A stretch of DNA of 64,000 nt from Bradyrhizobium viridifuturi (GTDB lineage Bacteria; Pseudomonadota; Alphaproteobacteria; Rhizobiales; Xanthobacteraceae): NCBI RefSeq assembly GCF_001238275.1, contig NZ_LGTB01000029.1, forward strand, positions 1-64,000. The letters are read 5' to 3'. The position numbers and the translations under genes are program-made. Under the pieces are notes generated by a model. That model saw only the letters and a list, made by a program, of their open reading frames with translations, was not told the origin of the DNA and ran no database searches. How positions within the stretch are numbered: the first letter of the stretch is position 1; every line of letters starts with the position of its first letter. Shown here piece after piece: positions 1-64,000 of the stretch.

Positions 1-66
1 GGCTCTCCAGGCACCGTGCTCTTGGAGACTCCCCCTCACCTGTATCGTATCTTCGATGCGATACGG

Positions 67-90
67 CCTCTCCCCGCAGGCGGGGCGAGG
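67..90. repeat. short GC-rich palindrome (CCTC/GAGG family)
   Basis: The inverted repeat has CCTC, one mismatch, then CCCCGC facing GCGGGG and GAGG across a 2-base loop. It lies just past the 3' end of the flavin dehydrogenase gene. Similar gene-end palindromes occur at 5055, 17751 and 32415. It could act as a transcript-end hairpin, but no U-run follows. Confidence 0.5.
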
Positions 91-104
91 TAAGCAAGGC
101 GGTA

Positions 105-1504
105 TCAGTTCCGCGCATTCTTCGCCGCTTCCCGTCCGGCGACGCGGCCGAACACGCTGCCGATGGTCATGCCGATGCCGGCGGCATAGCCCTTGCCGAG
201 CACGTTGCCGGCCATGATCTCGCCGGCGGCGAACATGTTGGCCGACGGCTTGCCGTCCTTCATCAGCATCCGCGACTGCTTGTTCACGCGGGTACCGAGA
301 TAGGTGAAGGTGATGCCGGGCCGCACCGGATAGGCGAGATAGGGCGGCGTCTCGATCCTGCGCGCCCAATGCGTCTTCGCCGGCGTGATGCCTTCGGTCC
401 GGCAGTCGTCGAGGATGGTGTGATCGAACGTGCCGGTCTGCACCGCGGCGTTGAAGTCGGTGATGGTCTTTTCCAGCGCGGCCGCGTCGAGCTCGAGCTT
501 GCCGGCGAGCTCGGCGATCGTCGCGCCCGCGATCGGCGGAAACAGCGTCGGCATGAAGCTCGTCACGACAGTCGAATCGAAGATGATGTAGGCGATCTGG
601 TCCGGTTGCGCGGCGACCAGGCGGCCCCAGATCGCGTAGCGCTTCGGCCAGATGTCCTCGCCCTCGTCGTAGAAGCGCTCGGCATGCTTGTTGACGACGA
701 TGCCGAACACCACGGAGTCATGCCGCGTGATGATGCCACCGTCGAACTTCGGCGCGCGGGCGTCGATCGCGACCGCGTGGCACTGCGTCGGATCGCCGAT
801 CTCCTGCACGCCCTTGGCCAGCAGCATCTTCAGGATCGCGCCGCGATTATAGGGCGTGCCGCGGATCAGGAAATTGTCGGCGGCCTCGCCCCAATATTCC
901 TTCAGCCATTCGATATTGGCCTCGAAGCCGCCGGCGGCCGCGACCAGCGTCGAGGCGCGCACCTCGGTCCGGCCGCCGACCGGTTGCTTCAGCTGCGCCG
1001 AGAGAAACATGCCGTGCTCGATATTCAGATCGATCACCTCGCATCGTAGAGGATATCGACGCCGAGCTCCTCGGCGGTGCGATACAGCGCGTTCAGCATC
1101 GCACGGCCGCCGCCGAGGAAGAACGAGTTGGTGCGGCCGAGGCTGAGCGTGCCGCCGAGCGAGGGCTGCCAGCGCACGCCCTGCTCGACGATCCAGTTCA
1201 ATATGTCCTTGGACTCGTGGATCATGAAGCGGGCCAGTTCCTCGTTGGTCTGGCCGCCGGTCACCAGCAGCAAATCTTTCCAGAATTCCTCCTCGGTGTA
1301 TGGACCGGTGAGAATCTCGGTCGCCGCGTCATGGGCGCAGCGCATGTTGCGGGTGTGGCGAGTGTTGCCGCCGCGGTAGAACTTCGGGGCGCCTTCCAGC
1401 ACCAGCACAGAGGCGCCGGCGCGCCGTGCGCTGATCGCAGCGCAGAGGGCAGCGTTGCCGCCGCCGATCACCAAGACGTCGAACCTGCGCGTCAGATCAA
1501 CCAT
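105..1504 (-). pseudogene. tcuA: FAD-dependent tricarballylate dehydrogenase-like protein, frameshifted
   Basis: This is a flavoprotein of the fumarate reductase/succinate dehydrogenase group, closest in character to TcuA, which oxidises tricarballylate to cis-aconitate. The N-terminal part has the dinucleotide-binding motif VIGGGNAALCAAISA. The C-terminal part ends with the FAD-contacting stretch GEIMAGNVLGKGYAAGIG. The two parts lie in different frames: near 1040 the coding strand reads GATGCGAGGTG, and one extra G (GCGGAG) joins them into about 466 residues, the normal family length. The start ATG at 1504 has a weak AAGAG ribosome site. It follows the MFS transporter by about 80 bases in one minus-strand unit with a LysR gene, as in tcu loci. 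No tcuB electron-transfer gene is visible; it could lie left of the window. Other FAD-dependent dicarboxylate or steroid oxidases are possible. Confidence 0.75.
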
Positions 1505-1583
1505 GCGCTCTTGTTATCGTTGTTGGCATGGAAAGCAACATGCCGGGGCAGGCGATCGGCCTGCCCCAATTGCATGCTGAAGA

Positions 1584-2906
1584 TCAGGCCGCCACCGTCT
1601 CGCGCTGCTCGACGGTCCGGCCGCCCCGATAGACGATCAGGGCCGCGATGATGCCGAGCGCCGCGCCGAACATCAGCCAATAGGCCGGAGACGCCTTGTC
1701 GCCCGTACGTGCGATCAGCGATGTCGCCGCGAAGGGGGTGAAGGTGCCGAACAAGCCCGCTGCCAGCGCGAACGCTATCGAGAAGCAGGTGGTGCGGACG
1801 TGCGCGGGCACGATCTCGACCAAACATCCCAGCATCGTGCCGCTGTAGACGCCGAAGTAGAACGACAGCATCATCTGGACCGCCAGCAGCTTTCCGAGCG
1901 TGGGCTCGTGCGAGAGCCAGGACAGCGCCGGGTAGGCGGTCACGAACGACAGGCACGCGATCGCGATCAGCACCGGCTTGCGGCCGATCCGATCCGAGAG
2001 GGCCCCTCCGACCGGATTCCAGATGAAATTCGTCACCGCGACGAGCAGGGTTACGAGCAGGGTTCCGGTCGCCGAGAGATGGAGCTCCTTGCCGAAGCCG
2101 GGCGCGTACACCGTGATGAAATAGAAGGTCGTGGTGGTCAGGACCGCGATCATCATGCCGAGGATGACGATGCGCCAGTTCGCGAGGGCCGAGGCGAACA
2201 CTTCGCTCGCGGTCGGATGTTTCTTCATGGCCAGAAAGACCGGAGTTTCCTCGAGCGACCGCCGCAGCATGAAGATGACGGGAATGATCAAACATCCGAC
2301 AAAGAACGGGATACGCCATTTGGCGATGCCGCCCATGGCATCCAGGAACGTGTCGCCCGGAATCGCTTCTCTCAATATGAAGCCGAGGATCGCTGCGACG
2401 AAGATCGCCACCTGCTGGCTGGACGATTGGAACGACGTGTAGAAGCCGCGATTGCCCGGCGTCGCGATCTCGGACAGATAGACGGACACGCCGCCGAGTT
2501 CGACGCCGGCCGAGAAGCCCTGGATCAGGCGGCCAACCAGGACGATGATCGGGGCGGCAATGCCAATCGCGGCATAGCCTGGACAGAACGCGATCACGAC
2601 CGTGCCGAGCGCCATCAATGCGAGCGTCACGATCAGGCCCTGGCGGCGGCCGATGCGGTCGATGTAGGAGCCGAGCACGATGGCGCCGACGGGGCGCATC
2701 AGCGCGCCGAGCCAGAACACGCCATAGGCATTGAGCAGTGCCGCGGTCTCGTTCTGGGCGGGAAAGAACGCCTTAGCGATGTCCTGCGCATAGAAGCCGA
2801 ACAGGAAGAAGTCGAACTGTTCGAGGAAATTGCCGCTGGTCGCGCGCAGGATGGCGCCGAGGCGCGATTTGACTTGCGGGACTTGCGATGAACTCGACTG
2901 CGACAT
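1584..2906 (-). CDS. MFS tricarboxylate/H+ symporter (citrate/tricarballylate type)
   Basis: This 440-residue inner-membrane transporter of the major facilitator superfamily belongs to the metabolite:H+ symporter branch that includes CitA and TcuC. Visible features are about 12 hydrophobic segments, the loop 2-3 motif as DRIGRRQG and its second-half copy as SDRIGRKP, plus the charged opening FLEQFDFFLFGFYA typical of this branch. The ATG at 2906 is preferred because AGGAAAGG lies seven bases upstream; a TTG eight codons earlier is open but lacks a ribosome site. It sits between the LysR gene and the flavin dehydrogenase on the same strand, so it probably imports that enzyme's substrate. The exact tricarboxylate is inferred. 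Confidence 0.85.
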   Translation of the reverse strand: MSQSSSSQVPQVKSRLGAILRATSGNFLEQFDFFLFGFYAQDIAKAFFPAQNETAALLNAYGVFWLGALMRPVGAIVLGSYIDRIGRRQGLIVTLALMALGTVVIAFCPGYAAIGIAAPIIVLVGRLIQGFSAGVELGGVSVYLSEIATPGNRGFYTSFQSSSQQVAIFVAAILGFILREAIPGDTFLDAMGGIAKWRIPFFVGCLIIPVIFMLRRSLEETPVFLAMKKHPTASEVFASALANWRIVILGMMIAVLTTTTFYFITVYAPGFGKELHLSATGTLLVTLLVAVTNFIWNPVGGALSDRIGRKPVLIAIACLSFVTAYPALSWLSHEPTLGKLLAVQMMLSFYFGVYSGTMLGCLVEIVPAHVRTTCFSIAFALAAGLFGTFTPFAATSLIARTGDKASPAYWLMFGAALGIIAALIVYRGGRTVEQRETVAA

Positions 2907-3068
2907 AACGCCCTTTCCTCCCCGTGGCAAAACGGCCGGCGCAAATTGTCTCGCCGGCCAAGGCAGTTGACTGCCGTATGCGGCAATTTGGCACGCCCGT
3001 CCGGCGTGACCAACCCGAAATCGCGCCGCCGCTATCGGAAAAAAGCCGTAGAGACTGCGTGCGCCGCA

Positions 3069-3968
3069 TCAGGCCGCGGTATGCGCCGTGGCGCCGAGCC
3101 AGGAGCGGAATGCCGACAGCTTCGGTGAATCGGCGCGGCCCTGCGGTGTGACCAGGTAGAACCCGGCGTCCGCCGGCAGTGCGATCTTGAAGGGAACCAC
3201 GAGACGGCCCTTGGCGATGTCGTCCTGCACATAGGAGGTGCGGCCCATCGCGATGCCGATGCCGTCGATCGCGGCCTGGATCGTCACGAACAGCAGGTCG
3301 AAGGTCACCCCCGGCTGCTTGGAGATGTCGGTCGCAAGGCCCGCCGCAGTCAGCCACAGCCGCCAGTCGTCGCTGTTGGCGTTACTGGTGTGCAGCAGCA
3401 CGTGATCCCTGAGGTCTTCGGGGCATTTCAGCGGTCTGGTTCCCTGCAGTAGCGATGGGCTGCACACCGGAAACAGCTCATCCGCCATTAGCCAGTCGGC
3501 GCGCAGGCCCGCCCATTGGCCGCGGCCATAGCGGATCGCAGCGTCCACCTTGTCGCGCTGGAAGTCGACCAGGCTGGTCGAGGTGGTGATGCGGACGTCG
3601 ATGCCGGAATGCGCCTCCTGGAAGGCGGACAACCGCGGCAGCAGCCACTTGGCCGCGAGGGATGCCAGCGTCGAGACGGTGAGCACGTGATCGTCGTCGC
3701 GGCGCAGCAGGCGGTCGGTCGCGAGCCTGAGGTCATTGAAGGCGGCGCGGATACCGGGGAGGTATTCGGCAGCCTCCGGCGTCAGGCTCAGCGAGCGGTT
3801 CTGGCGGATGAACAGGCGGACGCCGAGCTCTTCCTCGAGCCGCCGGATCTGATGGCTGATCGCGGTCTGCGTCACATTCAGCTCGGAGGCCGCCAGCGTG
3901 AAGCTCATGTGCCGTGCGGCGGCCTCGAATGCCCTGAGGCCGTTCAGCGAAGGCAGGCGGCTGGTCAT
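3069..3968 (-). CDS. LysR-family regulator, GcvA-like
   Basis: This is a 299-residue LysR-type regulator. Residues 5-65 form the winged helix-turn-helix, with FEAAARHMSFTLAASELNVT and AISHQIRRLEEELGVRLF. The rest is the periplasmic-binding-protein-like effector domain, ending with the GcvA-type pattern GAT-FYLVTP-FR-WL. The ATG at 3968 is favoured over an upstream GTG at 3977, which is only two bases from the GGAG motif. A LysR-type box lies 20 bases upstream (3988-4006), which suggests autoregulation. It is first in the minus-strand unit with the symporter and the tricarballylate-type dehydrogenase and probably controls them. The effector is unknown. Confidence 0.88.
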   Translation of the reverse strand: MTSRLPSLNGLRAFEAAARHMSFTLAASELNVTQTAISHQIRRLEEELGVRLFIRQNRSLSLTPEAAEYLPGIRAAFNDLRLATDRLLRRDDDHVLTVSTLASLAAKWLLPRLSAFQEAHSGIDVRITTSTSLVDFQRDKVDAAIRYGRGQWAGLRADWLMADELFPVCSPSLLQGTRPLKCPEDLRDHVLLHTSNANSDDWRLWLTAAGLATDISKQPGVTFDLLFVTIQAAIDGIGIAMGRTSYVQDDIAKGRLVVPFKIALPADAGFYLVTPQGRADSPKLSAFRSWLGATAHTAA

Positions 3969-3987
3969 CTCTGGCACGTCTCCAAAT

Positions 3988-4006
3988 GCATGACTTTAAT
4001 TCATGC
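3988..4006. promoter_or_regulatory. LysR-type operator (T-N11-A box)
   Basis: A perfect inverted repeat, GCATGA and TCATGC separated by seven bases, fits the T-N11-A form of LysR boxes. It lies 20 bases before the LysR start, in the interval shared with the divergent DUF1127 gene. Binding by the adjacent LysR protein is inferred. Confidence 0.5.
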
Positions 4007-4086
4007 GAAGCGGTACAAAGTGTCGTTTGTGAACGGGCCGAATAGCTCCGATATTACCGCCAACAGGTTACCGATAGGAGCCGCAA

Positions 4087-4290
4087 ATGTCCATTTTCAC
4101 CCATGAATCGATGACAAATCATCATATGCCGGGCCTTTTGCATCAGGTCGGCGAGACCCTTCACGTCTGGTGGGAGCGCTATGAGCGCCGCCGCGAGCTG
4201 TCGCAGTGGACCGAGCGCGACCTGCACGACATCGGCATGTCCCGCAGCGACATCGTATTCGAGACCGAGAAGCCGTTCTGGCGGGCCTGA
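4087..4290 (+). CDS. DUF1127 small protein (YjiS-like)
   Basis: This 67-residue protein has the DUF1127 signature in its C-terminal half: an arginine-rich helix YERRRELSQW, then DLHDIGMSRSDI and the terminal E-KPFW. Family members are small basic proteins; some rhizobial ones affect RNA turnover and phosphate or stress responses. AGGAG lies eight bases before the ATG. It is divergent from the LysR gene and 66 bases upstream of the GNAT gene in the same direction. Its role here is unknown. Confidence 0.85.
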   Translation: MSIFTHESMTNHHMPGLLHQVGETLHVWWERYERRRELSQWTERDLHDIGMSRSDIVFETEKPFWRA

Positions 4291-4356
4291 GGAGGACGCC
4301 TTTGCCGGCGCCGCCTCTATGAGGGGCGCCGGCCAATTTTCACCGAGGAGCGTGTC

Positions 4357-4980
4357 ATGACTGCGCTGCATCTCGACGATCTCAAGCAATATTCTGACGT
4401 GCTGCGCGCCAAGAACGGCAGCGAGATCAAGGTGCGCTTCGTCGAGCCGCGCGACCGCGAGGAGCTGCAGAGCTACATCCGCTCGCTCTCCGCGGGGTCC
4501 CGTTACAACCGCTTCCTGGGTGCGTTGAACGAGCTGCCGAAGACGGAGCTCGAGCGTTTCGTTCACGTCGGCGAGGCTGACCGGTTCACGGTGGTCGCGA
4601 CGATGCTGGTCGATGGTTTCGAGACCATCGTCGGCGAAGCCCGCTACGCCTTCCATGCCGATACGTCGAGCGTCGAGTTCGGCCTGTCGATCGATGACCG
4701 GTGGCAGGGCCACGGCATTGGCAAGGCGCTGCTCAAGAATCTCGAATGCCGCGCGGCGTCCTTTGGAGCCGAGCGCATTTTCGGCGACACGTTGCGGTCC
4801 AACGCGACGATGATCGGCCTCGCCCGCAAATCGGATTACGCCTTCACTGCTAGCCCCGGCGACTGGAAGCTGGTGCGCTTCTCGAAAGAGATCCACGTTG
4901 AACCGCAAGACATTCCCTGTGCCAGCTGGCGGCTTGCCGCCACTTCCCGCTTGGCCGCGATGTCCTCGCTTGCGGTTTGA
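4357..4980 (+). CDS. GNAT-family N-acetyltransferase
   Basis: This 207-residue acetyltransferase of the GNAT superfamily transfers the acetyl group of acetyl-CoA to an unknown amine. The acetyl-CoA loop is visible as DDRWQGHGIGKALL (about residues 112-125), preceded by the beta4 strand VEFGLSI. The N-terminal part has the pattern KVRFVEPRDREELQSYIRSLS, shared with GNAT domains fused to larger acyl-CoA synthetase proteins. The C-terminal 25 residues are alanine- and serine-rich and probably disordered. It follows the DUF1127 gene and is closed by a strong terminator, so the two may share a transcript. Confidence 0.85.
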   Translation: MTALHLDDLKQYSDVLRAKNGSEIKVRFVEPRDREELQSYIRSLSAGSRYNRFLGALNELPKTELERFVHVGEADRFTVVATMLVDGFETIVGEARYAFHADTSSVEFGLSIDDRWQGHGIGKALLKNLECRAASFGAERIFGDTLRSNATMIGLARKSDYAFTASPGDWKLVRFSKEIHVEPQDIPCASWRLAATSRLAAMSSLAV

Positions 4981-4987
4981 CTGACTA

Positions 4988-5026
4988 GGCCCGGTTCTGG
5001 CCCCTCCAGAACCGGGCCCTTTTCTT
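4988..5026 (+). terminator. rho-independent terminator
   Basis: A perfect 13-bp stem (GGCCCGGTTCTGG with CCAGAACCGGGCC) around a 5-base loop is followed by CTTTTCTTTTT. It starts eight bases after the acetyltransferase stop and is the clearest terminator in the window. Confidence 0.93.
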
Positions 5027-5054
5027 TTTGAATGCTGTTACGGCTTGCTTCGCT

Positions 5055-5083
5055 GTCGCCTCTCCCACAAGGGGAGCGGTGAC
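5055..5083. repeat. short CTCCC/GGGAG palindrome
   Basis: An imperfect inverted repeat with CTCCC facing GGGAG across a short loop and outer GTC/GAC ends. It lies just past the 3' end of the minus-strand hydratase gene, the same position as the related copies at 67, 17751 and 32415. Confidence 0.4.
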
Positions 5084-5101
5084 TTCAAAGGCGCTACGCG
5101 G

Positions 5102-5932
5102 CTAGCTCCCCCGGAACACCGGCTTGCGCTTCTCGATGAAGGCCTGCACCGCCTCCTTGTGATCTGATGTCGTGGTCAGGCGGATCAACCGCTCGGCCTC
5201 GTGGTCGCGTGCGGTGGCGAAGTCGAACTGCAGTGCTTCGTCGAGATTGTCCTTCATGTAGCGCAGCGCCAAGGTCGGGCCTTCGGCGATCGACTTTGCC
5301 AGCGCAAACGCCTCGTCGTGCAATGCCTCGTCCGGCACCACGCGGTTGACGAGGCCGATTTGCTCACACCTTGCCGCATCGACCTTCTCGGAGGTGAACA
5401 TCAGCTCGCGGGCGCGCGAGGTCCCGACCAGGCGCGTCAACAGCCAGGCCATGCCGTAGTCGCCGCTCAGCGCCACGCGCAGGTAACCAGTCGAGATGAA
5501 GGCGGATTGCGCCGCGATCCGGATGTCGCAGGCCATCGCGATCGCAAGGCCAGCGCCGACCGCGGGGCCGGGCAGTGCGGCGATGGTCGGCTTGCGCACC
5601 GAGGCGAGCGCGCCGGTGAGCAGGCGCTGGCGCTCCTGCAAATCCGCGACCTTGTCCTCATAGGACATTTCGAGCTTCTTCGGGTCGCGATTGGCGCCCA
5701 TGCCCTTGACGTTGCCGCCGGCGCAGAACGCCTTGCCGGCACCGGTGACCAGCAGCACGCCGACCTCGGGATTCTCGCCGCAGGTTCGGATCATCGTGCG
5801 CAACGCCGGCGTCAGCGTGTCCGACAGCGAATTGCGGGCATCCGGGCGGTTCAGCGTGATGATGGCGACGCGGTCGCGGATCACGCAGAGCAGTTCGTCG
5901 GTGCCGGTTTCGATCTTGATTTCAGCGGTCAT
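5102..5932 (-). CDS. enoyl-CoA hydratase/isomerase family protein
   Basis: This 276-residue crotonase-fold enzyme acts on acyl-CoA thioesters, probably hydrating a 2-enoyl-CoA. Visible features are the family entry RVAIITLNRPDARNSLS, the first oxyanion-hole segment GAGKAFCAGGNVKGM, and the second, PTIAALPGPAVGAGLAIAMACD. The C-terminal FIEKRKPVFRG is the usual ending. The ATG at 5932 is chosen from homologue-like length; further upstream the frame enters a repeat. It is followed in the same direction by an SDR gene, with divergent acyl-CoA dehydrogenase and alcohol dehydrogenase genes, a fatty-acyl or branched-acyl-CoA setting. The exact substrate cannot be read. Confidence 0.88.
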   Translation of the reverse strand: MTAEIKIETGTDELLCVIRDRVAIITLNRPDARNSLSDTLTPALRTMIRTCGENPEVGVLLVTGAGKAFCAGGNVKGMGANRDPKKLEMSYEDKVADLQERQRLLTGALASVRKPTIAALPGPAVGAGLAIAMACDIRIAAQSAFISTGYLRVALSGDYGMAWLLTRLVGTSRARELMFTSEKVDAARCEQIGLVNRVVPDEALHDEAFALAKSIAEGPTLALRYMKDNLDEALQFDFATARDHEAERLIRLTTTSDHKEAVQAFIEKRKPVFRGS

Positions 5933-5953
5933 GTTTCCTTCCCCTGTTTCCTT

Positions 5954-6036
5954 CGTCATTGCGAGGCGCGAAGCGCCGAAGCAATCCACTTCACCGCTTG
6001 TGGTGGATGGATTGCTTCGCTCCGCTCGCAATGACG
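5954..6036. repeat. interspersed palindromic repeat, family A
   Basis: The outer arms CGTCATTGCGAG and CTCGCAATGACG are perfect complements. Inner arms GAAGCAATCCA and TGGATTGCTTC also pair, giving a long hairpin of about 83 bases. A second copy is at 10328-10479. This is a mobile-looking REP-type intergenic element common in Bradyrhizobium and relatives. Confidence 0.8.
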
Positions 6037-6090
6037 AGTGCGGCGGATGGTGCCCCTGAACGTTACGCCGCTTGCATGATCTCCGTCATC

Positions 6091-6792
6091 TCAAAACTTC
6101 TCAACCCAGGGCCGCAATTCCAGCTCCCAGGTCCAGGCGCTGCGCGGCTGTTGCAGCACGTTCCAGTAGCTCAGCGCGATCGCGTCGGGATCGAGCATCG
6201 AGTCCGGCTTGTCGGCGGGCTCGGTGCGGGCGGCGCTGCGGATGCCGCCGTCAATCACGAAATGCGCGACATGGATGCCCTGCGGCGACAATTCGCGCGC
6301 CATGCTCTGCGCCAACCCGCGCAATGCGAACTTGCCCATCGCGAACGGCGCCGATTGCGCGTAGCCCTTCACGCTGGCGGAGGCGCCGGTGAGCAGGATC
6401 GCGCCTTTCTTGTTAGGCAGCATGCGCTTCGCCGCCTCTTGCGCCACCAGGAAGCCGCCGAACGCCGAGACCGCGATCGCCTGCTCGACCTCCGAAGGCA
6501 CCAGTTCAACGAACGGCCCGCGCGAGCGGCCGGAGGCGTTGTAGACCACGATATCGGGTGTTCCGATCTCGCGCTCGACCAGACCAAACAGACGCTCGAC
6601 ATCCTCGGCCTTGGAGGTATCGCAGGCATAGGCCTTCGCACCGGTTTCGGTGCAGAGCGCGCCGAGCTTCTCGATGCTGCGGGCGCCCAGCGCCACGCGA
6701 ATTCCCTCCCGCGAAAATAGCCGCGTCAGCGAGGCGCTGAGGCCCGCGCCGGCGCCGACGATCAGGGCGATCTTGTACTTTGGAATATCCAT
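6091..6792 (-). CDS. SDR-family protein with Phe in place of the catalytic Tyr
   Basis: This 233-residue short-chain dehydrogenase-type Rossmann protein has its cofactor motif relaxed to VGAGAGLSAS, followed by the NAG-equivalent YNASG. The active-site segment reads FAMGK where classical SDRs have YxxxK, so the catalytic tyrosine is phenylalanine while the lysine is kept. This matches the SDR_c10-type subgroup, whose members are described as lacking the usual tyrosine. The ATG at 6792 has AAAGGAAAG upstream. Its start is 35 bases from the divergent acyl-CoA dehydrogenase, so the promoters must overlap. Activity is uncertain; it may be a non-classical reductase or a binding protein. Confidence 0.8.
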   Translation of the reverse strand: MDIPKYKIALIVGAGAGLSASLTRLFSREGIRVALGARSIEKLGALCTETGAKAYACDTSKAEDVERLFGLVEREIGTPDIVVYNASGRSRGPFVELVPSEVEQAIAVSAFGGFLVAQEAAKRMLPNKKGAILLTGASASVKGYAQSAPFAMGKFALRGLAQSMARELSPQGIHVAHFVIDGGIRSAARTEPADKPDSMLDPDAIALSYWNVLQQPRSAWTWELELRPWVEKF

Positions 6793-6827
6793 TGGGCTTT
6801 CCTTTGCTCGGCCGGAGGAGGATAGTC

Positions 6828-8645
6828 GTGCCCAAACAAATGAGCACCGCAGCCGGGAATTCAATGCAGCCGCACAAGCAGGATCCGAAAACGTCGTCCG
6901 CCAGTCAGCCGGGCCTGCTGGCGCCCGATACGACGGGAATGAATTTCTACCGGGCCGATCCCGCGCTGACTGATCTTCTCAAGCTGCATCTGCCCGAGGC
7001 GTTGTTCCGCCACATCGAGCCGCATCTCGACCGGCTCGGCGGCCTGGCCGGCGGCTATCTCGACGAATGCGCGCGGCTTGCCGACCGGCACACGCCGGTG
7101 CTGCACCAGCGCGACAAGTTCGGCCGCGACGTGCAAACAATCGAATATCATCCGGCCTATCGCGAGATCGAGAACGCCGCGTTCGGCGAGTTCGGTATTC
7201 ATGCGTTGTCGATCCGCAAGGGCATCATGGGCTGGCCCGACAAATATCCAGTCGTCGCCAAGCACGCCTTCACCTTCCTGTTCAACCAGACCGAATTCGG
7301 CATGGGTTGCCCGATCAACGTCACTGACGGCTGCGCCAAGCTGCTCAATAATTTCGGCAGCGAGGCGTTGAAGGCGAAATATCTCGACGGCCTGACCCAG
7401 ACCGACATGAGCAAGCTGACCCAGGGCGGCCAGTTCATGACCGAGAAGGAGGGTGGATCCGACGTCGGCACGCTGACCACGCGCGCGGTGCAGGACGGCG
7501 ACCACTGGCGGCTCTACGGCGAGAAATGGTTCTGCTCGAACGCCGACGCGAAGGTGGTGATGCTGCTGGCGCGGCCGGAAGGTGCGGGGCCGGGCACGAA
7601 AGGCGTCGGCCTGTTCCTGATGCCGCGCTTCCTCGATGACGGCTCGCAGAACCACTACCGGATCGTGCGACTGAAGGACAAGCTCGGCACCCGCTCGATG
7701 GCGTCGGGCGAGATCAAGTTCGATGGCGCGATCGCCTACGCGGTCGGCAAGCTCGACCGCGGCTTCGTGCAGATGGCCGAGATGGTCAACTCGTCGCGAC
7801 TGTCCAACGGCGTGAAATCGACCGCGCTGATGCGTCGCGCCTGGCACGACGCCGTCACGGTGGCGCGGGGCCGCGTAGTGTTCGGTCAGCGCATCATCGA
7901 TCTGCCGCTGGCGCGGCGTCAGCTGATGAAGATCATGCTGCCGACGGAGCAGGCGCTGTCGATGAGCTTTCTGACCGCCGACGCGCTCGACCGCGCCGAA
8001 GCCGGTAGCCAGGACGCGGCGGCGCTGCTCCGCATCCTGACCCCGACGTTGAAATTCCGCGCCACCCGCGATGCCCGCAAGGTCTGCGGCGACGCCATGG
8101 AGATGCGTGGCGGCATCGGCTACATCGAGGAATTCGTCACGCCGCGGCTGCTGCGCGATGCCCATCTCGGTTCGATCTGGGAGGGCACCGGCAACATCGT
8201 CGCGATCGATGCGTTGAAGCGCGCGATCGGACGTCATGGCGCCGACAATGCGCTCGCCGCCGATCTGCATGCGCGGCTCGATGACAGCGCCAACGTGCCG
8301 CAGGCCTGGCGCAACCGGCTGCGTGAGCTCAGCGACCGCGCGATCGGGTTTGCACGCGAGGTCGCGGGCCGCATCGACAATGAGGGCGACGCGCGGCGAG
8401 CGACAAGTCTGCTCTATCATGTCGCAAGCGCGGTGGCGCTGGCATGGGAAGGCGGACGCATCCATGAGATGCGCGGCGACGCGCGCCGGTTGTTGCTGTC
8501 GCGGATGGTGGTCGATCACCGCGTGATGCCGGGCGATCCGTTCCGGCTTGCGGAAAATACCGTTCAGCGCAGGATGACCGAGCACCTGCTCGGCGATCGC
8601 GCGATCGGCATGGCCGAGGTTGGCGAATTGCTCGTCGCAGCGTAG
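6828..8645 (+). CDS. acyl-CoA dehydrogenase, large AidB-like type
   Basis: This protein of about 605 residues is an FAD acyl-CoA dehydrogenase of the larger, AidB-like architecture. The N-terminal helical domain is followed by the FAD/substrate segment GGQFMTEKEGGSDVGTL and the C-terminal helical domain with MRGGIGYIEE and IWEGTGNIVAIDAL. The EGT triplet holds the glutamate used as catalytic base in this superfamily. About 120 extra C-terminal residues are helical. GTG at 6828 is preferred as start because GGAGGAGG lies six bases upstream; an ATG at 6840 would be too far. It is followed by a zinc alcohol dehydrogenase. The substrate is unknown. Confidence 0.85.
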   Translation: MPKQMSTAAGNSMQPHKQDPKTSSASQPGLLAPDTTGMNFYRADPALTDLLKLHLPEALFRHIEPHLDRLGGLAGGYLDECARLADRHTPVLHQRDKFGRDVQTIEYHPAYREIENAAFGEFGIHALSIRKGIMGWPDKYPVVAKHAFTFLFNQTEFGMGCPINVTDGCAKLLNNFGSEALKAKYLDGLTQTDMSKLTQGGQFMTEKEGGSDVGTLTTRAVQDGDHWRLYGEKWFCSNADAKVVMLLARPEGAGPGTKGVGLFLMPRFLDDGSQNHYRIVRLKDKLGTRSMASGEIKFDGAIAYAVGKLDRGFVQMAEMVNSSRLSNGVKSTALMRRAWHDAVTVARGRVVFGQRIIDLPLARRQLMKIMLPTEQALSMSFLTADALDRAEAGSQDAAALLRILTPTLKFRATRDARKVCGDAMEMRGGIGYIEEFVTPRLLRDAHLGSIWEGTGNIVAIDALKRAIGRHGADNALAADLHARLDDSANVPQAWRNRLRELSDRAIGFAREVAGRIDNEGDARRATSLLYHVASAVALAWEGGRIHEMRGDARRLLLSRMVVDHRVMPGDPFRLAENTVQRRMTEHLLGDRAIGMAEVGELLVAA

Positions 8646-8697
8646 GCTGCGCACGAGCGCACTTTTCAAACAATCAAAAACGTCAAGGGAGACCCCG

Positions 8698-9786
8698 ATG
8701 AAGGCCGCCGTCCTGCATGAAGTCAATCAGCCGCTGGTGATCGAGGATGTCAGCGTGCCCAATCCGGGGCCGCGCGAGGTCCTGATCCGCACCGCGGTCG
8801 CGGGCCTCTGTCATTCCGACCTGCATTTCATGGAAGGGCTTTATCCGCATCCGCTGCCTGCGGTCCTCGGCCATGAATCGGCCGGCGTGGTCGAGAAGGT
8901 CGGCTCCGACGTCAATTACGTGAAGCCCGGCGATCACGTCGTGACTTGTCTGTCGGTGTTCTGCGGCACCTGCGACAACTGCACCACCGGCCGCACGGTG
9001 CTCTGCACCGACACCACGGTGAAGATGCTTCCCGGCGCCTCCAATCGGCTGTCCTGGGGCCGGAAGGAGAAGCTCAACCAGTTCCTCAATCTGTCGTCGT
9101 TCGCCGAGCAGATGCTGGTGCACGAGAATGCCATCGTCAAGATCAAGAAGGAGATGCCGCTCGATCTCGCCGCACTGATCGGCTGCGGCGTCATCACCGG
9201 CTACGGCGCGGTGGTGAACACCGCGAAGGTGACCGCCGGCGAGACCGTGGCCGTGATCGGCTGCGGCGGCGTCGGCATGGCCGCGATCAACGGCGCGCAG
9301 ATCGCCGGCGCTGGCCGCATCATCGCCATCGACACCAACCCGGCCAAGCTGCAGCTTGCGACCAAGCTCGGCGCCACCGACATCGTCGACCCGGCCCGCG
9401 GCGACGTGGTCCAGCAGGTGCGCGAGATCACCGGCGGCGGCGTGCAGCACTCCTTCGAGGTGCTCGGCCGCAAGGACACCGCCGAGCAGGCCTTTGCCAT
9501 GCTGGCCGCGGGCGGCACCGCGACCATCGTCGGCATGATCCCGTTCGGCCAGAAGATCGAGCTGCACGGCTTCGACTTCCTGCGCGAGCGCCGCATCCAG
9601 GGTTCGTCGATGGGCTCCAACCACTTCCGTGTCGACATGCCGCGCCTCGTCGACTTCTACATGCGTGGCAGGCTGCATCTGGAAGATTGGATCTCGGCCA
9701 AGCTGAAGCTCAGCGAGATCAACGAGGGCTTTGCCAACATGAAAGCCGGCAAGACGCTGCGCAGCGTGATCATGTTCGATAGCTGA
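8698..9786 (+). CDS. zinc-dependent alcohol dehydrogenase (class III-like MDR)
   Basis: This 362-residue medium-chain dehydrogenase has the catalytic zinc ligands in GLCHSDLHF and the GHE motif. The structural zinc cysteines lie in FCGTCDNC and VLC. The NAD-binding motif is GCGGVGMAA, with the acidic Asp of AIDTN favouring NAD over NADP. It resembles the alcohol dehydrogenases that oxidise larger alcohols coupled to acyl-CoA pathways. AAGGGAG lies seven bases before the ATG. It is 52 bases behind the acyl-CoA dehydrogenase on the same strand, so co-transcription is likely. Substrate not predictable. Confidence 0.9.
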   Translation: MKAAVLHEVNQPLVIEDVSVPNPGPREVLIRTAVAGLCHSDLHFMEGLYPHPLPAVLGHESAGVVEKVGSDVNYVKPGDHVVTCLSVFCGTCDNCTTGRTVLCTDTTVKMLPGASNRLSWGRKEKLNQFLNLSSFAEQMLVHENAIVKIKKEMPLDLAALIGCGVITGYGAVVNTAKVTAGETVAVIGCGGVGMAAINGAQIAGAGRIIAIDTNPAKLQLATKLGATDIVDPARGDVVQQVREITGGGVQHSFEVLGRKDTAEQAFAMLAAGGTATIVGMIPFGQKIELHGFDFLRERRIQGSSMGSNHFRVDMPRLVDFYMRGRLHLEDWISAKLKLSEINEGFANMKAGKTLRSVIMFDS

Positions 9787-9794
9787 GATTGTTT

Positions 9795-9937
9795 CGTCCC
9801 GGCTCTAGTCGCGCAGTTGCGCACGCGAGCCGGGACCGATACGCCGTGGCTGTGCTTTGGGCAGTGGTGGACGGCCTTCTTGGCTAACCACAAACAATGG
9901 TGGTTATGGGTCCCGACATTCGCCGGGACGACGGTTG
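9795..9937. repeat. interspersed palindromic repeats, family B
   Basis: A perfect 10-bp inverted repeat (GTCCCGGCTC at 9796 and GAGCCGGGAC at 9827) is followed by a unit reading GGTTATGGGTCCCG and CGGGACGAC. The same words recur at 19349, 22338, 41865 and 55000. The first hairpin lies nine bases after the alcohol dehydrogenase stop and may serve as its transcript end. Confidence 0.7.
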
Positions 9938-9952
9938 AGATTGTGATCGGGT

Positions 9953-10306
9953 TCACCGCGCGACGTGCGCGGACACCGCGAGCCATTTCCCGTTCTGCCT
10001 CGCCCAGCAATCGGTGTAGCGGCCATAGGCCTGTTCGCCGTCCGCGGTGGTGTAGCTGGTACGGGCGTGGATGATGGCGAAATCGCCGAGGATGCGGATC
10101 TTGACGTCCTCGGCCTTCAGGCCCTTGATCTTCACCGGGATCGCCGTCTGCTTCAGGAAGGCGGCGCGGTCGACCAGGCTCTTGTCGGGATTGGAGCAGT
10201 AGAAGTCCTGCGCCAGGATTTCATCGAAGCGCTTGACGTCGCAGTTCTGCACCGAGTCGACGTAGTCCTTGTTGAGTTTCGTCAGCTCTTCGAGGTCGTT
10301 GCTCAT
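9953..10306 (-). CDS. NTF2-like/SnoaL-type protein (DUF4440-like)
   Basis: This 117-residue protein has the NTF2-like fold pattern. It opens with a helix (LTKLNKDYVDSVQNCDVKRFDEILA) and then alternates strands with AIIHARTSYT and the aromatic-rich YGRYTDCWARQNGKWL near the end. Family members include small isomerases, dehydratases and ligand binders. GGAGG lies six bases before the ATG at 10306. It is flanked by repeats and convergent with the alcohol dehydrogenase. No specific ligand can be assigned. Confidence 0.8.
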   Translation of the reverse strand: MSNDLEELTKLNKDYVDSVQNCDVKRFDEILAQDFYCSNPDKSLVDRAAFLKQTAIPVKIKGLKAEDVKIRILGDFAIIHARTSYTTADGEQAYGRYTDCWARQNGKWLAVSAHVAR

Positions 10307-10327
10307 TGGTTTCCTCCCTGGTCCCTT

Positions 10328-10479
10328 CGACATTGCGAGGCGCCAACGGGTCGCGCGAACGCGCGCCCGATGACAGGCTCGGCGACGAAGCAATCCATGC
10401 CTCCGCATGTGCGGATATATGGATTGCTTCTGCCTTCGCCAAAGGCTTCGGCGGACAAGTCGCTTCGCTCGCAATGACG
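10328..10479. repeat. interspersed palindromic repeat, family A (long copy)
   Basis: ATTGCGAGG at the left and CTCGCAATGACG at the right, with inner GAAGCAATCCAT and ATGGATTGCTTC arms, form a second copy of the element at 5954. This copy carries extra arms (GCGCGCG and ATGACAGGCTC) that lengthen it to about 150 bases. It fills the gap between the NTF2-like gene and the amidase gene. Confidence 0.75.
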
Positions 10480-10490
10480 GCGCGCGTCAT

Positions 10491-11963
10491 TCAATCGTTG
10501 AACATCTTCGGCGGCGCGAAGCCGCCGAACTCGCGCTCGATCAGCTCGGCGAGCTTCAGCGGCGTGCGGTCCTCCAGCATGGGGCCGACGATCTGCACGC
10601 CCACCGGCAATCCGTCGGGCGCAAAGCCGGTCGGGATCGCGGTGGAGGGCAGGCCGGGCAGGGTTGCGATACCGGGCCAGGCGAGCTGGTCGGTGTAGAC
10701 GTGCGGCTCGCCATCGATCGAAATCCGCCGCTGCTCCTGGTCGGGCGCGTGATCGTGCGGATAGGCCGGCGTCGGCATGATCGGGCAGATCACCGCGTCG
10801 AACGATTTGAACAGCTCGCGCCATTGCGCGCGCAGTCGCGAGCGGGCGTAGGTCGCCTGCACCCAGTCGCGATGGCTGAGCGCGATACCGCGGAGCCGCT
10901 CGGCCTGCAGGCTGTTGTCGCTGGCAGGCAGCGTGGCCGCCGCGGCGCAGGCGCCGGCATAGACCTCCGGCGGGAAGGACGCCGCAAGGAACGACAGCAG
11001 CATCCGCATATAAAGCCGCGAGGACGTCGCGAAATCCGGCAGCAGCGGGCTCGAACGCGATACCTTCGCGCCGGCCTTGTCGAGATTGCTGGCGAGCTTG
11101 TCGATGCTGCCGCGAACCGCTCTGTCGGTCGGCAGCACCGGATCGGTGTCGATGACGAGGACGCGGAAATCCTTCAAGTTGGTATGCCGTGCCGCCGGCA
11201 AGTCGAGCTTGTAGGCCTTGCCGGCATCGAGCGGATCGGGGCCGGCCATCACGTCGAGCAGCAGCGACAGGTCGGCCGCGCCGCGCGCCATCGGGCCGAT
11301 CACCGCAAGGTCGCGCTCGTAGATGATCGGCGGCGCCGGCGGTGCGGTGTGGCCGCGCGACGCCAGCAGATTGAAGGTCGGCTTATGCGCATAGATGCCG
11401 CAGTGGAAGCCGGGCACGCGCAGTGAGCCGCCGATGTCGGAGCCGAGCGACAGCGCGCCGTAGCCCGCGGCAAGTGCCGCCGCCGATCCGCCGGAGGAGC
11501 CGCCCGGCGTGCGGCCGAGGTCGTAGGGGTTGTTGGTGGTGCCGTAGATCTCGTTATAGCTCTGCCAGTCGGCGAGCCCGACCGGCACGTTGGTCTTGCC
11601 GAGGATCACGCCGCCGGCATCTTTCACCCGCGTGATCGCGAGCGCGTCCTCGGTCGGCGTAAAATCCTTGTGCGGCGGGAAGCCCCAGGTGGTCGGCAAT
11701 CCGGCGACGTTGAAGGATTCCTTCACCGTCATGGGAATGCCGAGCAGCGGCCTGTGCTCGCCGCGCGCGATTGCGGCATCGGCGGCACGGGCGGCAGCGA
11801 GGCCTCGCTCGAAATCGCGCACGCAGACCGCGTTGACCTTGCCGTCATGGCGCTCGATGCGGCCGATCGCATCCTCCGCGAGCTCCACGGCCGAAACCTG
11901 CTTGTTGCGCAGCGCCTCCGACAATTCGACGGCGGTCTTGAAACTCCATTGCGATTTGGCCAC
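10491..11963 (-). CDS. amidase signature family hydrolase
   Basis: This 490-residue amidase of the Ser-cisSer-Lys class hydrolyses a carboxamide. The catalytic lysine is in GIPMTVKESF (about residue 81). The glycine/serine-rich signature with the cis-serine is GRTPGGSSGGSAAAL, and the nucleophile serine is in SDIGGSLR. The C-terminal GLPVGVQIVGP is the usual family ending. Several members act on aryl or alkyl amides; GatA is less likely because no gatC or gatB is adjacent. It stands alone on the minus strand before a cytochrome b561 gene of the same direction. Substrate unknown. Confidence 0.9.
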   Translation of the reverse strand: MAKSQWSFKTAVELSEALRNKQVSAVELAEDAIGRIERHDGKVNAVCVRDFERGLAAARAADAAIARGEHRPLLGIPMTVKESFNVAGLPTTWGFPPHKDFTPTEDALAITRVKDAGGVILGKTNVPVGLADWQSYNEIYGTTNNPYDLGRTPGGSSGGSAAALAAGYGALSLGSDIGGSLRVPGFHCGIYAHKPTFNLLASRGHTAPPAPPIIYERDLAVIGPMARGAADLSLLLDVMAGPDPLDAGKAYKLDLPAARHTNLKDFRVLVIDTDPVLPTDRAVRGSIDKLASNLDKAGAKVSRSSPLLPDFATSSRLYMRMLLSFLAASFPPEVYAGACAAAATLPASDNSLQAERLRGIALSHRDWVQATYARSRLRAQWRELFKSFDAVICPIMPTPAYPHDHAPDQEQRRISIDGEPHVYTDQLAWPGIATLPGLPSTAIPTGFAPDGLPVGVQIVGPMLEDRTPLKLAELIEREFGGFAPPKMFND

Positions 11964-12045
11964 GGCGTGCTCCCTGATTTTGGCGGATCATGCGCAGAAT
12001 GGAGCAGTCGGGCAAGGCCGGCTTGATCGCGATTGCGCCGACAAC

Positions 12046-12576
12046 CTAGCCCGGGAGCATACGCTGCATGATGCGGTCGCGGTAGATCAATAGGTGCACT
12101 AGCGCTGTCGCGACGTGGAGGCAGATCAGCACGAGAAGGGACCATTCAGCGGCCTGATGCAGGCCATCGATCGCCTTCCCTGCCGCCGCATTGTCCGAGG
12201 CCAGCATAGGCAGCGGCATCATGTATAGGAACGAGACGGTCCAGCCGCGAAATGATGCAAACAGCCAGCCGCTGACGGTCGTTGCCAGCACAAGAACATA
12301 GAGCATCCAGTGTACGGCTTCCGAGCTCAGCCGTTGCCAGGCCGGAAGCGTACTCTCCGGCGCAACCGGATGTGTCAATCTCCAGATGAACCGAACCAAG
12401 ATCAGAACCAGGATGATGATGCCGAACGAAATGTGAAAGGTCATGGCGGCGCCAGGCGCCTGGCCGCGATGAATGTCCGGCATCAGCCAGCCAATCGGAT
12501 ATTGCACGGCCAGCAGGGCGACGATCACCCAATGCAGCAGCTTCGCGGTGGTGCCGTAGTGCGGACGGTCGGTCAT
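12046..12576 (-). CDS. cytochrome b561 family protein
   Basis: This 176-residue integral membrane di-haem protein has four hydrophobic helices. Likely haem-ligand histidines are in helix 1 (KLLHWVIV), helix 2 (MTFHISFG) and helix 4 (LICLHVATALVHLL). The last has the spacing typical of the bacterial b561/CybB family, which carries electrons to or from quinone. GAGGAG lies four bases before the ATG at 12576. It stands between the amidase and an envelope protein gene, all minus strand. The redox partner is not evident. Confidence 0.9.
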   Translation of the reverse strand: MTDRPHYGTTAKLLHWVIVALLAVQYPIGWLMPDIHRGQAPGAAMTFHISFGIIILVLILVRFIWRLTHPVAPESTLPAWQRLSSEAVHWMLYVLVLATTVSGWLFASFRGWTVSFLYMMPLPMLASDNAAAGKAIDGLHQAAEWSLLVLICLHVATALVHLLIYRDRIMQRMLPG

Positions 12577-12613
12577 GGACTCCTCAAGCCGATTCTGAAG
12601 CCGTCCGGACAGT

Positions 12614-13480
12614 CTAATACGGCGTGCTGCGCGCCGACAGATGCGCCATCGGATTGATGGCTCCGCTCGCGCTGGCGCGCTGGCTGTCCTGCTTCGCTCC
12701 GGGCACTGGAAAGGCATAACCAATGATGGTCTTGACGACGAACCGGTCGGATGCGCGGGTCAGGCCGTAGCCGACGCCGAAATCGATGTCGACGTCACCC
12801 ACCTTGAAGTCGGTCACTGCGAACAAGGTATGCTGCTGTTCGGCGAGGGGGCCGAAATTGCCGATTTTGCCGAAATCGGCATAGTATTCGAGCCCGACAT
12901 ACAGATCGTCCTTCAGCTTGCGCGCCACGCGTGCGGCAGGCGCGAAATCCGCCTCGCCATATCGGCCGAAGCCGATATCGACGATCGGGTTGACGATGAA
13001 TTCATAGTCCGCATTGCGCACGCCGACGATCGGCCGGATCTCGAGACCCCAGCGGGTCTGCGCGAATTTCGGCATCTCGTAGCTGAGCTCGAAATTGATG
13101 CCGTAGAACAAATTGCGGTTATCGGCGTTGGGCGAGACGAACAGCGTGCGCAGCTTGAAGGCGTCGGACAGGAACTGCCGGTCCTGCACGGCAAACGGCA
13201 GATAGAGCCCGAGCTCCCACCAATCCGTCATGCCATAGGCAAATTCCGGCGTGCCGTTGAGGCTGTGGTTGGACGGAAAACCGCCGGGAAAGGGCGGATC
13301 CTTCTGGCCGATGCCGACATAGTTGAGATGCTGCTGGACGGTGAGCTGGCCGACCGCCGCGATCCCGGCGTTGTAGACCTGGATTTCGTCGGTTGCTTGT
13401 GCCTGGCTGCTGTATCCGACCGCAGCGAGCGCAAGCAGCGCCGCGCCGGCAGTATCTCGATATTGGTGTCGGGATCGCAT
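12614..13480 (-). CDS. exported beta-barrel-like envelope protein
   Basis: This 288-residue protein has a signal peptide ending near SQAQA-TDEIQ (residues 1-29). The mature part is rich in alternating polar and aromatic strands (WWELGLYLPF, GLEYYADFG, VDIDFGVGYGLT), as in outer-membrane beta-barrels. It shows no known enzymatic motif. Homologues are usually called hypothetical or transporter-like outer-membrane proteins. The last 25 residues are serine/alanine-rich and might be a tail outside the barrel. It lies between the b561 and mbfA genes in the same orientation. Function unknown. Confidence 0.65.
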   Translation of the reverse strand: MRSRHQYRDTAGAALLALAAVGYSSQAQATDEIQVYNAGIAAVGQLTVQQHLNYVGIGQKDPPFPGGFPSNHSLNGTPEFAYGMTDWWELGLYLPFAVQDRQFLSDAFKLRTLFVSPNADNRNLFYGINFELSYEMPKFAQTRWGLEIRPIVGVRNADYEFIVNPIVDIGFGRYGEADFAPAARVARKLKDDLYVGLEYYADFGKIGNFGPLAEQQHTLFAVTDFKVGDVDIDFGVGYGLTRASDRFVVKTIIGYAFPVPGAKQDSQRASASGAINPMAHLSARSTPY

Positions 13481-13496
13481 CGGTGACCTCGCCGTC

Positions 13497-14467
13497 CTAT
13501 GCCGCGCCGATCAATATGCCGACCGCGAGCACGATCGCGCCGCCCAGCACGATCTGGAACACCGCCTGCAGGAATGGTGTGTCCATGTAGCGCGAGCGGA
13601 TGAAGGCGATCGCCCACAATTCGAAGAACACCACGATCCCGGCGATCGCGGTCGCGATCCAGAACGCATTCGCCCACGAATCGGGAACGAGATAGGGGAT
13701 GGTGTGGCCGAGACCGCCGAGCGTCGTCATCAATCCGCAGGTCATGCCGCGCAGCCAGGGCGAGCCGCGGCCGGTCAGCGAGCCGTCATCGGACAACGCC
13801 TCGGCAAAGCCCATGCTGATGCCGGCACCGATCGAGGCGGCGAGGCCGACCAGGAACGTCTGCCAGTTATGATGGGTGGCGAAAGCGGCAGCGAATAGTG
13901 GCGCGAGCGTCGAGACCGAGCCGTCCATCAGTCCGGCGAGGCCCGGCTGCACATATTGCAACACGAACATCCGCCGCCGGGTGCGGTCTTCCTCGGCGCG
14001 CACATCGGGCTTGAGGATGTCGCCGGTCAGCTTGACCGCGAGTTTCTCGTGGCCCTTCTCCTCCTCGGCGAGATCGCCGAGCAGGCGGCGTACGCCGGTA
14101 TCCTCGGCCTTCTCGGCGGCTTGGCGTAGAAGCGCTCGGCCTCCAGCTCCATGGTCTCGACTTCCTTGCGGATGGTGTCGAGCGGCAAATTCTTGGTCAG
14201 CCAGATCGGTCGCCGGCGCAGGAAGCCTTTGACGTCCTCGCGCCGGATCGGCGGCAGATGCGCGCCGAAGCGCTGCTCGTAGGTTTCGAGCAGCCGGTGG
14301 CGGTGGCCGCGCTCCTCCTCCGCCATCTCCTCGAAGATCTTTGCGGTATCCGGATAGCGGCTGGCGAGGTCCTCGGCGAAGGACATGTAGATGCGGCTGT
14401 CCTCCTCCTCGGAGGCAATCGCGACCGCCAGCACCTCGCGCTCGGTCAGATCGGCGAAATTCTTCAC
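13497..14467 (-). pseudogene. mbfA: MbfA-type ferritin-like/VIT1 iron exporter, frameshifted
   Basis: This membrane-bound ferritin-like protein of about 323 residues exports iron and protects against iron and peroxide stress in rhizobia. The N-terminal erythrin/ferritin-like domain shows metal-ligand helices with [20 protein letters not shown] and METMELE-type patterns. The C-terminal part is the VIT1/Ccc1-like membrane domain with several helices ([35 protein letters not shown]). The halves are out of frame; near 14120 the coding strand has AAGCCGCC, and one G (AAGGCC) restores an EEEKGH helix and full length. The start is GTG at 14467 with AGAAGG seven bases upstream. A near-perfect Irr box (14496-14510) precedes it. 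Confidence 0.88.
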
Positions 14468-14495
14468 GGCAGCGCCTTCTTCAGTAAGTTTAGAA

Positions 14496-14510
14496 TTAGA
14501 ATAATTCTAA
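14496..14510. promoter_or_regulatory. iron control element (Irr box)
   Basis: The perfect inverted repeat TTAGAA-TAA-TTCTAA lies 28 bases before the mbfA start and matches the rhizobial ICE motif bound by Irr (TTTAGAA-N3-TTCTAAA type). Irr represses iron-storage and export genes when iron is low. A second TTTAGAA half-site begins at 14489, directly adjacent. Confidence 0.85.
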
Positions 14511-14634
14511 TATTGTGTGGGGCGGTTCGGGTCAATCCGGACGCCGTTTCGTCGTACCGTTTGTGATCACGATCACGGGAACCGGGTGATCCCTTGCCCG
14601 TTCGAGTTCCTGCTGCTCATGACCGGGGGACGCA

Positions 14635-15357
14635 ATGACGACCGTCAAATATCGCCTGAACGACGCGCGCCTGGCGCCGCGGCGGACCAAGCTCGAGATT
14701 CCGGGCTGGTCGGGCACACGTGAACCGCGCACCGACGGTTCACGTGAGCAGGTCTGGCATTGCGTACCGTTCTCGGAGGGCGCGCAATACGGGATCGAGC
14801 TGTTCTACCCCTACGCCTTCGAACTGCACGTCACCACGCGTGACGGCCGTTTGCATCTTGATGCGGATTGGGGCGAGCCGCCCGACAGCGGCGTGCAGTG
14901 GCCGCCATTCCGGAATTTCGGCGACACATTCTACACCTACCAGATCCTGCTCGATCTCAAGGTCGAGCAGGGCATGGCGGTCCGCACCGAGCCGCATCCG
15001 CGCTTCTACACCGACCGCACCGACACCGTGCCGATCGCCGTTCCGGCGCTGATCCGCAACTGGTGGCCGATGATGTTCTTCTGCGTGTTCAAGGCGCCGG
15101 CCGAAGGGCGCACGCACATCTTCCGGCCGAACGAGCCGTTCGCGCAGATCATCGTGATCCCGGAGGAGGCGAACTTTCAGCTCGAGCCGATGGGCGAGGA
15201 GGAAGCCGCCGAGCGCGAATTGCAGGCGCGCCGCATCTACAGCAATCGGCCCAAACTGGCGGCCGGCACCGAATGGACCTCGTCGACCGACACGGTGTTC
15301 GACGGCACCTATCGCCATCTCCACCGCGCCGCCAAGGAGAAGGCGCGAGGAGACTGA
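14635..15357 (+). CDS. DUF6065-like hypothetical protein
   Basis: This 240-residue soluble protein has no signal peptide. It has conserved-looking aromatic segments (GIELFYPYAFELHV, IRNWWPMMFFCVFKAP, FRPNEPFAQIIVIPEE). The pattern is beta-rich with a closing basic helix, and resembles the DUF6065 family; no catalytic motif is evident. The coding sequence contains a perfect 11-bp inverted repeat (14717-14727 and 14736-14746). It is divergent from mbfA across 167 bases and convergent with the histidine-rich gene. Function unknown. Confidence 0.65.
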   Translation: MTTVKYRLNDARLAPRRTKLEIPGWSGTREPRTDGSREQVWHCVPFSEGAQYGIELFYPYAFELHVTTRDGRLHLDADWGEPPDSGVQWPPFRNFGDTFYTYQILLDLKVEQGMAVRTEPHPRFYTDRTDTVPIAVPALIRNWWPMMFFCVFKAPAEGRTHIFRPNEPFAQIIVIPEEANFQLEPMGEEEAAERELQARRIYSNRPKLAAGTEWTSSTDTVFDGTYRHLHRAAKEKARGD

Positions 15358-15385
15358 GGCGTCGTCGCATCATCGCAGGCAAACC

Positions 15386-15407
15386 AACGGGGCCCGCAGG
15401 CCCCGTT
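15386..15407. terminator. hairpin between convergent genes
   Basis: A perfect 9-bp stem (AACGGGGCC and GGCCCCGTT) with a 4-base loop lies between the convergent DUF6065-like and histidine-rich genes. It could act in both directions, but only two T residues follow, so termination strength is uncertain. Confidence 0.55.
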
Positions 15408-15431
15408 GTCGCATCGCCCAACCGCCGCGGC

Positions 15432-15809
15432 TCAGTAGTCGCGCCGATAGAAGCTGTGGTGATGATGGTGGTGGTGATGATGGTGATGGTATCGCCGATA
15501 GCGCGGCACCACGATGACCGGAGGTCCGTAGCCACGATCATAGCCGCGATAGTAGCCATGGTGGTGGTGATGGTGATGATGGTGGTGGTGATAGAACTGC
15601 GCGAGCTGGACGGTCTCGCGTGCCGGAGGAGGCGTCGCCTCGTCCAGGGCTTGCAGTTTTGCCGAGGCGTTGGTGATCGGCGCCAGCAATTCCGCGTAGG
15701 AGTTCGCCTGTAACACGTCAGTCGGCGCGGGTGCCGGCGCAGCTTGCGCGACCCCGAGCGCGCCTAGCGATGCGACAGCTCCCAACAGTCCGGCAATCTT
15801 CTTTTCCAT
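15432..15809 (-). CDS. secreted histidine-rich protein with two poly-His tracts
   Basis: This 125-residue protein has a signal peptide (residues 1-24, ending GVAQA-APAP). The mature part has a proline-rich helix, then two uninterrupted runs of eleven histidines separated by a tyrosine/arginine/glycine linker, ending FYRRDY. The tracts use both CAT and CAC codons, so they are not a simple DNA repeat. Such tracts bind Ni, Zn, Cu or Co, which suggests periplasmic metal buffering; no metallochaperone GTPase domain is present. GGAGGAGGA lies about five bases before the ATG at 15809. The neighbouring genes include the iron gene mbfA. Confidence 0.8.
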   Translation of the reverse strand: MEKKIAGLLGAVASLGALGVAQAAPAPAPTDVLQANSYAELLAPITNASAKLQALDEATPPPARETVQLAQFYHHHHHHHHHHHGYYRGYDRGYGPPVIVVPRYRRYHHHHHHHHHHHSFYRRDY

Positions 15810-15915
15810 AGTCCTCCTCCAGATCGGTCTGCCGGACAAGACCGGCTGACTGCAACGCCAGGTTCCAGGGAATGTTCCCGGAAATTTCCGGAGCATTTCC
15901 CTAAGCGTCAGCTCG

Positions 15916-17062
15916 CTATTGCGCCGCACGCGCGAGGAACTGGAGCAGCAGCCGGCTCACCTCGTCCGGCTGCTCCTGCTGCACCCAGTGGCCGGCGCCG
16001 TCGACCAGATGGCAGCCGATCATTTTGGTACAGGCCTTCGTCTGCATCGCCTCGAATACGCCGGGCCGTTGATAGGTCCCCCAATCCTGTTTGCCGGAGA
16101 TGAAGGCGGATGGCTGGTCGATGCTACGGCCGCTCCAGGTCTGCAATTCCGCCGTGAATGCGCCTGATGTGCCGCAGCGATACCATTGCAGCCCGCCCTG
16201 GAATCCCGTGCGCCGATATTCCGCGCTGTAGTAGGCGAGCTCGCGATCGGGCAGCCAGGTGTTGACGGCGATCGCCTCGCGCGACGGCATCTCCTCGGCG
16301 ACCGTCGCGGCCATGTCCTTGGCGAGATCCATCACGTAATAGGTCGGCAGTTTTGCCAGTTCACCTGCGGACCATGACTGCAGCGGATACGGCGTGTTGT
16401 CTTTCCAGTCCGCGCTCTTGTGATGGTAGTAGGCGCGCAGGAAATCGTGCACGCCCTGCGGCGCGTGATGCATGTCGCATTGGCCGGTCGAGTCGAATAG
16501 TACCATTGGTAATGCTTGCGCGGACGCGGCAGCGCGGCGAGGTCGCGATGCACGGGGTCCTCAGTCGCGGCTTCGCCGGTTCGTTGGCGATGTTGAACGG
16601 CAGTGACGGCGGACCCGCGAACGGCGCGCTCATCATCACGACGGCGCGGAACACGTCGGGGCGGATCAGCGCGCACCACGCTGCAACCGACGAGCCGAAA
16701 TCATGCCCGATCACCGCATCGACGTGCTGGTAGCCGACCGCCGCGACCAGTCCGAGCGCATCGCGCACCAGATTGGGCAGGCGGAAAGGGGCGAGATCGC
16801 CGTCATAATCCGCGCTCCAGCCCGTGGTGCGGCCATAGCCGCGCTGGTCCGGTGCGATCACGTGATAGCCGGCGGCGGCGAGGACAGGCATCACCTTGCG
16901 CCAGGAAAACGCCAGCTCCGGAAAGCCGTGCAGCAATAGCAGACAGGGCCGGCCTGCCGTCTCGAATCCGGATTCCAGCACATGCATGTTGAGGCCGTTG
17001 ATCCCGTCGACATAGCGCGAGCGGATGGTGGAAGGCAGCGGGACGTCGGGGAGGGCTTCCAT
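15916..17062 (-). pseudogene. alpha/beta-hydrolase, epoxide hydrolase-like, doubly frameshifted
   Basis: This soluble epoxide-hydrolase-like enzyme is about 382 residues. The N-terminal segment has the oxyanion motif HGFPE, the DQRGYGRT turn and the nucleophile elbow GHDFGS, whose Asp would be the nucleophile. The C-terminal segment supplies the cap (WYYST, HDFLRAYYHHKSADW) and the catalytic histidine in DGAGHWVQQE. Two breaks are seen: near 16573 the coding strand reads GCGAAGCC (GCGGAA expected), and near 16476 GCGACATG (GCGGAC expected). Each is cured by one added G. The ATG at 17062 has AGGTGA upstream. It is divergent from an exported-protein gene. Substrate unknown. Confidence 0.8.
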
Positions 17063-17165
17063 CTGGGATCACCTGTTGGGCATCGCCGCACAACCAGCGC
17101 ATTTGGCTGTATGCTGGCGGTCATTGTCGTGACGATAGCAACTTTGCCCAGGGGGTGCCTACCGC

Positions 17166-17696
17166 ATGCGCCATGCGAGAATTGCAAAGAGGATTGCAAG
17201 AGGGACTGCAGGGCTGCCTGGCCGGATGGCGCGCCTCGGTCTGACGGCCGCGGCTGCAAGTCTGGTGCTGATGTCGGCCGCGCGCGCCGCCGACATCAAG
17301 CAGCTGACCGAGAAGCTGCCGCGGGCCTATATCGGCGAGTTCCTGTGGGACGGCGACAACACGGTGCAGAACGTCGTCATCACCTTCGACAAGATCAAGG
17401 CCCTGAACGAGCAGAATGCGGAGGCGCGCGGCTGCGGTTCATATGAGGTCGGCCGTCACGTGACCAAGATCGGCGTGGAGATGTTTATCCGGCTGTCCGA
17501 CCTCGAGGTCGAAATCTTCGAACGGTCGCCGGACGACGGGGGAGCGTTCGAGGCCAACGGCAGCCATCGCGGCAAGCTGTCGGCAGATTTGCAGCAGATC
17601 GACGCGCAGTGGACCACCACGGCGTCAGGCAAGCACGGCCAGCTGCATCTGCGCGCCGCAGCCTCCGCCGCCTGCGAGCCGGCGGCGGAGTTGTAG
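17166..17696 (+). CDS. exported hypothetical protein
   Basis: This protein of up to 176 residues has a basic N-terminal region, then a hydrophobic signal segment ending ARAAD near residue 43. The mature part of about 130 residues is beta-rich and contains two cysteines (GCGSYE and ACEP) that could form a disulfide. The ATG at 17166 follows GGGGG by about ten bases; an internal ATG at 17226, just before the hydrophobic segment, is an alternative start giving a more usual signal peptide. I do not recognise the family. It is divergent from the epoxide-hydrolase-like gene. Confidence 0.6.
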   Translation: MRHARIAKRIARGTAGLPGRMARLGLTAAAASLVLMSAARAADIKQLTEKLPRAYIGEFLWDGDNTVQNVVITFDKIKALNEQNAEARGCGSYEVGRHVTKIGVEMFIRLSDLEVEIFERSPDDGGAFEANGSHRGKLSADLQQIDAQWTTTASGKHGQLHLRAAASAACEPAAEL

Positions 17697-17750
17697 GTCT
17701 GGGTCGGCAAAGTCCGCAGGTGGGGAGCGAGCGCCGCCCCGATGCACGCT

Positions 17751-17772
17751 TCACCCTCCCCTGGAGGGGGAC
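17751..17772. repeat. short CTCCCC/GGGG palindrome
   Basis: TCACCCTCCCC followed closely by GGGGG forms a short imperfect hairpin between the exported-protein gene and the convergent ligase gene. It belongs with the copies at 67, 5055 and 32415. Confidence 0.45.
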
Positions 17773-17783
17773 GATAAGGAGAT

Positions 17784-19328
17784 CTAGGCCTTCGCCGGAG
17801 CCTTCGGCCAATAACGGTCGCGCAGATGGCGCTTCACCAGCTTGCCGGTCGGCGTGCGCGGCAGCTCCTGCTCGAAGTCGATGCTCTTCGGGCATTTGAT
17901 CGGCGACAGATGCTGCCGGCAGAACGCGATCAGCTCGGCTTCGAGCGCCTTGCCGGCCTTGCCGATGTCGTGCGGCTGCACCACGGCCTTGACCTCTTCG
18001 CCCATCTCCTCGTTCGGCACGCCGAACACCGCAACGTCGGACACCGCGGGATGCGTGATCAGCACGTCCTCGGTCTCCTGCGGATAGATGTTCACGCCGC
18101 CGGAGATGATCATGTAGCTCTTGCGGTCAGTGAGATAAAGGAAGCCCTCTTCGTCGAGGTAGCCGACGTCGCCGAGCGTCGACCAGCCCTTGGCATTGTA
18201 GGCCTTCTTGGTCTTCTCGGGATCGTTGTGATAGCTGAACACAGGCGCGTCGGCGAAATAGACTTGGCCGATCTGCCCGGTCGGCGCTTCCTCGTCGTTC
18301 TCGTCGAGGATCTTGACCTTGCCGACCACGGCGCGGCCGACCGTGCCGCGGTGGGTCAGCCATTGCTGCGAGGTCGAGACCGTGACGCCGTTGCCTTCGG
18401 AGCCGGCGTAATACTCGATCAGGATCGGCCCCCACCACTCGATCATCTTGGCCTTCACGTCGACCGGGCAGGGCGCCGCGGCGTGAATTGCGCCCTTCAG
18501 AGAGGAGACGTTGTAGCGGGCGCGCACCTCGTCGGGCAGCTTCAGCATGCGCACGAACATGGTCGGCACCAGCTGCGACTGTGTCACCTTGTGCTTCTCG
18601 ACCTGCTTCAGGAATTCCTCGGCATCGAAATGCTCCATGATCACGGAGGTGCCGCCCAGCACCGTCGCCATCATGTTGAAGCGCAGGGGAGCCGCGTGAT
18701 AGAGCGGCGCCGGCGACAGGTAGATGCTGTCGGCGTTCATGCCGCACATGTCGGCGGTGAGAATCCGCAGGAACGGGTTCGGCACGTCGATCCGGTTGCC
18801 TTCGAACTCCTTCTTGATGCCCTTGGGCCGGCCGGTGGTGCCGGAGGAATACAGCATGTCGTAGCCGGCGACCTCGTCGGCAACCGGCGTGGTCGGCTGC
18901 GCGGCGGCCTCCTTGTCATAGGAGCGGAAGCCCGGTGCCGGCTCGTCCATCATGTAGAACAGCGGTTCGCCCACCTCGCCCTTGATCAGGCCCTTCACCT
19001 TGTCGGCGCATTGCGGCGTGGTGATGAACACCTTCGCCCCACAATCCTTGATGATGTAGGCGATCTCCTCTTCGGTGAGGTAGCGGCTGATCGCCGTGTA
19101 ATAGAGCCCCGAGCGCTGCGCGGCCCAGCAGATCTCCATGAAGGCAAGGCGGTTCTCCATCAGGAGCGCGATGTGGTCGCCGGGCTTCATGCCGAGCGAG
19201 CGAAACAGATGCGCGCCCTGGTTCGAGAGCTCGTCGAGCTCGCGATAGGTGATAGCCTTGCCGCTGCCCGCCATCTGGTAGGCGATCTTGTCCGGATGGT
19301 TGCGCGCGTGGATCGACGGATGGGTCAA
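17784..19328 (-). CDS. acyl-CoA synthetase (AMP-forming)
   Basis: This 514-residue ANL-superfamily ligase activates a carboxylic acid to its acyl-CoA through an acyl-adenylate. Motifs seen are the P-loop YSSGTTGRPKG, the A5-type YYAGSEGNG, the A7/A8 region GDVGYLDEEGFLYLTDRKSYMIISGG, and the catalytic lysine context PRTPTGKLVKR at the C-terminus. The start is TTG at 19328, with GAGG about nine bases upstream; the frame further upstream enters repeat DNA. It is followed by, and probably co-regulated with, the thiolase gene upstream on the same strand, facing the TetR-led operon. Related proteins act on fatty or aryl-alkanoic acids. Confidence 0.88.
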   Translation of the reverse strand: MTHPSIHARNHPDKIAYQMAGSGKAITYRELDELSNQGAHLFRSLGMKPGDHIALLMENRLAFMEICWAAQRSGLYYTAISRYLTEEEIAYIIKDCGAKVFITTPQCADKVKGLIKGEVGEPLFYMMDEPAPGFRSYDKEAAAQPTTPVADEVAGYDMLYSSGTTGRPKGIKKEFEGNRIDVPNPFLRILTADMCGMNADSIYLSPAPLYHAAPLRFNMMATVLGGTSVIMEHFDAEEFLKQVEKHKVTQSQLVPTMFVRMLKLPDEVRARYNVSSLKGAIHAAAPCPVDVKAKMIEWWGPILIEYYAGSEGNGVTVSTSQQWLTHRGTVGRAVVGKVKILDENDEEAPTGQIGQVYFADAPVFSYHNDPEKTKKAYNAKGWSTLGDVGYLDEEGFLYLTDRKSYMIISGGVNIYPQETEDVLITHPAVSDVAVFGVPNEEMGEEVKAVVQPHDIGKAGKALEAELIAFCRQHLSPIKCPKSIDFEQELPRTPTGKLVKRHLRDRYWPKAPAKA

Positions 19329-19348
19329 AGACGTTTCCTCGGGTGATG

Positions 19349-19472
19349 CGTCGTCCCTGCGAAAGCAGGGACCCATAACCACCGTGTTGTGTTGTTGAAA
19401 TGAGTTGGGGCCGCAGCCCGGCATAACCACATCGACCTGTGGTTATGGGTCCCGGCTCAAGGCCGGGACGAC
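19349..19472. repeat. interspersed palindromic repeat, family B
   Basis: The element starts CGTCGTCCCTGCGAAAGCAGGGACCC (shown here only as its self-complementary CCCTGC/GCAGGG core), runs through CATAACCAC, and ends with GTGGTTATGGGTCCCGG and CCGGGACGAC. It fills the gap between the ligase and thiolase genes. Related copies are at 9795, 22338, 41865 and 55000. Confidence 0.8.
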
Positions 19473-19513
19473 ACCTTTTGCATGGAGGCAGCTACGGCCT
19501 CAGCGGAGGCCTC

Positions 19514-20686
19514 TTACAGCCGCTCGACGATTGTCACGTTCGCCATGCCGCCGCCTTCGCACATTGTCTGCAGGCCGTAGCGCTTGTTGCGCTGCTTCAG
19601 GGCATGCAGCAGCGTGGTCATCAGCTTGGTGCCGGATCCGCCGAGCGGATGGCCGAGTGCTATCGCGCCGCCATTGACGTTGAGCCGGGCCGGATCGGCG
19701 CCGGTGGTCTTCAGCCATGCGGTCGGCACCGAGGCGAAGGCCTCGTTGACCTCGAACAGGTCAATGTCGTCGATCTTCATGCCGGCCTTCTGCAGCGCGC
19801 GCTGGGTTGCCGGCAGCGGCGCTTCCAGCATGATCACGGGATCGCCGCCGATCATGGTGAGATGGTGGACGCGCGCCATCGGCTTGACGCCAAGCGCCTT
19901 GAGGCCCTTCTCGTTGACGACCATCACGCCGGAGGCGCCGTCGCAGATCTGGCTGGCGCTGGCCGCGGTCAGCTTGCCGTTCTCGGCGATCAGCTTGACG
20001 CCCTTGATACCGTCGAGGCTGGCGTCGAAGCGGATGCCTTCGTCGATATGGTGGGTGTCGGTCGAGCCGTCGGCGCGGGTGATCTTCACCGGCACGATCT
20101 CGTCCTTGAAGTGACCCGCTTGCGTGGCCGCAATCGCGCGCTGATGGCTGTTGTACGAGTATTCGTCGAGCTCATCCTTCGACAGGCCGTACTTCTCGGC
20201 CATCATCTCCGCGCCGGTGAACTGGCTGAACACGATGTTGGGATACTTCGCCTCGATGCCCGGGCTCTTGTAGTGGCCGAAGCCGTTCTTGGCGGGCAGC
20301 GAGGAGGCAAGCCCCATCGGCACGCGGGTCATTGATTCCACGCCGGCCGCGATCACGCAGTCCATGGTGCCGCTCATCACCGCCTGCGCCGCAAAATGCA
20401 GCGCCTGCTGCGAGGAGCCGCACTGGCGGTCGATCGAGGTCGCGGGCACGCTCTCCGGCAGCTTCGAGGCCATCACCGCATTGCGCGCGATGTTGGTGGA
20501 CTGCTCGCCGGTCTGCATCACGCAGCCCATGATCACGTCCTCGACCTGCGCCGGGTCGACGCCGGTGCGGTCGACCAGTGCATCAAGCACGGTCGCGGCC
20601 AGATCGGCCGGATGCCAGCCGGCGAGGCGCCCTCCCTTGCGGCCGCCCGCGGTGCGAGCGGCGGCGACGATATATGCCTCGGCCAT
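19514..20686 (-). CDS. acetyl-CoA C-acyltransferase (thiolase)
   Basis: This 390-residue thiolase cleaves a 3-ketoacyl-CoA to acetyl-CoA and a shortened acyl-CoA, the last step of beta-oxidation. The nucleophilic cysteine is in SIDRQCGSSQQAL (about residue 90). The conserved NEAFA motif, the histidine in GGAIALGHPLGGSG and the second cysteine in MCEGGGMAN are all present. The ATG at 20686 has GGGAG seven bases upstream. It is divergent from a TetR gene across about 170 bases containing a likely operator. In context it would finish the shortening of an acyl-CoA made by the ligases in this cluster. Confidence 0.92.
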   Translation of the reverse strand: MAEAYIVAAARTAGGRKGGRLAGWHPADLAATVLDALVDRTGVDPAQVEDVIMGCVMQTGEQSTNIARNAVMASKLPESVPATSIDRQCGSSQQALHFAAQAVMSGTMDCVIAAGVESMTRVPMGLASSLPAKNGFGHYKSPGIEAKYPNIVFSQFTGAEMMAEKYGLSKDELDEYSYNSHQRAIAATQAGHFKDEIVPVKITRADGSTDTHHIDEGIRFDASLDGIKGVKLIAENGKLTAASASQICDGASGVMVVNEKGLKALGVKPMARVHHLTMIGGDPVIMLEAPLPATQRALQKAGMKIDDIDLFEVNEAFASVPTAWLKTTGADPARLNVNGGAIALGHPLGGSGTKLMTTLLHALKQRNKRYGLQTMCEGGGMANVTIVERL

Positions 20687-20758
20687 GTCTGATCTCCCTG
20701 AGGTTTTCTTGGGGGTGGTCTTCAAGTTGGGCCGGATTTAAGGGGCGGTCCAGCATTT

Positions 20759-20778
20759 AGTCAATCAATCAATTAACT
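20759..20778. promoter_or_regulatory. candidate TetR operator
   Basis: An imperfect 20-base inverted repeat, AGTCAATCAA against CAATTAACT on the other arm (7 of 10 positions match), sits midway between the divergent thiolase and TetR genes. The AATC words also form short direct repeats. Binding by the adjacent TetR protein is inferred from position only. Confidence 0.35.
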
Positions 20779-20854
20779 CTTGAGTGCAGCCCCGCCATGG
20801 GCTTATGTGCGGCCTCGATTTACCGTCGAGACACCAAGCGGGACCAGAGCGCAG

Positions 20855-21519
20855 TTGAATACCAGCGTACCGACGAAACTCGCCGCAGGCAGAAACGCCA
20901 CTGCCGACAAGCTATTGGTCGCAGCCAGCGAGCTGATGATCGAACGCGCCTCGATCGAGGTCTCGCTGTCCGACATCGCGCAGAAGTCCGGGGTCAACGC
21001 TGCGCTGGTGAAATATCATTTCGGCAACAAGGACGGGCTGTTGCTGGCGCTTTTGGCGCGCGACGCCGCCACCGAGATATCGCAGCTCGAATATCTGCTG
21101 GCGCAGCCGATCACGCCGGCGGAGAAATTGCGCCTGCATATCGGCGGCATCATCCGCGCCTACCACCAGTTCCCCTATATGAACCGGCTGATCCATTATC
21201 TCCTGCACGAGAGCTCGGCTGGCGCTGCGGACGAAGTGTCGAAATTCTTCGTCGCGCCGCTGCTGGATTTTCACCGCCGACTGCTCGCCGAGGGCATCAA
21301 GCCGGCCAATTCCGCAAGATCGATCCGGTGCTGTTCTACACCAGCCTGATCGGCGCTTGCGATCACCTGTTCTTCGGCCGCCACGCAATGTCGCGCGCGG
21401 TCGGCGTCGGTCCGGTCACCGACGAGGTCTGCCGCGAATATATCAAGCACATGGAAGCCTTGATCTTCGGTGGCGTGCTCAATCCCGATAAGGAAACGGC
21501 AGCGATCGCCGCCGGATAA
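20855..21519 (+). pseudogene. TetR-family regulator, frameshifted
   Basis: This TetR-type repressor is about 221 residues when repaired. The DNA-binding domain is intact: ATADKLLVAASELMIERA, then SLSDIAQKSGVNAALVKYHF and GNKDGLLLAL. The ligand domain continues to GIKP and then changes frame near 21301, where AAGCCGG needs one G (AAGGCC) to join FRKIDPVLFYTSLIGACDHLF and the C-terminus. The start is uncertain: TTG at 20855 gives the usual family length, and the frame stays open to 20780. It is divergent from the thiolase and first before SDR, hydratase and ligase genes, so it probably senses an acyl-CoA of this pathway. Confidence 0.8.
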
Positions 21520-21565
21520 CAAGCTCGAAGTCTAGAGAAGAAACGCCCAAGGAAAGGTTGCTCTC

Positions 21566-22324
21566 ATGCAGTTGAAAGACGTTGCCGTTCTCATCACCGG
21601 CGGTGGCTCCGGCCTCGGCGCCGCAACCGCGCGCGCCATGGCCGCCAAGGGCGCCAAGATCGGCGTGATCGACCAGAACAAGGAAAACGCCGAGAAGGTC
21701 GCCGCCGAGGTGAAGGGCGTTGCCCTGCACGCCGACGTCACCGACGAGGAAGCGATCAAGGCTGCGATCGCCAAGGCCGAAGCCGCGCACGGCGTCGCGC
21801 GCGTGCTGATGAACTGCGCCGGCATTGGCGGCTCGCAGCGCATTATCGGCAAGGACGGAACGTACCCGCTGGCGAAATTCGTCCGCATCATCAACGTCAA
21901 TCTGATCGGCACATTCAACGTGCTGCGCCTGTTCGCCGAGCGCCTTGCCACCGCCGAGACGATCGGCGAGGAGCGCGGCGTCGTGATCAACACCGCGTCG
22001 GTCGCGGCTTATGAAGGCCAGATCGGCCAGATCGCCTATTCCGCCTCGAAGGGCGGCGTGGTCGGCCTCACGCTGCCGGCCGCGCGCGACCTCGCCAGCC
22101 TGAAGATCCGCGTCAACACCATCGCGCCCGGCCTGTTCCTGACGCCGCTGCTGATGGGTCTCAACGAAGAAGCCCGCAAGAGCCTCGGCGCCCAGGTGCC
22201 GCATCCGGCCCGTCTCGGCGACGCCTCGGAATACGGCAACCTCGCCGTCCACATCGTCGAGAACCCGATGCTCAACGGCGAGACCATCCGCCTCGACGGT
22301 GCCATCCGCATGGCGCCGCGCTAA
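21566..22324 (+). CDS. SDR 3-hydroxyacyl-CoA dehydrogenase (HSD17B10-like)
   Basis: This 252-residue classical short-chain dehydrogenase has the cofactor motif TGGGSGLGAATA and Asp at the end of beta2 (VIDQN), which favours NAD. The NCAGIGG motif and the active-site series with Ser in NTASVAAYEG and Tyr/Lys in YSASKGG are intact. It resembles type-2 3-hydroxyacyl-CoA dehydrogenases, which oxidise the L-3-hydroxyacyl-CoA made by a crotonase, and ends with the family-typical IRLDGAIRMAPR. A close paralogue is at 57876-58637. AAGGAAAGG precedes the ATG. It lies directly after the TetR gene and before the hydratase. Confidence 0.9.
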   Translation: MQLKDVAVLITGGGSGLGAATARAMAAKGAKIGVIDQNKENAEKVAAEVKGVALHADVTDEEAIKAAIAKAEAAHGVARVLMNCAGIGGSQRIIGKDGTYPLAKFVRIINVNLIGTFNVLRLFAERLATAETIGEERGVVINTASVAAYEGQIGQIAYSASKGGVVGLTLPAARDLASLKIRVNTIAPGLFLTPLLMGLNEEARKSLGAQVPHPARLGDASEYGNLAVHIVENPMLNGETIRLDGAIRMAPR

Positions 22325-22337
22325 CGGCATACTCCGC

Positions 22338-22469
22338 CGTCGTCCCTGCGAACGCAGGGACCCATACTCCGCGGCGTTTGTAACAGGCAAACCTGGCAGA
22401 CGCCGCGCAAAACAACAAAAGCCTGTGGTTATGGGTCCCGGCTCGCGCTTCGCTTGGCTGGGACGACGG
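22338..22469. repeat. interspersed palindromic repeat, family B
   Basis: CGTCGTCCCTGCG and CGCAGGGACCCATA begin the element, and GTGGTTATGGGTCCCGGCTC-like and GGGACGACGG sequences end it. It separates the SDR and hydratase genes of one operon, so it would be transcribed and fold into long hairpins in the message. Confidence 0.75.
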
Positions 22470-22480
22470 TCGGGAGGACC

Positions 22481-23293
22481 ATGCGCGTGTCTCAACCGCT
22501 GCTGATCGAACATCATGACGGAACAGATTGGGTCACGCTCAATCGTCCCGAGAGCCTGAACGCGCTCGATCCCTCGCTGATCGATGCGCTCAATGTCTAT
22601 TTCCAGGGCTTGCAGCGCAATCGCGACACTCGCGTCGTGGTGCTGAAGGGCGCCGGCGCGAATTTCTGCGCCGGGCTCGACCTCAAGCACGCGATGGCGC
22701 GACGCGGCGGCCAGACCGAACCGCCGAGCGTCACTGACTCCCTGGACTCGCAGCGCCGCATTGCCGACATCGTGATGCTGATGCGGCGTGCTCCGCAGCC
22801 GATCATCGCGCTGGTGCAGGGCGCGGCCGCCGGCGGCGGCTTTGCGCTGGCGCTTGCCGCCGACATCCGCATCGCGGCGAAGAACGCGCGCATGAACTGC
22901 GCCTTCATCAAGCTCGGGCTCGGCGGCTGCGACATCGGCACCAGCTATTTCCTGCCGCGCCTCGTCGGCGTGTCGGTCGCCTCCGAATTGATCCTGACCG
23001 GGCGCTTCATCAACGCCGATCGCGCGCTCGCCGTCGGTCTCGTGTCTGAAGTCGTCGAGGCCACCGATCTCGATAGCGCTGCCAATCCTTGTGTCGATGC
23101 GATGATGACAGCCTCACCGGTCGGTCTGCGCCTCTCGAAGGAATGCATCAACATGAGCGTCGATGCCGGCTCGATCGAGGCCGTGATTGCGATGGAGGAT
23201 CGCAACCAGGTGCTGTGCAGCCGCTCGGAGGATTTCCAGGAGGGCATCAGGGCCTTCCTTGAGAAACGAAAGCCTGTCTATATCAGGCGCTGA
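22481..23293 (+). CDS. crotonase/enoyl-CoA hydratase family protein
   Basis: This 270-residue crotonase-fold protein shows DWVTLNRPESLNAL, the oxyanion-hole segments GAGANFCAGLDLKH and PQPIIALVQGAAAGGGFALALAADI, and the ending FLEKRKPVYIRR. Segment GLGGCDIGTSYFLPRLVG carries the region where hydratases hold a catalytic acid; here an Asp (CDIGTS) occupies it. The ATG at 22481 has GGGAGG four bases upstream. Between the SDR and the feruloyl-CoA-synthase-like ligase it probably hydrates an aryl-enoyl-CoA or retro-aldol-cleaves its adduct. The paralogous module at 55-58 kb has its own crotonase. Confidence 0.88.
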   Translation: MRVSQPLLIEHHDGTDWVTLNRPESLNALDPSLIDALNVYFQGLQRNRDTRVVVLKGAGANFCAGLDLKHAMARRGGQTEPPSVTDSLDSQRRIADIVMLMRRAPQPIIALVQGAAAGGGFALALAADIRIAAKNARMNCAFIKLGLGGCDIGTSYFLPRLVGVSVASELILTGRFINADRALAVGLVSEVVEATDLDSAANPCVDAMMTASPVGLRLSKECINMSVDAGSIEAVIAMEDRNQVLCSRSEDFQEGIRAFLEKRKPVYIRR

Positions 23294-23334
23294 GAACAGA
23301 TCCTCAAAAGGACAAGAATTCCGGGAGACGCAAA

Positions 23335-25203
23335 ATGGATGGAGACGCGGCGATGCTGACGAAACCCGCCTTCCGCAAGGTGGATTGGCTCGCACGTGAC
23401 ATCGCGATTGATCGGCGCGACGACGGCACCGTCGTCCTGAAGTCGCGGATCCCGCTCCAGGCCTACGAGACGCACATCCCGGCCTATCTCGCCAAATGGG
23501 CGGCGCAGGCGCCGGAGCGCATCTGGCTCGCGCAACGCGGCGGTCCCGACCGGCAGTGGCGCAAGGTCTCCTATGGCGAAGCCAAGCGCACCGTCGATGC
23601 GCTGACGCAGGGCCTGCTCGATCTCGGCATTGCCGAGGGCAGGCCCGTCGCGATCCTCTCGGGCAATTCGATCGAGCACGCGCTGATGACGCAGGCCGCG
23701 ATGCAGGCACGGCTGCCGGCCGCGCCGGTGTCGCCGGCCTACTCGCTGATGAGCCAGGATCATCTCAAGCTCAAATATCTCTTCAACCTGATCAAGCCCG
23801 CCGTCGTGATGGTGCAGGATGGACCTGCCTTCGAGAAGGCGCTGAAAGCGCTCGATCTCAGCGGCATCACGGTCGTCCACGTGCTGCGTCCCTGCGAGGG
23901 CATCAAGAGCGTGGCGTTTGCCGATCTCGCGGCAACGAAGGTCACGGCCGATGTCGACGCGTCGATCGCGAAGATCACGCCTGATACCGTCGGCAAGCTG
24001 CTGTTCACCTCGGGCTCGACCGGCATGCCGAAGGCCGTCATCAACACCCAGGAGATGATGTGCGCCAACGCGGCGATGATGATGCAAGTGCGGCCACGCG
24101 AAACGGCCGGGCCGATACCGACCGTGCTCGACTGGATGCCGTGGAACCATACCATGGGCGGCAACGCCGCGTTCAATCCGGTGCTGGTCGACGGCGGCAC
24201 GCTCTATATCGACGACGGCCGGCCGATGCCGGGCCAGCTCGCGGAAACCATCAGGAATCTGCGCGAGGTCTCGCCGACCTATTACGCTAACGTGCCGGCC
24301 GGCTATGCCGCGCTTGCGGCCGCGATGGAGAAGGACGAGGCGCTGTGCGAGAGCTTCTTCAAGAACCTCTCGATCATGGCCTATGGCGGCGCGCGGCTGC
24401 CCGACGATCTCTATGACCGCATGCAGGCGCTGGCGGTGAAGACCACGGGCGAGCGCATCGTGTTCTACACCGGCTGGGGCTCGACCGAGACCGCGCCGAC
24501 CTCGACCGGCACCTATTGGGACACCGAGCGCGTCGGCCTGATCGGCCTGCCGTTCCCGGGCGTCGAGCTGAAGATGGTGCCGTGCGGTTCGAAATACGAG
24601 TTGCGGCTGCGCGGCGTCAACGTCACGCCGGGCTATTTCGGCCAGCCGGACCTCACGGCGAAGATGTTCGACGAGGAAGGCTTCTATTGCATCGGCGATG
24701 CCGGCGTGTTCGTGGATCCCGAGGATCCGCTGCAAGGCATCATCTTTGCCGGCCGCGTGGTCGAGGACTTCAAGCTGACCACCGGCACCTTCGTCCATGT
24801 CGGCTCGCTGCGTACCGATGCAATCGCGGCCGCGACGCCGGTCGTGCATGACGCGCTGGTGGCCGGGCAGGATCGCGAATTCATCGGCCTGCTGTGCTGG
24901 CCGAACCTGCATGCCTGCCGTCAGCTCGTCGGCAACGCGGACGCGAGCTATGAGGACGTGATCCGGCATCCGGCCGTGATTGCCTGTCTCGAAAAGGGCT
25001 TGCAGGCCCACAACGCGTCCACCACAGGCAGCAGCATGCGGATCGCGCGCGCGATGCTGATGGTCGAGCCGCCGTCGATCGACGGCAACGAGCTCACCGA
25101 CAAGGGCTACATCAACCAGCGCGCCGGCCTCGAACGCCGCGCTGCACTGGTCGAGAAGCTTTATGCCGAGCAGCCCTGCGGCGAGGTGATCGTGCTGTGC
25201 TGA
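23335..25203 (+). CDS. feruloyl-CoA synthase-like acid-CoA ligase
   Basis: This 622-residue AMP-forming ligase belongs to the feruloyl-CoA synthase group. Motifs are the P-loop FTSGSTGMPKAVINTQ, the group-typical DWMPWNHTMGGN, the A5-like GWGSTETAPTS, and GDAGVFVDP with GRVVEDFKLTTGTFVHVG instead of the shorter fatty-acyl-CoA ligase A7-A8 loop. The lysine near the end is in TDKGYINQRA. GGGAG lies seven bases before the ATG. A homologous ligase at 55985 belongs to the second module. It probably makes the CoA thioester of a hydroxycinnamate or related aryl acid; the exact acid is inference. Confidence 0.87.
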   Translation: MDGDAAMLTKPAFRKVDWLARDIAIDRRDDGTVVLKSRIPLQAYETHIPAYLAKWAAQAPERIWLAQRGGPDRQWRKVSYGEAKRTVDALTQGLLDLGIAEGRPVAILSGNSIEHALMTQAAMQARLPAAPVSPAYSLMSQDHLKLKYLFNLIKPAVVMVQDGPAFEKALKALDLSGITVVHVLRPCEGIKSVAFADLAATKVTADVDASIAKITPDTVGKLLFTSGSTGMPKAVINTQEMMCANAAMMMQVRPRETAGPIPTVLDWMPWNHTMGGNAAFNPVLVDGGTLYIDDGRPMPGQLAETIRNLREVSPTYYANVPAGYAALAAAMEKDEALCESFFKNLSIMAYGGARLPDDLYDRMQALAVKTTGERIVFYTGWGSTETAPTSTGTYWDTERVGLIGLPFPGVELKMVPCGSKYELRLRGVNVTPGYFGQPDLTAKMFDEEGFYCIGDAGVFVDPEDPLQGIIFAGRVVEDFKLTTGTFVHVGSLRTDAIAAATPVVHDALVAGQDREFIGLLCWPNLHACRQLVGNADASYEDVIRHPAVIACLEKGLQAHNASTTGSSMRIARAMLMVEPPSIDGNELTDKGYINQRAGLERRAALVEKLYAEQPCGEVIVLC

Positions 25204-25221
25204 GGCAAGACTCTCTCCACT

Positions 25222-25326
25222 CGTCATTCCGGAGCGCGCGAAGCGCGAGCCCGGAATCCGTCTTTCAGCGAATCCGGAGTCCGATGGATTCCGGGTTCGC
25301 GACTTCGTCGCGCCCCGGAATGACGA
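25222..25326. repeat. interspersed palindromic repeat, family C
   Basis: CGTCATTCCGG at the left and CCGGAATGACG at the right pair perfectly, with internal GCGCGAAGCGCG and GCGACTTCGTCGC hairpins and CCGGAATCC/GGATTCCGG arms. A second copy is at 52264-52385. It sits between the ligase and first acyl-CoA dehydrogenase gene of the operon. Confidence 0.8.
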
Positions 25327-25359
25327 AGAACACGTGACAGCAAGAAAAAAGGAAACGCC

Positions 25360-26486
25360 ATGAATTTCGATTTCTCCGACGAACAGAAGCAGATGCGCGA
25401 CGAGGCGCGGAAATTCCTGAGCGAACAGTGCCCGCCGAAGGCCGTGCGCGAAGTGCTCGACGCAAGGCGCCGTACGACAAGTCGCTCTGGAAGGGCCTCG
25501 CCGAGATGGGCTTCCTCGGGGTTGCGATCCCCGAACAGTTCGGCGGCGCGGGCGCCGGCCATCTCGAGCTCTGCGTGATTGCCGAGGAAATGGGCCGCGC
25601 GCTGGCGCCGGTGCCGTTCTCCTCCACCGTCTATCTCGCCGCCGAAGCGCTGCTGATCGCGGGCAGCGACGCGCAGAAGCAGAAATGGCTGCCGAAGATC
25701 GCCTCCGGCGATGCCATCGGCACGCTGGCGCTGTTCGAGGGCAAGGGCAATCCTTCGCCGAAGGCGGTCAAGGTCACGGCCAATGGCGGTGTGCTCAACG
25801 GCGTCAAGAAGCCGGTTGCCGATGGCGCTATCGCCGATTTCGCCGTGGTCGCCGCGCGCACCGGCTCGAGCGGACGCGAGTCCGATATCTCGCTGTTCAT
25901 CGTCGATCTCAAGGCCGGCGGCGTCGAGGTGAAGTCGTTGACCAACATCGATCTCACCCGCGGCCAAGCCGAGATCACCTTCAAGGATGCCAAGGGCGAG
26001 CCGCTCGGCGCCACCGGCGAGGGCTGGAGCGTCATCACCCAGGTGCTGGATCGCGCGGCCGTGCTGATGGCGTTCGAGCAGGTTGGCGGCGCCGATCGCG
26101 CGCTGGAGATGGGCCGCGACTACGCGCTCGACCGCATCGCGTTCGGCCGTCCAATCGGCTCGTTCCAGGCGGTCAAGCACATGCTGGCCGACATGTACGT
26201 CTCGGCGACCCTGGCGCGCTCGAACTGCTACTACGGCGCCTGGGCGCTTTCCACCAACGCCGGCGAATTGCCGGAAGCGGCCGCCGCCGCGCGCATCAGC
26301 GCGACGCAGGCGTTCCAGCACTGCGCCAAGAACAACATCCAGGTTCATGGCGGCATGGGCTTCACCTGGGAGTTCGACTGCCACATGTACTACCGCCGCG
26401 CCAACGCGGTGGCGCTCGGGCTCGGCAGTCTTTCCTATTGGGAAGACGCGCTGATCGATCGCATGCGCAAGAAGAACGCGGCGTAA
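25360..26486 (+). pseudogene. acyl-CoA dehydrogenase, small-subunit type, frameshifted
   Basis: This acyl-CoA dehydrogenase-fold protein is about 375 residues when repaired. Segments include FSDEQKQMRDEARKFL, GFLGVAIPEQFGG, FGRPIGSFQAVKHMLADM and QVHGGMGFTWEFDCHMYYRR. It lacks the (E/G)GT-x-E-I segment that carries or neighbours the catalytic base, so it looks like the non-catalytic partner of a heteromeric enzyme, as in PimD- or FadE-pair systems. The break is near 25462: CTCGACGCAAG needs one G (GACGGCAAG) to join the N-terminal 35 residues. AAGGAAACG precedes the ATG. The next two genes encode the likely catalytic partners. Confidence 0.85.
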
Positions 26487-26498
26487 GCGGGGACCGTC

Positions 26499-27745
26499 AT
26501 GAATTTCGACGATACCGCGCAGGAGGCCGCATTCCGCGCCGAGGCGAAAGCCTGGATCGGAGCCAATGCGCCGAAGCAATATGAAGACGAACTGCGCAAG
26601 GCCTCGCTCGGCCGCGTTGCGCTCAAGGGCGCCAACATTCTCGAGGTCGCCAAGGCCTGGCAGAAGAAGAAGGCCGATGCCGGCTGGGCCTGCCTGCACT
26701 GGCCGAAGGAGTATGGCGGCCGCGGCGCCTCGCCGATCGAGCGCGTGATCTGGCAGCAGGAGGAGGGCCCGTTCGGCCGCCTCAGCTCGATGTTCATCAT
26801 CGGTCACGGCATGTGTGGGCCGACCATGATGGCGTTCGCCGGCGAGGAGCAGAAGCGCAAATATCTGCCGCCGCTGCCTCCGGCGAGAAGATCTGGTGCC
26901 AGTTGTTCTCCGAGCCCGCCGGCGGCTCCGACGTCGCCGGCCTGCGCACCCGTGCCGAGAAGCACGGCGACGAATGGGTGATCAACGGCCAGAAGATCTG
27001 GACCTCGGGCGCGCATTATTCCGACTACGGCATCCTGCTGACCCGCACCGATCCGACGGTTGCCAAGCACAAGGGTCTCACCATGTTCTTCCTGGACATG
27101 AAGAGCCCGGGTGTCGAGGTCAGGCCGATCAAGCAAGCGAGCGGCGCGTCCGACTTCAACGAGGTCTACTTCACCGACGTGCGGATTCCGGACTCGCAGC
27201 GGCTCGGCAATGTCAATGACGGCTGGAACGTGTCGCTGACGACGCTGATGAACGAGCGCATGTCGATCGGCGCCGGCGTCGCCACCGGCTTTCCCGAGCT
27301 GTTCGATTTCTGCAACAGCCTGATGCTGGAGGATGGGCCCGCGATCGAGAACCGCGCGGTCCGCTCCAAGCTTGCGAGCTGGGCGGTGAAGGCGAGCGGG
27401 TTGAAATATACCAGCATGCGGGCGATCTCCGCGCTGTCGCGCGGTGAGCGCCCGGGACCGGAGAACTCGATCGGCAAGCTGGTCGCCGGCTCGATGATCC
27501 AGGATGTCGCGACCTATGCGCTCGACCTGCAGGGTGCCGCCGGCGCCTTGAGCGGGCCCGAGGATGCTGAGGTCGCCGGCAAGTTCCAGGCGATGCTGCT
27601 CCGTGCGCCGGGTACCCGCGTCGAGGGCGGCACCGACGAGATCATGCGCAACATCATTGCCGAGCGCGTGCTGGGCCTGCCCGGCGATATCCGGGTCGAC
27701 AAGGACGTTCCCTTCAACAAGATCCCGACCAAGGGCCGCGCCTGA
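26499..27745 (+). pseudogene. acyl-CoA dehydrogenase, large-subunit type (copy 1), frameshifted
   Basis: This acyl-CoA dehydrogenase is about 415 residues when repaired. The FAD/substrate motif is WCQLFSEPAGGSDVAGL with DEWVINGQKIWTSGAHYSDYG, and the C-terminal GGTDEIMRNIIAERVLGLPGD is the family ending. At the place of the medium-chain enzyme's catalytic Glu the chain has Gly (GGT), common in this branch, where the base may come from another position. The frame breaks near 26876: CCGCTGCCTCC needs one G (CTGGCC). GGGGA precedes the ATG, 12 bases after the previous gene. The next gene is a close tandem copy. Confidence 0.87.
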
Positions 27746-27774
27746 GCGCGCGTGAAATCAAAAAGAGGTTCGCC

Positions 27775-29018
27775 ATGAATTTCGATGACACGCCGCAGGA
27801 AGCCGAGTTCCGCACCACTGCGCGCAAGTGGATCGCCGCCAACGCGCCCAAGGAGTTCGAGCCCGAGCTCTCGAAGTCGTCGCTCGGCCGCATCAGGCTC
27901 GCCAAGCACGACATGGTCGAGGTCGGCAAGGCCTGGCAGAAGAAGAAGGCGGAAGGCGGCTGGGCCTGCCTGCACTGGCCGAAGGAATATGGCGGCCGTG
28001 GCGCCACCCCGATCGAGCGCGTGATCTGGCAGCAGGAAGAGGGCGTCTACGGCAAGCTCACCCAACCGTTCCAGATCGGCGAGGGCATGTGCGGCCCGAC
28101 CGTGATGGCCTGGGGCAGCGAGGATGCCAAGCGCCGCTATCTGCCGAAGCTCGCTGCGGGCGAGGAGATCTGGTGCCAGCTGTTCTCCGAGCCGTCGGCC
28201 GGCTCCGACGTCGCGGGGCTTCGTACCCGCGCCGAGAAGAAGGGCGACAACTGGGTCGTCAACGGCCAGAAGATCTGGACCTCGGGCGCGCACTACTCCG
28301 ATTACGGCTTGTTGATCGCGCGTACCGATCCGAATGTGCCCAAGCACAAGGGCCTCACGATGTTCTTCCTCGACATGAAGAGCCCGGGCGCGAAGTGCGG
28401 CCGATCAAGCAGGCCAACGGCATGCAGGAATTCAACGAGGTCTATTTCACCGACGTCGTGATCCCGGACAGCCAGCGCCTTGGTGCGGTCGGCGAGGGCT
28501 GGAGCGTGTCGCTGACCACGCTCATGAACGAGCGCATGTCGATCGGCGCGCGGCTTGCGACCGGCGTGCCCGAGATGTTCGAGTTCTGCTCCAACCTGAT
28601 GCTCGAGGACGGGCTTGCGATCGACGATCCGGCGGTCCGTTCCAAGCTTGCGAGCTGGGCGGTGAAGGCGAGCGGGCTGAAATACACCAGCTACCGCGCC
28701 ATCTCAGCGCTGTCGAAGGGCGAGCGGCCGGGGCCGGAGAATTCCATCGGCAAGCTCGTCTCCGGCCTGATGCTGCAGGACATCGCGACCTATGCGATGG
28801 ACCTGGAGGGCGCAGCCGGCAGCCTCACCGGCACCGATGAGGAGCAGGCCAACGGCCAGTTCCAGCAGATGCTGCTGTCGTCGCCCTCGATGCGCATCGC
28901 CGGCGGCACCGACGAGATCCTCCGCAACATCATCGCCGAGCGCGTGCTGGGCCTGCCCGGCGACATCCGGGTCGACAAGGACGTGCCTTACAACAAGATC
29001 CCGACCAAGGGGCGCTGA
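27775..29018 (+). pseudogene. acyl-CoA dehydrogenase, large-subunit type (copy 2), frameshifted
   Basis: This protein of about 414 residues is strongly similar along its whole length to copy 1 (shared WAVKASGLKYTS, AERVLGLPGDIRVDKDVP, NKIPTKGR), so it arose by tandem duplication. The FAD motif is WCQLFSEPSAGSDVAGL and the C-terminal motif AGGTDEILRN, with Ala where copy 1 has Glu just before GGT. The frame breaks near 28392: GGCGCGAAGTG needs one G (GCGGAA). AGAGG precedes the ATG. The two copies could act on different chain lengths or form mixed complexes with the small-subunit-type protein. Confidence 0.87.
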
Positions 29019-29020
29019 GC

Positions 29021-29731
29021 ATGGATGCGAAAACGAACACGCGCTATTCATCCGAAGACCGCATCGGTGCGCTCGAGGAGTTGCTCAACGAGCGCTACTC
29101 GGTGCGAGCGTTTCTGCCGCGTGAGGTGCCGCGCGAGGTCATCGAACATATCCTCAGTGTCGCGCAGCGCACCGCGTCCTGGTGCAACAGCCAGCCCTGG
29201 CAGGTGCTGATCGCGAGCGGCGAGGCCAAGGAGCGTTTCCGCAAGGCGATCTATGCCGAGGCCGCGTCCGGAGCCAAGGACGATCACGACTTCACGCCGC
29301 CGCGCGAATATGTCGGGGTCTATCTGGAGCGGCGCCGCGAAAGCGGCTTCCAGCTCTACAACACGCTCGGCATTGCGCGAGGCGACAAGGCCGCCTATTC
29401 GAAGCAGGCGCTGGAGAACTACAATTTCTTCGGCGCCCCACATGTCGCCGTCATCCACACCAACGAGCCGCTCGGCATCTATGGTGCAATCGACTGCGGC
29501 GGATATGTCTCGAACTTCATGCTGGCCGCGCAGGCGCTCGGGCTCGGCACCATCCCGCAGGCCGCGCTCGCCCGCCATTCCGGCTTGATCCGCCGCCATT
29601 TCAACCTGGCTGACGATCGCCGCGTGGTCTGCGGTATCTCGTTCGGCTATGCGGATCATGCACACAAAGTGAACAGCTACCGCACGTCACGCGCAACTGT
29701 GGCTGATACTGTCACATTCGTTGATGTATAG
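29021..29731 (+). CDS. nitroreductase family FMN protein
   Basis: This 236-residue FMN-dependent nitroreductase-fold protein has RYSVRAFLPREVPREVIEHIL, then SWCNSQPWQVLIASG for FMN phosphate binding, DCGGYVSNFMLAAQALGLGT in the dimer core, and CGISFGYAD near the end. It starts two bases after the last acyl-CoA dehydrogenase stop, with AAGGGG upstream, so it is translated from the same transcript. Relatives reduce nitroaromatics, quinones or enones. Its place at the end of an acyl-CoA dehydrogenase operon suggests reduction of a conjugated intermediate or flavin recycling; this is inference. Confidence 0.88.
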   Translation: MDAKTNTRYSSEDRIGALEELLNERYSVRAFLPREVPREVIEHILSVAQRTASWCNSQPWQVLIASGEAKERFRKAIYAEAASGAKDDHDFTPPREYVGVYLERRRESGFQLYNTLGIARGDKAAYSKQALENYNFFGAPHVAVIHTNEPLGIYGAIDCGGYVSNFMLAAQALGLGTIPQAALARHSGLIRRHFNLADDRRVVCGISFGYADHAHKVNSYRTSRATVADTVTFVDV

Positions 29732-29802
29732 TTTCCTCAAGGCGGGACTTACCCCTCTGCCGAGGACAAGAAGAAGCGACACGAGAAACGTCAAGAAGAA
29801 CA

Positions 29803-30213
29803 ATGGCGAACAACGCCGCTCCGACGCCGGCTGAGATCAGCTGGCAACTGCACCGGCTGCCTGCGCTCGAGCGCGACGCGTACATCGCCGCGCATTATCT
29901 GGGGCAGGGCGTCGCGTGGAAGACCCGTTTCTTCGACGCGATCGACTGGGGCGCAGGTTCGGTGCTGCAATTCAGCTTCCTGCAACGAGGTTGGCACCGC
30001 CATGCGCGGCTCGACAATCCGATCTATGCCTATATCGATATCGAGCAACATCCGGAAACACGCGGCCTGCGCCGCGGCCGTCGGATCGATCTCCAGGGCA
30101 CGATCAAGGCGATTGATTTCGTGACCGGGATTACGCTGACGCTCGACAAGTTCGAGATATTGCCGGTCAATCTTGTCGATCGCTTCGTCATCAGTTCGGA
30201 CAGCCGTTACTGA
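29803..30213 (+). CDS. hypothetical protein
   Basis: This 136-residue soluble protein has no signal peptide. It opens with a helix (WQLHRLPALERDAYIAAHYL), then alternates strands rich in aromatics (SVLQFSFLQRGWHRHARLDN, YAYIDIEQHPE) and ends with a basic RRGRRIDLQG strand and VDRFVISS. No known family is recognised. AAGAAG precedes the ATG. It lies 71 bases after the nitroreductase in the same direction, and its last 7 bases overlap the convergent WYL regulator gene. Confidence 0.6.
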   Translation: MANNAAPTPAEISWQLHRLPALERDAYIAAHYLGQGVAWKTRFFDAIDWGAGSVLQFSFLQRGWHRHARLDNPIYAYIDIEQHPETRGLRRGRRIDLQGTIKAIDFVTGITLTLDKFEILPVNLVDRFVISSDSRY

Positions 30214-31217
30214 CCATTGGCCCGGCGCTTTGCCACGCGCCGCGGCGGTGCGTCGGCATAGCGCTCAGCCATTGCGCCGGTGAGTTCGGCCATCTTCTCG
30301 CGCAGTTCGTCGGGCGCGATCACCTCGGCCTCGGCGCCGAGCCGCAGCAGCTCGCTCGCCGCGTGCCATACGGTCTTGCCGACCGGCATGGTGGCGACGC
30401 GCCAGCCGTCGGTGTCGGTGCCATCGGCGAGCCGCATCCGCGCCTTCACGTAAGGATGCGCCAGCGCATCGAACAGCTTCAGCCCGAGCGGCGACAGCCG
30501 CACCGTGGCCTCGTTCGGATGCAGCTCGGCCTCGAGCCGCTCGATCGAGTCGCGCCAGTAGGCCGCGAGGTCGAAGTCTGCCGGACGCGTGAACGGCCTC
30601 TCCAGGATCGTGCAATCCAGCACCCGCGCGACGCGGTAGGTGCGCACATTGCCGTCGACGAGACCGGCAAGATACCAGCTGCCGCCCTTCAGCACGAGGC
30701 CGAGCGGCGCCGCGCGCCGCCGCTTCTCGGCCTTCCAGCTCTGGTAGCGGATCTCGATCAGGTTCTCGCGCAGCACCGCGCCGGCAATCGCGCGCAGATG
30801 CTTCGGCTCCTCGGTTTCGCCGAACCAGTTCGGCGCGTCGAGATGGAAACGCTGCTGCAAGCGGTTCGCGTTGGGGCGCAAGTTCTCCGGCAGCGCCGCC
30901 ATCAGCTTGGTCTGTGCCGCCATCATCGCGGCATCGAGGCCGAGCGCGGCGGCGGGTCCCGGAAGCCCGGTCATGAACAGCGCCTCGGCCTCGCCCTGCG
31001 ACAGCCCATTGAGCCGCACCCGGTAGCCGTCGAGCAGCCGGTAGCCGCCCTCGGCGCCGCGGTCGGCATAGACGGGCACGCCTGCGGCCGAGAGCGCGTC
31101 GATGTCGCGATAGATCGTGCGCACCGAGACTTCGCAGGCCTCGGCCAGCTCGGGCGCGGTGACCTGTCCCCGCGCCTGCAGGGTGGTAAGGATGGAAAAC
31201 AGCCGGCTCGCGCGCAT
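30207..31217 (-). CDS. WYL-domain transcriptional regulator (YafY-like)
   Basis: This 336-residue regulator has an N-terminal DeoR-like helix-turn-helix (ASRLFSILTTLQARGQVTAPELAE, then VSVRTIYRDIDALSAAGVPV, then GGYRLLDGY). The central WYL domain has WYLAGLVDG and the pair RTYRVARVL, followed by a WCX extension. WYL domains sense ligands, in some cases nucleic acids or nucleotides. The start at 31217 faces the divergent GST gene, with a perfect 10-bp inverted repeat between them (31227-31251), so it probably regulates itself and the GST. The lysine/arginine-rich tail overlaps the convergent hypothetical gene. Confidence 0.9.
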   Translation of the reverse strand: MRASRLFSILTTLQARGQVTAPELAEACEVSVRTIYRDIDALSAAGVPVYADRGAEGGYRLLDGYRVRLNGLSQGEAEALFMTGLPGPAAALGLDAAMMAAQTKLMAALPENLRPNANRLQQRFHLDAPNWFGETEEPKHLRAIAGAVLRENLIEIRYQSWKAEKRRRAAPLGLVLKGGSWYLAGLVDGNVRTYRVARVLDCTILERPFTRPADFDLAAYWRDSIERLEAELHPNEATVRLSPLGLKLFDALAHPYVKARMRLADGTDTDGWRVATMPVGKTVWHAASELLRLGAEAEVIAPDELREKMAELTGAMAERYADAPPRRVAKRRANGQ

Positions 31218-31226
31218 GGGAAAATC

Positions 31227-31251
31227 ATACCTGACACAGGATGTCAGGTAT
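31227..31251. promoter_or_regulatory. operator for the adjacent WYL regulator
   Basis: A perfect inverted repeat, ATACCTGACA and TGTCAGGTAT with a 5-base spacer, sits ten bases before the WYL regulator start and 49 bases before the divergent GST. Arm length and position make it a strong repressor or activator site; recognition by the adjacent WYL protein is inferred. Confidence 0.7.
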
Positions 31252-31299
31252 AGGCGGACATAAAGGGATCATGCCCCTGTCGGCGCAAGGAGACCTGCC

Positions 31300-31953
31300 A
31301 TGACCACCGCTGCCCCCACCGACCGCCTCACGCTGTATTACTCGCCGCAGAGCCGCGCCACCGGCACCCGCGTGCTGCTCGAGGAACTCGGCGCGCCCTA
31401 TGATCTGCACATCCTCAACATGAAGGCGGGCGAGCAGCGCAAGGACGCCTATCTCGCCATCAATCCGCTCGGCAAGGTGCCGGCGATCCGCCACGGCGAC
31501 GCGCTGGTGACCGAGCAGGTCGCGATCTTCATCTATCTCGCCGATCTGTTTCCGCAGGCCGGCCTGACGCCGGCGCTGAACGACCCCCGACGCGGCCCGT
31601 ATCTGCGCTGGATCGCCTATTACGGCTCTTCGTTCGAGCCGGCCGTGATCGATCATTTCATGAAGCGCGTGCCGGCGCCGATCACGCAATCGCCCTATGC
31701 CGATTACGACACCATGCTGGCCGCACTCGAGGCGCAGCTCGCCAAGGGGCCTTATCTGTTCGGCGAAGAGATCACGGCGGCCGACATCCTCTGGGGCGTT
31801 GCGCTCTCCTGGACCATGATGTTCGGTATCGTGCCGAAACGGGACGTGTTCGTCCGTTACGCTGAACGCATCGTCGCGCGTCCGGCCTTCGTCCGGATCT
31901 CGAAGGCCGACGACGAGATGGCGGCGCAGCATGCCGTCGCCGCCGGAGTGTGA
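31300..31953 (+). CDS. glutathione S-transferase family protein
   Basis: This 217-residue GST has an N-terminal thioredoxin-like domain with YYSPQSRATGTRVLLEEL, a catalytic-region Ser/Tyr near the start, the cis-proline turn NPLGKVPAI and the glutathione-contacting TEQVAIFIYLAD. The all-helical C-terminal domain includes LFGEEITAADILWG, with the N-cap aspartate seen in GSTs. AGGAG precedes the ATG. It shares a divergent control region with a WYL regulator. The likely role is conjugation or peroxidase defence against an electrophile that also signals to the regulator; the substrate is unknown. Confidence 0.9.
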   Translation: MTTAAPTDRLTLYYSPQSRATGTRVLLEELGAPYDLHILNMKAGEQRKDAYLAINPLGKVPAIRHGDALVTEQVAIFIYLADLFPQAGLTPALNDPRRGPYLRWIAYYGSSFEPAVIDHFMKRVPAPITQSPYADYDTMLAALEAQLAKGPYLFGEEITAADILWGVALSWTMMFGIVPKRDVFVRYAERIVARPAFVRISKADDEMAAQHAVAAGV

Positions 31954-31967
31954 TACGGATCGTGCCG

Positions 31968-32402
31968 ATGGCGAAAGTCCTGCACAGCACCAACTGCTTC
32001 AACACCCTGATCCGCGTCGCCGAGGATTGCCCGGCGCAGCGCGGCGAGGAGCCGCAGCCGCGCGGCGGCCAGCCGACGGTCGCCGTGCTGCAATACCGGA
32101 TGATTGCCGGCGCGCCCTATAAATACACGTCCGACGATGTGGTGTTCGCCACGTCGTCGGCCGGCCGCGCGCTTGATGGCAAGGCGGGGAAGAAGGAACG
32201 CGGCCTTGCCCGCGAGACGTTCTTCTCGCGCGGCCAGGCCTGCATGCGCGCCTCGCCGCTCGGTAAGCGTTTCGGCTGGGGCGTGCACGCCGACGCCGAA
32301 GGCCGCATCGCGATCTACGCCGTCGACAGCAAGCGCTACCAGGCGCTGGCTGGTGATCCCGAGGTCGCGCAGACGCGCGCGATGCGGAGCAAGCGGGCGT
32401 AG
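31968..32402 (+). CDS. DUF6157-like protein
   Basis: This 144-residue protein starts MAKVLHSTNCFNTLIRVAED and contains VAVLQYRMI, APYKYTSDDVVFATS, FFSRGQACMRASPLGKRFGWG and a C-terminal IAIYAVDSKRYQ, the pattern I associate with DUF6157. There is no signal peptide or enzyme motif. An in-frame GTG at 31950 overlaps the GST stop; the ATG at 31968 gives the usual N-terminus. It lies directly behind the GST gene and probably shares the WYL-controlled transcript. Function unknown. Confidence 0.7.
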   Translation: MAKVLHSTNCFNTLIRVAEDCPAQRGEEPQPRGGQPTVAVLQYRMIAGAPYKYTSDDVVFATSSAGRALDGKAGKKERGLARETFFSRGQACMRASPLGKRFGWGVHADAEGRIAIYAVDSKRYQALAGDPEVAQTRAMRSKRA

Positions 32403-32414
32403 CGGGTCGCTGCT

Positions 32415-32440
32415 TCACCTCCCCCTCCAGGGGAGGGTGA
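32415..32440. repeat. short CCTCCCC/GGGGAGG palindrome
   Basis: TCACCTCCCC and GGGGAGGGTGA pair around a 5-base loop (one mismatch). It lies between the convergent DUF6157-like and hydratase genes and may terminate both transcripts; no T-run follows. Related copies are at 67, 5055 and 17751. Confidence 0.55.
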
Positions 32441-32460
32441 GACGCTATCCGGCCGTTCGA

Positions 32461-33245
32461 CTAAAACCTTGGCGCCCGCTTCTCGGCGAACGCTTGATGC
32501 CTTCCTTGATCTCGTCGCCGCGCATGCTGTCGCGATGGCGTTGGTCGGCCGCGGCCTCATCGAGCTCGCCGCGGGCGAATTCGTTGATGGCGCGCTTCAT
32601 GCCGGCCATCGCCTTCGGCGCGTTGCCGGCCAGGATCGTCGCCAGCCTGTCCACTTCCTCGTCGAGAATTTCGGGCGGCACCATCGCGGTGAGGTAGCCG
32701 ATCCGCAGCATCTCCGGCGCCGAGATCTTCTGCGCGGTCAAGAACAGCATCTTGGCGTTGTCGACGCCGAGCCGCGTCACGTAGCGCTGGATGCCGCTCT
32801 TGTAATAGTGCAGCCCGAGCCGCGCCGCCGGCATGAACATCTCGGCGGTATCGACGCCGATACGGAAGTCGCAGGCGAGCGCGAGGTCTGTCGAGCCGCC
32901 ATAGACGCCGCCATTGAGCCGGCAGATCGTCGGCACGCTCAAATCCTCGAGGCGGTTGACCACGACCTCGAACGCAGAGCCCGCGCTCTGCTGCTCGCTG
33001 GCGCTCACCGCGCGCTCCGCCACCGAGTTGAGATCATAGCCGGCCGAGAACGCGCGGCCGGTCCCGGTCAGCACCAGCACCCGGATCGCCGGGTCAGCCT
33101 CGATACGGTCGAACAGCCGGACGAGCTCGCCGAGGTCCTCGGCCTGCAACCGGTTGAGATGCTTCGGCCGGTTGAGGCGGACCGTGGCGCGCGCGCCCGC
33201 GATTTCGAGCACGGGTCCGCTGGCGGTGTCGGCCGCATCAGCCAT
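32461..33245 (-). pseudogene. enoyl-CoA hydratase/isomerase family protein, C-terminal frameshift
   Basis: This crotonase-fold protein is about 261 residues. It shows RATVRLNRPKHLNRL, TGTGRAFSAGYDLNSV and PTICRLNGGVYGGSTDLALACD. The tail breaks near 32493: after DEIKEGIK the strand reads AAGCGTTC, and one extra G (AAGGCG) restores AFAEKRAPRF and a stop at 32461. As sequenced, the protein would end 16 bases further on with an altered tail of about 15 residues. ATG at 33245 has GGAG six bases upstream; an ATG at 33260 overlaps the stop of the K+ channel gene and is also possible. Substrate unknown. Confidence 0.83.
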
Positions 33246-33256
33246 CTTGGTCTCCA

Positions 33257-34369
33257 TCATTGGTTCTCACGTTCGCGCCGCCTCGCCTCGGCATCGATGG
33301 TCTCGGCGAGATCGGGATGCCTTGCCATCAACAGGCGGAAATCGACGAGGTCAAGCACCAACAGCCGGGTCACCTTGCTGGTCGAGACGCTGGCGCCGCG
33401 CTTGGCGTTGCCGAGCAGCGCCATCTCGCCGAAGAACGCGCCTTCGCCGAGCTTGACCTTACGCCCCGGCAGGTCGACCTCGACCTCGCCGGCGGCGACG
33501 AAATACATGCAGTCGCCGTTGGTGTCCTTGCGGATGATCATGGTGCGCGGCGGCAGATCCATGGTCCGCAGCATCTGGGTGACGTCGGCGATCGCGGCCG
33601 GGCCGAGATGCGCGAAGAACGGCACCTTGCTGACCGCCTCCCAGGTTCTCAGAAAATTGTCGCGGCGGGTCTCGTTGGCAAAACCGGTCGCCAGAATACC
33701 GGTCCACAGCCCGAACACGCCGAGGCCCGAGATCATCACCATGGCGGCGACCACGCGGCCGAGCGGGGTGATCGGCACCACGTCGCCATAGCCTGTCGTG
33801 GTCAGCGTCACCACCGCCCACCATAGCGCCGCCGGCACGCTGCCGAAGGTTTGCGGCTGGACGTCGCGCTCCAGGAAATATTCGGCGACCGAGGCGAGGA
33901 ACACCACCATCAGGAAGATCACGAGCACGCTGAGCAGCGGCCCGGACTCCACCACCAGCACGCGCCGGAGCTGGCGCAGGCCGGGAATGCCGGGCACCAC
34001 CTTGAGCACCCAGAGCACGCCGAGCAGCCATGCGGTCTTCGGCTCGATCCCGGAGAGCAGCGCCAGCGGCACCGCCAGCGCGCCGATCGCGTCGACGATG
34101 CCGGCGCTGGACAGCTGGTAGAACCAGAACTTGTCCTGCCGTCGCATGTGGCGCAGCCGCACCAGCCATTCGAACACGAAATACGCCAGGCAGGCCCACA
34201 GCAGTGCGTCGACCCAGCGCGGGACCGCGTCATAGGCAGGCGCGACCGTCAGCAGCGTCATCATGGCGACGCCTACCGCGACCGCGACATAGGCCGCAGT
34301 GGTCATGTTGCGACCGGCGGTGGCGGCAACGAAGCGCGTCAAGGCCGGAAGGACGAGCGGCTTGGACAT
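33257..34369 (-). CDS. cyclic-nucleotide-gated potassium channel (MloK1-like)
   Basis: This 370-residue inner-membrane channel has the MloK1 layout: a six-helix membrane part with an S4-like basic stretch (GLRQLRRVLVV), the pore helix and selectivity filter TLTTTGYGD, S6, then a C-terminal cyclic-nucleotide-binding domain. The phosphate-binding cassette reads GEGAFFGEMALLGNAKRGASVS, keeping the Glu and Arg that contact the cyclic nucleotide. MloK1 of Mesorhizobium opens on cAMP. It overlaps the downstream hydratase by a few bases and is divergent from another cyclic-nucleotide-binding membrane protein (34698), which may be its functional partner. Confidence 0.92.
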   Translation of the reverse strand: MSKPLVLPALTRFVAATAGRNMTTAAYVAVAVGVAMMTLLTVAPAYDAVPRWVDALLWACLAYFVFEWLVRLRHMRRQDKFWFYQLSSAGIVDAIGALAVPLALLSGIEPKTAWLLGVLWVLKVVPGIPGLRQLRRVLVVESGPLLSVLVIFLMVVFLASVAEYFLERDVQPQTFGSVPAALWWAVVTLTTTGYGDVVPITPLGRVVAAMVMISGLGVFGLWTGILATGFANETRRDNFLRTWEAVSKVPFFAHLGPAAIADVTQMLRTMDLPPRTMIIRKDTNGDCMYFVAAGEVEVDLPGRKVKLGEGAFFGEMALLGNAKRGASVSTSKVTRLLVLDLVDFRLLMARHPDLAETIDAEARRRERENQ

Positions 34370-34697
34370 CGGAACGGTGCTTGCCTGTCGCTGAACTGCG
34401 GGAATCGAGACCCCGCGCGTGGCCGGGCCGAGGTCACAACGTGCCTCTCCCGGTTGAGGCCGTCAACGCGCAGGCGGTGGCGGCATGATCGCGGCAAAAG
34501 GCCCATAGGCCGGACGAATGGCATAACCATGTTGGCCCGATTTTGCGCCCGCGAATGTGAGAAATCGGACAAATCGTCGCCTTTTCCTTCCTATATCAGG
34601 GGATGTTGGCCTGCGACGCGAGGGTCGGCAACCTCGGCAGGAATGAAGCGACTAATAAGGCGATCCTGTTCATTTCTTGAGGATTGGTTGGTTTCCG

Positions 34698-35365
34698 ATG
34701 GATACCTCACATCTCGCGGAGCACGCCGCGCCGCCGGTAGTTTCTTCGCATCGATCTTCGTGGTCGCGACGCTGTCGATGCGGACCATGATCCCGTTGCG
34801 CGTCTTCGCCATCCTGACCAACATCATCCTGATCGTGACCGCGATCCCGACCCACAATTACGGGACGCTGATCCTGCATGCCGTGCTGCTGCCGGTGAAC
34901 ACCTATCGTCTGCACCAGATGCTGCAGCTGGTCCGCAGCGTGAAGCGATCGGTCAACAGCGACCTGTCGATGGACTGGCTGCGGCCGTTCACGACGGAGC
35001 GCAAATGCGCCGCGGGCGAGGTCCTGTTCTACAAGGACGAGAAGGCCGACAGCATATTCTACATCGTCAGCGGTCGCTTCCGCCTGGTCGAATCCGGTAT
35101 CGAGCTGCCGGTCGGCGCCCTCGTCGGCGAATTCGGCATGCTGTCGCCGTCGAACACGCGAACCCAGACGCTGGAATGCGTCGAGACCGGCATGGTGCTG
35201 TCGGTGACCTATGACCAGGTCGAGCAGCTCTACGTCCAGAACCCGGCGTTCGGCTTCTACTTGCTGCGTCTGTTCTCCGCCCGCCTGTTCCAGAATATCG
35301 CGACGCTCGAGCAGCGGCTCGCGCAGCACGCCACCCCACCAGTCGCGGAGCCCAAACCTGCATGA
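34698..35365 (+). pseudogene. membrane cyclic nucleotide-binding protein, frameshifted
   Basis: This protein is about 222 residues when repaired. Residues 1-85 hold two or three membrane helices (FFASIFVVATLSMRTMIPL, then VFAILTNIILIVTAIPT, then LILHAVLLPVNTYRL). Residues 95-200 form a cyclic-nucleotide-binding domain with ILFYKDEKADS-type strands, IVSGRFRLVE and the cassette GALVGEFGMLSPSNTRTQT, keeping Glu and Arg. The N-terminus MDTSHLAEHAA is joined by adding one G near 34730 (GCGCC to GCGGCC). The ribosome site is weak. It faces the MloK1-like channel gene. The layout recalls Popeye-domain proteins, although the cassette is of classical type. Confidence 0.78.
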
Positions 35366-35394
35366 GCCCCGCGACGAGTTATTGAGGCGCCACA

Positions 35395-36252
35395 GTGCCG
35401 GATGACGACAGTCTGCTGGCTTCGCTCCGCTACCTGTTCGCCGACATCATCGGCGATGAGGACGAGGGGCCGCCCGTGTTGCCTGACGCCTGCCCGGGTC
35501 ATCTCGGGCCTGTTGTCACCGAGGCCATCCATCGCTTGATCGCCTATCAGAGCACGAGCTACGCCCAGCTCTATGTCGACCGGCTCAATCGCTTCGTCGG
35601 CCGCCGCGGCGTCGACGACGCGCTGCTCGGCGACATCGCCTGCCTGATGGCGGAGCGCATGGCCTATGAGGATGCAATCCGGATCGCACAGCTCAAGCTT
35701 GGTGAGGTTGATGCGGCGGCCGGCCTCGCCGTGCGCTCGGCCGACGACGTCAAGAAGCTCCGCCTTGACGAGTTGATCGAAGCCTTGCCGGAGATGGTCG
35801 CCGATCCGATGCTTGCCGTGCTCGACCAGTTCGGCTGGCGTCGCCGCCGGGTGTCGATCCGCTTCAGCGCCAACAATCGCTTCAGCGTTCGCCGGCTCAG
35901 GATCGAGGCGGGCCTGAAGCGCTGGCGGCTGTTCTCGGGGCGCTACGCCAAGGAGCGGGTCTGGGTCGAGCGCTGGCTGCACATGATCGACCGCAGCCTG
36001 ACCAAGCAGCCGACCGCCGCCCCGGCCGTCGTGCAGACCGCGACCATGATCCAGGGGTACGGCGATCCCTATCGCCAGGGCATCGCGGACTGGCATGTGA
36101 TCATCGACGGGCTGGTCAAGCCGACCTTCGACGGCGTGCTCGCGCTTGCCGACCTTGCCGGCGCCATCACCGAGGCCCGCGCCGCCATCATGCCCGATCC
36201 GCGGCAGGCGTCGCTCAAGCGCAAGATCGCGGAGATTCGCGCGCGGGGATGA
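35395..36252 (+). CDS. stand-alone DUF6537-like protein
   Basis: This 285-residue soluble protein contains YAQLYVDRLNRFVGRRG and LMAERMAYEDAIRIAQLKLGE, which resemble the DUF6537 region found near the C-terminus of fused indolepyruvate ferredoxin oxidoreductases. No thiamine-diphosphate or iron-sulfur motif is present, so it is not a complete oxidoreductase. The start is GTG at 35395 with GAGG seven bases upstream, 29 bases after the cyclic-nucleotide-binding gene on the same strand. Partner oxidoreductase subunits are not in the window. The family call is tentative. Confidence 0.6.
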   Translation: MPDDDSLLASLRYLFADIIGDEDEGPPVLPDACPGHLGPVVTEAIHRLIAYQSTSYAQLYVDRLNRFVGRRGVDDALLGDIACLMAERMAYEDAIRIAQLKLGEVDAAAGLAVRSADDVKKLRLDELIEALPEMVADPMLAVLDQFGWRRRRVSIRFSANNRFSVRRLRIEAGLKRWRLFSGRYAKERVWVERWLHMIDRSLTKQPTAAPAVVQTATMIQGYGDPYRQGIADWHVIIDGLVKPTFDGVLALADLAGAITEARAAIMPDPRQASLKRKIAEIRARG

Positions 36253-36283
36253 CGGGTCAAGAGGCGAGGGGCCTCTGAGGGAT

Positions 36284-36502
36284 CTACCGCTTCAGATGCG
36301 GCGGCTCGTCGTAGCCGCGGCGGCTGGAATAGAACAAGAGGCCCATCAGGCCGGCGCAGACCGTGCCCAGAACTGCAATTCCGATCGTGAACATGACGAT
36401 GCCGAAGGTCGGCACCGGAGCGTCTACCGTGAGCCCTTCATAGGCGTAGGCGCCGACGGCGACGAGGAAGACGAGCAGGCCGATGCTGATTGCAATGCGC
36501 AT
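36284..36502 (-). CDS. small two-helix membrane protein
   Basis: This 72-residue protein has two hydrophobic helices (IAISIGLLVFLVAVGAYAY and FTIGIAVLGTVCAGLMGLLFY) separated by a short polar loop and followed by a charged tail, SSRRGYDEPPHLKR. It is probably an inner-membrane protein with the tail in the cytoplasm. ATG at 36502 is about ten bases from AAGG. It lies in a group of short minus-strand genes. Family not recognised; function unknown. Confidence 0.65.
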   Translation of the reverse strand: MRIAISIGLLVFLVAVGAYAYEGLTVDAPVPTFGIVMFTIGIAVLGTVCAGLMGLLFYSSRRGYDEPPHLKR

Positions 36503-36573
36503 GGGGTTCTGCCTTTGCTGAAGGCCAGGAGCAAGGCAGTCTGCAAGACGGGTTGTAAGGCAGGTTGTGCCGA

Positions 36574-36789
36574 TTATCCCGCCGCGGCGATGGCCTTGGC
36601 CAGCGCCTGCTGCCCGGCTTCGGTGAGCTCGGGGAGCGTCGTTCTGCCGCTCCTGGCGCACTTGATGATGTATCTGGCAACGCGCTTGCGGGTGGCATGT
36701 TCCTCGCCATGGAGCGCATCGGCGCAGACCTGGTCGAGCGCGAAGTTCATGGCGGCAAGCGTGCGTGAGTCAAACCGTTCCTCGATCAT
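36574..36789 (-). CDS. small conserved-type protein
   Basis: This 71-residue protein starts MIEERFDSRTLAAMNFALDQV and continues with the helical segment HATRKRVARYIIKCARSGR before an alanine-rich end. The reading frame, a good GGGAGAG five bases before the ATG at 36789, and the sharp loss of sense outside this span support it. Proteins of this form are frequent in Bradyrhizobium next to stress genes. No domain with known activity is seen. Confidence 0.65.
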   Translation of the reverse strand: MIEERFDSRTLAAMNFALDQVCADALHGEEHATRKRVARYIIKCARSGRTTLPELTEAGQQALAKAIAAAG

Positions 36790-36824
36790 CGCAGCTCTCC
36801 CTGTCGGCCATCTTCGGGGCGCGG

Positions 36825-37016
36825 CTATTTGCGGAGTGTCAGCCACTCGCTGACTTCCATCACGGTCTCGGTCTGCCTGGCTTTCTTCATCAGCGTTTCG
36901 CGTTCCCGTCCCGGTGGCAGCTTGCGCGCTGCAAGGCGCGAATCCTCGGCGAATTTCTGCAGGCGATCTTCTAACGATCCGGGAGGCCGCGACCTGTTGC
37001 GCTTCTTCTTGATCAT
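36825..37016 (-). CDS. small basic hypothetical protein
   Basis: This 63-residue, highly charged protein (MIKKKRNRSRPPGSLEDRLQ, then RERETLMKKARQTETVMEVSEWL) is probably helical. GGAGG four bases before the ATG at 37016 supports translation. It is the first of three short minus-strand genes. Its upstream 60 bases contain GGAAC and GTTCC in inverted arrangement, weakly like a sigma-EcfG promoter with a one-base-short spacer. Function unknown. Confidence 0.62.
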   Translation of the reverse strand: MIKKKRNRSRPPGSLEDRLQKFAEDSRLAARKLPPGRERETLMKKARQTETVMEVSEWLTLRK

Positions 37017-37114
37017 GCTGCCTCCAGAGTGGAACCAGCGATACTAGGCATGTTCCCAAGAGGCCGTCGTTAACCCATGACATCGGCTTAAACGAAATCG
37101 TCGTTAGCACCGCA

Positions 37115-37139
37115 GGAACGATCTTCGGCGCCATGCGTA
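37115..37139 (+). promoter_or_regulatory. possible sigma-EcfG promoter (imperfect)
   Basis: GGAAC, a 16-base spacer, then CGTA: one base off the alphaproteobacterial general-stress consensus GGAAC-N16/17-CGTT. It lies about 130 bases before the small hydrophilic gene at 37272. A perfect example serves the next gene (37517). Confidence 0.4.
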
Positions 37140-37271
37140 ACGCTCGTGCGTTCGCTGCTTGCTCCCCGAAGGCAGTGGACCACTCTGGTGACGGGCCTCG
37201 GCGAATTGCATCGCCGGGGCCCGCATAGCTTCAAGGCAATCGAACCAAGGGAACGAACCAAGGGAAACGCA

Positions 37272-37478
37272 ATGGCACATTCGAACCATGGCATCGTGAA
37301 GGACGACAAGGGCCAGGAGCAACCGGCCGACAAGGCGCGCGCGCAGACCGCCCACAAGACGGATCAGCGAAAACCGGGAAAGCCCGAAGCGACGCGGGAT
37401 CCAAAGTTGAACGACGCGGACAAAACTCCGGGATCCGGCATGATGTCGGACGATCGCGGAGATCCCCCAAGCGGCTGA
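37272..37478 (+). CDS. small hydrophilic disordered protein
   Basis: This 68-residue protein is almost entirely charged or polar (DDKGQEQPADKARAQTAHKT, KPEATRDPKLNDADKTPGSG), with no hydrophobic core, so it is probably intrinsically disordered like many desiccation- or stress-linked proteins. AAGGGAAACG precedes the ATG at 37272. It lies between an imperfect and a perfect sigma-EcfG-type promoter and next to a PRC-barrel gene, which suggests general stress control. Confidence 0.65.
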   Translation: MAHSNHGIVKDDKGQEQPADKARAQTAHKTDQRKPGKPEATRDPKLNDADKTPGSGMMSDDRGDPPSG

Positions 37479-37516
37479 ACCATGTTTTGCTGTGCAGCAC
37501 CTGCGGCAACGCGGCA

Positions 37517-37541
37517 GGAACGAAGGTGCTGCTCCATCGTT
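37517..37541 (+). promoter_or_regulatory. sigma-EcfG promoter
   Basis: GGAAC, exactly 16 bases, then CGTT: a full match to the general-stress sigma-EcfG consensus of alphaproteobacteria. The expected transcript start is only about ten bases before the PRC-barrel gene's ribosome site, giving a very short leader. Confidence 0.75.
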
Positions 37542-37556
37542 GGCCCCGGGAGATCG

Positions 37557-37931
37557 ATGGAGAATGATATGGCGATGGACGACAAGGAGCTCGGAAACCT
37601 GATCGGCAGCGACAAGGTCGAAGGCACCGCGGTCTATGGATCGGACGAGCGCAAGATCGGCTCGATCGAGCGCGTGATGATCGACAAGAAAAGCGGCCGG
37701 GTGTCCTATGCCGTGCTCGGCTTCGGCGGCATTCTCGGCCTCGGCAACGACCACTATCCGCTGCCCTGGCAGTCGCTCAAATACGACACAAGGCTGGGCG
37801 GCTACGTCACCGGCGTGACCGAGCAGCAGCTGCGCGGCGCGCCCAAATACGGCAGCGAGCGGGACTGGAATTGGGCCGACATCGGTACCACGCGGGCGGT
37901 GAATGATTACTACGGTGTGCCGCTCGTCTGA
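37557..37931 (+). CDS. PRC-barrel domain protein
   Basis: This 124-residue soluble protein has a PRC-barrel beta-domain: LIGSDKVEGTAVYGSDERKI, then GSIERVMIDKKSGRVSYAVL and HYPLPWQSLKYD, with a C-terminal helical tail. PRC-barrels occur in photosynthetic reaction-centre H subunits, RimM and many stress proteins; the GGILGLGNDHYPLPW form is the stress-associated type of rhizobia. GGGAG lies four bases before the ATG at 37557. A perfect sigma-EcfG promoter is directly upstream, so it belongs to the general stress regulon. Confidence 0.88.
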   Translation: MENDMAMDDKELGNLIGSDKVEGTAVYGSDERKIGSIERVMIDKKSGRVSYAVLGFGGILGLGNDHYPLPWQSLKYDTRLGGYVTGVTEQQLRGAPKYGSERDWNWADIGTTRAVNDYYGVPLV

Positions 37932-38064
37932 GCGGCGACGGCTTGCAGGGCTGGCGCTTTGCAAGGCCGCCCCTTGCAAGGCTTTTGAAACGCCAACGGC
38001 GGCGATGCCCTGACAGTAACCGAATTGTACGGCGCTTGAGGACTGTAACCGTCGAGTCCTCCGG

Positions 38065-38088
38065 CGTCTGTACACTAGTGCACAGACG
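38065..38088. promoter_or_regulatory. 24-bp palindrome before the Crp/Fnr gene
   Basis: CGTCTGT and ACAGACG flank an inner perfect CACTAGTG palindrome; only the two bases between arms and core fail to pair. It lies 76 bases before the Crp/Fnr-type regulator. It does not match the FixK/Fnr box TTGAT-N4-ATCAA. It may be this protein's own site. Confidence 0.55.
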
Positions 38089-38163
38089 TCAATAGCTGTG
38101 CAATGTAACATACGTTATTGAAAACGGCCCGGCAGTTACCCGATTAGACATCCGGGGAGATCA

Positions 38164-38931
38164 ATGTCGTTGGCGTCGCTAGTCCGTAAATTAGAGCAGT
38201 TCGTACGGCTTTCGCCGGTAGACCACGTCATTCTCAATCGCGCGTCGACCGAGCGTGTCCGCCACTTTGGGCCGCGTGTCGATATCGTCCGTGAAGGCGA
38301 GAAGCCGAAGGACGTCCATCTGATCCTCTCCGGTTGGGCCTGTCGCTACAAGCAGCTCGAGGACGGAAGGCGCCAGGTGGTGTCGTTCTTCCTGCCCGGC
38401 GACATCTGCGACGTGAACGTCTTCATCCTGCGCGAGATGGATCATTCGATCGGCACCATCACCGCGGTGTCGATCGCAGATCTCTCGCGCGAGTTCTTCG
38501 ACAAGGTCGCGGCCGAGCATCCGCGCATCGTCACCGCGTTCTGGTGGGAAACCCTGGTCAATGCGGCGATCCAGCGCGAATGGACCATGAGCCTCGGCCA
38601 GCGCACGGCGCTGGAGCGAATCGCTCATCTGCTCTGCGAGATCTGGCTGCGGCTGCGTCTTGCCGGATTGACCCAGGGCGACAGCTGCGACTTCCCGTTG
38701 ACCCAGGGCGACCTCGCCGACGCCACTGGACTCTCCAAGGTCCACGTCAACCGGACGCTACAGGAGTTGCGCGCCGAGGGGCTGATCGTGCTCAAGGGCA
38801 AGACCCTGTCCGTCCCCAATCTCGACCGGCTGATGCGCGCCGGCCTGTTCAATCCGAACTATCTGCACATGGATCACGAGGGGCGGCAGCTCGACGCCGT
38901 CGGCACGCCGTCGGACGCCGCCGCGGGATGA
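38164..38931 (+). CDS. Crp/Fnr-family transcriptional regulator
   Basis: This 255-residue regulator has an N-terminal cupin-like sensor domain (DIVREGEKPKDVHLILSGWA, VVSFFLPGDICDVNVFILRE) and a C-terminal Crp-type winged helix with LTQGDLADATGLSKVHVNRT and LQELRAEGLIVLKG. It lacks the N-terminal cysteine cluster of oxygen-sensing FNR, and its cassette has no clear cAMP-binding Arg/Ser pair, so the signal is unknown. Similar rhizobial proteins act in stress or nitrogen-oxide control. The 232-base upstream region contains a 24-bp palindrome and, nearer the gene, a TAAC-N4-GTTA repeat. Confidence 0.88.
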   Translation: MSLASLVRKLEQFVRLSPVDHVILNRASTERVRHFGPRVDIVREGEKPKDVHLILSGWACRYKQLEDGRRQVVSFFLPGDICDVNVFILREMDHSIGTITAVSIADLSREFFDKVAAEHPRIVTAFWWETLVNAAIQREWTMSLGQRTALERIAHLLCEIWLRLRLAGLTQGDSCDFPLTQGDLADATGLSKVHVNRTLQELRAEGLIVLKGKTLSVPNLDRLMRAGLFNPNYLHMDHEGRQLDAVGTPSDAAAG

Positions 38932-39036
38932 CCGGCGCGTCCTTTCGGGGAGACGCAACGCTTGGTCCTCCACGGGTGCAAGCGGCATCAGGCGCGCAGC
39001 GGTTCGCATGAGCGCCTGGCTGTCGTCGCCCGCTTA

Positions 39037-39062
39037 GGAACGATTTCCCTATGCTTCGCGTT
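39037..39062 (+). promoter_or_regulatory. sigma-EcfG promoter
   Basis: GGAAC, 17 bases, then CGTT: a consensus match to the general-stress promoter. It lies 38 bases before the DUF6894-type gene start, a normal leader length. Confidence 0.72.
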
Positions 39063-39099
39063 GTTGACCATTGTCGCCGACAATGATGGAGGCGATTGG

Positions 39100-39336
39100 A
39101 TGGTGCGCTATTTCTTCGATATCAGAGATGGCACTGGGCTCTATCCGGATGAAGAGGGGCTGGAATTTGAAGATCAACGGGCCGCAGAACTAGAGGCCGC
39201 TCGTACGCTCGGCGAGTTGGCCAGAGACCTTGCGTCGCTGGACGACCGGCACGATTTTGCGATCGAGGTGCGGACCGAAGACGGCCCCGTCTTCAAGGTC
39301 GTCTTCGTTTTCGAGACGACCCATCTAAGGCAATAA
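39100..39336 (+). CDS. DUF6894-type small protein
   Basis: This 78-residue protein begins MVRYFFDIRDGTGLYPDEEG, the hallmark of the rhizobial DUF6894 group, and continues with a helical EDQRAAELEAARTLGELARD and a final beta-hairpin DGPVFKVVFVFE. GGAGG lies seven bases before the ATG at 39100. A sigma-EcfG promoter is upstream, so stress induction is likely. The molecular role of the family is unknown. Confidence 0.82.
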   Translation: MVRYFFDIRDGTGLYPDEEGLEFEDQRAAELEAARTLGELARDLASLDDRHDFAIEVRTEDGPVFKVVFVFETTHLRQ

Positions 39337-39939
39337 GGCTGCCTCAACTGACTGTGAAGTCCGCGCACCCAAGGGCCACCCAAGGCTCGCTTTCGCGGTC
39401 TTGTAGCGCCACAAATATCCCGCACCTGGACGAGCCGACCAGCGACCCCCGGGACCGGAGGTTTGGCGGCACCAGGGGGTCGCTACTCCCGATGCGCTCG
39501 GGGGCTAAAAGTCGGGAGCTATGAGTCGACTCCCGGTGTTCCGCTTCGTTCCAAGCGGTGGCAGCCAATTCATGATCGCGAGCGCGATCAAGCGCGCCCG
39601 CAAAGTGAAGTCCCGAGCGGGTGATTCGACACGACGATGGCAACACAATGTGTCGCAATGTTTCAGTGGCGGCGCCGTCCATCTGGATTACCGAGCTGGT
39701 GAAATCTTCGGCGGCTTCACGCCGAAGCGGCGAACTCATTACGGTGACAAGTGAATAAGGCCAGGGAGAGCGGAAACGCGCGTGCGTTCGTGCGAGCACG
39801 ATCGAGCCTTGGGCCTTCCGCCGTCGTCGCGTTCGCACTCCTGTAACAATCCGCCCGCAGATTGCGCGCGTCGATCCCCTCGACGCGGTGGGCAATTACG
39901 GCACTCGCTCTGCAAAAATCTTACATTGGGAGAATGACA
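39337..39939. other. gene-poor interval of about 600 bases
   Basis: No convincing coding sequence is seen. A 183-residue minus-strand frame and a 77-residue plus-strand frame (39521-39754) are open but lack family resemblance and good ribosome sites. The interval holds a two-hairpin element at 39442-39518. The final 80 bases lead into the exported-protein gene. Confidence 0.5.
39442..39518. other. tandem-hairpin element, possible structured RNA
   Basis: Two perfect stems stand side by side: GCGACCCCC (39442) with GGGGGTCGC (39475) around a 24-base loop, and CTCCCGA (39486) with TCGGGAG (39512) around a 19-base loop. The interval has no gene, the stems differ from the window's repeat families, and the order fits a compact two-helix RNA. 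Strand and function cannot be told. Confidence 0.35.
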
Positions 39940-41691
39940 ATGATCGCCAGAGGATCACGCCTGTTTGTCGGGCTTCCGCTTTCCAAATCCGTTCTTGCAC
40001 TCACGCTCGCCTCGACCGCGCTTGCCGGCAGCTTCGCGCGCGCCGATGAGGATGACATTCATTTCCGGCCGGGCCATTTGCTGTTGAGCCGCGCCGTGTT
40101 CGCCAATAACGCCGTGACCATCACGCCCGGCGTCACCCAGCTGCCTCCGAACTGCGTGTCGCCCAACTGCGTGACCGCCACGGCGGATGGCACTTATCCG
40201 ACCGTGTTCAACAACGATCTCGTCGACGGCTCGTTCGGCCTGACCGCAAAGATCGTGCTCGACGAGTTGCGGCTCGACGGTGACCATGTGCGCTCGCGCG
40301 AGGTGCCGAACAGCGCCTCGCGCGGCGTCTCGCCGGGCAAGGACCAGATGGTCACGAGCTTCTCGTCGAAATCCGAGCTCGCGCTCAATCTGTCGCTCGA
40401 TCACCGCACCGTATCGTTCATGGGTTACCTCGCCCCGATCGGCGCGATCGATGTCTCCAACTCCAACACGCCCTTCGTGGTCGATCCCACCAACCCGGTG
40501 ACCAGCACCTATTATCGCCTGGTCGCTGAAGTCGACGAGCATGGCCGCTTCCACTTCACCAAGACCAACGCCTATAGCGGCAACAACGGCCGCGCCGCGA
40601 TCCTCAACGATCGCCATGGCGGCAGGGTTTTCTACACGGTGGGCAACGCCGGCAACGGCGGCAAGACGCAGCCGGTCGGCGTGATCGTCGGCACCGGCAC
40701 CCAGATCATGACGGAGGCTGATGCGGCGCTTGCCCAGCAGCCCGATCCGGCCCAGCCGACTCCGGTCGGCAGCTTCAATGTCACCGAGCTCGGCCAGCCG
40801 ATCGACAAGATCGGCAAGGACACCAACTTCCGCGGTCTGACCGTGTTCGACAACGTGGTCTACCTGACCAAGGGCAGCGGCGGCAACGGCGTCAACACGC
40901 TGTACTTCATCGACACCTCCGGCAACGCCGCCAACGGCAATCCGAAGGCGTGCCCGAACGGCACCGGGGTGCCGAACCCGTCGGCGACGCTGCCGACGAC
41001 GCCGATCTTCTACAACGCCGCGACGGTGCAGACGACCGGCGTCACGCCCTACAACATGTGCGTGCTGAGCGGTTTCCCGACCAATCCGGCCAAGACCGCG
41101 ACCTCGTTCCCGTTCGGCGTGTGGTTCGCCGACGCCGAGACGCTCTATGTGGCGGATGAGGGCAACGGCACCACGACCTATGATGCGGCCTCGAACACCT
41201 ACACCGCGGCGGCGTCGCAGACCGGCGCGGGATTGCAGAAGTGGGTGTTCAACGGCACGACCTGGACGCTTGCCTACACGCTGCAGGCGGGACTTGGCCT
41301 CGGCGTGCCCTATACGGTCAAGGGCTATCCGACCGGCAACAATGCGGCGACCAAGTTGCCGTGGTCGCCGGCGACCGACGGCCTGCGCAACATCACCGGC
41401 CGCGTCAACCGCGACGGTACCGCGACGATCTTTGCGATCACCGCGACCGTAAGCGGCAGCGGTGACCAGGGTGCGGATCCGAACCGGCTTGTGTCGATCA
41501 CCGACAAGCTGTCCGCCACCACGCTTCCGGCCGGCGAGCATTTTGCCACGCTGCGTACCGCGAACGCCGGCGAAGCGCTGCGCGGCGTGTCGTTCACGCC
41601 CGGCACCGACCTCGGCCGCGATGAAGAAGCCCATGACCGCAGCTCGTGCGGCCACGGCAGGGGCGACGGCGACTGCCGCGACACCGATTGA
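39940..41691 (+). CDS. large exported protein, probably beta-propeller-like
   Basis: This 583-residue protein has a signal peptide with basic start, hydrophobic core (SVLALTLASTALAGSF) and cleavage near ARA-DED. The mature chain is rich in Gly, Asn and Thr. It has repeated strand-turn units such as GLTVFDNVVYLTKGSGGNGV, GVWFADAETLYVADEGNG and GLRNITGRVNRDGTATIFAI, as in NHL/YVTN-type propellers. Four cysteines lie in short loops. The C-terminus is acidic and His/Cys-containing (HDRSSCGHGRGDGDCRD). ATG at 39940 is chosen because GGGAG is seven bases upstream. Function unknown; it may bind a ligand in the periplasm or outside the cell. Confidence 0.72.
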   Translation: MIARGSRLFVGLPLSKSVLALTLASTALAGSFARADEDDIHFRPGHLLLSRAVFANNAVTITPGVTQLPPNCVSPNCVTATADGTYPTVFNNDLVDGSFGLTAKIVLDELRLDGDHVRSREVPNSASRGVSPGKDQMVTSFSSKSELALNLSLDHRTVSFMGYLAPIGAIDVSNSNTPFVVDPTNPVTSTYYRLVAEVDEHGRFHFTKTNAYSGNNGRAAILNDRHGGRVFYTVGNAGNGGKTQPVGVIVGTGTQIMTEADAALAQQPDPAQPTPVGSFNVTELGQPIDKIGKDTNFRGLTVFDNVVYLTKGSGGNGVNTLYFIDTSGNAANGNPKACPNGTGVPNPSATLPTTPIFYNAATVQTTGVTPYNMCVLSGFPTNPAKTATSFPFGVWFADAETLYVADEGNGTTTYDAASNTYTAAASQTGAGLQKWVFNGTTWTLAYTLQAGLGLGVPYTVKGYPTGNNAATKLPWSPATDGLRNITGRVNRDGTATIFAITATVSGSGDQGADPNRLVSITDKLSATTLPAGEHFATLRTANAGEALRGVSFTPGTDLGRDEEAHDRSSCGHGRGDGDCRDTD

Positions 41692-41742
41692 AGCAAGGGG
41701 GTTGCGGCGCTGTCTGCCGCGCTTGTCTCCGCCGGTTCGTCA

Positions 41743-41763
41743 TGCCCGGCCTTGCGCCGGGCA
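41743..41763. terminator. GC-rich hairpin after the exported-protein gene
   Basis: A perfect 8-bp stem (TGCCCGGC and GCCGGGCA) with loop CTTGC lies 52 bases past the stop of the exported-protein gene. There is no clear T-run. It could be a terminator or part of an interspersed repeat. Confidence 0.45.
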
Positions 41764-41864
41764 CTGACGTTTCTTGCTCCAATATTCCATCCTCAACTGT
41801 CATCGCTGTCATTGTTGAGCGACGCTGGGACGACAGGTCCGATTCATTACGCCCGCCGCGGAAC

Positions 41865-41892
41865 ATGGGTCCCTGCTTTCGCAGGGACGACG
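41865..41892. repeat. interspersed palindromic repeat, family B (short copy)
   Basis: ATGGGTCCCTGC and GCAGGGACGACG around TTTC form a short copy of the family seen at 19349 and 22338. It lies in the 290-base gap before the TAXI protein gene; nothing else is evident in that gap besides the hairpin at 41743. Confidence 0.7.
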
Positions 41893-41981
41893 CACGGGGA
41901 GAGCCGTGGACTCTCGCACCGGATCACCCGCATGCGCGGCGTGATGACGCCGAACGAGTTGCTCGGCGGTTGAAACAGAAC

Positions 41982-43381
41982 TCACGCGTTCGCGCTCTTC
42001 ACCACCACGAGATTGTCGTCGACGGCCGGGGGATGGCGCTTGAGGTGATCGCGGCGCAGGGCGATCTCGTCGCGGACCAGCTCGTAGCCGAGCTTGAAGG
42101 TGTCGAGGCCGTCGCCGGAAACCGTGCCGTCGCGCAGGCCGATCACCGCGCCGCGCAGGATCGCCTCGAGCTCGTCCTGCAGTTCGTCGAGGTCTTCGGT
42201 GCAGGTGGTGCGCGCGACGCGTTCACCGATATCGAGGATCCGGCCCGCCAGCTCGCTGGCCTTCGCCGGCGCGACGCGGGTGATCTTGGTGTAGATCGCG
42301 GCGAAGATCGAGCCGATGATGCTGAGCGCGGCGGCGCCGAGATACATCACGTCGCTGTAGCGATCCATGAACGACTTGGTGTCGTCGTTGATGTATTCGG
42401 CGGCGCCCTGATGGGCGACGATGAAGGCGTCCTTGTCGGTCGCTGCCGGCTCGATCCTGGAGGCGAAGCCGTTGTCGAGCGCGAGCTCGGACTTGTTCTC
42501 ATAGACGATGCGCGCGAGCTCGGCGGCCGTCGTCGTGGGCATCCAGGATTGGGCCACCAGCAGCCATTGCAGCCCGATAGTGTCGACCTCGTCATCGGGG
42601 ATCGCGGGCGAGGACGACAGCATCCCGGTCGAGATCGTCTCCTCCGAGATCGCCGGATATTTGCGCGCCAGCGCCTTTGCTTCGTCGATTGCGTTCAACG
42701 TGAACCCGCCGGAGCGCTTGGCATATTGCTCGTAGGTCTTGTCCTTGATGATCTTCGAGGCGTGCTCGATCACGACCACGGCGGCAAAGCCCGAGGCGAA
42801 CAGCTTGTCCAGCGGCGTGTTCGGCGGCGCCTGCTGCACCCGCTGCGCGGCATCCGGGCTGTCGGAAATCTCGAGCGCACTGCGGACAAAATTGACGCTG
42901 TTCTCGCCGTCGCCGACGACCGCGATCTTCTTCCGCTTTAGCTCGGGCAGCGACTTGATCTTCTTGCCGCCGGGGCTGAGCACCAGCACCACGTCATGCT
43001 CGAGGATCGCGATGGCGCGGGCGCGCGGCGGCACCTTGGCGTCGGTGCGCAGGATGGCAAGCGAGGCGTCGCGGCGATCGAACTGTGCCAGCGCTTGGCA
43101 TTGTCGGGGTTCGGCGCAATCTTCAGCCGCAGCCGCGACGAATTGGTCTTCAGCACGGTCGCAAGGCGGGCGGCGAACTTCGCCTCCGGGCCGTTGGCAT
43201 CGCCGACCGCGAACACCAGCGTCTCGGAGTTGCGCAGCCAGAGCCGGCCGCCGGCCACGGTGACGGCGCTGAGCAGCAGTGTCAGCAGGGTGAAGACGAC
43301 GATCTGCGCGCGGTTGCTCTTGGCGACCGGAGCGCGCGGCTGCGGCGGCGTTGGCGCAGGCGAGGGGGCTTCGGCACTCAT
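41982..43381 (-). pseudogene. TAXI-family binding protein with two membrane helices, frameshifted
   Basis: This protein of about 466 residues has an N-terminal membrane helix (QIVVFTLLTLLLSAVTVAGG), a TAXI-type periplasmic ligand-binding domain (TLVFAVGDANGPEAKFAARL, KKIAVVGDGENSVNFVRSAL, TYEQYAKRSGGFTLNAIDEA), then a second helix (VMYLGAAALSIIGSIFAAIY). A cytoplasmic helical domain of about 95 residues ends it (DLDELQDELEAILRGAVIGL). Soluble TAXI proteins feed TRAP permeases, but none is adjacent and this one is anchored, so a sensor role is plausible. The break near 43094 reads AAGCGCTG; one G (AAGGCG) repairs it. ATG at 43381. Confidence 0.8.
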
Positions 43382-43471
43382 GGCTGATCACCCGTCCGGG
43401 ACGGCCCGTTGCCGGAACGGCGCCGCGCTGCCCGGTGAATCCGTAAATCACTATAAAAGAAAGAAAATTTC

Positions 43472-43750
43472 CTACGCAGGCGACGATATACTTCCCCGGG
43501 CGGAACGCAAACCGGCCGCCGGCCGTAACCTTGATCCTGGCTCGCCTGCGCCGCGCTGCGACATGACGATCGCCACTGTCGACGGCTGCACCCAGATGTG
43601 ATTTTCGACGGGCCGCAGGTGCATTCCGTCGCCGGAGATGTCATAAATGAGACAAGCTTCGGTTTGCGGAATTATGCTGACGGCCTGACCCGGATTTCTT
43701 GCAATCACATTCATCGAAGTAAAGGGCGTCAGCTTGTTGTTTCCTGCCAT
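43472..43750 (-). CDS. possible small hypothetical protein
   Basis: An open frame of 92 residues starts ATG at 43750 and overlaps the divergent DUF3307 start by two bases. Its first 60 residues look protein-like (NNKLTPFTSMNVIARNPGQA, CLIYDISGDGMHLRPVE), while the last 30 are low-quality Arg/Ser-rich sequence. No ribosome site is clear. It may be real, a remnant, or chance. It fills most of an otherwise empty 367-base gap. Confidence 0.3.
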   Translation of the reverse strand: MAGNNKLTPFTSMNVIARNPGQAVSIIPQTEACLIYDISGDGMHLRPVENHIWVQPSTVAIVMSQRGAGEPGSRLRPAAGLRSARGSISSPA

Positions 43751-44141
43751 GTCGTCGTCGGTGTCGGTTGGTGCCCTGGTGGGATGGATGTTGCTTCTCA
43801 CGGCGAAGCACATCATCGCCGACTTCATGCTGCAGAACGCCTGGATGGCGATCGGCAAGGACCAGAAGACCGGCTGGGCCATGCCGCTGCTCGCGCATTG
43901 CCTGGTCCATCTCGCGGTCGCGCTGGCGCTGATCCTGGTGGTGGCGCCGCGGTTCTGGTACGTCGCCTTCGTCGACTTCGTGATCCACGTCATCGTCGAT
44001 CGCTGCAAGGGATACTGCGCCTCGCATTTCGGCGTGACGCTGGAAGCGCACCATCCCTGGTTCTGGACCCTGATCGGGGTCGACCAGGCGCTGCACCACC
44101 TCACCGGCTTCGCGCTGTCGATCTACATGGCCGCGAACTGA
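43749..44141 (+). CDS. DUF3307 membrane protein
   Basis: This 130-residue integral membrane protein has about four hydrophobic helices and several conserved-looking histidines: LLTAKHIIADFMLQ, LAHCLVHLAVALALIL, VDFVIHVIVDRCKGYC and DQALHHLTGFALSIY. The H-x3-D and H-x3-DR pattern is the DUF3307 signature. The ATG at 43749 has no strong ribosome site; TTG codons at 43731 and 43734 have AAAGGG upstream and are alternatives. It is a single-gene unit. The family has no established function; the His/Asp pattern recalls metal-dependent membrane hydrolases. Confidence 0.82.
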   Translation: MSSSVSVGALVGWMLLLTAKHIIADFMLQNAWMAIGKDQKTGWAMPLLAHCLVHLAVALALILVVAPRFWYVAFVDFVIHVIVDRCKGYCASHFGVTLEAHHPWFWTLIGVDQALHHLTGFALSIYMAAN

Positions 44142-44182
44142 GCGGCTGACGGACGCCTCTTCCTTCATTTCAGGCAATCGAC

Positions 44183-44205
44183 CATCCGCCGACCGCGGGC
44201 GGATG
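44183..44205. terminator. hairpin after the DUF3307 gene
   Basis: A perfect 8-bp stem (CATCCGCC and GGCGGATG) with a 7-base loop lies 42 bases after the stop. It is followed by TGATT rather than a T-run, so it is a weak terminator candidate. Confidence 0.4.
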
Positions 44206-44310
44206 TGATTCGCGTGCAACGGGCAAGCCTCTCCGGAGACGACCGGAGGCCGTGGTTAACCTTTCGTTAGAGGATTGCGCGGCATCTTCCCGATCGAGGG
44301 GGATTTGCAA

Positions 44311-44712
44311 ATGTTTTCAAGCCGCGACGCCTTCGAGAACGATGCCTGCCCAGTTGCGGACGACCTGCTCGGCCAGATGTACCGCGCCAATCCCAACGGG
44401 CTTTCACTGCTGGTCGCCAATGTCGCGCCCGATGTCCGGGCGAGGCTGGCGCTATTCTGCTATCGGCGCAGCCATCTGCACGCGCTCGCGGTGGCGATCG
44501 CGTCGAGCTGCAGCGAATGGGAGCTGGTCAATTCCGGCGGCCGTGTCGGGTCGACGCTCTATGCGCTGTCGCGCGAGCCGGCTCGCACTGCGACCGTGTC
44601 GCATGGTGGCCGCAAGCCGATCACGCTGTCGACCAAGCCGCTGTCGACCTTCGCGCCCGTTGTCGATGACGAGCTCGACGACGAGGATGTCAGCGACAGG
44701 GTCACGGCTTAA
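44311..44712 (+). CDS. hypothetical protein
   Basis: This 133-residue protein starts MFSSRDAFENDACPVADDLL and has a helical middle with CYRRSHLHALAVAIASSCSE. It ends in a strongly acidic tail (VVDDELDDEDVSDRVTA). There is no signal peptide or membrane helix. GAGGGGGA lies about eight bases before the ATG at 44311. The downstream gene is convergent, eight bases away. I do not recognise a family; the middle segment could be a helical protein-binding unit. Confidence 0.6.
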   Translation: MFSSRDAFENDACPVADDLLGQMYRANPNGLSLLVANVAPDVRARLALFCYRRSHLHALAVAIASSCSEWELVNSGGRVGSTLYALSREPARTATVSHGGRKPITLSTKPLSTFAPVVDDELDDEDVSDRVTA

Positions 44713-44719
44713 GCCCTGC

Positions 44720-45055
44720 TCAAGTCGGTTGCGCGCCCGGAATGAGCGGCAGCCCGTGCCGGCGGCGCGCCATCGCGCATTCCGCGTCGCCCGGCAGACA
44801 AGTTCGGCACACCTCCGGCCGCACCGCATAGACGACGCAGCGCGTCGCCTCTCCGATCTTCCCCGACAACGCCGAGCAGCGATCGCCCTCGCAGCGCATC
44901 CCTGATTGTCGCGCGTTGACGAATTGCGCCGGGATCAGGTCGAGCTCTGCATCGTCCTCGGTCGTGAAGCGCGGCCAGTTCTCCGAATAGCTGCAGCAGG
45001 CGCCGCAGGACTGGCAGGGGCTTGCGCCGGCCGTATCGATCGCGTCATCCTCCAT
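44720..45055 (-). CDS. YkgJ-family cysteine cluster protein
   Basis: This 111-residue protein contains CQSCGACCSYSENWPRF near the start, then CEGDRCSALSG and a later C-x6-C-x2-C series (CVVYAVRPEVCRTC). This is the cysteine arrangement of the YkgJ/Fe-S oxidoreductase-related family, thought to bind zinc or an Fe-S cluster. The start codon shares one base with the stop of the WYL regulator gene upstream, so translation is coupled. In that context it may be made together with the regulator. Its activity is unknown. Confidence 0.85.
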   Translation of the reverse strand: MEDDAIDTAGASPCQSCGACCSYSENWPRFTTEDDAELDLIPAQFVNARQSGMRCEGDRCSALSGKIGEATRCVVYAVRPEVCRTCLPGDAECAMARRRHGLPLIPGAQPT

Positions 45056-45753
45056 CAGGTGTCCCTCGGTGCTTCCCAGACTAGGCTGCGCCGCCAGCGC
45101 GCCCTGAGCAGGTCGCGCCGCTCCGGATACTTCTCGTCGTGGTAAACAGCGGTGACCACGCGGTCGGTGCGGAAGCTGCGGAAATCCCTGCGCAGTTCGC
45201 ACCAGGCGGCGAGCAGCCGCACCGCCTCGTGATAGCCGACCGCGATCGGCCAGATCGTGCGCTCGCTGTCGCGGCCATGCTCGTCGCGATAGTTCAGCGT
45301 GATCTTCTTGCCCTCGTGGATCTGGCTGCGGGTCCTGACCATGTCGATACGGTCGGGCTCGCGGTTCCAGGCGGAGCGAGCGCGGCTCGCCGGCTCCAGC
45401 ACGAACGGCCGCAGCCGGTCGGGCACGGTCTCCGCGATCTTGGCCATCAGGTCCTCGGCCGCGCGCGCCAATGCCGGATCGGCGTGGCCGATCACCCATT
45501 GTGCGCCGAGCACGCAGGCCTCGATCTCGTCGGGTGTCAGCATCAAGGGCGGCAGGTCAAAACCCTTCTCGAGGATGTAGCCCATGCCGGCCTCGCCGCG
45601 GATCGGTACCCGCTGCTCGATCAGGCTCGCGATGTCGCGATAGATGGTCCGCTTCGAGGTCTCGAGCTCGGCTGCGATCGCGTCCGCAGTCAACGGTTTG
45701 CGGGTGCGGCGGAGCACCTGGATGATCTGAAACAGCCGGTCGGCGCGTCTCAT
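45055..45753 (-). CDS. WYL-domain transcriptional regulator
   Basis: This 232-residue regulator has an N-terminal helix-turn-helix (ADRLFQIIQVLRRTRKPLTA, KRTIYRDIASLIEQRVPIRG), the bridging LPPLMLTPDEIEACVLGAQW typical of this branch, and a WYL-type domain ending with LAAWCELRRDFRSFRTDRV. The aromatic pair is altered (AAWCE rather than WYL). ATG at 45753. A 26-base palindrome lies 100 bases upstream, and a near-identical one precedes the GST gene at 46222, which defines a likely small regulon. The last base of the stop is shared with the YkgJ-type gene. Confidence 0.9.
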   Translation of the reverse strand: MRRADRLFQIIQVLRRTRKPLTADAIAAELETSKRTIYRDIASLIEQRVPIRGEAGMGYILEKGFDLPPLMLTPDEIEACVLGAQWVIGHADPALARAAEDLMAKIAETVPDRLRPFVLEPASRARSAWNREPDRIDMVRTRSQIHEGKKITLNYRDEHGRDSERTIWPIAVGYHEAVRLLAAWCELRRDFRSFRTDRVVTAVYHDEKYPERRDLLRARWRRSLVWEAPRDT

Positions 45754-45852
45754 GGCAGTTCTCTTTGGTCGCTCTCTTGCAGCGGTCTTGACGACTGTCT
45801 TGACGGATCTCGCGGTGTCTCGACGCGTCGCCTTTTCGCGCCCCCTGTCACT

Positions 45853-45878
45853 GCTGCTGACAGCATGTTGGCAGCAGC
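45853..45878. promoter_or_regulatory. WYL operator copy 1
   Basis: CTGCTGACA, six bases (GCATGT), then TGGCAGCAG, extended by a G/C pair outside. It lies between the WYL regulator and the divergent small gene at 45924. Copy 2 at 46151 differs at only two spacer positions over 24 bases, too close for chance. Confidence 0.78.
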
Positions 45879-45923
45879 TGGGGGCTATATCAGGACAACA
45901 CCTCAAGTGAAGGGAATTTGTCC

Positions 45924-46157
45924 ATGACGAATCTTGATGAACTCGGTTTCCGGCAAGCGCAGAGCTTCGCACTGGAACAACTGGTCACGGTCTACTCCAC
46001 CTCCGGCGACCTGCGCTGGGCCCTGGTCGCGCTGATCGCACAGTCGGTCAGCACGGTCTGGTCCTACGGGCGGGCACGGCTGGTCAAGCGGGTTCGCGAG
46101 GCGGTTCGCCGCCTCGCGCCCGCAACCCCGCTCGGCAGTGAATGCCACTACTGCTGA
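45924..46157 (+). CDS. small hypothetical protein of the WYL regulon
   Basis: This 77-residue protein starts MTNLDELGFRQAQSFALEQL and has one moderately hydrophobic helix (LRWALVALIAQSVSTVWSYG), then a strongly basic stretch (RARLVKRVREAVRRLAP) and the ending SECHYC. It looks amphipathic and may be a membrane-surface protein. GAAGGGAA lies about eight bases before the ATG at 45924. It is bracketed by the two copies of the WYL operator, the second overlapping its stop codon. No family recognised. Confidence 0.6.
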   Translation: MTNLDELGFRQAQSFALEQLVTVYSTSGDLRWALVALIAQSVSTVWSYGRARLVKRVREAVRRLAPATPLGSECHYC

Positions 46158-46174
46158 CACCATGCTGGCAGCAG
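46151..46174. promoter_or_regulatory. WYL operator copy 2
   Basis: CTGCTGACA, six bases (CCATGC), then TGGCAGCAG, matching copy 1 at 45853. It overlaps the stop codon of the small upstream gene and lies 48 bases before the GST start, so it would control the GST separately. Confidence 0.78.
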
Positions 46175-46221
46175 GGGACAGCTAGCTTCAATTCACGACC
46201 ACAGGCGATCGGGAGCTTCAT

Positions 46222-46951
46222 ATGATTACGCTTTTTGGCTTTGGCACGGGCTTCGGGCTGCCGGAAATCAGCCCCTTCGTGACCAAGACCGAGGTCCAGC
46301 TCAAGATGGCCGGGCTTGCCTACACCAAGGAAAAGGCGATGCCGCCGGCCTCTCCCAAGGGCCAGCTGCCGTTCATCGTCGACGACGGCGAGACGATCGC
46401 CGATTCGACCTTCATCCGCGCCCATATCGAGGGCAAATACGGTTTCGATTTCGATGCGCCGCTGAGCCTGCAGGCGCGCGCAGGCCTGGGCTTTCGAGCG
46501 CATGATCGAGCATCACGTCTACTGGGCGCTGGTCGGCGCGCGCTGGGTCGACGATACCAATTTCGCCAAGGGACCCGCGCATTTCTTCGACGGCGCGCCC
46601 GATCATCTGCGCGACAAGATGCGCGAGGACGCCCAGTTCCGCGTCGCCGAGAACTATCTGTTGAGCGGGCTTGGCCGCCACGGCCCCGACGAGGACGTCG
46701 ATGTCGCCATGCGCTCGCTGTTTGCGCTCTCGGTGCAACTCGGCGACAAGCCCTATCTGATGGGCAACGCACCTTGCGGCTCGGACGCCACTGCATTCGG
46801 CGCGCTCGCGGGGATCCTGACGCCGTTCTTCGATTCGCCGCTGCGCGAGCGTACCGAGAAGTTCGACAATCTCACCGCCTATGTCGGCCGGATGATGCAG
46901 CAGTACTATCCGGAGTTCGCCTGGGCGCCGCTGCAGCAGCAGGCAGCTTAG
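46222..46951 (+). pseudogene. glutathione S-transferase family protein, frameshifted
   Basis: This GST-like protein of the failed-axon-connections/Tom37-metaxin-type group is about 243 residues. The N-terminal thioredoxin-like domain has GFGLPEISPFVTKTEVQLKM, SPKGQLPFIVDDGETIADS and FIRAHIEGKYGFDFD. The C-terminal helical domain has EHHVYWALVGARWVDDTNF and a late LMGNAPCGSDATAFGALAG. The frame changes near 46480 in a GC-repeat (CAGGCGCGCGCAGGCC); two added bases or one removed would restore AQAWAFERM. GGGAG precedes the ATG. The gene follows WYL operator copy 2, and the last 4 bases overlap the convergent PNPOx-like gene. Confidence 0.82.
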
Positions 46952-47583
46952 GTCGGCACAGCAGGCGCGGGCTGGCCCTTTAATGCGGCGAGCTCCGCCT
47001 CGAGCTCGGCGATGCGCTGATCGCGCGCGGCGAGGGCTTGTGCCACATCGGCGGCGTCGAACTTCTGCGGAATGTGTTGCGGGCAGTTGGTGTCCCACGC
47101 CGCGACCTTGAACATGATCACCTGCTCGGGACGCGCGCGATAGCCCTGCGGCATCAGCGCGCGTGTCAGCGCCGGATCGTCCTCCACGACCCGCGCCTCG
47201 CCCCACAGCTTGACGCGGCGGCGATGCGCATAGTCCATCACGAAGATATAGGCCTTAGGATTCTCCGAGAGATTGCCTTGCGTGATGAATTGCCGGTTGC
47301 CGCTGTAATCGGTGAACGCGATGGTGTGCTTGTCGAGCACCTTGATGAAGCCCTTCGGCCCGCCGCGATGCTGGATATAAGGCTGTCCGTCCGCCGAGGC
47401 GGTCGCGAAATAGAAGCTGTTCACCTCGCCGAGGAAGCCTGCGAGGTTCTCGTCGATCTCGGTGCGCCAGCCGCCGTGCGCCTCGACCTCGGCATAGGTA
47501 TCGCGCGACCCCTTGCGGGTCTGGATCGCCTTGACCGCCGGGGTGAAGGCGACGTCGCTGGGATAGGTGTGGGCATCGGACAT
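46948..47583 (-). CDS. pyridoxamine 5'-phosphate oxidase-family flavoprotein
   Basis: This 211-residue split-barrel FMN-binding protein shows NSFYFATASADGQPYIQHRG and GFIKVLDKHTIAFTDYSGNRQ, then SENPKAYIFVMDYAHRRRVKLWG, the signature of the PNPOx-like family. The C-terminal extension is a coiled coil (ALAARDQRIAELEAELAALK). Many such proteins are general FMN oxidoreductases, not vitamin B6 enzymes. GGAGG lies five bases before the ATG at 47583. It is divergent from a LysR gene with a clear T-N11-A box between them, so the LysR protein probably controls it. Confidence 0.88.
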   Translation of the reverse strand: MSDAHTYPSDVAFTPAVKAIQTRKGSRDTYAEVEAHGGWRTEIDENLAGFLGEVNSFYFATASADGQPYIQHRGGPKGFIKVLDKHTIAFTDYSGNRQFITQGNLSENPKAYIFVMDYAHRRRVKLWGEARVVEDDPALTRALMPQGYRARPEQVIMFKVAAWDTNCPQHIPQKFDAADVAQALAARDQRIAELEAELAALKGQPAPAVPT

Positions 47584-47667
47584 CTTGGCCTCCCGAAACG
47601 GGCGTCCTGCCACCACAACATGGACGTTTCCGTATCGTAAGCAATCTTGTGAATTGACACTTCACTG

Positions 47668-47682
47668 TTGCCGATTATGCAA
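47668..47682. promoter_or_regulatory. LysR-type operator (T-N11-A)
   Basis: TTGC and GCAA flank seven bases, giving a T-N11-A palindrome eight bases before the LysR gene start and about 85 bases before the divergent PNPOx-like gene. The position suits autorepression with activation of the divergent gene. Confidence 0.55.
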
Positions 47683-47689
47683 TAGTTCC

Positions 47690-48583
47690 ATGGACCGGAT
47701 CGATGCCATGCAGGCCTTCGTCGCGGTGGCGGACCTCGAGGGGTTTGCCCCTGCCGCCCGCAAGCTCGGCCTGTCGCCATCCGCCATCACCCGGCTGATC
47801 GCGGCGCTGGAGGAGCGGCTCGGCGCGCGGCTGCTGCAACGGACGACGCGGCAGGTGACGCTGACCGACGCCGGCTCGCGCTATCTGGAGCGGGCGCGGC
47901 GGATCCTCGCCGATGTCGAGGAGGCTGAGGACGCGGTGGAGAGCGAGCGCACCCGCCCCGAAGGGCGCCTCGTGATCTCGGCGCCGTTCGGCTTCGGCCG
48001 GCTGCATGTCAGCCCGGTCGTCTCCGCCTACCTGAAGCGCTATCCCGATGTCGGCGTCGACCTGCGGCTGTCGGACCGCCGGATCAACCTCGTCGAGGAC
48101 GGCGTCGACCTCGCGGTCAGGCTCGGGCACCTGCCGGATTCGACTCTGGTGGCGCGGCATGTCGGCCAGATGCGCCGCATCGTGGTGGCCTCACACGGCT
48201 ATCTCAAGCTCCGCGGCGAGCCGAAGCGGCCGGCAGACTTGACCTCCCATGACACGATCCAGTTCGGCGCCATGACCGCGACGCCTGACTGGCGCTTCGT
48301 GGAGGACGGCCAGGAGATCCGCATCACCCCGACGCCGCGCTTCACCAGCAACAGCTCGGATTCCGCCATCCAATTCGCCGAGCAGGATGGCGGGCTGACC
48401 CGGGTGATGGCCTACCAGGCCGCCGAATCGCTGAAGGCGAAGCGGGTCCGAATCGTGCTCGCCGCGTTCGAGCAGCCGCCGGTGCCGATCCATGTCGTCT
48501 ATCCGACATCCCGGCTGCTGTCGGCGAAGGTGCGGACCTTCATCGATCTCGTCACCGAGATCACCGACTGGCATTTCAGCTAG
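47690..48583 (+). CDS. LysR-family regulator
   Basis: This 297-residue LysR-type regulator has the helix-turn-helix MQAFVAVADLEGFAPAARKL, then SPSAITRLIAALEERLGARL and RTTRQVTLTDAG. The effector domain includes RLVISAPFGFGRLHVSPVV and VDLAVRLGHLPDSTLVARHV, typical of the CrgA/DsdC-like large subgroup. It is divergent from the PNPOx-like flavoprotein and overlaps the convergent PaaI-type thioesterase by 4 bases. The effector is unknown, although a redox- or electrophile-related signal would fit its neighbours. Confidence 0.9.
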   Translation: MDRIDAMQAFVAVADLEGFAPAARKLGLSPSAITRLIAALEERLGARLLQRTTRQVTLTDAGSRYLERARRILADVEEAEDAVESERTRPEGRLVISAPFGFGRLHVSPVVSAYLKRYPDVGVDLRLSDRRINLVEDGVDLAVRLGHLPDSTLVARHVGQMRRIVVASHGYLKLRGEPKRPADLTSHDTIQFGAMTATPDWRFVEDGQEIRITPTPRFTSNSSDSAIQFAEQDGGLTRVMAYQAAESLKAKRVRIVLAAFEQPPVPIHVVYPTSRLLSAKVRTFIDLVTEITDWHFS

Positions 48584-49035
48584 CTCACCGGCGGCTTCTT
48601 CGGCACCACGCGGAAGGTGCCGCTGGCGCGCGCGATCGTCACGCTATCGGCCTTGATCAGGCTCTGCGCGAAGCAGATCGTGCTGCCGGTCTTGATCACG
48701 TCGCTCTCGATCGCGAGCCACTGCCCGACATTGGCCGAGCCGACGAAATCGACCGTCAGCGAGATCGTCACATACGAGGTGGTCCAGCCGGTCGCCTGGC
48801 CGCAGCTATAGCCCATCGCATTGTCGGAAAGTGCCGCGATCAGTCCGCCATGGATCAGGCCGCGGCCGTTGGTGTGCGGTCGGGCCAGCCGCAGGCCGAT
48901 GATGACGGACCGCTCGGTCTTCTTCTGGTAGAGCGGCTCCCACGGCTCGGTGAGCGGGCTCTTGCGGAACAGCGGCTCGAAGCCTTGCGGGATGTCTTGG
49001 GGAATGTCGGGAGCAAGTTGCGTTTCGGTGGTCAT
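48580..49035 (-). CDS. PaaI-family hotdog thioesterase
   Basis: This 151-residue hotdog-fold thioesterase has the motif RPHTNGRGLIHGGLIAALSDN (here as NGRGLIHGG plus the helix with Asp), which is the active-site helix of PaaI-type acyl-CoA thioesterases. The central strands TSYVTISLTVDFVGSANVG follow. The substrate could be an aryl- or acyl-CoA. The ATG at 49035 has a moderate upstream site. It overlaps the LysR gene at its 3' end and is not in an obvious operon. Confidence 0.88.
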   Translation of the reverse strand: MTTETQLAPDIPQDIPQGFEPLFRKSPLTEPWEPLYQKKTERSVIIGLRLARPHTNGRGLIHGGLIAALSDNAMGYSCGQATGWTTSYVTISLTVDFVGSANVGQWLAIESDVIKTGSTICFAQSLIKADSVTIARASGTFRVVPKKPPVS

Positions 49036-49155
49036 CTGAATCTCGCTTATGACGTTGGGTTGACGCCATTGAATGCGATGTCGATGACGGTTTCACCGCC
49101 TACAAAGTTTTAAACGGCATTTGCGCGGGTGTTTGAAAGCACCGACGCGCGGCCG

Positions 49156-49734
49156 CTACGCCGGCAATTCGTAGCCGACTTCGCTCTCGATCTCGATCGT
49201 CTTCTGCACCGCCGGTCGCGCCATCATTCTCTCGTAATGCGCCGTGAGGTTTGGAAACGTCTCCGGCGGCAGCTTGACCGAATTGGCGAGCCGCCAGTAC
49301 AGGCGGAACAGATGGATGTCGGCGACCGAATAGCTGCCGATCGCCCAGCCGTGACCGAGACGGCGGTCGGCGATGCCCCAGACGGTCTTCGCGTAATCGA
49401 GCCCGCGCGCCCTTGCGGGATGCAGCGTGGAAGCGATGAACGACATCCACGACAGCGCCTGCGCCTCGGCCTCGAGATTGTCGCGCGGCAGCAGGTTGGC
49501 CTCAGGAAAGCGCCGGGCGAGATAGAACAGGATCGCCGCCACCTCGGTCAGCGGCCGGCCGTCGATCACGAGCGTCGGGACCTTGCCCTCCGGATTGAGT
49601 GCGAGATAGTCGGGGGCCTGCATGTCGTTGCGCTTGAACGACATCGGCCGGGCTTCGAAACCCGTACCGATCTCGTGCAAGGCGATGTGCACCGCCATCG
49701 AGCTGGCGCCCGGTGCGAAGTACAGTGTGAACAT
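49156..49734 (-). CDS. glutathione S-transferase
   Basis: This 192-residue GST has an N-terminal domain opening FTLYFAPGASSMAVHIALHE, with the Ser/Ser pair near the glutathione site, the cis-proline turn NPEGKVPTL and TEVAAILFYLARRFPE. The C-terminal helical domain has WAIGSYSVADIHLFRLYWRL, which contains the conserved Asp. This is the beta-like bacterial GST pattern. GGGAG precedes the ATG at 49734. It lies 47 bases after the pobA stop on the same strand, so it could be co-transcribed with pobA. Confidence 0.9.
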   Translation of the reverse strand: MFTLYFAPGASSMAVHIALHEIGTGFEARPMSFKRNDMQAPDYLALNPEGKVPTLVIDGRPLTEVAAILFYLARRFPEANLLPRDNLEAEAQALSWMSFIASTLHPARARGLDYAKTVWGIADRRLGHGWAIGSYSVADIHLFRLYWRLANSVKLPPETFPNLTAHYERMMARPAVQKTIEIESEVGYELPA

Positions 49735-49781
49735 GGTGGCTGCTCCCGGAACCTTGAGACGCCAGCCTATTCCATCATCGC

Positions 49782-51039
<1,258 letters not shown>

Positions 51040-51124
51040 ACAGGTTTGGCAAGGCCGATTTGCCGCGGACTGCTTTCGCCGCATCGCAAGATGCCGGAGC
51101 GGCCGGGTGCGACGAGGCGTCCGC

Positions 51125-51152
51125 CCCGCATATTCCGTCTTGAATATGCGGG
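51125..51152. promoter_or_regulatory. 28-bp inverted repeat in the pobA-TRAP region
   Basis: CCCGCATATTC and GAATATGCGGG form a perfect 11-bp inverted repeat with a 6-base spacer, 70 bases before the TRAP binding-protein gene. It may be an operator or a hairpin; no T-run follows. Confidence 0.5.
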
Positions 51153-51161
51153 CGAATTAGA

Positions 51162-51171
51162 TAACATGTTA
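51162..51171. promoter_or_regulatory. TAACATGTTA palindrome before the TRAP operon
   Basis: A perfect 10-bp palindrome in an AT-rich stretch 51 bases before the TRAP binding-protein start. GntR- and MarR-type sites often have this form. No matching regulator gene is adjacent. Confidence 0.4.
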
Positions 51172-51221
51172 AGTAACGAGACCGGGCAAGAAGCCCGCCG
51201 TCATGGAGAGGAGGAGGCGTG

Positions 51222-52256
51222 ATGAGGAAAACAGTGCTGGCGCTGCTGATGGCAGCCGCCGTCATACCGGCCGCGGGTCCCGCCATTGGACCTGCCCTGG
51301 CGCAGGACAAGACCGTCAATCTCAAGGTGTCGCTCTGGGTGCCGCCGGCGCATCCGCTGGTGCCGGCGACGCAGGCCTGGGCCGCCGACATCGAGAAGGC
51401 ATCGGGCGGCACCATCAAGGTCACCGTGTTTCCGTCCGAGCAGCTCGGCAAGGCGTTCGACCATTACGACATGGCGCGCGACGGCATCGCCGACGTCACC
51501 TATGTCAATCCCGGCTATCAGCCCGGCCGCTTCCCGATCGCGGCTGCGGGCCAGCTCCCGTTCGTGTTCTCGGACGGCAAGAAGGGCACGCTGGCGCTGA
51601 ACGAATGGTACCACAAATACGCACCGACCGAGATGAAGGACACCAAGCTCTGCTTCGCCTTCATCCATGATCCGGGCGCGCTGCACGGCAAGAAGAAGAT
51701 CGTGCTGCCGAGCGACCTCTCCGGCGTCAAGGTGCGGCCCGCGCAGAGCACCATCGGCGAGATGGTGAAGATGTTCGGCGGCACCAATGTGCAGGCCTCC
51801 GCGCCGGAATCGCGTGACGCGATCGAACGCGGCGTGGCCGACGAGATCACCTTCCCCTGGGGCTCGATCTTCCTGTTCGGCATCGACAAGGTGGTGAAGT
51901 ACCACATGGACGTGCCGCTCTATACGACGGTGTTCACCTACAACATCAATCTCGCCAAATACAATTCGATGTCGGACGCCCAGAAGAAGGTGATCGACGA
52001 TCACTGCACGCCGGAATGGGCCTCCAAGGTCACCGATCCCTGGACCGATTTCGAAGCCAACGGCCGCACCAAGATGAAGGCGCTGCAAGGCCACGAGGTC
52101 TATCCGCTGACCCCTGATCAGCTCGCCGAGTGGAAGAAGGCGGTCAAGCCGCTGCGCGACAGCTGGGCCGAGGCGGTGAAGAAGGCCGGCGGCGATCCGG
52201 AGAAGATCGAGGCCGATCTGCAGGCCACGCTGAAGAAGTACGAGGCGGGGATCTAG
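51222..52256 (+). CDS. TRAP transporter solute-binding protein (DctP type)
   Basis: This 344-residue periplasmic binding protein has a signal peptide ending near ALA-QDK (residues 1-28). The mature protein has the DctP pattern: LWVPPAHPLVPATQAWAADI, FPSEQLGKAFDHYDMARDGI, and LSGVKVRPAQSTIGEMVKMF, where the Arg normally holds the substrate carboxylate. GGAGGAGG precedes the ATG at 51222. Small and large permease genes follow. The neighbouring pobA and aryl-CoA genes suggest an aromatic or hydroxycinnamic acid as ligand, by inference only. Confidence 0.92.
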   Translation: MRKTVLALLMAAAVIPAAGPAIGPALAQDKTVNLKVSLWVPPAHPLVPATQAWAADIEKASGGTIKVTVFPSEQLGKAFDHYDMARDGIADVTYVNPGYQPGRFPIAAAGQLPFVFSDGKKGTLALNEWYHKYAPTEMKDTKLCFAFIHDPGALHGKKKIVLPSDLSGVKVRPAQSTIGEMVKMFGGTNVQASAPESRDAIERGVADEITFPWGSIFLFGIDKVVKYHMDVPLYTTVFTYNINLAKYNSMSDAQKKVIDDHCTPEWASKVTDPWTDFEANGRTKMKALQGHEVYPLTPDQLAEWKKAVKPLRDSWAEAVKKAGGDPEKIEADLQATLKKYEAGI

Positions 52257-52263
52257 GCGACTT

Positions 52264-52385
52264 CGTCATTCCGGGATGCGCCACTTGGCGCAGACCCGGA
52301 ATCCTTACTCACTATCGTGGTTATGGATTCCGGGCTCGCGACTTCGTCGCGCCCCCAGGTGCGCAATTGCGCACCGAGAATGACG
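52264..52385. repeat. interspersed palindromic repeat, family C
   Basis: CGTCATTCCGGG at the left and GAGAATGACGA at the right, with internal GCGCCACTTGGCGC and GCGACTTCGTCGC hairpins and GGAATCC/GGATTCC arms. It copies the element at 25222. It separates the TRAP binding-protein gene from its permease genes. Confidence 0.78.
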
Positions 52386-52410
52386 AGCCGCGGGAAGCGA
52401 AGATCAAATC

Positions 52411-52977
52411 ATGGCCGCGAATTCCGAAGTCACCCAGGACGGCGCGATCACCGGTCCACCCGAGCCGGTGCGCAAGAATTTCATGGACCGTTTCATCGAT
52501 TCGATCGAATGGGTTGCGGCCTTCTTCGTCGGCGTCGTCGCGCTCAACACCTTCACCGCGGTGTTCATGCGCAAGTTCTTCGCGGTGACGATCCCCGACT
52601 ACTACAATTTCGGCCAGTTCCTGCTCGGCATCCTGATCTTCTGGGGCATAGCGGCGACGAGCTATCGCGGCACCCACATCACCGTGGACCTGGTCTGGGC
52701 CAATGCCTCACCGCGCTATCAGCGCTGGATCGACATCTTCGCGACGTTGGTGCTGCTGTTCGTGGTGAGCGTGCAGACCTACACGCTGGTCGACAAGGTG
52801 ATCGACACCAGGAACAGCCATATCGTGACGATGGACCTCGGCGTCCCGGTCTGGCCGTTCTTCCTGGTGTCGTGGATCGGCGACGTCTCGGCCGTGCTGC
52901 TGATCGCGATCCGCACCTACCGCCTGATCTTCCATCCGGAAGATATCCACGATGCCAAGATCAAGACGGCGGAGTAG
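52411..52977 (+). CDS. TRAP transporter small permease (DctQ type)
   Basis: This 188-residue membrane protein has four hydrophobic helices (WVAAFFVGVVALNTFTAVFM, FGQFLLGILIFWGIAATSY, DIFATLVLLFVVSVQTYTLV, PFFLVSWIGDVSAVLLIAI). The helix 2 loop SYRGTHITVDL matches DctQ, where R-G-x-H-I is conserved. It would pair with the large permease encoded six bases downstream. The ATG at 52411 has a weak ribosome site. An interspersed repeat lies between it and the binding-protein gene. Confidence 0.9.
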   Translation: MAANSEVTQDGAITGPPEPVRKNFMDRFIDSIEWVAAFFVGVVALNTFTAVFMRKFFAVTIPDYYNFGQFLLGILIFWGIAATSYRGTHITVDLVWANASPRYQRWIDIFATLVLLFVVSVQTYTLVDKVIDTRNSHIVTMDLGVPVWPFFLVSWIGDVSAVLLIAIRTYRLIFHPEDIHDAKIKTAE

Positions 52978-52983
52978 ACGGCC

Positions 52984-54300
52984 ATGAGTCTTGATCTCAG
53001 TCCCGAGGCCGTCGCCGTCGTCGGCTTTGTCTGCCTGTTTGCGCTGATGCTGCTGCGCGTGCCCGTCGGCATGGCGATGGGCCTCGTCGGCATCACCGGC
53101 TTCGGCTATCTCACCGGCTTTGCCCCCGCGCTGAAGCTGGTCGGCCAGACCACGATGCGCACGGTGACGGATTATTCGTTCGGCGTGATCCCGATGTTCC
53201 TGCTGATGGGCGCTTTCGTGTCCGTCTCGGGCATCAGCCGTGAGCTGTTCCGCGCCGCCAACACCTTCGTCGGCCATTGGAAGGGCGGGCTCGGCATCGC
53301 GACCATTGCGGCCTGCGGCGGATTCGCCGCGATCTCGGGCTCGTCGGTCGCCACCGCCGCGACCTTCTCGGCGGTGGCCTACCCCGAGATGCGCCGCTTC
53401 GGTTATCCGCAGTCGTTCGCGACCGGCGTGATCGCGGTCGGCGGCACGCTGGGGGCGATGCTGCCGCCGTCCACCGTGCTCGCGGTCTACGGCATCATCA
53501 CCCAGCAGGACATCGGCAAGCTGTTCATCGCCGGCGTGGTGCCGGGCCTGCTTGCGATCCTGATGCACATGATCACGATCGGCATCATCGGCGTGACGCG
53601 GCCGGGCTTCCTGCCGGCGGGAAAGAAGGCATCGTGGCACGAACGCTTGATGGCGCTGCGCGACGTCTGGTCGCCGCTGCTGCTGTTCCTGTTCGTGATC
53701 GGCGGCCTCTATGGTGGCTTCTTCGTGCCGACCGAAGCCGGCGCGGTCGGCGCGGTCGGTGCCTTCATCATCGGCCTCCTCCGTGGCAAGCTGACCAAGG
53801 ACGGCATCCTGCAATCGCTGCTGCAGGCGACGCGCACCGCGGCTGCGGTGTTCACCGTGCTGATCGGCGCGCTCTGCTTCGGCTATTTCCTGACCATCAC
53901 CCAGACGCCGCAGCACGTCACCGAATTCCTCACCGGGCTCGGCATCGGACCCTATGGCGTGCTGGCACTGATCCTGATGATGTATCTGGTGCTCGGCTGC
54001 CTGATGGACGCGATGGCGATGGTGATCCTCACCGTGCCGATCGTGTTCCCGGTGGTGACCGCGCTCGGCTTCGACCCGATCTGGTTCGGCATCATCATCG
54101 TCATGACGGTCGAGCTCGGGTTGATCCATCCGCCGGTCGGGATGAACGTGTTCGTGATCAAGAGCGTGATCAAGGACGTCAACATGTCGACGATCTTCGT
54201 CGGCGTGCTCCCGTTCGTGATCACCGACCTGATCCGACTGGTGATCCTGATCCTTTTCCCGCTGCTCGCCACCTGGCTGCCGCAGCGCATGATAGGCTAG
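52984..54300 (+). CDS. TRAP transporter large permease (DctM type)
   Basis: This 438-residue transport subunit has about twelve hydrophobic segments and DctM landmarks: LLRVPVGMAMGLVGITGF, FGVIPMFLLMGAFVSVSGIS, GFAAISGSSVATAATFSAVA and the second-half TEAGAVGAVGAFIIGL. The closing part holds MDAMAMVILTVPIVFPV and ELGLIHPPVGMNVFVI. It uses an ion gradient to import the solute captured by the DctP-type protein. It is the third transporter gene and is followed four bases later by a DUF3237 gene. Confidence 0.93.
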   Translation: MSLDLSPEAVAVVGFVCLFALMLLRVPVGMAMGLVGITGFGYLTGFAPALKLVGQTTMRTVTDYSFGVIPMFLLMGAFVSVSGISRELFRAANTFVGHWKGGLGIATIAACGGFAAISGSSVATAATFSAVAYPEMRRFGYPQSFATGVIAVGGTLGAMLPPSTVLAVYGIITQQDIGKLFIAGVVPGLLAILMHMITIGIIGVTRPGFLPAGKKASWHERLMALRDVWSPLLLFLFVIGGLYGGFFVPTEAGAVGAVGAFIIGLLRGKLTKDGILQSLLQATRTAAAVFTVLIGALCFGYFLTITQTPQHVTEFLTGLGIGPYGVLALILMMYLVLGCLMDAMAMVILTVPIVFPVVTALGFDPIWFGIIIVMTVELGLIHPPVGMNVFVIKSVIKDVNMSTIFVGVLPFVITDLIRLVILILFPLLATWLPQRMIG

Positions 54301-54304
54301 GCGG

Positions 54305-54766
54305 ATGAGCCCGGAACTCCACACCAAGTATGTCTTCACCATCACCGCCCGGATCGCGGAAGTGACGTCCGCCGGCGATATCGGCACCGGCGTCCGCCGC
54401 ATCATCCCGATCATCGGCGGCGACGTGAAAGGCAAGGGGATCAACGGCAAGGTGCTTCCCTTCGGCGCCGACTTCCAGATCATCCGGCCCAATGAGCTGA
54501 TCGACCTCGAGGCCAAATACGCCTTCGAGACCGACGACGGCGCCGTCGTCTATGTCGAGAACAAGGGAATCCGCTTCGGGCCGGTCGAACTTCTGCAGAA
54601 GCTGAAGCGCGGCGAGCCGGTCGATCCGAAGCTGATCTATTTCCGCACCGTGCCGAAATTCGAAACCGGCGCCGAAAAATACCGCTGGCTGATGGAGCGC
54701 ATCTTCATCGGTTCCGCCGCTCGCCACGCCGACCGCGTCGTGATCGACGTGCATCAGGTGTTGTGA
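54305..54766 (+). CDS. DUF3237 domain protein
   Basis: This 153-residue soluble protein has the DUF3237 beta-barrel pattern: HTKYVFTITARIAEVTSAGD, GVRRIIPIIGGDVKGKGING, GKVLPFGADFQIIRPNELI, and the final EKYRWLMERIFIGSAARHAD. Family members often sit next to TRAP or aromatic-degradation genes; their biochemical role is not settled. It starts four bases after the large permease stop, so it belongs to the TRAP operon. The start has only a weak AGGCGG site, consistent with coupled translation. Confidence 0.87.
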   Translation: MSPELHTKYVFTITARIAEVTSAGDIGTGVRRIIPIIGGDVKGKGINGKVLPFGADFQIIRPNELIDLEAKYAFETDDGAVVYVENKGIRFGPVELLQKLKRGEPVDPKLIYFRTVPKFETGAEKYRWLMERIFIGSAARHADRVVIDVHQVL

Positions 54767-54999
54767 GGCTTTAGGCAGGTTCGTCGCGCCCGCACGAGAC
54801 GAAAAGCAAAGCTCGGACTATTCACGTCGCGAGATTGCGAGGCGTGGCCCACCCACACCGTCATCGCCCGGCTCGACCGGGCGATCCGGTACGCCTCGGC
54901 CTCTCGGCGCAAGCACTGCTGCCTCTGGAATACTGGAAACCCGCTTTCGCTGGTGATGACACCGCGTTGTTGGACATCTTGAATCGAGCGCCATTTTCA

Positions 55000-55119
55000 C
55001 GTCGTCCTGGCGAAAGCCAGGACCCATTACCCCCAATCCCAATTGTCGCGCGCGTCGATGCCACGATGCCATTCATCATCAAGTGCGGTGGTTATGGGTC
55101 CTAGCTTCGCCAGGACGGC
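55000..55119. repeat. interspersed palindromic repeat, family B
   Basis: CGTCGTCCTGGCG and CGCCAGGACGGCG-type ends, with CCTGGCGAAAGCCAGGACCC at the left and GTGGTTATGGGTCC at the right, match the elements at 19349 and 22338. Confidence 0.75.
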
Positions 55120-55149
55120 GATCGTGAACCCATATTGACTCCTGCGATG

Positions 55150-55170
55150 ATAGTTATAAAACATAACTAT
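55150..55170. promoter_or_regulatory. MarR-type operator before the aryl-CoA operon
   Basis: ATAGTTAT and ATAACTAT form a perfect 8-bp inverted repeat with a 5-base spacer, ending 23 bases before the hydratase ATG. Size and AT-rich composition suit a MarR-family repressor such as those that control hydroxycinnamate operons through an aryl-CoA effector. No marR gene lies in the window. Confidence 0.6.
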
Positions 55171-55193
55171 TCTGAACAGGAAACAATAACGCC

Positions 55194-55988
55194 ATGGGAA
55201 ACGCTGCCGACGCGGGTGACGCCTCGCTGCTCAGGATCGAGACGCGAGGGGCGGTGCTGACCGTCGGGCTGAACCGGCCCGCCAAGCGCAATGCGCTGAA
55301 CGATGGCATTATCCTGGCGCTGCGGGACTGTTTTTCTGCCATCCCTGAGGAAATCGGCGCGGTGGTCATCCACGGCGTCGGCGACCATTTCTCGTCCGGC
55401 CTCGATCTCTCCGAACTCACCGAGCGCGACGCCACCGAGGGGCTGGTGCATTCCCAGATGTGGCACCGCGTGTTCGACCGCATCCAGTATTGCCGAGTGC
55501 CTGTCATCGCCGCGCTGAAGGGCGCGGTGATCGGCGGCGGGCTGGAGCTGGCCTGCGCGGCGCATATCCGGGTTGCCGAGCCGTCGGCCTATTTCGCGCT
55601 GCCGGAGGGGCAGCGCGGCATCTTCGTCGGCGGCGGCGGGTCGGTGCGGCTGCCGCGCCTGATCGGGGTGCCGCGGATGGCGGACATGATGCTGACCGGC
55701 CGGGTCTACTCGGCGACCGAAGGTGCGGCCTACGGCTTCTCGCAATACCTCACCGAAGCAGACGGCGCATTGCCCAAGGCGCTGGAGCTCGCCGAGCGCG
55801 TTGCCGCCAACGCGCCGTTGACCAATTTCGCGGTGTTGCAGGCGCTGCCGATGATCGCCGAGGCCAATCCGCAGACCGGCCTCCTGATGGAATCGCTGAT
55901 GGCGACGGTGGCGCAGAGCGACAAGGAAGCCAAAAAGCGGATCCGCGCCTTTCTGGATCGCAAGACCGCCAAGGTGAAGCCGACATGA
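55194..55988 (+). CDS. crotonase/enoyl-CoA hydratase family protein
   Basis: This 264-residue crotonase-fold enzyme shows AVLTVGLNRPAKRNALNDGI, the oxyanion-hole segments GVGDHFSSGLDLSEL and VPVIAALKGAVIGGGLELAC, and ALPEGQRGIFVGGGGSVRLP, where a Glu (PEGQ) stands at a usual catalytic position. It is the first gene of an operon with feruloyl-CoA synthase, SDR and thioesterase. It probably hydrates a hydroxycinnamoyl-CoA; with the SDR next in the pathway, hydration without immediate lyase cleavage would make sense. The stop overlaps the ligase start by 4 bases. Confidence 0.88.
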   Translation: MGNAADAGDASLLRIETRGAVLTVGLNRPAKRNALNDGIILALRDCFSAIPEEIGAVVIHGVGDHFSSGLDLSELTERDATEGLVHSQMWHRVFDRIQYCRVPVIAALKGAVIGGGLELACAAHIRVAEPSAYFALPEGQRGIFVGGGGSVRLPRLIGVPRMADMMLTGRVYSATEGAAYGFSQYLTEADGALPKALELAERVAANAPLTNFAVLQALPMIAEANPQTGLLMESLMATVAQSDKEAKKRIRAFLDRKTAKVKPT

Positions 55989-57855
55989 GCGTCACGACGT
56001 CTGCATCAGCTGCGAATGCGCATCCGCTGCGTCCGATCTCGTTCGGCAATCCCGACGTCACCGTCGAGCGCCGCGCCGACGGCACCATCTATCTCCGTCC
56101 CAAGCTCAGGCTCGCCGACTTTCCTGTGCGCCTCACCGACCGGCTGCATCACTGGGCGGCGACCGAGCCGAACCGCGTGTTCATGGCCGAGCGTGCTGCC
56201 GATGGCGGCTGGCGCCAGATCACCTACGCGCAGCTGTTCGAGGCCACGCGGCGCATCGCCTCCGCGCTGCTCGCGCGCGGATTGTCGAGCGAGCGGCCGA
56301 TCGTGATCCTGTCGGGCAATTCGATCGATCACGCGCTGATCGCGCTCGGCGCGCTCTATGCCGGCATTCCGTTCTGCCCGGTCTCGCCGGCCTACTCGCT
56401 GGTGTCGCGCGACTATGGCAAGCTCAGCTTCGTCATCAAGCTGCTGACGCCCGGCCTCGTCTTCGTCGACGACGCCGACAGATTCGCCGAAGCACTGCGC
56501 GCCAACGTCGGACCCGATGTCGAGATCGCGGCAAGCCGCGGCGCGGTGCCTGGCCGCGACGTGACGCGGCTCGCCGATCTCATGGCGACGCCGGAAGACG
56601 GCGGCCTCGACGCGACCCACGCGGCCGTCGGTCCGGATACGATCGCGAAATTCCTGCTGACCTCGGGATCGACGGGCAATCCCAAAGCCGTCATCAATAC
56701 CCAGCGCATGATCTGCGCCAACCAGGTGATGCTGCGCGAGACGCTGGCGTTCCTCAAGGACGAGCCGCCTGTCATCGTCGACTGGCTGCCGTGGAATCAC
56801 ACCTTCGGCGGCAACCACAATGTCGGGCTGACGCTGTTCAACGGCGGCTCGATGTATCTCGATGAGGGCAAGCCGATGCCCGGCGGCATCGAGGAGACCG
56901 TACGAAACCTGCGCGAGATATCGCCGACGGTCTATTTCAACGTGCCCAAGGGCTATGAAACGCTGCTGCCCTATCTGCGTGACGACGCCGACTTGCGCGC
57001 GAAATTCTTCCACCGGCTGCACGCCATGTTCTTCTCCGGCGCCGCGCTGTCGCCATTCGTCTGGAACAGCCTCGACGCGCTCGCGGTGCAGGAGAAGGGC
57101 TATCGCGTGCCCATGCTGACCGGGCTCGGCGCCACCGAGACCTCGCCGTTCTTCATGTCGGTACGTCCCGATACCAGCCGCTCCGGCCATGTCGGCTTGC
57201 CGGTGTCGGGCAATGACGCGAAGCTGGTGCCCAACAACGGCAAGCTCGAGGTCCGCGCCAGGGGCCCGAACGTGACGCCGGGCTACTGGCGGCAGCCCGA
57301 GCTGACCGCCAAGGCGTTCGACGAGGAGGGCTTCTACAAGTTCGGCGATGCGTTGAAGCCCGCCAACCCCGGTGATCTTGATGCCGGCTTTGATTTCGAT
57401 GGCCGCATCGCCGAGGATTTCAAGCTGGCGAGCGGCACCTGGGTCAGCGTCGGGCCGTTGCGGGCGCGCTTCGTCGGTACCTGCGCGCCGCTGGTGCGTG
57501 ACGTCGTGATCGCGGGAATCAATCGCGACGAGCTCGCGGCGATCGTGATTCTCGATCTCGATGCTGCCGCCTGATCAATCCGAAGCTTGCCGGCAACGAC
57601 ATCGCGGCCGCGGCCAACGATCCGCTGGTGCGTGCCGCCTTCCGCGAGCGCTTCGCGCGTGTGCTTGCGAGCGCCACCGGCTCGTCGAACCGGATCGCGC
57701 GGGCAATCCTGCTCGACACGCCGCTGTCGATCGATCGCGGCGAGGTCACCGACAAGGGCTCAATCAACCAGCGCGCGGTGCTGGAGCATCGCACTGAAAC
57801 AATCGAAGCGCTTTATGCGCCGGTGCCGCCGGCATCGGTGATCACGTCAGTCTGA
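55985..57855 (+). pseudogene. feruloyl-CoA synthase, frameshifted near the C-terminus
   Basis: This AMP-forming ligase is about 623 residues when repaired and belongs to the feruloyl-CoA synthase group. Motifs are the P-loop LLTSGSTGNPKAVINTQRMI, DWLPWNHTFGGNHNVGLTLF, TGLGATETSPFF and FDGRIAEDFKLASGTWVSVG. After VILDLDAA the frame is lost near 57569: GCTGCCGCCTG needs one base (GCCGGC, one G) to continue into LINPKLAGND and the lysine segment VTDKGSINQRAVLE. As sequenced the last 95 residues, including the catalytic lysine region, are cut off. The ATG overlaps the hydratase stop (ATGA). A paralogue at 23335 has an intact frame. Confidence 0.88.
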
Positions 57856-57875
57856 CTCTCGAAGAGGAGCACGTC

Positions 57876-58637
57876 ATGCAATTGAAGGATCTGGCCGCCA
57901 TCGTCACCGGCGGTGCATCGGGATTGGGCGCGGCGACCGCGCGCCTTCTGGCCGCGCAGGGCGCCAAGGTCGCGGTCTGCGACCTCAACGCCAAGCTTGC
58001 CGAGAGCGTCGCGGCCGAGATCGGCGGCATTGCCGTTGTCTGCGACGTCGCCGATGCCGCGGCCGCCGAGGCTGCCGTCGCAGCCGCCGCCAAGGCGCAC
58101 GGCCCTGCGCGCGTGCTGGTAAATTGCGCCGGCATCGGCGTTGCAAAGCGCGTGATCGGCCGTGAGGGGCCCATGGCGCTCGCCGACTTCGACAAGGTTA
58201 TCAAGGTCAATCTGATCGGCTCCTTCAACATGCTGCGGCTTGCGACTGCCGAGATGTCGAAGCTCGAACCGCTCGCGACCGGCGAACGCGGCGTCGTGAT
58301 CTCGACGGCTTCGGTCGCGGCCTATGACGGCCAGATCGGGCAGGCGGCGTATTCGGCCTCGAAGGGCGGCATTGTCGCGATGACCCTGCCGATCGCGCGC
58401 GAGCTCGCGCAATTCGGCATCCGCGTGCTGACGATTGCGCCCGGCCTGTTCATGACGCCCTTGCTGGCCGGCCTGCCGCAGGAAGCACAGGATTCGCTCG
58501 CCGCCGCGATCCCGTTCCCGCGCCGGCTTGGCCAGGCCGACGAGTTCGCCTCGCTGGCGTTGCACATGATCGGCAATCCCTATCTGAACGGCGAAGTGGT
58601 GCGGCTCGATGCCGCGCTCCGGATGGCGCCGCGCTGA
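57876..58637 (+). CDS. SDR 3-hydroxyacyl-CoA dehydrogenase (HSD17B10-like)
   Basis: This 253-residue classical SDR has the cofactor motif TGGASGLGAATA and Asp in VCDLNAK, which favours NAD, then NCAGIGVAKR. The active-site Ser is in STASVAAYDG, and the Tyr/Lys pair in YSASKGG. It shares the opening MQLKD and the ending RMAPR with the paralogue at 21566. GAAGAGGAG precedes the ATG. It lies 20 bases after the ligase gene. It probably oxidises the 3-hydroxy-aryl-propanoyl-CoA formed by the hydratase. Confidence 0.9.
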   Translation: MQLKDLAAIVTGGASGLGAATARLLAAQGAKVAVCDLNAKLAESVAAEIGGIAVVCDVADAAAAEAAVAAAAKAHGPARVLVNCAGIGVAKRVIGREGPMALADFDKVIKVNLIGSFNMLRLATAEMSKLEPLATGERGVVISTASVAAYDGQIGQAAYSASKGGIVAMTLPIARELAQFGIRVLTIAPGLFMTPLLAGLPQEAQDSLAAAIPFPRRLGQADEFASLALHMIGNPYLNGEVVRLDAALRMAPR

Positions 58638-58642
58638 CGCAT

Positions 58643-58675
58643 GATCCGGAGGCGCATGAGGCGCGCCTCCGGATC
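58643..58675. repeat. 13-bp perfect hairpin between SDR and thioesterase genes
   Basis: GATCCGGAGGCGC and GCGCCTCCGGATC pair perfectly around a 7-base loop, five bases after the SDR stop. GCATGATC at its left edge echoes the repeat at 59149. No T-run follows; it may tune the thioesterase level or protect the message. Confidence 0.65.
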
Positions 58676-58700
58676 GCCCATGCTCAATCGAGGATAAACC

Positions 58701-59120
58701 ATGTTCGTCAATCGGCGTGACGTGCAGATCCAGTGGGGCGATTGCGACCCTGCCAACATCGTCTATTACCCGCGCTACTTCGCGATGTTCGACGACTCGA
58801 CCTCGATCATGTTCGAAGCGGCCGGTTGCTCGAAGCAGGACCTGGTTCACAAATACGGCCTGGTCGGCATTCCCATGGTCGACACGCGGGCGAAATTTCA
58901 CATCCCGTCGACCCACGGCGACTGGATTACCATCGAGAGCCGGATCGAGAGCATCAAGCGCTCGAGCTTCGAGGTGGTGCACCGCGTGTTCAAGGGCGAG
59001 GCGCTGGCGATCGAGGCGTTCGAGACCAGGGTGCTGGTTGGCCGCCATCCGGACGATCCGGCCCGGCTGAAATCGGCGCCATTTCCGCAGGAGATCATCG
59101 ACCGCTTCATGAAGGGCTGA
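58701..59120 (+). CDS. 4-hydroxybenzoyl-CoA thioesterase-type protein (4HBT)
   Basis: This 139-residue hotdog-fold thioesterase has the opening VQIQWGDCDPANIVYYPRYF, which includes the Asp equivalent to the catalytic residue of Pseudomonas-type 4-hydroxybenzoyl-CoA thioesterase and the conserved YYPRYF. It ends DHP-like APFPQEIIDRF. AGGATAAACC precedes the ATG. Last in the hydratase, ligase, SDR operon, it could release 4-hydroxybenzoate (or a relative) from its CoA ester, feeding PobA encoded 8 kb away. Other acyl-CoA substrates are possible. Confidence 0.88.
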   Translation: MFVNRRDVQIQWGDCDPANIVYYPRYFAMFDDSTSIMFEAAGCSKQDLVHKYGLVGIPMVDTRAKFHIPSTHGDWITIESRIESIKRSSFEVVHRVFKGEALAIEAFETRVLVGRHPDDPARLKSAPFPQEIIDRFMKG

Positions 59121-59148
59121 CTTGCGACCCCTCATGACTCGACTTTTG

Positions 59149-59197
59149 GAGCATGATCTTCTCGGAAAACCGGTTTCCACTTTTCCAGATCATGCTC
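59149..59197. repeat. Rhizobiales-type GAGCATGATC repeat
   Basis: GAGCATGATCT and AGATCATGCTC form a perfect 11-bp outer inverted repeat around an inner GGAAA-ACCGGT-TTTCC-like hairpin. This short element is widespread between genes in Rhizobiales. Here it ends 69 bases before the ABC binding-protein gene. Confidence 0.8.
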
Positions 59198-59265
59198 TAA
59201 AGAAGGGGCTGAATTGGCCCGCAAAACCGGATTAAACCAAAAAACTTATCCGCAGGGAGGAATGA

Positions 59266-60417
59266 ATGAGGAAGGCCACTCTCGCCGCCGCGGCGCTCGC
59301 AGCTGTCATCGCGCTGCCGGGCGCGCCCGCACTGGCGCAGACCAGTGAAATCACCATCGGCATCTCGATCTCGACCACCGGCCCCGCCGCGGCGCTCGGC
59401 ATCCCCGAGCGCAACGCGCTCGATTTCGTGCCGAAGGAGATCGGCGGCGTACCGCTGAAGCTGATCGTGCTCGACGACGCCGGTGATCCGACGGCGGCAA
59501 CCACCAACACGCGGCGCTTCGTCACCGAGTCCAAGGCCGACATCATCATGGGCTCCTGCATCACGCCGACCACGATCGCGGTGTCGACGGTCGCCAACGA
59601 GGCCGGCATCCCGCATCTCGGCCTCGCGCCGTTCCCGATCAACGACGCCCGCGCGAAATGGTCGGTCGACCTGCCGCAGTCGATCCCGATCATGGGCAAG
59701 GTGCTCTACGAGCACATGAAGGCGCACAACATCAAGACCGTCGGCTATATCGGCTATTCGGATTCCTACGGCGATCTCTGGGTCAACGACTTCAAGGCGC
59801 AGGCCGTGCCGATGGGCCTGACCATGACCGACGAGGAGCGCTTCGCGCGTCCGGATACTTCGGTGGCGGGCCAGGTGCTGAAGCTCGTCGCTGCCAATCC
59901 CGACGCCATCCTGGTCGGTGCCTCCGGCACCGCCGCGGCGCTGCCGCAGACCGCGCTGCGCGAGCGCGGCTACAAGGGCCTGATCTACCAGACCCACGGT
60001 GCCGCCACGATGGACTTCATCCGCATCGCGGGCGCATCGGCGGAAGGCGTCATCATGTCGGCTGGTCCGGTCATGTCGCCGGAAACCCAACCGGACAGCG
60101 CGCTGACCAAGAAGCCCGGGCTCACGCTGAACGCGGCCTATGAAGCCAAGTATGGCGCCAACAGCCGCAGCCAGTTCGCCGGCCACTCCTACGACGCCTT
60201 CGAGGTGCTGAAGCGCATCATCCCGACCGCACTGAAGACCGCCAAGCCCGGCACGCCGGAATTCCGCGAGGCGATCCGCCAGGCCTTCCTCTCCGAGAAG
60301 GAGATCGTCGCGTCCCAGGGCGTCTACAACTGGACCGAAAAGGACCGCTACGGCCTCGACGACCGCTCGCGCATCCTGCTGACGGTCAAGGACGGGAAGT
60401 ACGTCCCGGCGATGTGA
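59266..60417 (+). CDS. ABC transporter substrate-binding protein (Liv/CouP type)
   Basis: This 383-residue periplasmic binding protein has a signal peptide ending ALA-QTS (residues 1-25). The mature part follows the type I fold of LivJ-like proteins: ITIGISISTTGPAAALGIPE, IIMGSCITPTTIAVSTVANE, KTVGYIGYSDSYGDLWVNDF and AYEAKYGANSRSQFAGHSYD. This sub-branch includes binders of aromatic acids such as R. palustris CouP. It is followed by a terminator and by convergent liv-type genes. Its place behind the aryl-CoA operon suggests uptake of hydroxycinnamates or similar acids. Confidence 0.9.
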   Translation: MRKATLAAAALAAVIALPGAPALAQTSEITIGISISTTGPAAALGIPERNALDFVPKEIGGVPLKLIVLDDAGDPTAATTNTRRFVTESKADIIMGSCITPTTIAVSTVANEAGIPHLGLAPFPINDARAKWSVDLPQSIPIMGKVLYEHMKAHNIKTVGYIGYSDSYGDLWVNDFKAQAVPMGLTMTDEERFARPDTSVAGQVLKLVAANPDAILVGASGTAAALPQTALRERGYKGLIYQTHGAATMDFIRIAGASAEGVIMSAGPVMSPETQPDSALTKKPGLTLNAAYEAKYGANSRSQFAGHSYDAFEVLKRIIPTALKTAKPGTPEFREAIRQAFLSEKEIVASQGVYNWTEKDRYGLDDRSRILLTVKDGKYVPAM

Positions 60418-60443
60418 GCCGGTCGCGTTCCCGCGAAATGAAC

Positions 60444-60475
60444 AAGCCGGTCCCGATAGGGGCCGGCTTTTTCGT
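60444..60475 (+). terminator. rho-independent terminator
   Basis: An AAGCCGG-T-CCC / GGGG-CCGGCTT hairpin with a GATA loop, followed by TTTTTCGTT, stands 26 bases after the binding-protein stop. It separates this gene from the convergent ABC genes. Confidence 0.85.
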
Positions 60476-60496
60476 TAGCCACACGCGTCAGCGACA

Positions 60497-61228
60497 CTAA
60501 ATCGCGCTCTCGCCCTCGTGCTGGAAGCCGAGATAGCTCGCGGCGACGCCCTTGTTGGCGGCGATGTCCTTGGCCGTGCCTGACAGCACGAACTCGCCGA
60601 GCTCCATCACATAGGCACGGTCGGCGATCTGCAGTGCGGCCTGGGCGTTCTGCTCGACCAAGAGCACGGAGACGCCGGCTGCGCGAAGCTCGCCGACGAT
60701 GCGGAAGATGTCGGCGACGATGATCGGGGCGAGGCCGAGGCTCGGCTCGTCGAGCATCAGGAGTTTCGGCGCGCCCATCAGCGCGCGGCCCATCGCCAGC
60801 ATCTGCTGCTCGCCGCCGGACAGCGTACCGGCGAGCTGCTTGCGGCGCTCCTTGAGCCGCGGAAACAGCGTGTAGACCCGCTCCAGAGAGGTGGCCGCGA
60901 CCGCTTTCGCGATCCTGAAGGCGCCGAGCTCGAGATTGTCCTCGACATTCATCGTGCCGAACAGCTCGCGATGCTCGGGCACCAGGCTCAGGCCTGTCGC
61001 GACGCGGTCCTCGATGTCGAGCGGGGCCATGTCGATGCCGGCAAAGGTGGTGCGGCCCCTCAGCGGCAGCACGCCCATGATGGCGTTGAGCAACGTGGTC
61101 TTGCCGGCACCGTTGGCGCCGATGATGGTGACGATCTCGTTGTCGGCGACGTCGAGCGAGACGCCGCGCACGGCCTCGACCTTGCCGTAGGCAATATGGA
61201 CGTCGGTCACCTTCAATAGCGCGCTCAT
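60497..61228 (-). CDS. branched-chain-type ABC transporter ATPase (LivF)
   Basis: This 243-residue ATPase has Walker A IIGANGAGKTTLLNAI, a Q-loop region RELFGTMNVEDNLELG, the signature LSGGEQQMLAMGRAL, Walker B LLMLDEPSLGL and a switch-region VEQNAQAAL, where LivF proteins have Asn in place of His. It is the last of three minus-strand genes; its ATG overlaps the stop of the fused LivM-LivG gene (ATGA). It powers uptake together with the convergent binding protein. Confidence 0.93.
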   Translation of the reverse strand: MSALLKVTDVHIAYGKVEAVRGVSLDVADNEIVTIIGANGAGKTTLLNAIMGVLPLRGRTTFAGIDMAPLDIEDRVATGLSLVPEHRELFGTMNVEDNLELGAFRIAKAVAATSLERVYTLFPRLKERRKQLAGTLSGGEQQMLAMGRALMGAPKLLMLDEPSLGLAPIIVADIFRIVGELRAAGVSVLLVEQNAQAALQIADRAYVMELGEFVLSGTAKDIAANKGVAASYLGFQHEGESAI

Positions 61229-62994
61229 GCGGCGGCTCCGAGATAGGCCTTGATCACATCGGGATTGCGCTTGATCGCGGCCGGCGTGCCCTCGGCGATC
61301 TTGGTGCCGAAATCGAGCACCACGATGCGGTCGGCGAGATCCATCACGAATCCCATGTCGTGCTCGACCAGCAGCACCGACATGCCGCCGTCGCGCAACT
61401 GCCGGAGCAGCGCGGCGAGCCGCTGCTTCTCCATGTGGCGCAGCCCGGCGGCCGGCTCGTCGAGCAGCAGCAGCATCGGATCGACGCACAGCGCACGCGC
61501 GATCTCGACGATGCGCTGCTGCCCGAGCGACAGCGAGCCGGCGAGCTGGTCGATCTGTTCGGACAGGCCGACGCGCTCGATCTGCCGCGCGGCTTCCGCC
61601 AGCAGCTTCGCCTCATCAGCGCGGTCGAGCCGCAGCATGCTGGAGATCGCGCCGGAATTGCCGCGCAGATGCGCGCCGATCGCGACGTTCTCCAGCACGG
61701 TCATGTCGGGCACCAGCTTGACGTGCTGGAATGTCCTGCTGACGCCGAGCTTGACCACCTCCTGCGGCGGCGCGTTCGCGACCTCGTTGCCGAGCACGGC
61801 GATCTTGCCGCTGGTTGCGGCCAGCACGCCGGTGATCAGGTTGAAGGTCGTGCTCTTGCCGGCGCCGTTGGGGCCGATCAGCGCGACGATCTCTCGGGCG
61901 TTGACGTCGAATGAGACGTCGTTCACCGCGAGCACGCCGCCGAACTGTTTTCGCGCCTTCTCGATGTGCAGCAGCACCGGTGACGATCCCGGTGCCCGCT
62001 CACGGTGCTCCAGTTTCACCGATGTGTCCGGCGTCTTTCGGGTCGGCTTGAACGGCAGCTTCGACATCAGCCAGGGCCAGACGCCCTGCGGCGCGAGCTG
62101 GAGCAGCAGCACCAGCATGATGCCGAACACGATGGTCTCGAGCTGGCTCTGACCGCCGAAGATGTAGGGCAAATAGCTCTGCAGCACCTCTTTCAGGATC
62201 ACGACGATAGCGGCGCCGAGCACGCCGCCCCAGACGTAACCGGCGCCGCCGACCACCGCGATGAACAGATACTCGATGCCTGCCTGTGCGCCGAACGGTG
62301 TCGGGTTGGCGGCGCGCTGGAAATGTGCATAGAGCCAGCCGGAGAGGCCGGCCAGAACCGCGGCATAGATGAACACCAGGAGCTTGGCGCGCGGCGTCTG
62401 CACGCCGAAGGCTTCGGCCGCGACATGGCCGCGCCGCAACGCGCGGATCGCACGCCCGGTGCGGGAGTCCAAGAGGTTCATGGTCAATAGCGCCGCGAGC
62501 AGCACCGCGACCCAGATCGCGTAGTAGATCGTGTCCGGGCTCAGCATCTTGAACGCGCCGATCGACAGCGGCGGAATGCCCGAAATGCCGTCGTTGCGGC
62601 CGAGGAATTCCAGCTTGCTGAACAGATAGAACAGCCCGATGCCCCAGGCGATGGTGCCGAGCGGCAGGTAGTGGCCTGACAGCCGCACCGTGACGAGGCC
62701 GAGCAGCACCGCTGCAATGCCGCTGACCAGCAGCGAGGCCGGCAGCGTCAGCCATGGTGAGACGCCGTAGGCGGTGGTCAGCACCGCGGTGGTGTAGGCG
62801 CCGAAGCCGCAGAACGCGGCCTGTCCGAACGAGGTGAGGCCGCCGACGCCAGTCAGCAACACCAGCCCCATCGCGACCAGCGCGGCGAGGCCGATATTGT
62901 CGAGCAGCACGATCCAGAACGGCGGGATGCCCGGGAGCAGCGGGATCACCGCCATCACGAGCGCGAAGATGATGAGGGGAAGCCGCTGCGTCAT
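61225..62994 (-). CDS. fused LivM permease-LivG ATPase of a branched-chain-type ABC transporter
   Basis: This 589-residue protein is a fusion. Residues 1-315 are a LivM-type permease with about ten hydrophobic helices ([40 protein letters not shown]). Residues 345-589 are a LivG-type ATPase with Walker [19 protein letters not shown], signature [15 protein letters not shown], Walker [12 protein letters not shown] and the switch histidine in [13 protein letters not shown]. Such LivM-LivG fusions occur in Bradyrhizobium aromatic- and amino-acid transporters. ATG at 62994 is five bases after the permease stop, and the stop overlaps the LivF start, so all three are translated together. Confidence 0.93.
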
Positions 62995-62999
62995 CGCGC

Positions 63000-64000
63000 T
63001 CAGTCCTTCTCTTCTTCGACCTGGGGCGCCGCGAGCGAGCGCAGCACCAGGACGGGAAGGATCAGCGTGAACACGATGACTTCCTTGAAGTTGCTGGCGT
63101 AGAACGACGAGAAGGCCTCGACGATGCCGACCACGATGGCCGCGACCGCGGTCAGCGGATAGCTGACCAGGCCGCCGATGATGGCGGCGATGAAGCCCTT
63201 CAGGCCGATCAGGAAGCCGGTGTCGTAATAGAGCGTGGTGATCGGTACGATCAGGATGCCGGAGATCGCGCCGATGACGGAGGCGAGCAGGAATGCGATC
63301 TGGCCCGACAGCGTGGTGCGGATGCCGACCAGGCGGGCGCCGAGTCGATTGACCGCGGTGGCGCGCAGCGCCTTGCCGGTCTTGGTGTAGCCGAAGAACA
63401 GCCACAGGGCGACGATGAAGCCGACCGTCAGGCCGTAGACGGCAAGGCTCTGGCCGGTGAAGCGCAGCGGACCTGCGGTCACCGCGGCATTCGACAGTGC
63501 CGGGCCGCGCAGGCCTTCGGCGCCGAAGAACACGAGGCCGAGGCCTTGCAGCGCCAGATGGCAGCCGACCGAGGCGATCAGGAGCACCAGCACCGAGGTG
63601 TGCGCGATCGGCTGGAACGCGATGCGGTAGAGGAACAGCCCGATCGCCGCCACGATCAAGAGCGCGAGCGCGATGTTGACGGCGATCGGCGTGTGCGGAC
63701 TGACCAGCGCATAGACGAGGCCGAGCAACGCGGTGGGAAAGACGATGTTGAGCGCGACCGAGCGGATCACCAGCCGCGCGTGCAGCGCCTTGCGCGCGAA
63801 GAACAGGTCGAGTGCGAAGGCGACGAGCCCCATCGCGACCGCAAGCCGCGCCGTGCCGGGCACCTGGCCGGTCGCCAGCATGGCATAGCTGAGCGCGCCG
63901 TAGGTGACGAATTCGCCCTGCGGGATCAGGATCACCCGCGTCACCGCGAACACCAGCACCAGGGCCAGCCCCAGCAGTGCGTAGATCGCGCCATTGGTGA
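63000..64000 (-). CDS. LivH-type permease of branched-chain-type ABC transporter (N-terminus beyond window)
   Basis: At least 333 residues of an integral membrane permease of the LivH family are present. The coding frame stays open to the right edge, where it reads [18 protein letters not shown], the normal opening of LivH, so only about ten residues are missing. Other landmarks are [18 protein letters not shown] (the EAA-like cytoplasmic loop), [20 protein letters not shown] and [20 protein letters not shown]. It lies five bases before the fused LivM-LivG gene and makes the second half of the membrane channel. Confidence 0.92.

Follow-up and report, generated by a model that had tools for sequence, protein, structure and literature searches.

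The locus and its paired palindromes

The window is the whole 64,000-nucleotide stretch analysed, from Bradyrhizobium viridifuturi. It contains a gene for a WYL-domain regulator, around which lie the following features.

44720–45055, minus strand: YkgJ-type CxxCxxCC protein, with a one-base overlap between its start and the WYL stop
45055–45753, minus strand: WYL-domain regulator, HTH_11 plus WYL, 232 aa
45854–45877, plus strand: operator 1, CTGCTGACA-N6-TGGCAGCAG, upstream of the 77-aa gene
45886–45891, plus strand: predicted -10 element TATATC, 8 bp after operator 1
45924–46157, plus strand: 77-aa fast-evolving ORF, no family match above the curated cut-off
46151–46174, plus strand: operator 2, overlapping the stop of the 77-aa ORF, upstream of the GST
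46183–46188, plus strand: predicted -10 element TAGCTT, 8 bp after operator 2
46222–46951, plus strand: glutathione S-transferase (GST), GST_N_4 type, with a frameshift in the assembly

Operators 1 and 2 are 24-bp imperfect palindromes. In each, 10 of 12 positions are self-complementary, and 22 of the 24 bases are identical between the two. The original prediction had described this near-identical pair, with the first copy starting one base early (45853, not 45854). It also placed the copies correctly: operator 1 lies between the WYL gene and the 77-aa ORF, and operator 2 overlaps the stop of that ORF and precedes the GST start. In loci without the 77-aa gene, operator 1 precedes the GST directly. 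Chance was considered as an origin for the palindrome pair and ruled out. A search of the window, allowing up to 3 mismatches, gave 5 matches compared with 0.04 expected in shuffles. Note that each site is counted on both strands, and that the remaining match, at 20901, has 3 mismatches. Across the whole genome (8.8 Mb), the symmetric pattern occurs at 6 places with up to 3 mismatches, compared with none in a reversed control.

The regulator matches HTH_11 at 60.2 bits (cut-off 25) and WYL at 39.1 bits (cut-off 21.8). It has the N-terminal HTH and the WYL domain that are required of WYL-domain transcription factors. The WYL match ends at residue 200 of 232, and the 30 or so residues that remain leave no room for a WCX domain. 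While the Trp-Tyr-Leu tripeptide is the source of the family name, Pfam membership is independent of it. VRL occupies this position in the window regulator, and the tripeptide is absent there from all 39 aligned regulator sequences. Because the regulator has neither the tripeptide nor room for WCX, sensing of single-stranded DNA cannot be assumed. Arg188, Arg192, Arg195 and Arg198 are conserved in all 39 sequences, as is Cys185, which is part of a WCE motif. From their position, we assume that the arginines are equivalents of those in SiwR. The predicted structure of the regulator had a pLDDT of 47, from an input of 17 near-identical sequences. The ykgJ and regulator genes probably form one operon, and YkgJ accompanies the WYL gene in all 80 Bradyrhizobium loci and in 7 of 35 outgroup loci.

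Substitutions at the three codon positions number 21, 13 and 45 (L009 compared with L021, L024 and L027), which suggests that the 77-aa ORF is coding. By tblastn (E 1e-3), 45 of 80 Bradyrhizobium loci and none of 35 outgroup loci gave a match to the small protein. Eight loci (L047, L051, L052, L055, L057, L058, L068 and L079) have no space for the small gene and keep both operators, 115–116 bases apart. The 26 other loci with no match do not have reduced operator spacing, so a diverged small ORF may remain in these; L077 does not include the region. We conclude that the small gene is not generally conserved, which tells against the earlier claim of a small regulon made up of YkgJ, the small protein and the GST. 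A one-base shift between about 46480 and 46502 interrupts the reading frame of the GST. Since the GST is intact, at 242–244 aa, in all 12 orthologous loci checked (L009–L020 only), the break is either a frameshift peculiar to this strain or an error in the sequence.

A second, longer WYL regulator is encoded elsewhere in the window (30210–31268, minus strand). Its open frame has 353 codons, and its SWYL motif is intact. Upstream of this gene there is no CTGnCA palindrome, the best match having 3 mismatches.

Conservation and spread of the operators

We collected 80 Bradyrhizobium orthologues of the WYL locus, with regulators 86–99% identical. One, L077, has no upstream sequence and was left out. 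Both operators, with up to 2 mismatches, are present in all 79 remaining loci, and the nearer operator ends between 32 and 148 bases from the regulator start. Mean column conservation is 0.96–0.97 within the operators, compared with 0.59–0.60 in the 20 bases before them. It is 0.65–0.73 in the 8-bp spacer that follows. Beyond the -10 element, the first site has 0.85 and the second 0.49. Note that, in this alignment, the near-site row for L015 is a wrongly picked site. The regulator would most probably bind, as a dimer, to CTGCTGmCA-N6-TGkCAGCAG, with the core CTGnCA-N6-TGnCAG.

The motif was found in all 60 genomes of the genus that were searched. For 100 genomes of the family, the motif occurs, within a 2-mismatch limit, in 16 of the 17 that have a regulator orthologue (57% identity or more) and in 3 of the 83 that do not. 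The 17 include 4 Bradyrhizobium, our own genome among them, and Fisher's test gives p 1e-14 for this co-occurrence when phylogeny is ignored. In the seventeenth genome, G333, the site (L200) is a variant beyond that limit, and its TA is phased. Genomes with only distant relatives of the regulator (E up to 1e-30) have a motif match in 1 of 21 cases. We conclude that the site is conserved and that it co-occurs with the regulator. The original prediction had proposed a specific operator associated with this WYL regulator, to be checked by searching genome-wide and beside orthologues in other Bradyrhizobium. Both searches bear it out.

At the level of the order, two TGnCA half-sites, 5–7 bases apart, lie upstream of the regulator in 26 of 29 loci, 5 of them from Bradyrhizobium (a count made with no estimate of chance). 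In other orders of the class, we examined the best 20 of 26 matches to the regulator. The core is present with no more than one mismatch in 14 of these loci (12 perfect and 2 with one mismatch), compared with 0.13 expected from base shuffling, and is absent at this limit from the other 6. Outside the class, no core with up to one mismatch was found at the best 20 of 28 phylum-level matches. These relatives are also more distant (37–45% identity), so class and distance are not separated.

It is very unlikely that the palindromes are operators for another transcription factor, with the WYL gene a mere neighbour or target. While uvrB, thioesterase, GFA and other genes with sites are unlinked to the WYL gene, sites stay upstream of the regulator at every level (79/79, 26/29 and 14/20 loci) as its neighbours change. 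The co-occurrence of motif and orthologue in family genomes also argues against such a factor.

Relatives outside Bradyrhizobium have a third half-site immediately next to the -10 element; it reads TGTCAG or TGGCAG and lies 11 bp from the neighbouring half-site. The loci are L176–L178, L185, L188, L189, L195 and L198, and also L180, L181 and L184.

Promoter phasing and target genes

Four further sites in the same genome precede genes outside the locus. These are an MFS transporter (C41; MFS_1), a 4HBT thioesterase adjoining a mutY-like gene (C9), uvrB (C38; NCBIfam excinuclease UvrB) and, with 3 mismatches, a second MFS gene (C8; best match DHA2-type, below cut-off). For the genus, we chose 40 sites outside the regulator locus, from 13 of the 17 genomes with listed sites (60 genomes searched); this choice omitted at least 8 listed 2-mismatch sites and all sites of G059. 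Of the 40, 37 lie about 30–79 bases before a gene start. The genes are thioesterase (11), uvrB (9), GFA (7), EamA (4), a second GST (2), VOC (2), MFS (1) and SDR (1), eight families that were named from the same loci as the count. The target families are thus established in the genus, and the sequences indicate a regulon wider than YkgJ, the small protein and the GST. The small regulon envisaged at the outset is not supported, given these unlinked members. Conversely, the glutathione or electrophile theme proposed with it gains support from the GST, GFA and VOC/glyoxalase-type targets.

GFA genes could be approached by a protein search that is independent of the motif. A site with up to one mismatch is present in 29 of the best 30 loci, out of 54 matches; the remainder are mostly paralogues at 36–42%. 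Our own genome has no close GFA relative, the best paralogue being 38% identical. At L142 (genome G008), an operator with intact arms persists although no GFA gene was found in the genome. There, a nuclease-like gene, named from reading, adjoins the operator; in other genomes the GFA target holds this place.

We then consider the position of the -10 element, with the offset counted from the last base of the operator, among distinct sequences with up to 2 mismatches. At offset 8, TA is found in 50 of 51 Bradyrhizobium promoters of the divergent gene, 73 of 74 Bradyrhizobium GST promoters and 28 of 28 GFA promoters. The equivalent count is 20 of 32 for order-level promoters and, at the phased offset, 11 of 14 for class-level sites. 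Hence, phasing of operator and -10 is established, and the operator-promoter design occurs in many alphaproteobacteria. The N6 centre of the operator (45863–45868 for operator 1) lies 17 bp before the -10 element, which is the -35 position. With spacers of 16–19, the best -35 match is only 2–3 of 6 in the three Bradyrhizobium sets, and 1–4 at the order level. No consensus sigma-70 promoter was found in 45600–46400. Phased promoters also include 12 listed for thioesterase, 4 listed for EamA, those of SDR and the MFS gene of C41, and one of the two VOC promoters. Unphased are uvrB, the second GST, the MFS gene of C8 and the other VOC promoter. In our own genome, the core plus TA at the phased offset, with 0 mismatches, occurs at four places: before the 77-aa gene, the GST, the thioesterase and the MFS gene of C41. 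What is new here is the fusion of operator and promoter, with 8 bp between the operator end and a target-facing -10 element of TA type.

Towards the WYL gene, TA at offset 8 was seen in 0 of 75 Bradyrhizobium and 5 of 31 order-level promoters. Because there is no phased promoter in the direction of WYL-ykgJ in Bradyrhizobium, membership of YkgJ in the regulon is unproven.

The same data bear on whether the palindromes might be a dispersed repeat, or an RNA hairpin, rather than operators. Nine-base arms around a six-base centre are able to fold, and two copies lie 300 bases apart. However, only the 24 bp are conserved, copies per genome are few, 37 of the 40 chosen genus sites lie 30–79 bases before a gene start, and the distance to the -10 element is fixed. 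No terminator, or terminator-like T run, was found in 45600–46400. We regard this as the most improbable of the explanations considered.

The uvrB gene is the weakest link in the proposed mechanism, being unphased, mostly reversed and without a site in about half of the loci. It was found in 59 of 60 genomes; G042, where the match is at a contig end, was left out. A site with 0 arm mismatches is present in 30 of the 58 loci, about half of the Bradyrhizobium genomes examined, and nothing better than 3 mismatches was found in the other 28 (one locus, L282, was examined over only 206 bases). All but two columns of the 30 sites are invariant between variable flanks, so that the site looks constrained where present. 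There is also a conserved block just before the uvrB start. None of the 23 listed zero-mismatch uvrB promoters has a -10 at the phased offset and, at 25 of the 30 sites, the two half-site variants are in reverse order. The regulator may act on uvrB through these sites.

In other genera, the same protein families recur beside the regulator. The divergent neighbour is a GST in many loci (by Pfam in L177, L290, L292, L294, L295 and L297), a VOC protein in L174 and L188, a GFA protein in L199 and EamA in L305. The GST of the window has a match somewhere in 16 of 35 outgroup loci. The VOC, GFA and EamA genes with operators are unlinked to the regulator in Bradyrhizobium. Thus, GST, VOC, GFA and EamA lie beside the regulator in one genus and bear operators in another. 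The divergent neighbour in L296 is a polyketide-cyclase-type protein. In L178 and L184, a divergent 135-aa protein lies beside the regulator, and a GST match is found in the same locus. The divergent genes of L302 and L303, beside the regulator in other orders, share DNPHRWWN near their ends. No Pfam family was matched by the divergent proteins of L178 and L302.

Proposed mode of action and relation to known WYL regulators

We consider it probable that the WYL regulator is an activator, which acts through the promoter-embedded 24-bp repeat at detoxification, transporter and some uvrB genes. The repeat would be built into the main target promoters, its 6-bp centre standing in for the -35 hexamer and 8 bp separating its end from the -10 element. 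Two DNA-binding domains would then flank the -35 position, as reported for DriD, and the activator would assist RNA polymerase at promoters with no usable -35. Targets would be the GST, a GFA-domain protein, a VOC/glyoxalase-type protein, thioesterase, SDR, EamA, MFS and, in part of the genus, uvrB. The natural reading of this set would be a response to DNA-reactive electrophiles. We prefer activation to repression because the geometry matches the arrangement of operator and -10 element at DriD targets.

DriD, a WYL protein of Caulobacter crescentus, activates a DNA damage response outside the SOS system (PMC12340889). In that report, DriD promoters have the -35 at the operator centre, an equal -10 distance in all cases and 1–2 of 6 matches. 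Shared with DriD, on this account, are an HTH-WYL regulator, a palindromic operator centred on the -35, a fixed -10 distance and a poor -35. Similarly, the promoter concerned faces the divergent gene, rather than the regulator's own, and DNA-repair genes are among the targets of DriD and among those predicted here. We found this geometry at the divergent, GST and GFA promoters and not at uvrB. The proteins differ: DriD, as described there, has 327 residues and a WCX domain, whereas the window protein has 232 residues, no room for WCX and no WYL tripeptide. DriD controls didA, bapE, recJ and dnaG, whereas detoxification genes make up most of the targets predicted here, which include uvrB in part of the genus.

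Repression is possible, and we judge it less likely. A repressor dimer would cover the -35 region and block RNA polymerase until an inducer bound the WYL domain; once the regulator left, the promoters would work via an extended -10. The operator overlaps the promoter at all phased targets, and an operator over the -35 would suit a repressor equally well. PMC10693628 also mentions WYL proteins that repress anti-phage systems. In addition, a promoter with an extended -10 might need no -35, which counts against activation. The third half-site beside the -10 element, in some relatives, fits repression and is not explained by a simple activator dimer. However, the operator centre is unlike a -35 (2–3 of 6 in the Bradyrhizobium sets), so the freed promoter would be weak. 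Furthermore, nearly all phased promoters have exactly the same -10 spacing, and repression needs no such precision.

Returning to activation, the target set permits a broader and more doubtful proposal. This is that an SOS-independent response to genotoxic electrophiles is widespread in alphaproteobacteria. A short, WCX-less WYL activator on the -35 would control glutathione detoxification and export, with uvrB captured in part of Bradyrhizobium. One switch would then serve both to remove the chemical and to excise the adducts it forms on DNA. The signal could be fragments of damaged DNA or direct modification of Cys185; more generally, it may be single-stranded DNA, an electrophile or something else.

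We found no description of this regulon in the literature, in a search restricted largely to freely available papers. To our knowledge, WYL proteins with known sites are fewer than those characterised. In the present case, sequence alone reveals a site, the geometry of its promoter and a regulon open to testing, across much of a bacterial class. If the activation model is true, the DriD mechanism extends to a much shorter WYL protein. In root-nodule bacteria, it would also tie nucleotide excision repair to glutathione detoxification.

The number of WYL proteins characterised is small, according to PMC10693628. One is SiwR of Mycobacterium smegmatis, which, as described there, is also an HTH-WYL protein and acts on an adjacent operon through an imperfect palindrome in the promoter. 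We count as further likenesses the glyoxalase-like gene found alongside in some actinobacteria and the need for WYL-domain arginines (PMC10693628). In the same account, the SiwR palindrome is 19 bp long and sits between -35 and -10, with its key element at -26, whereas ours is 24 bp and centred on the -35. SiwR has one adjacent operon, whereas several unlinked targets are predicted here. PafBC of mycobacteria is likewise a WYL activator of a DNA damage response (PMC11804915, PMC6789036 and PMC10693628). Unlike the window regulator, it is described as a heterodimer that acts by sigma adaptation on a different regulon. None of the regulator's 8 PDB sequence matches (E up to 10) is named DriD; the best, and hence the nearest solved relatives by sequence, are PafC (E 1e-4) and PafBC (E 1e-3).
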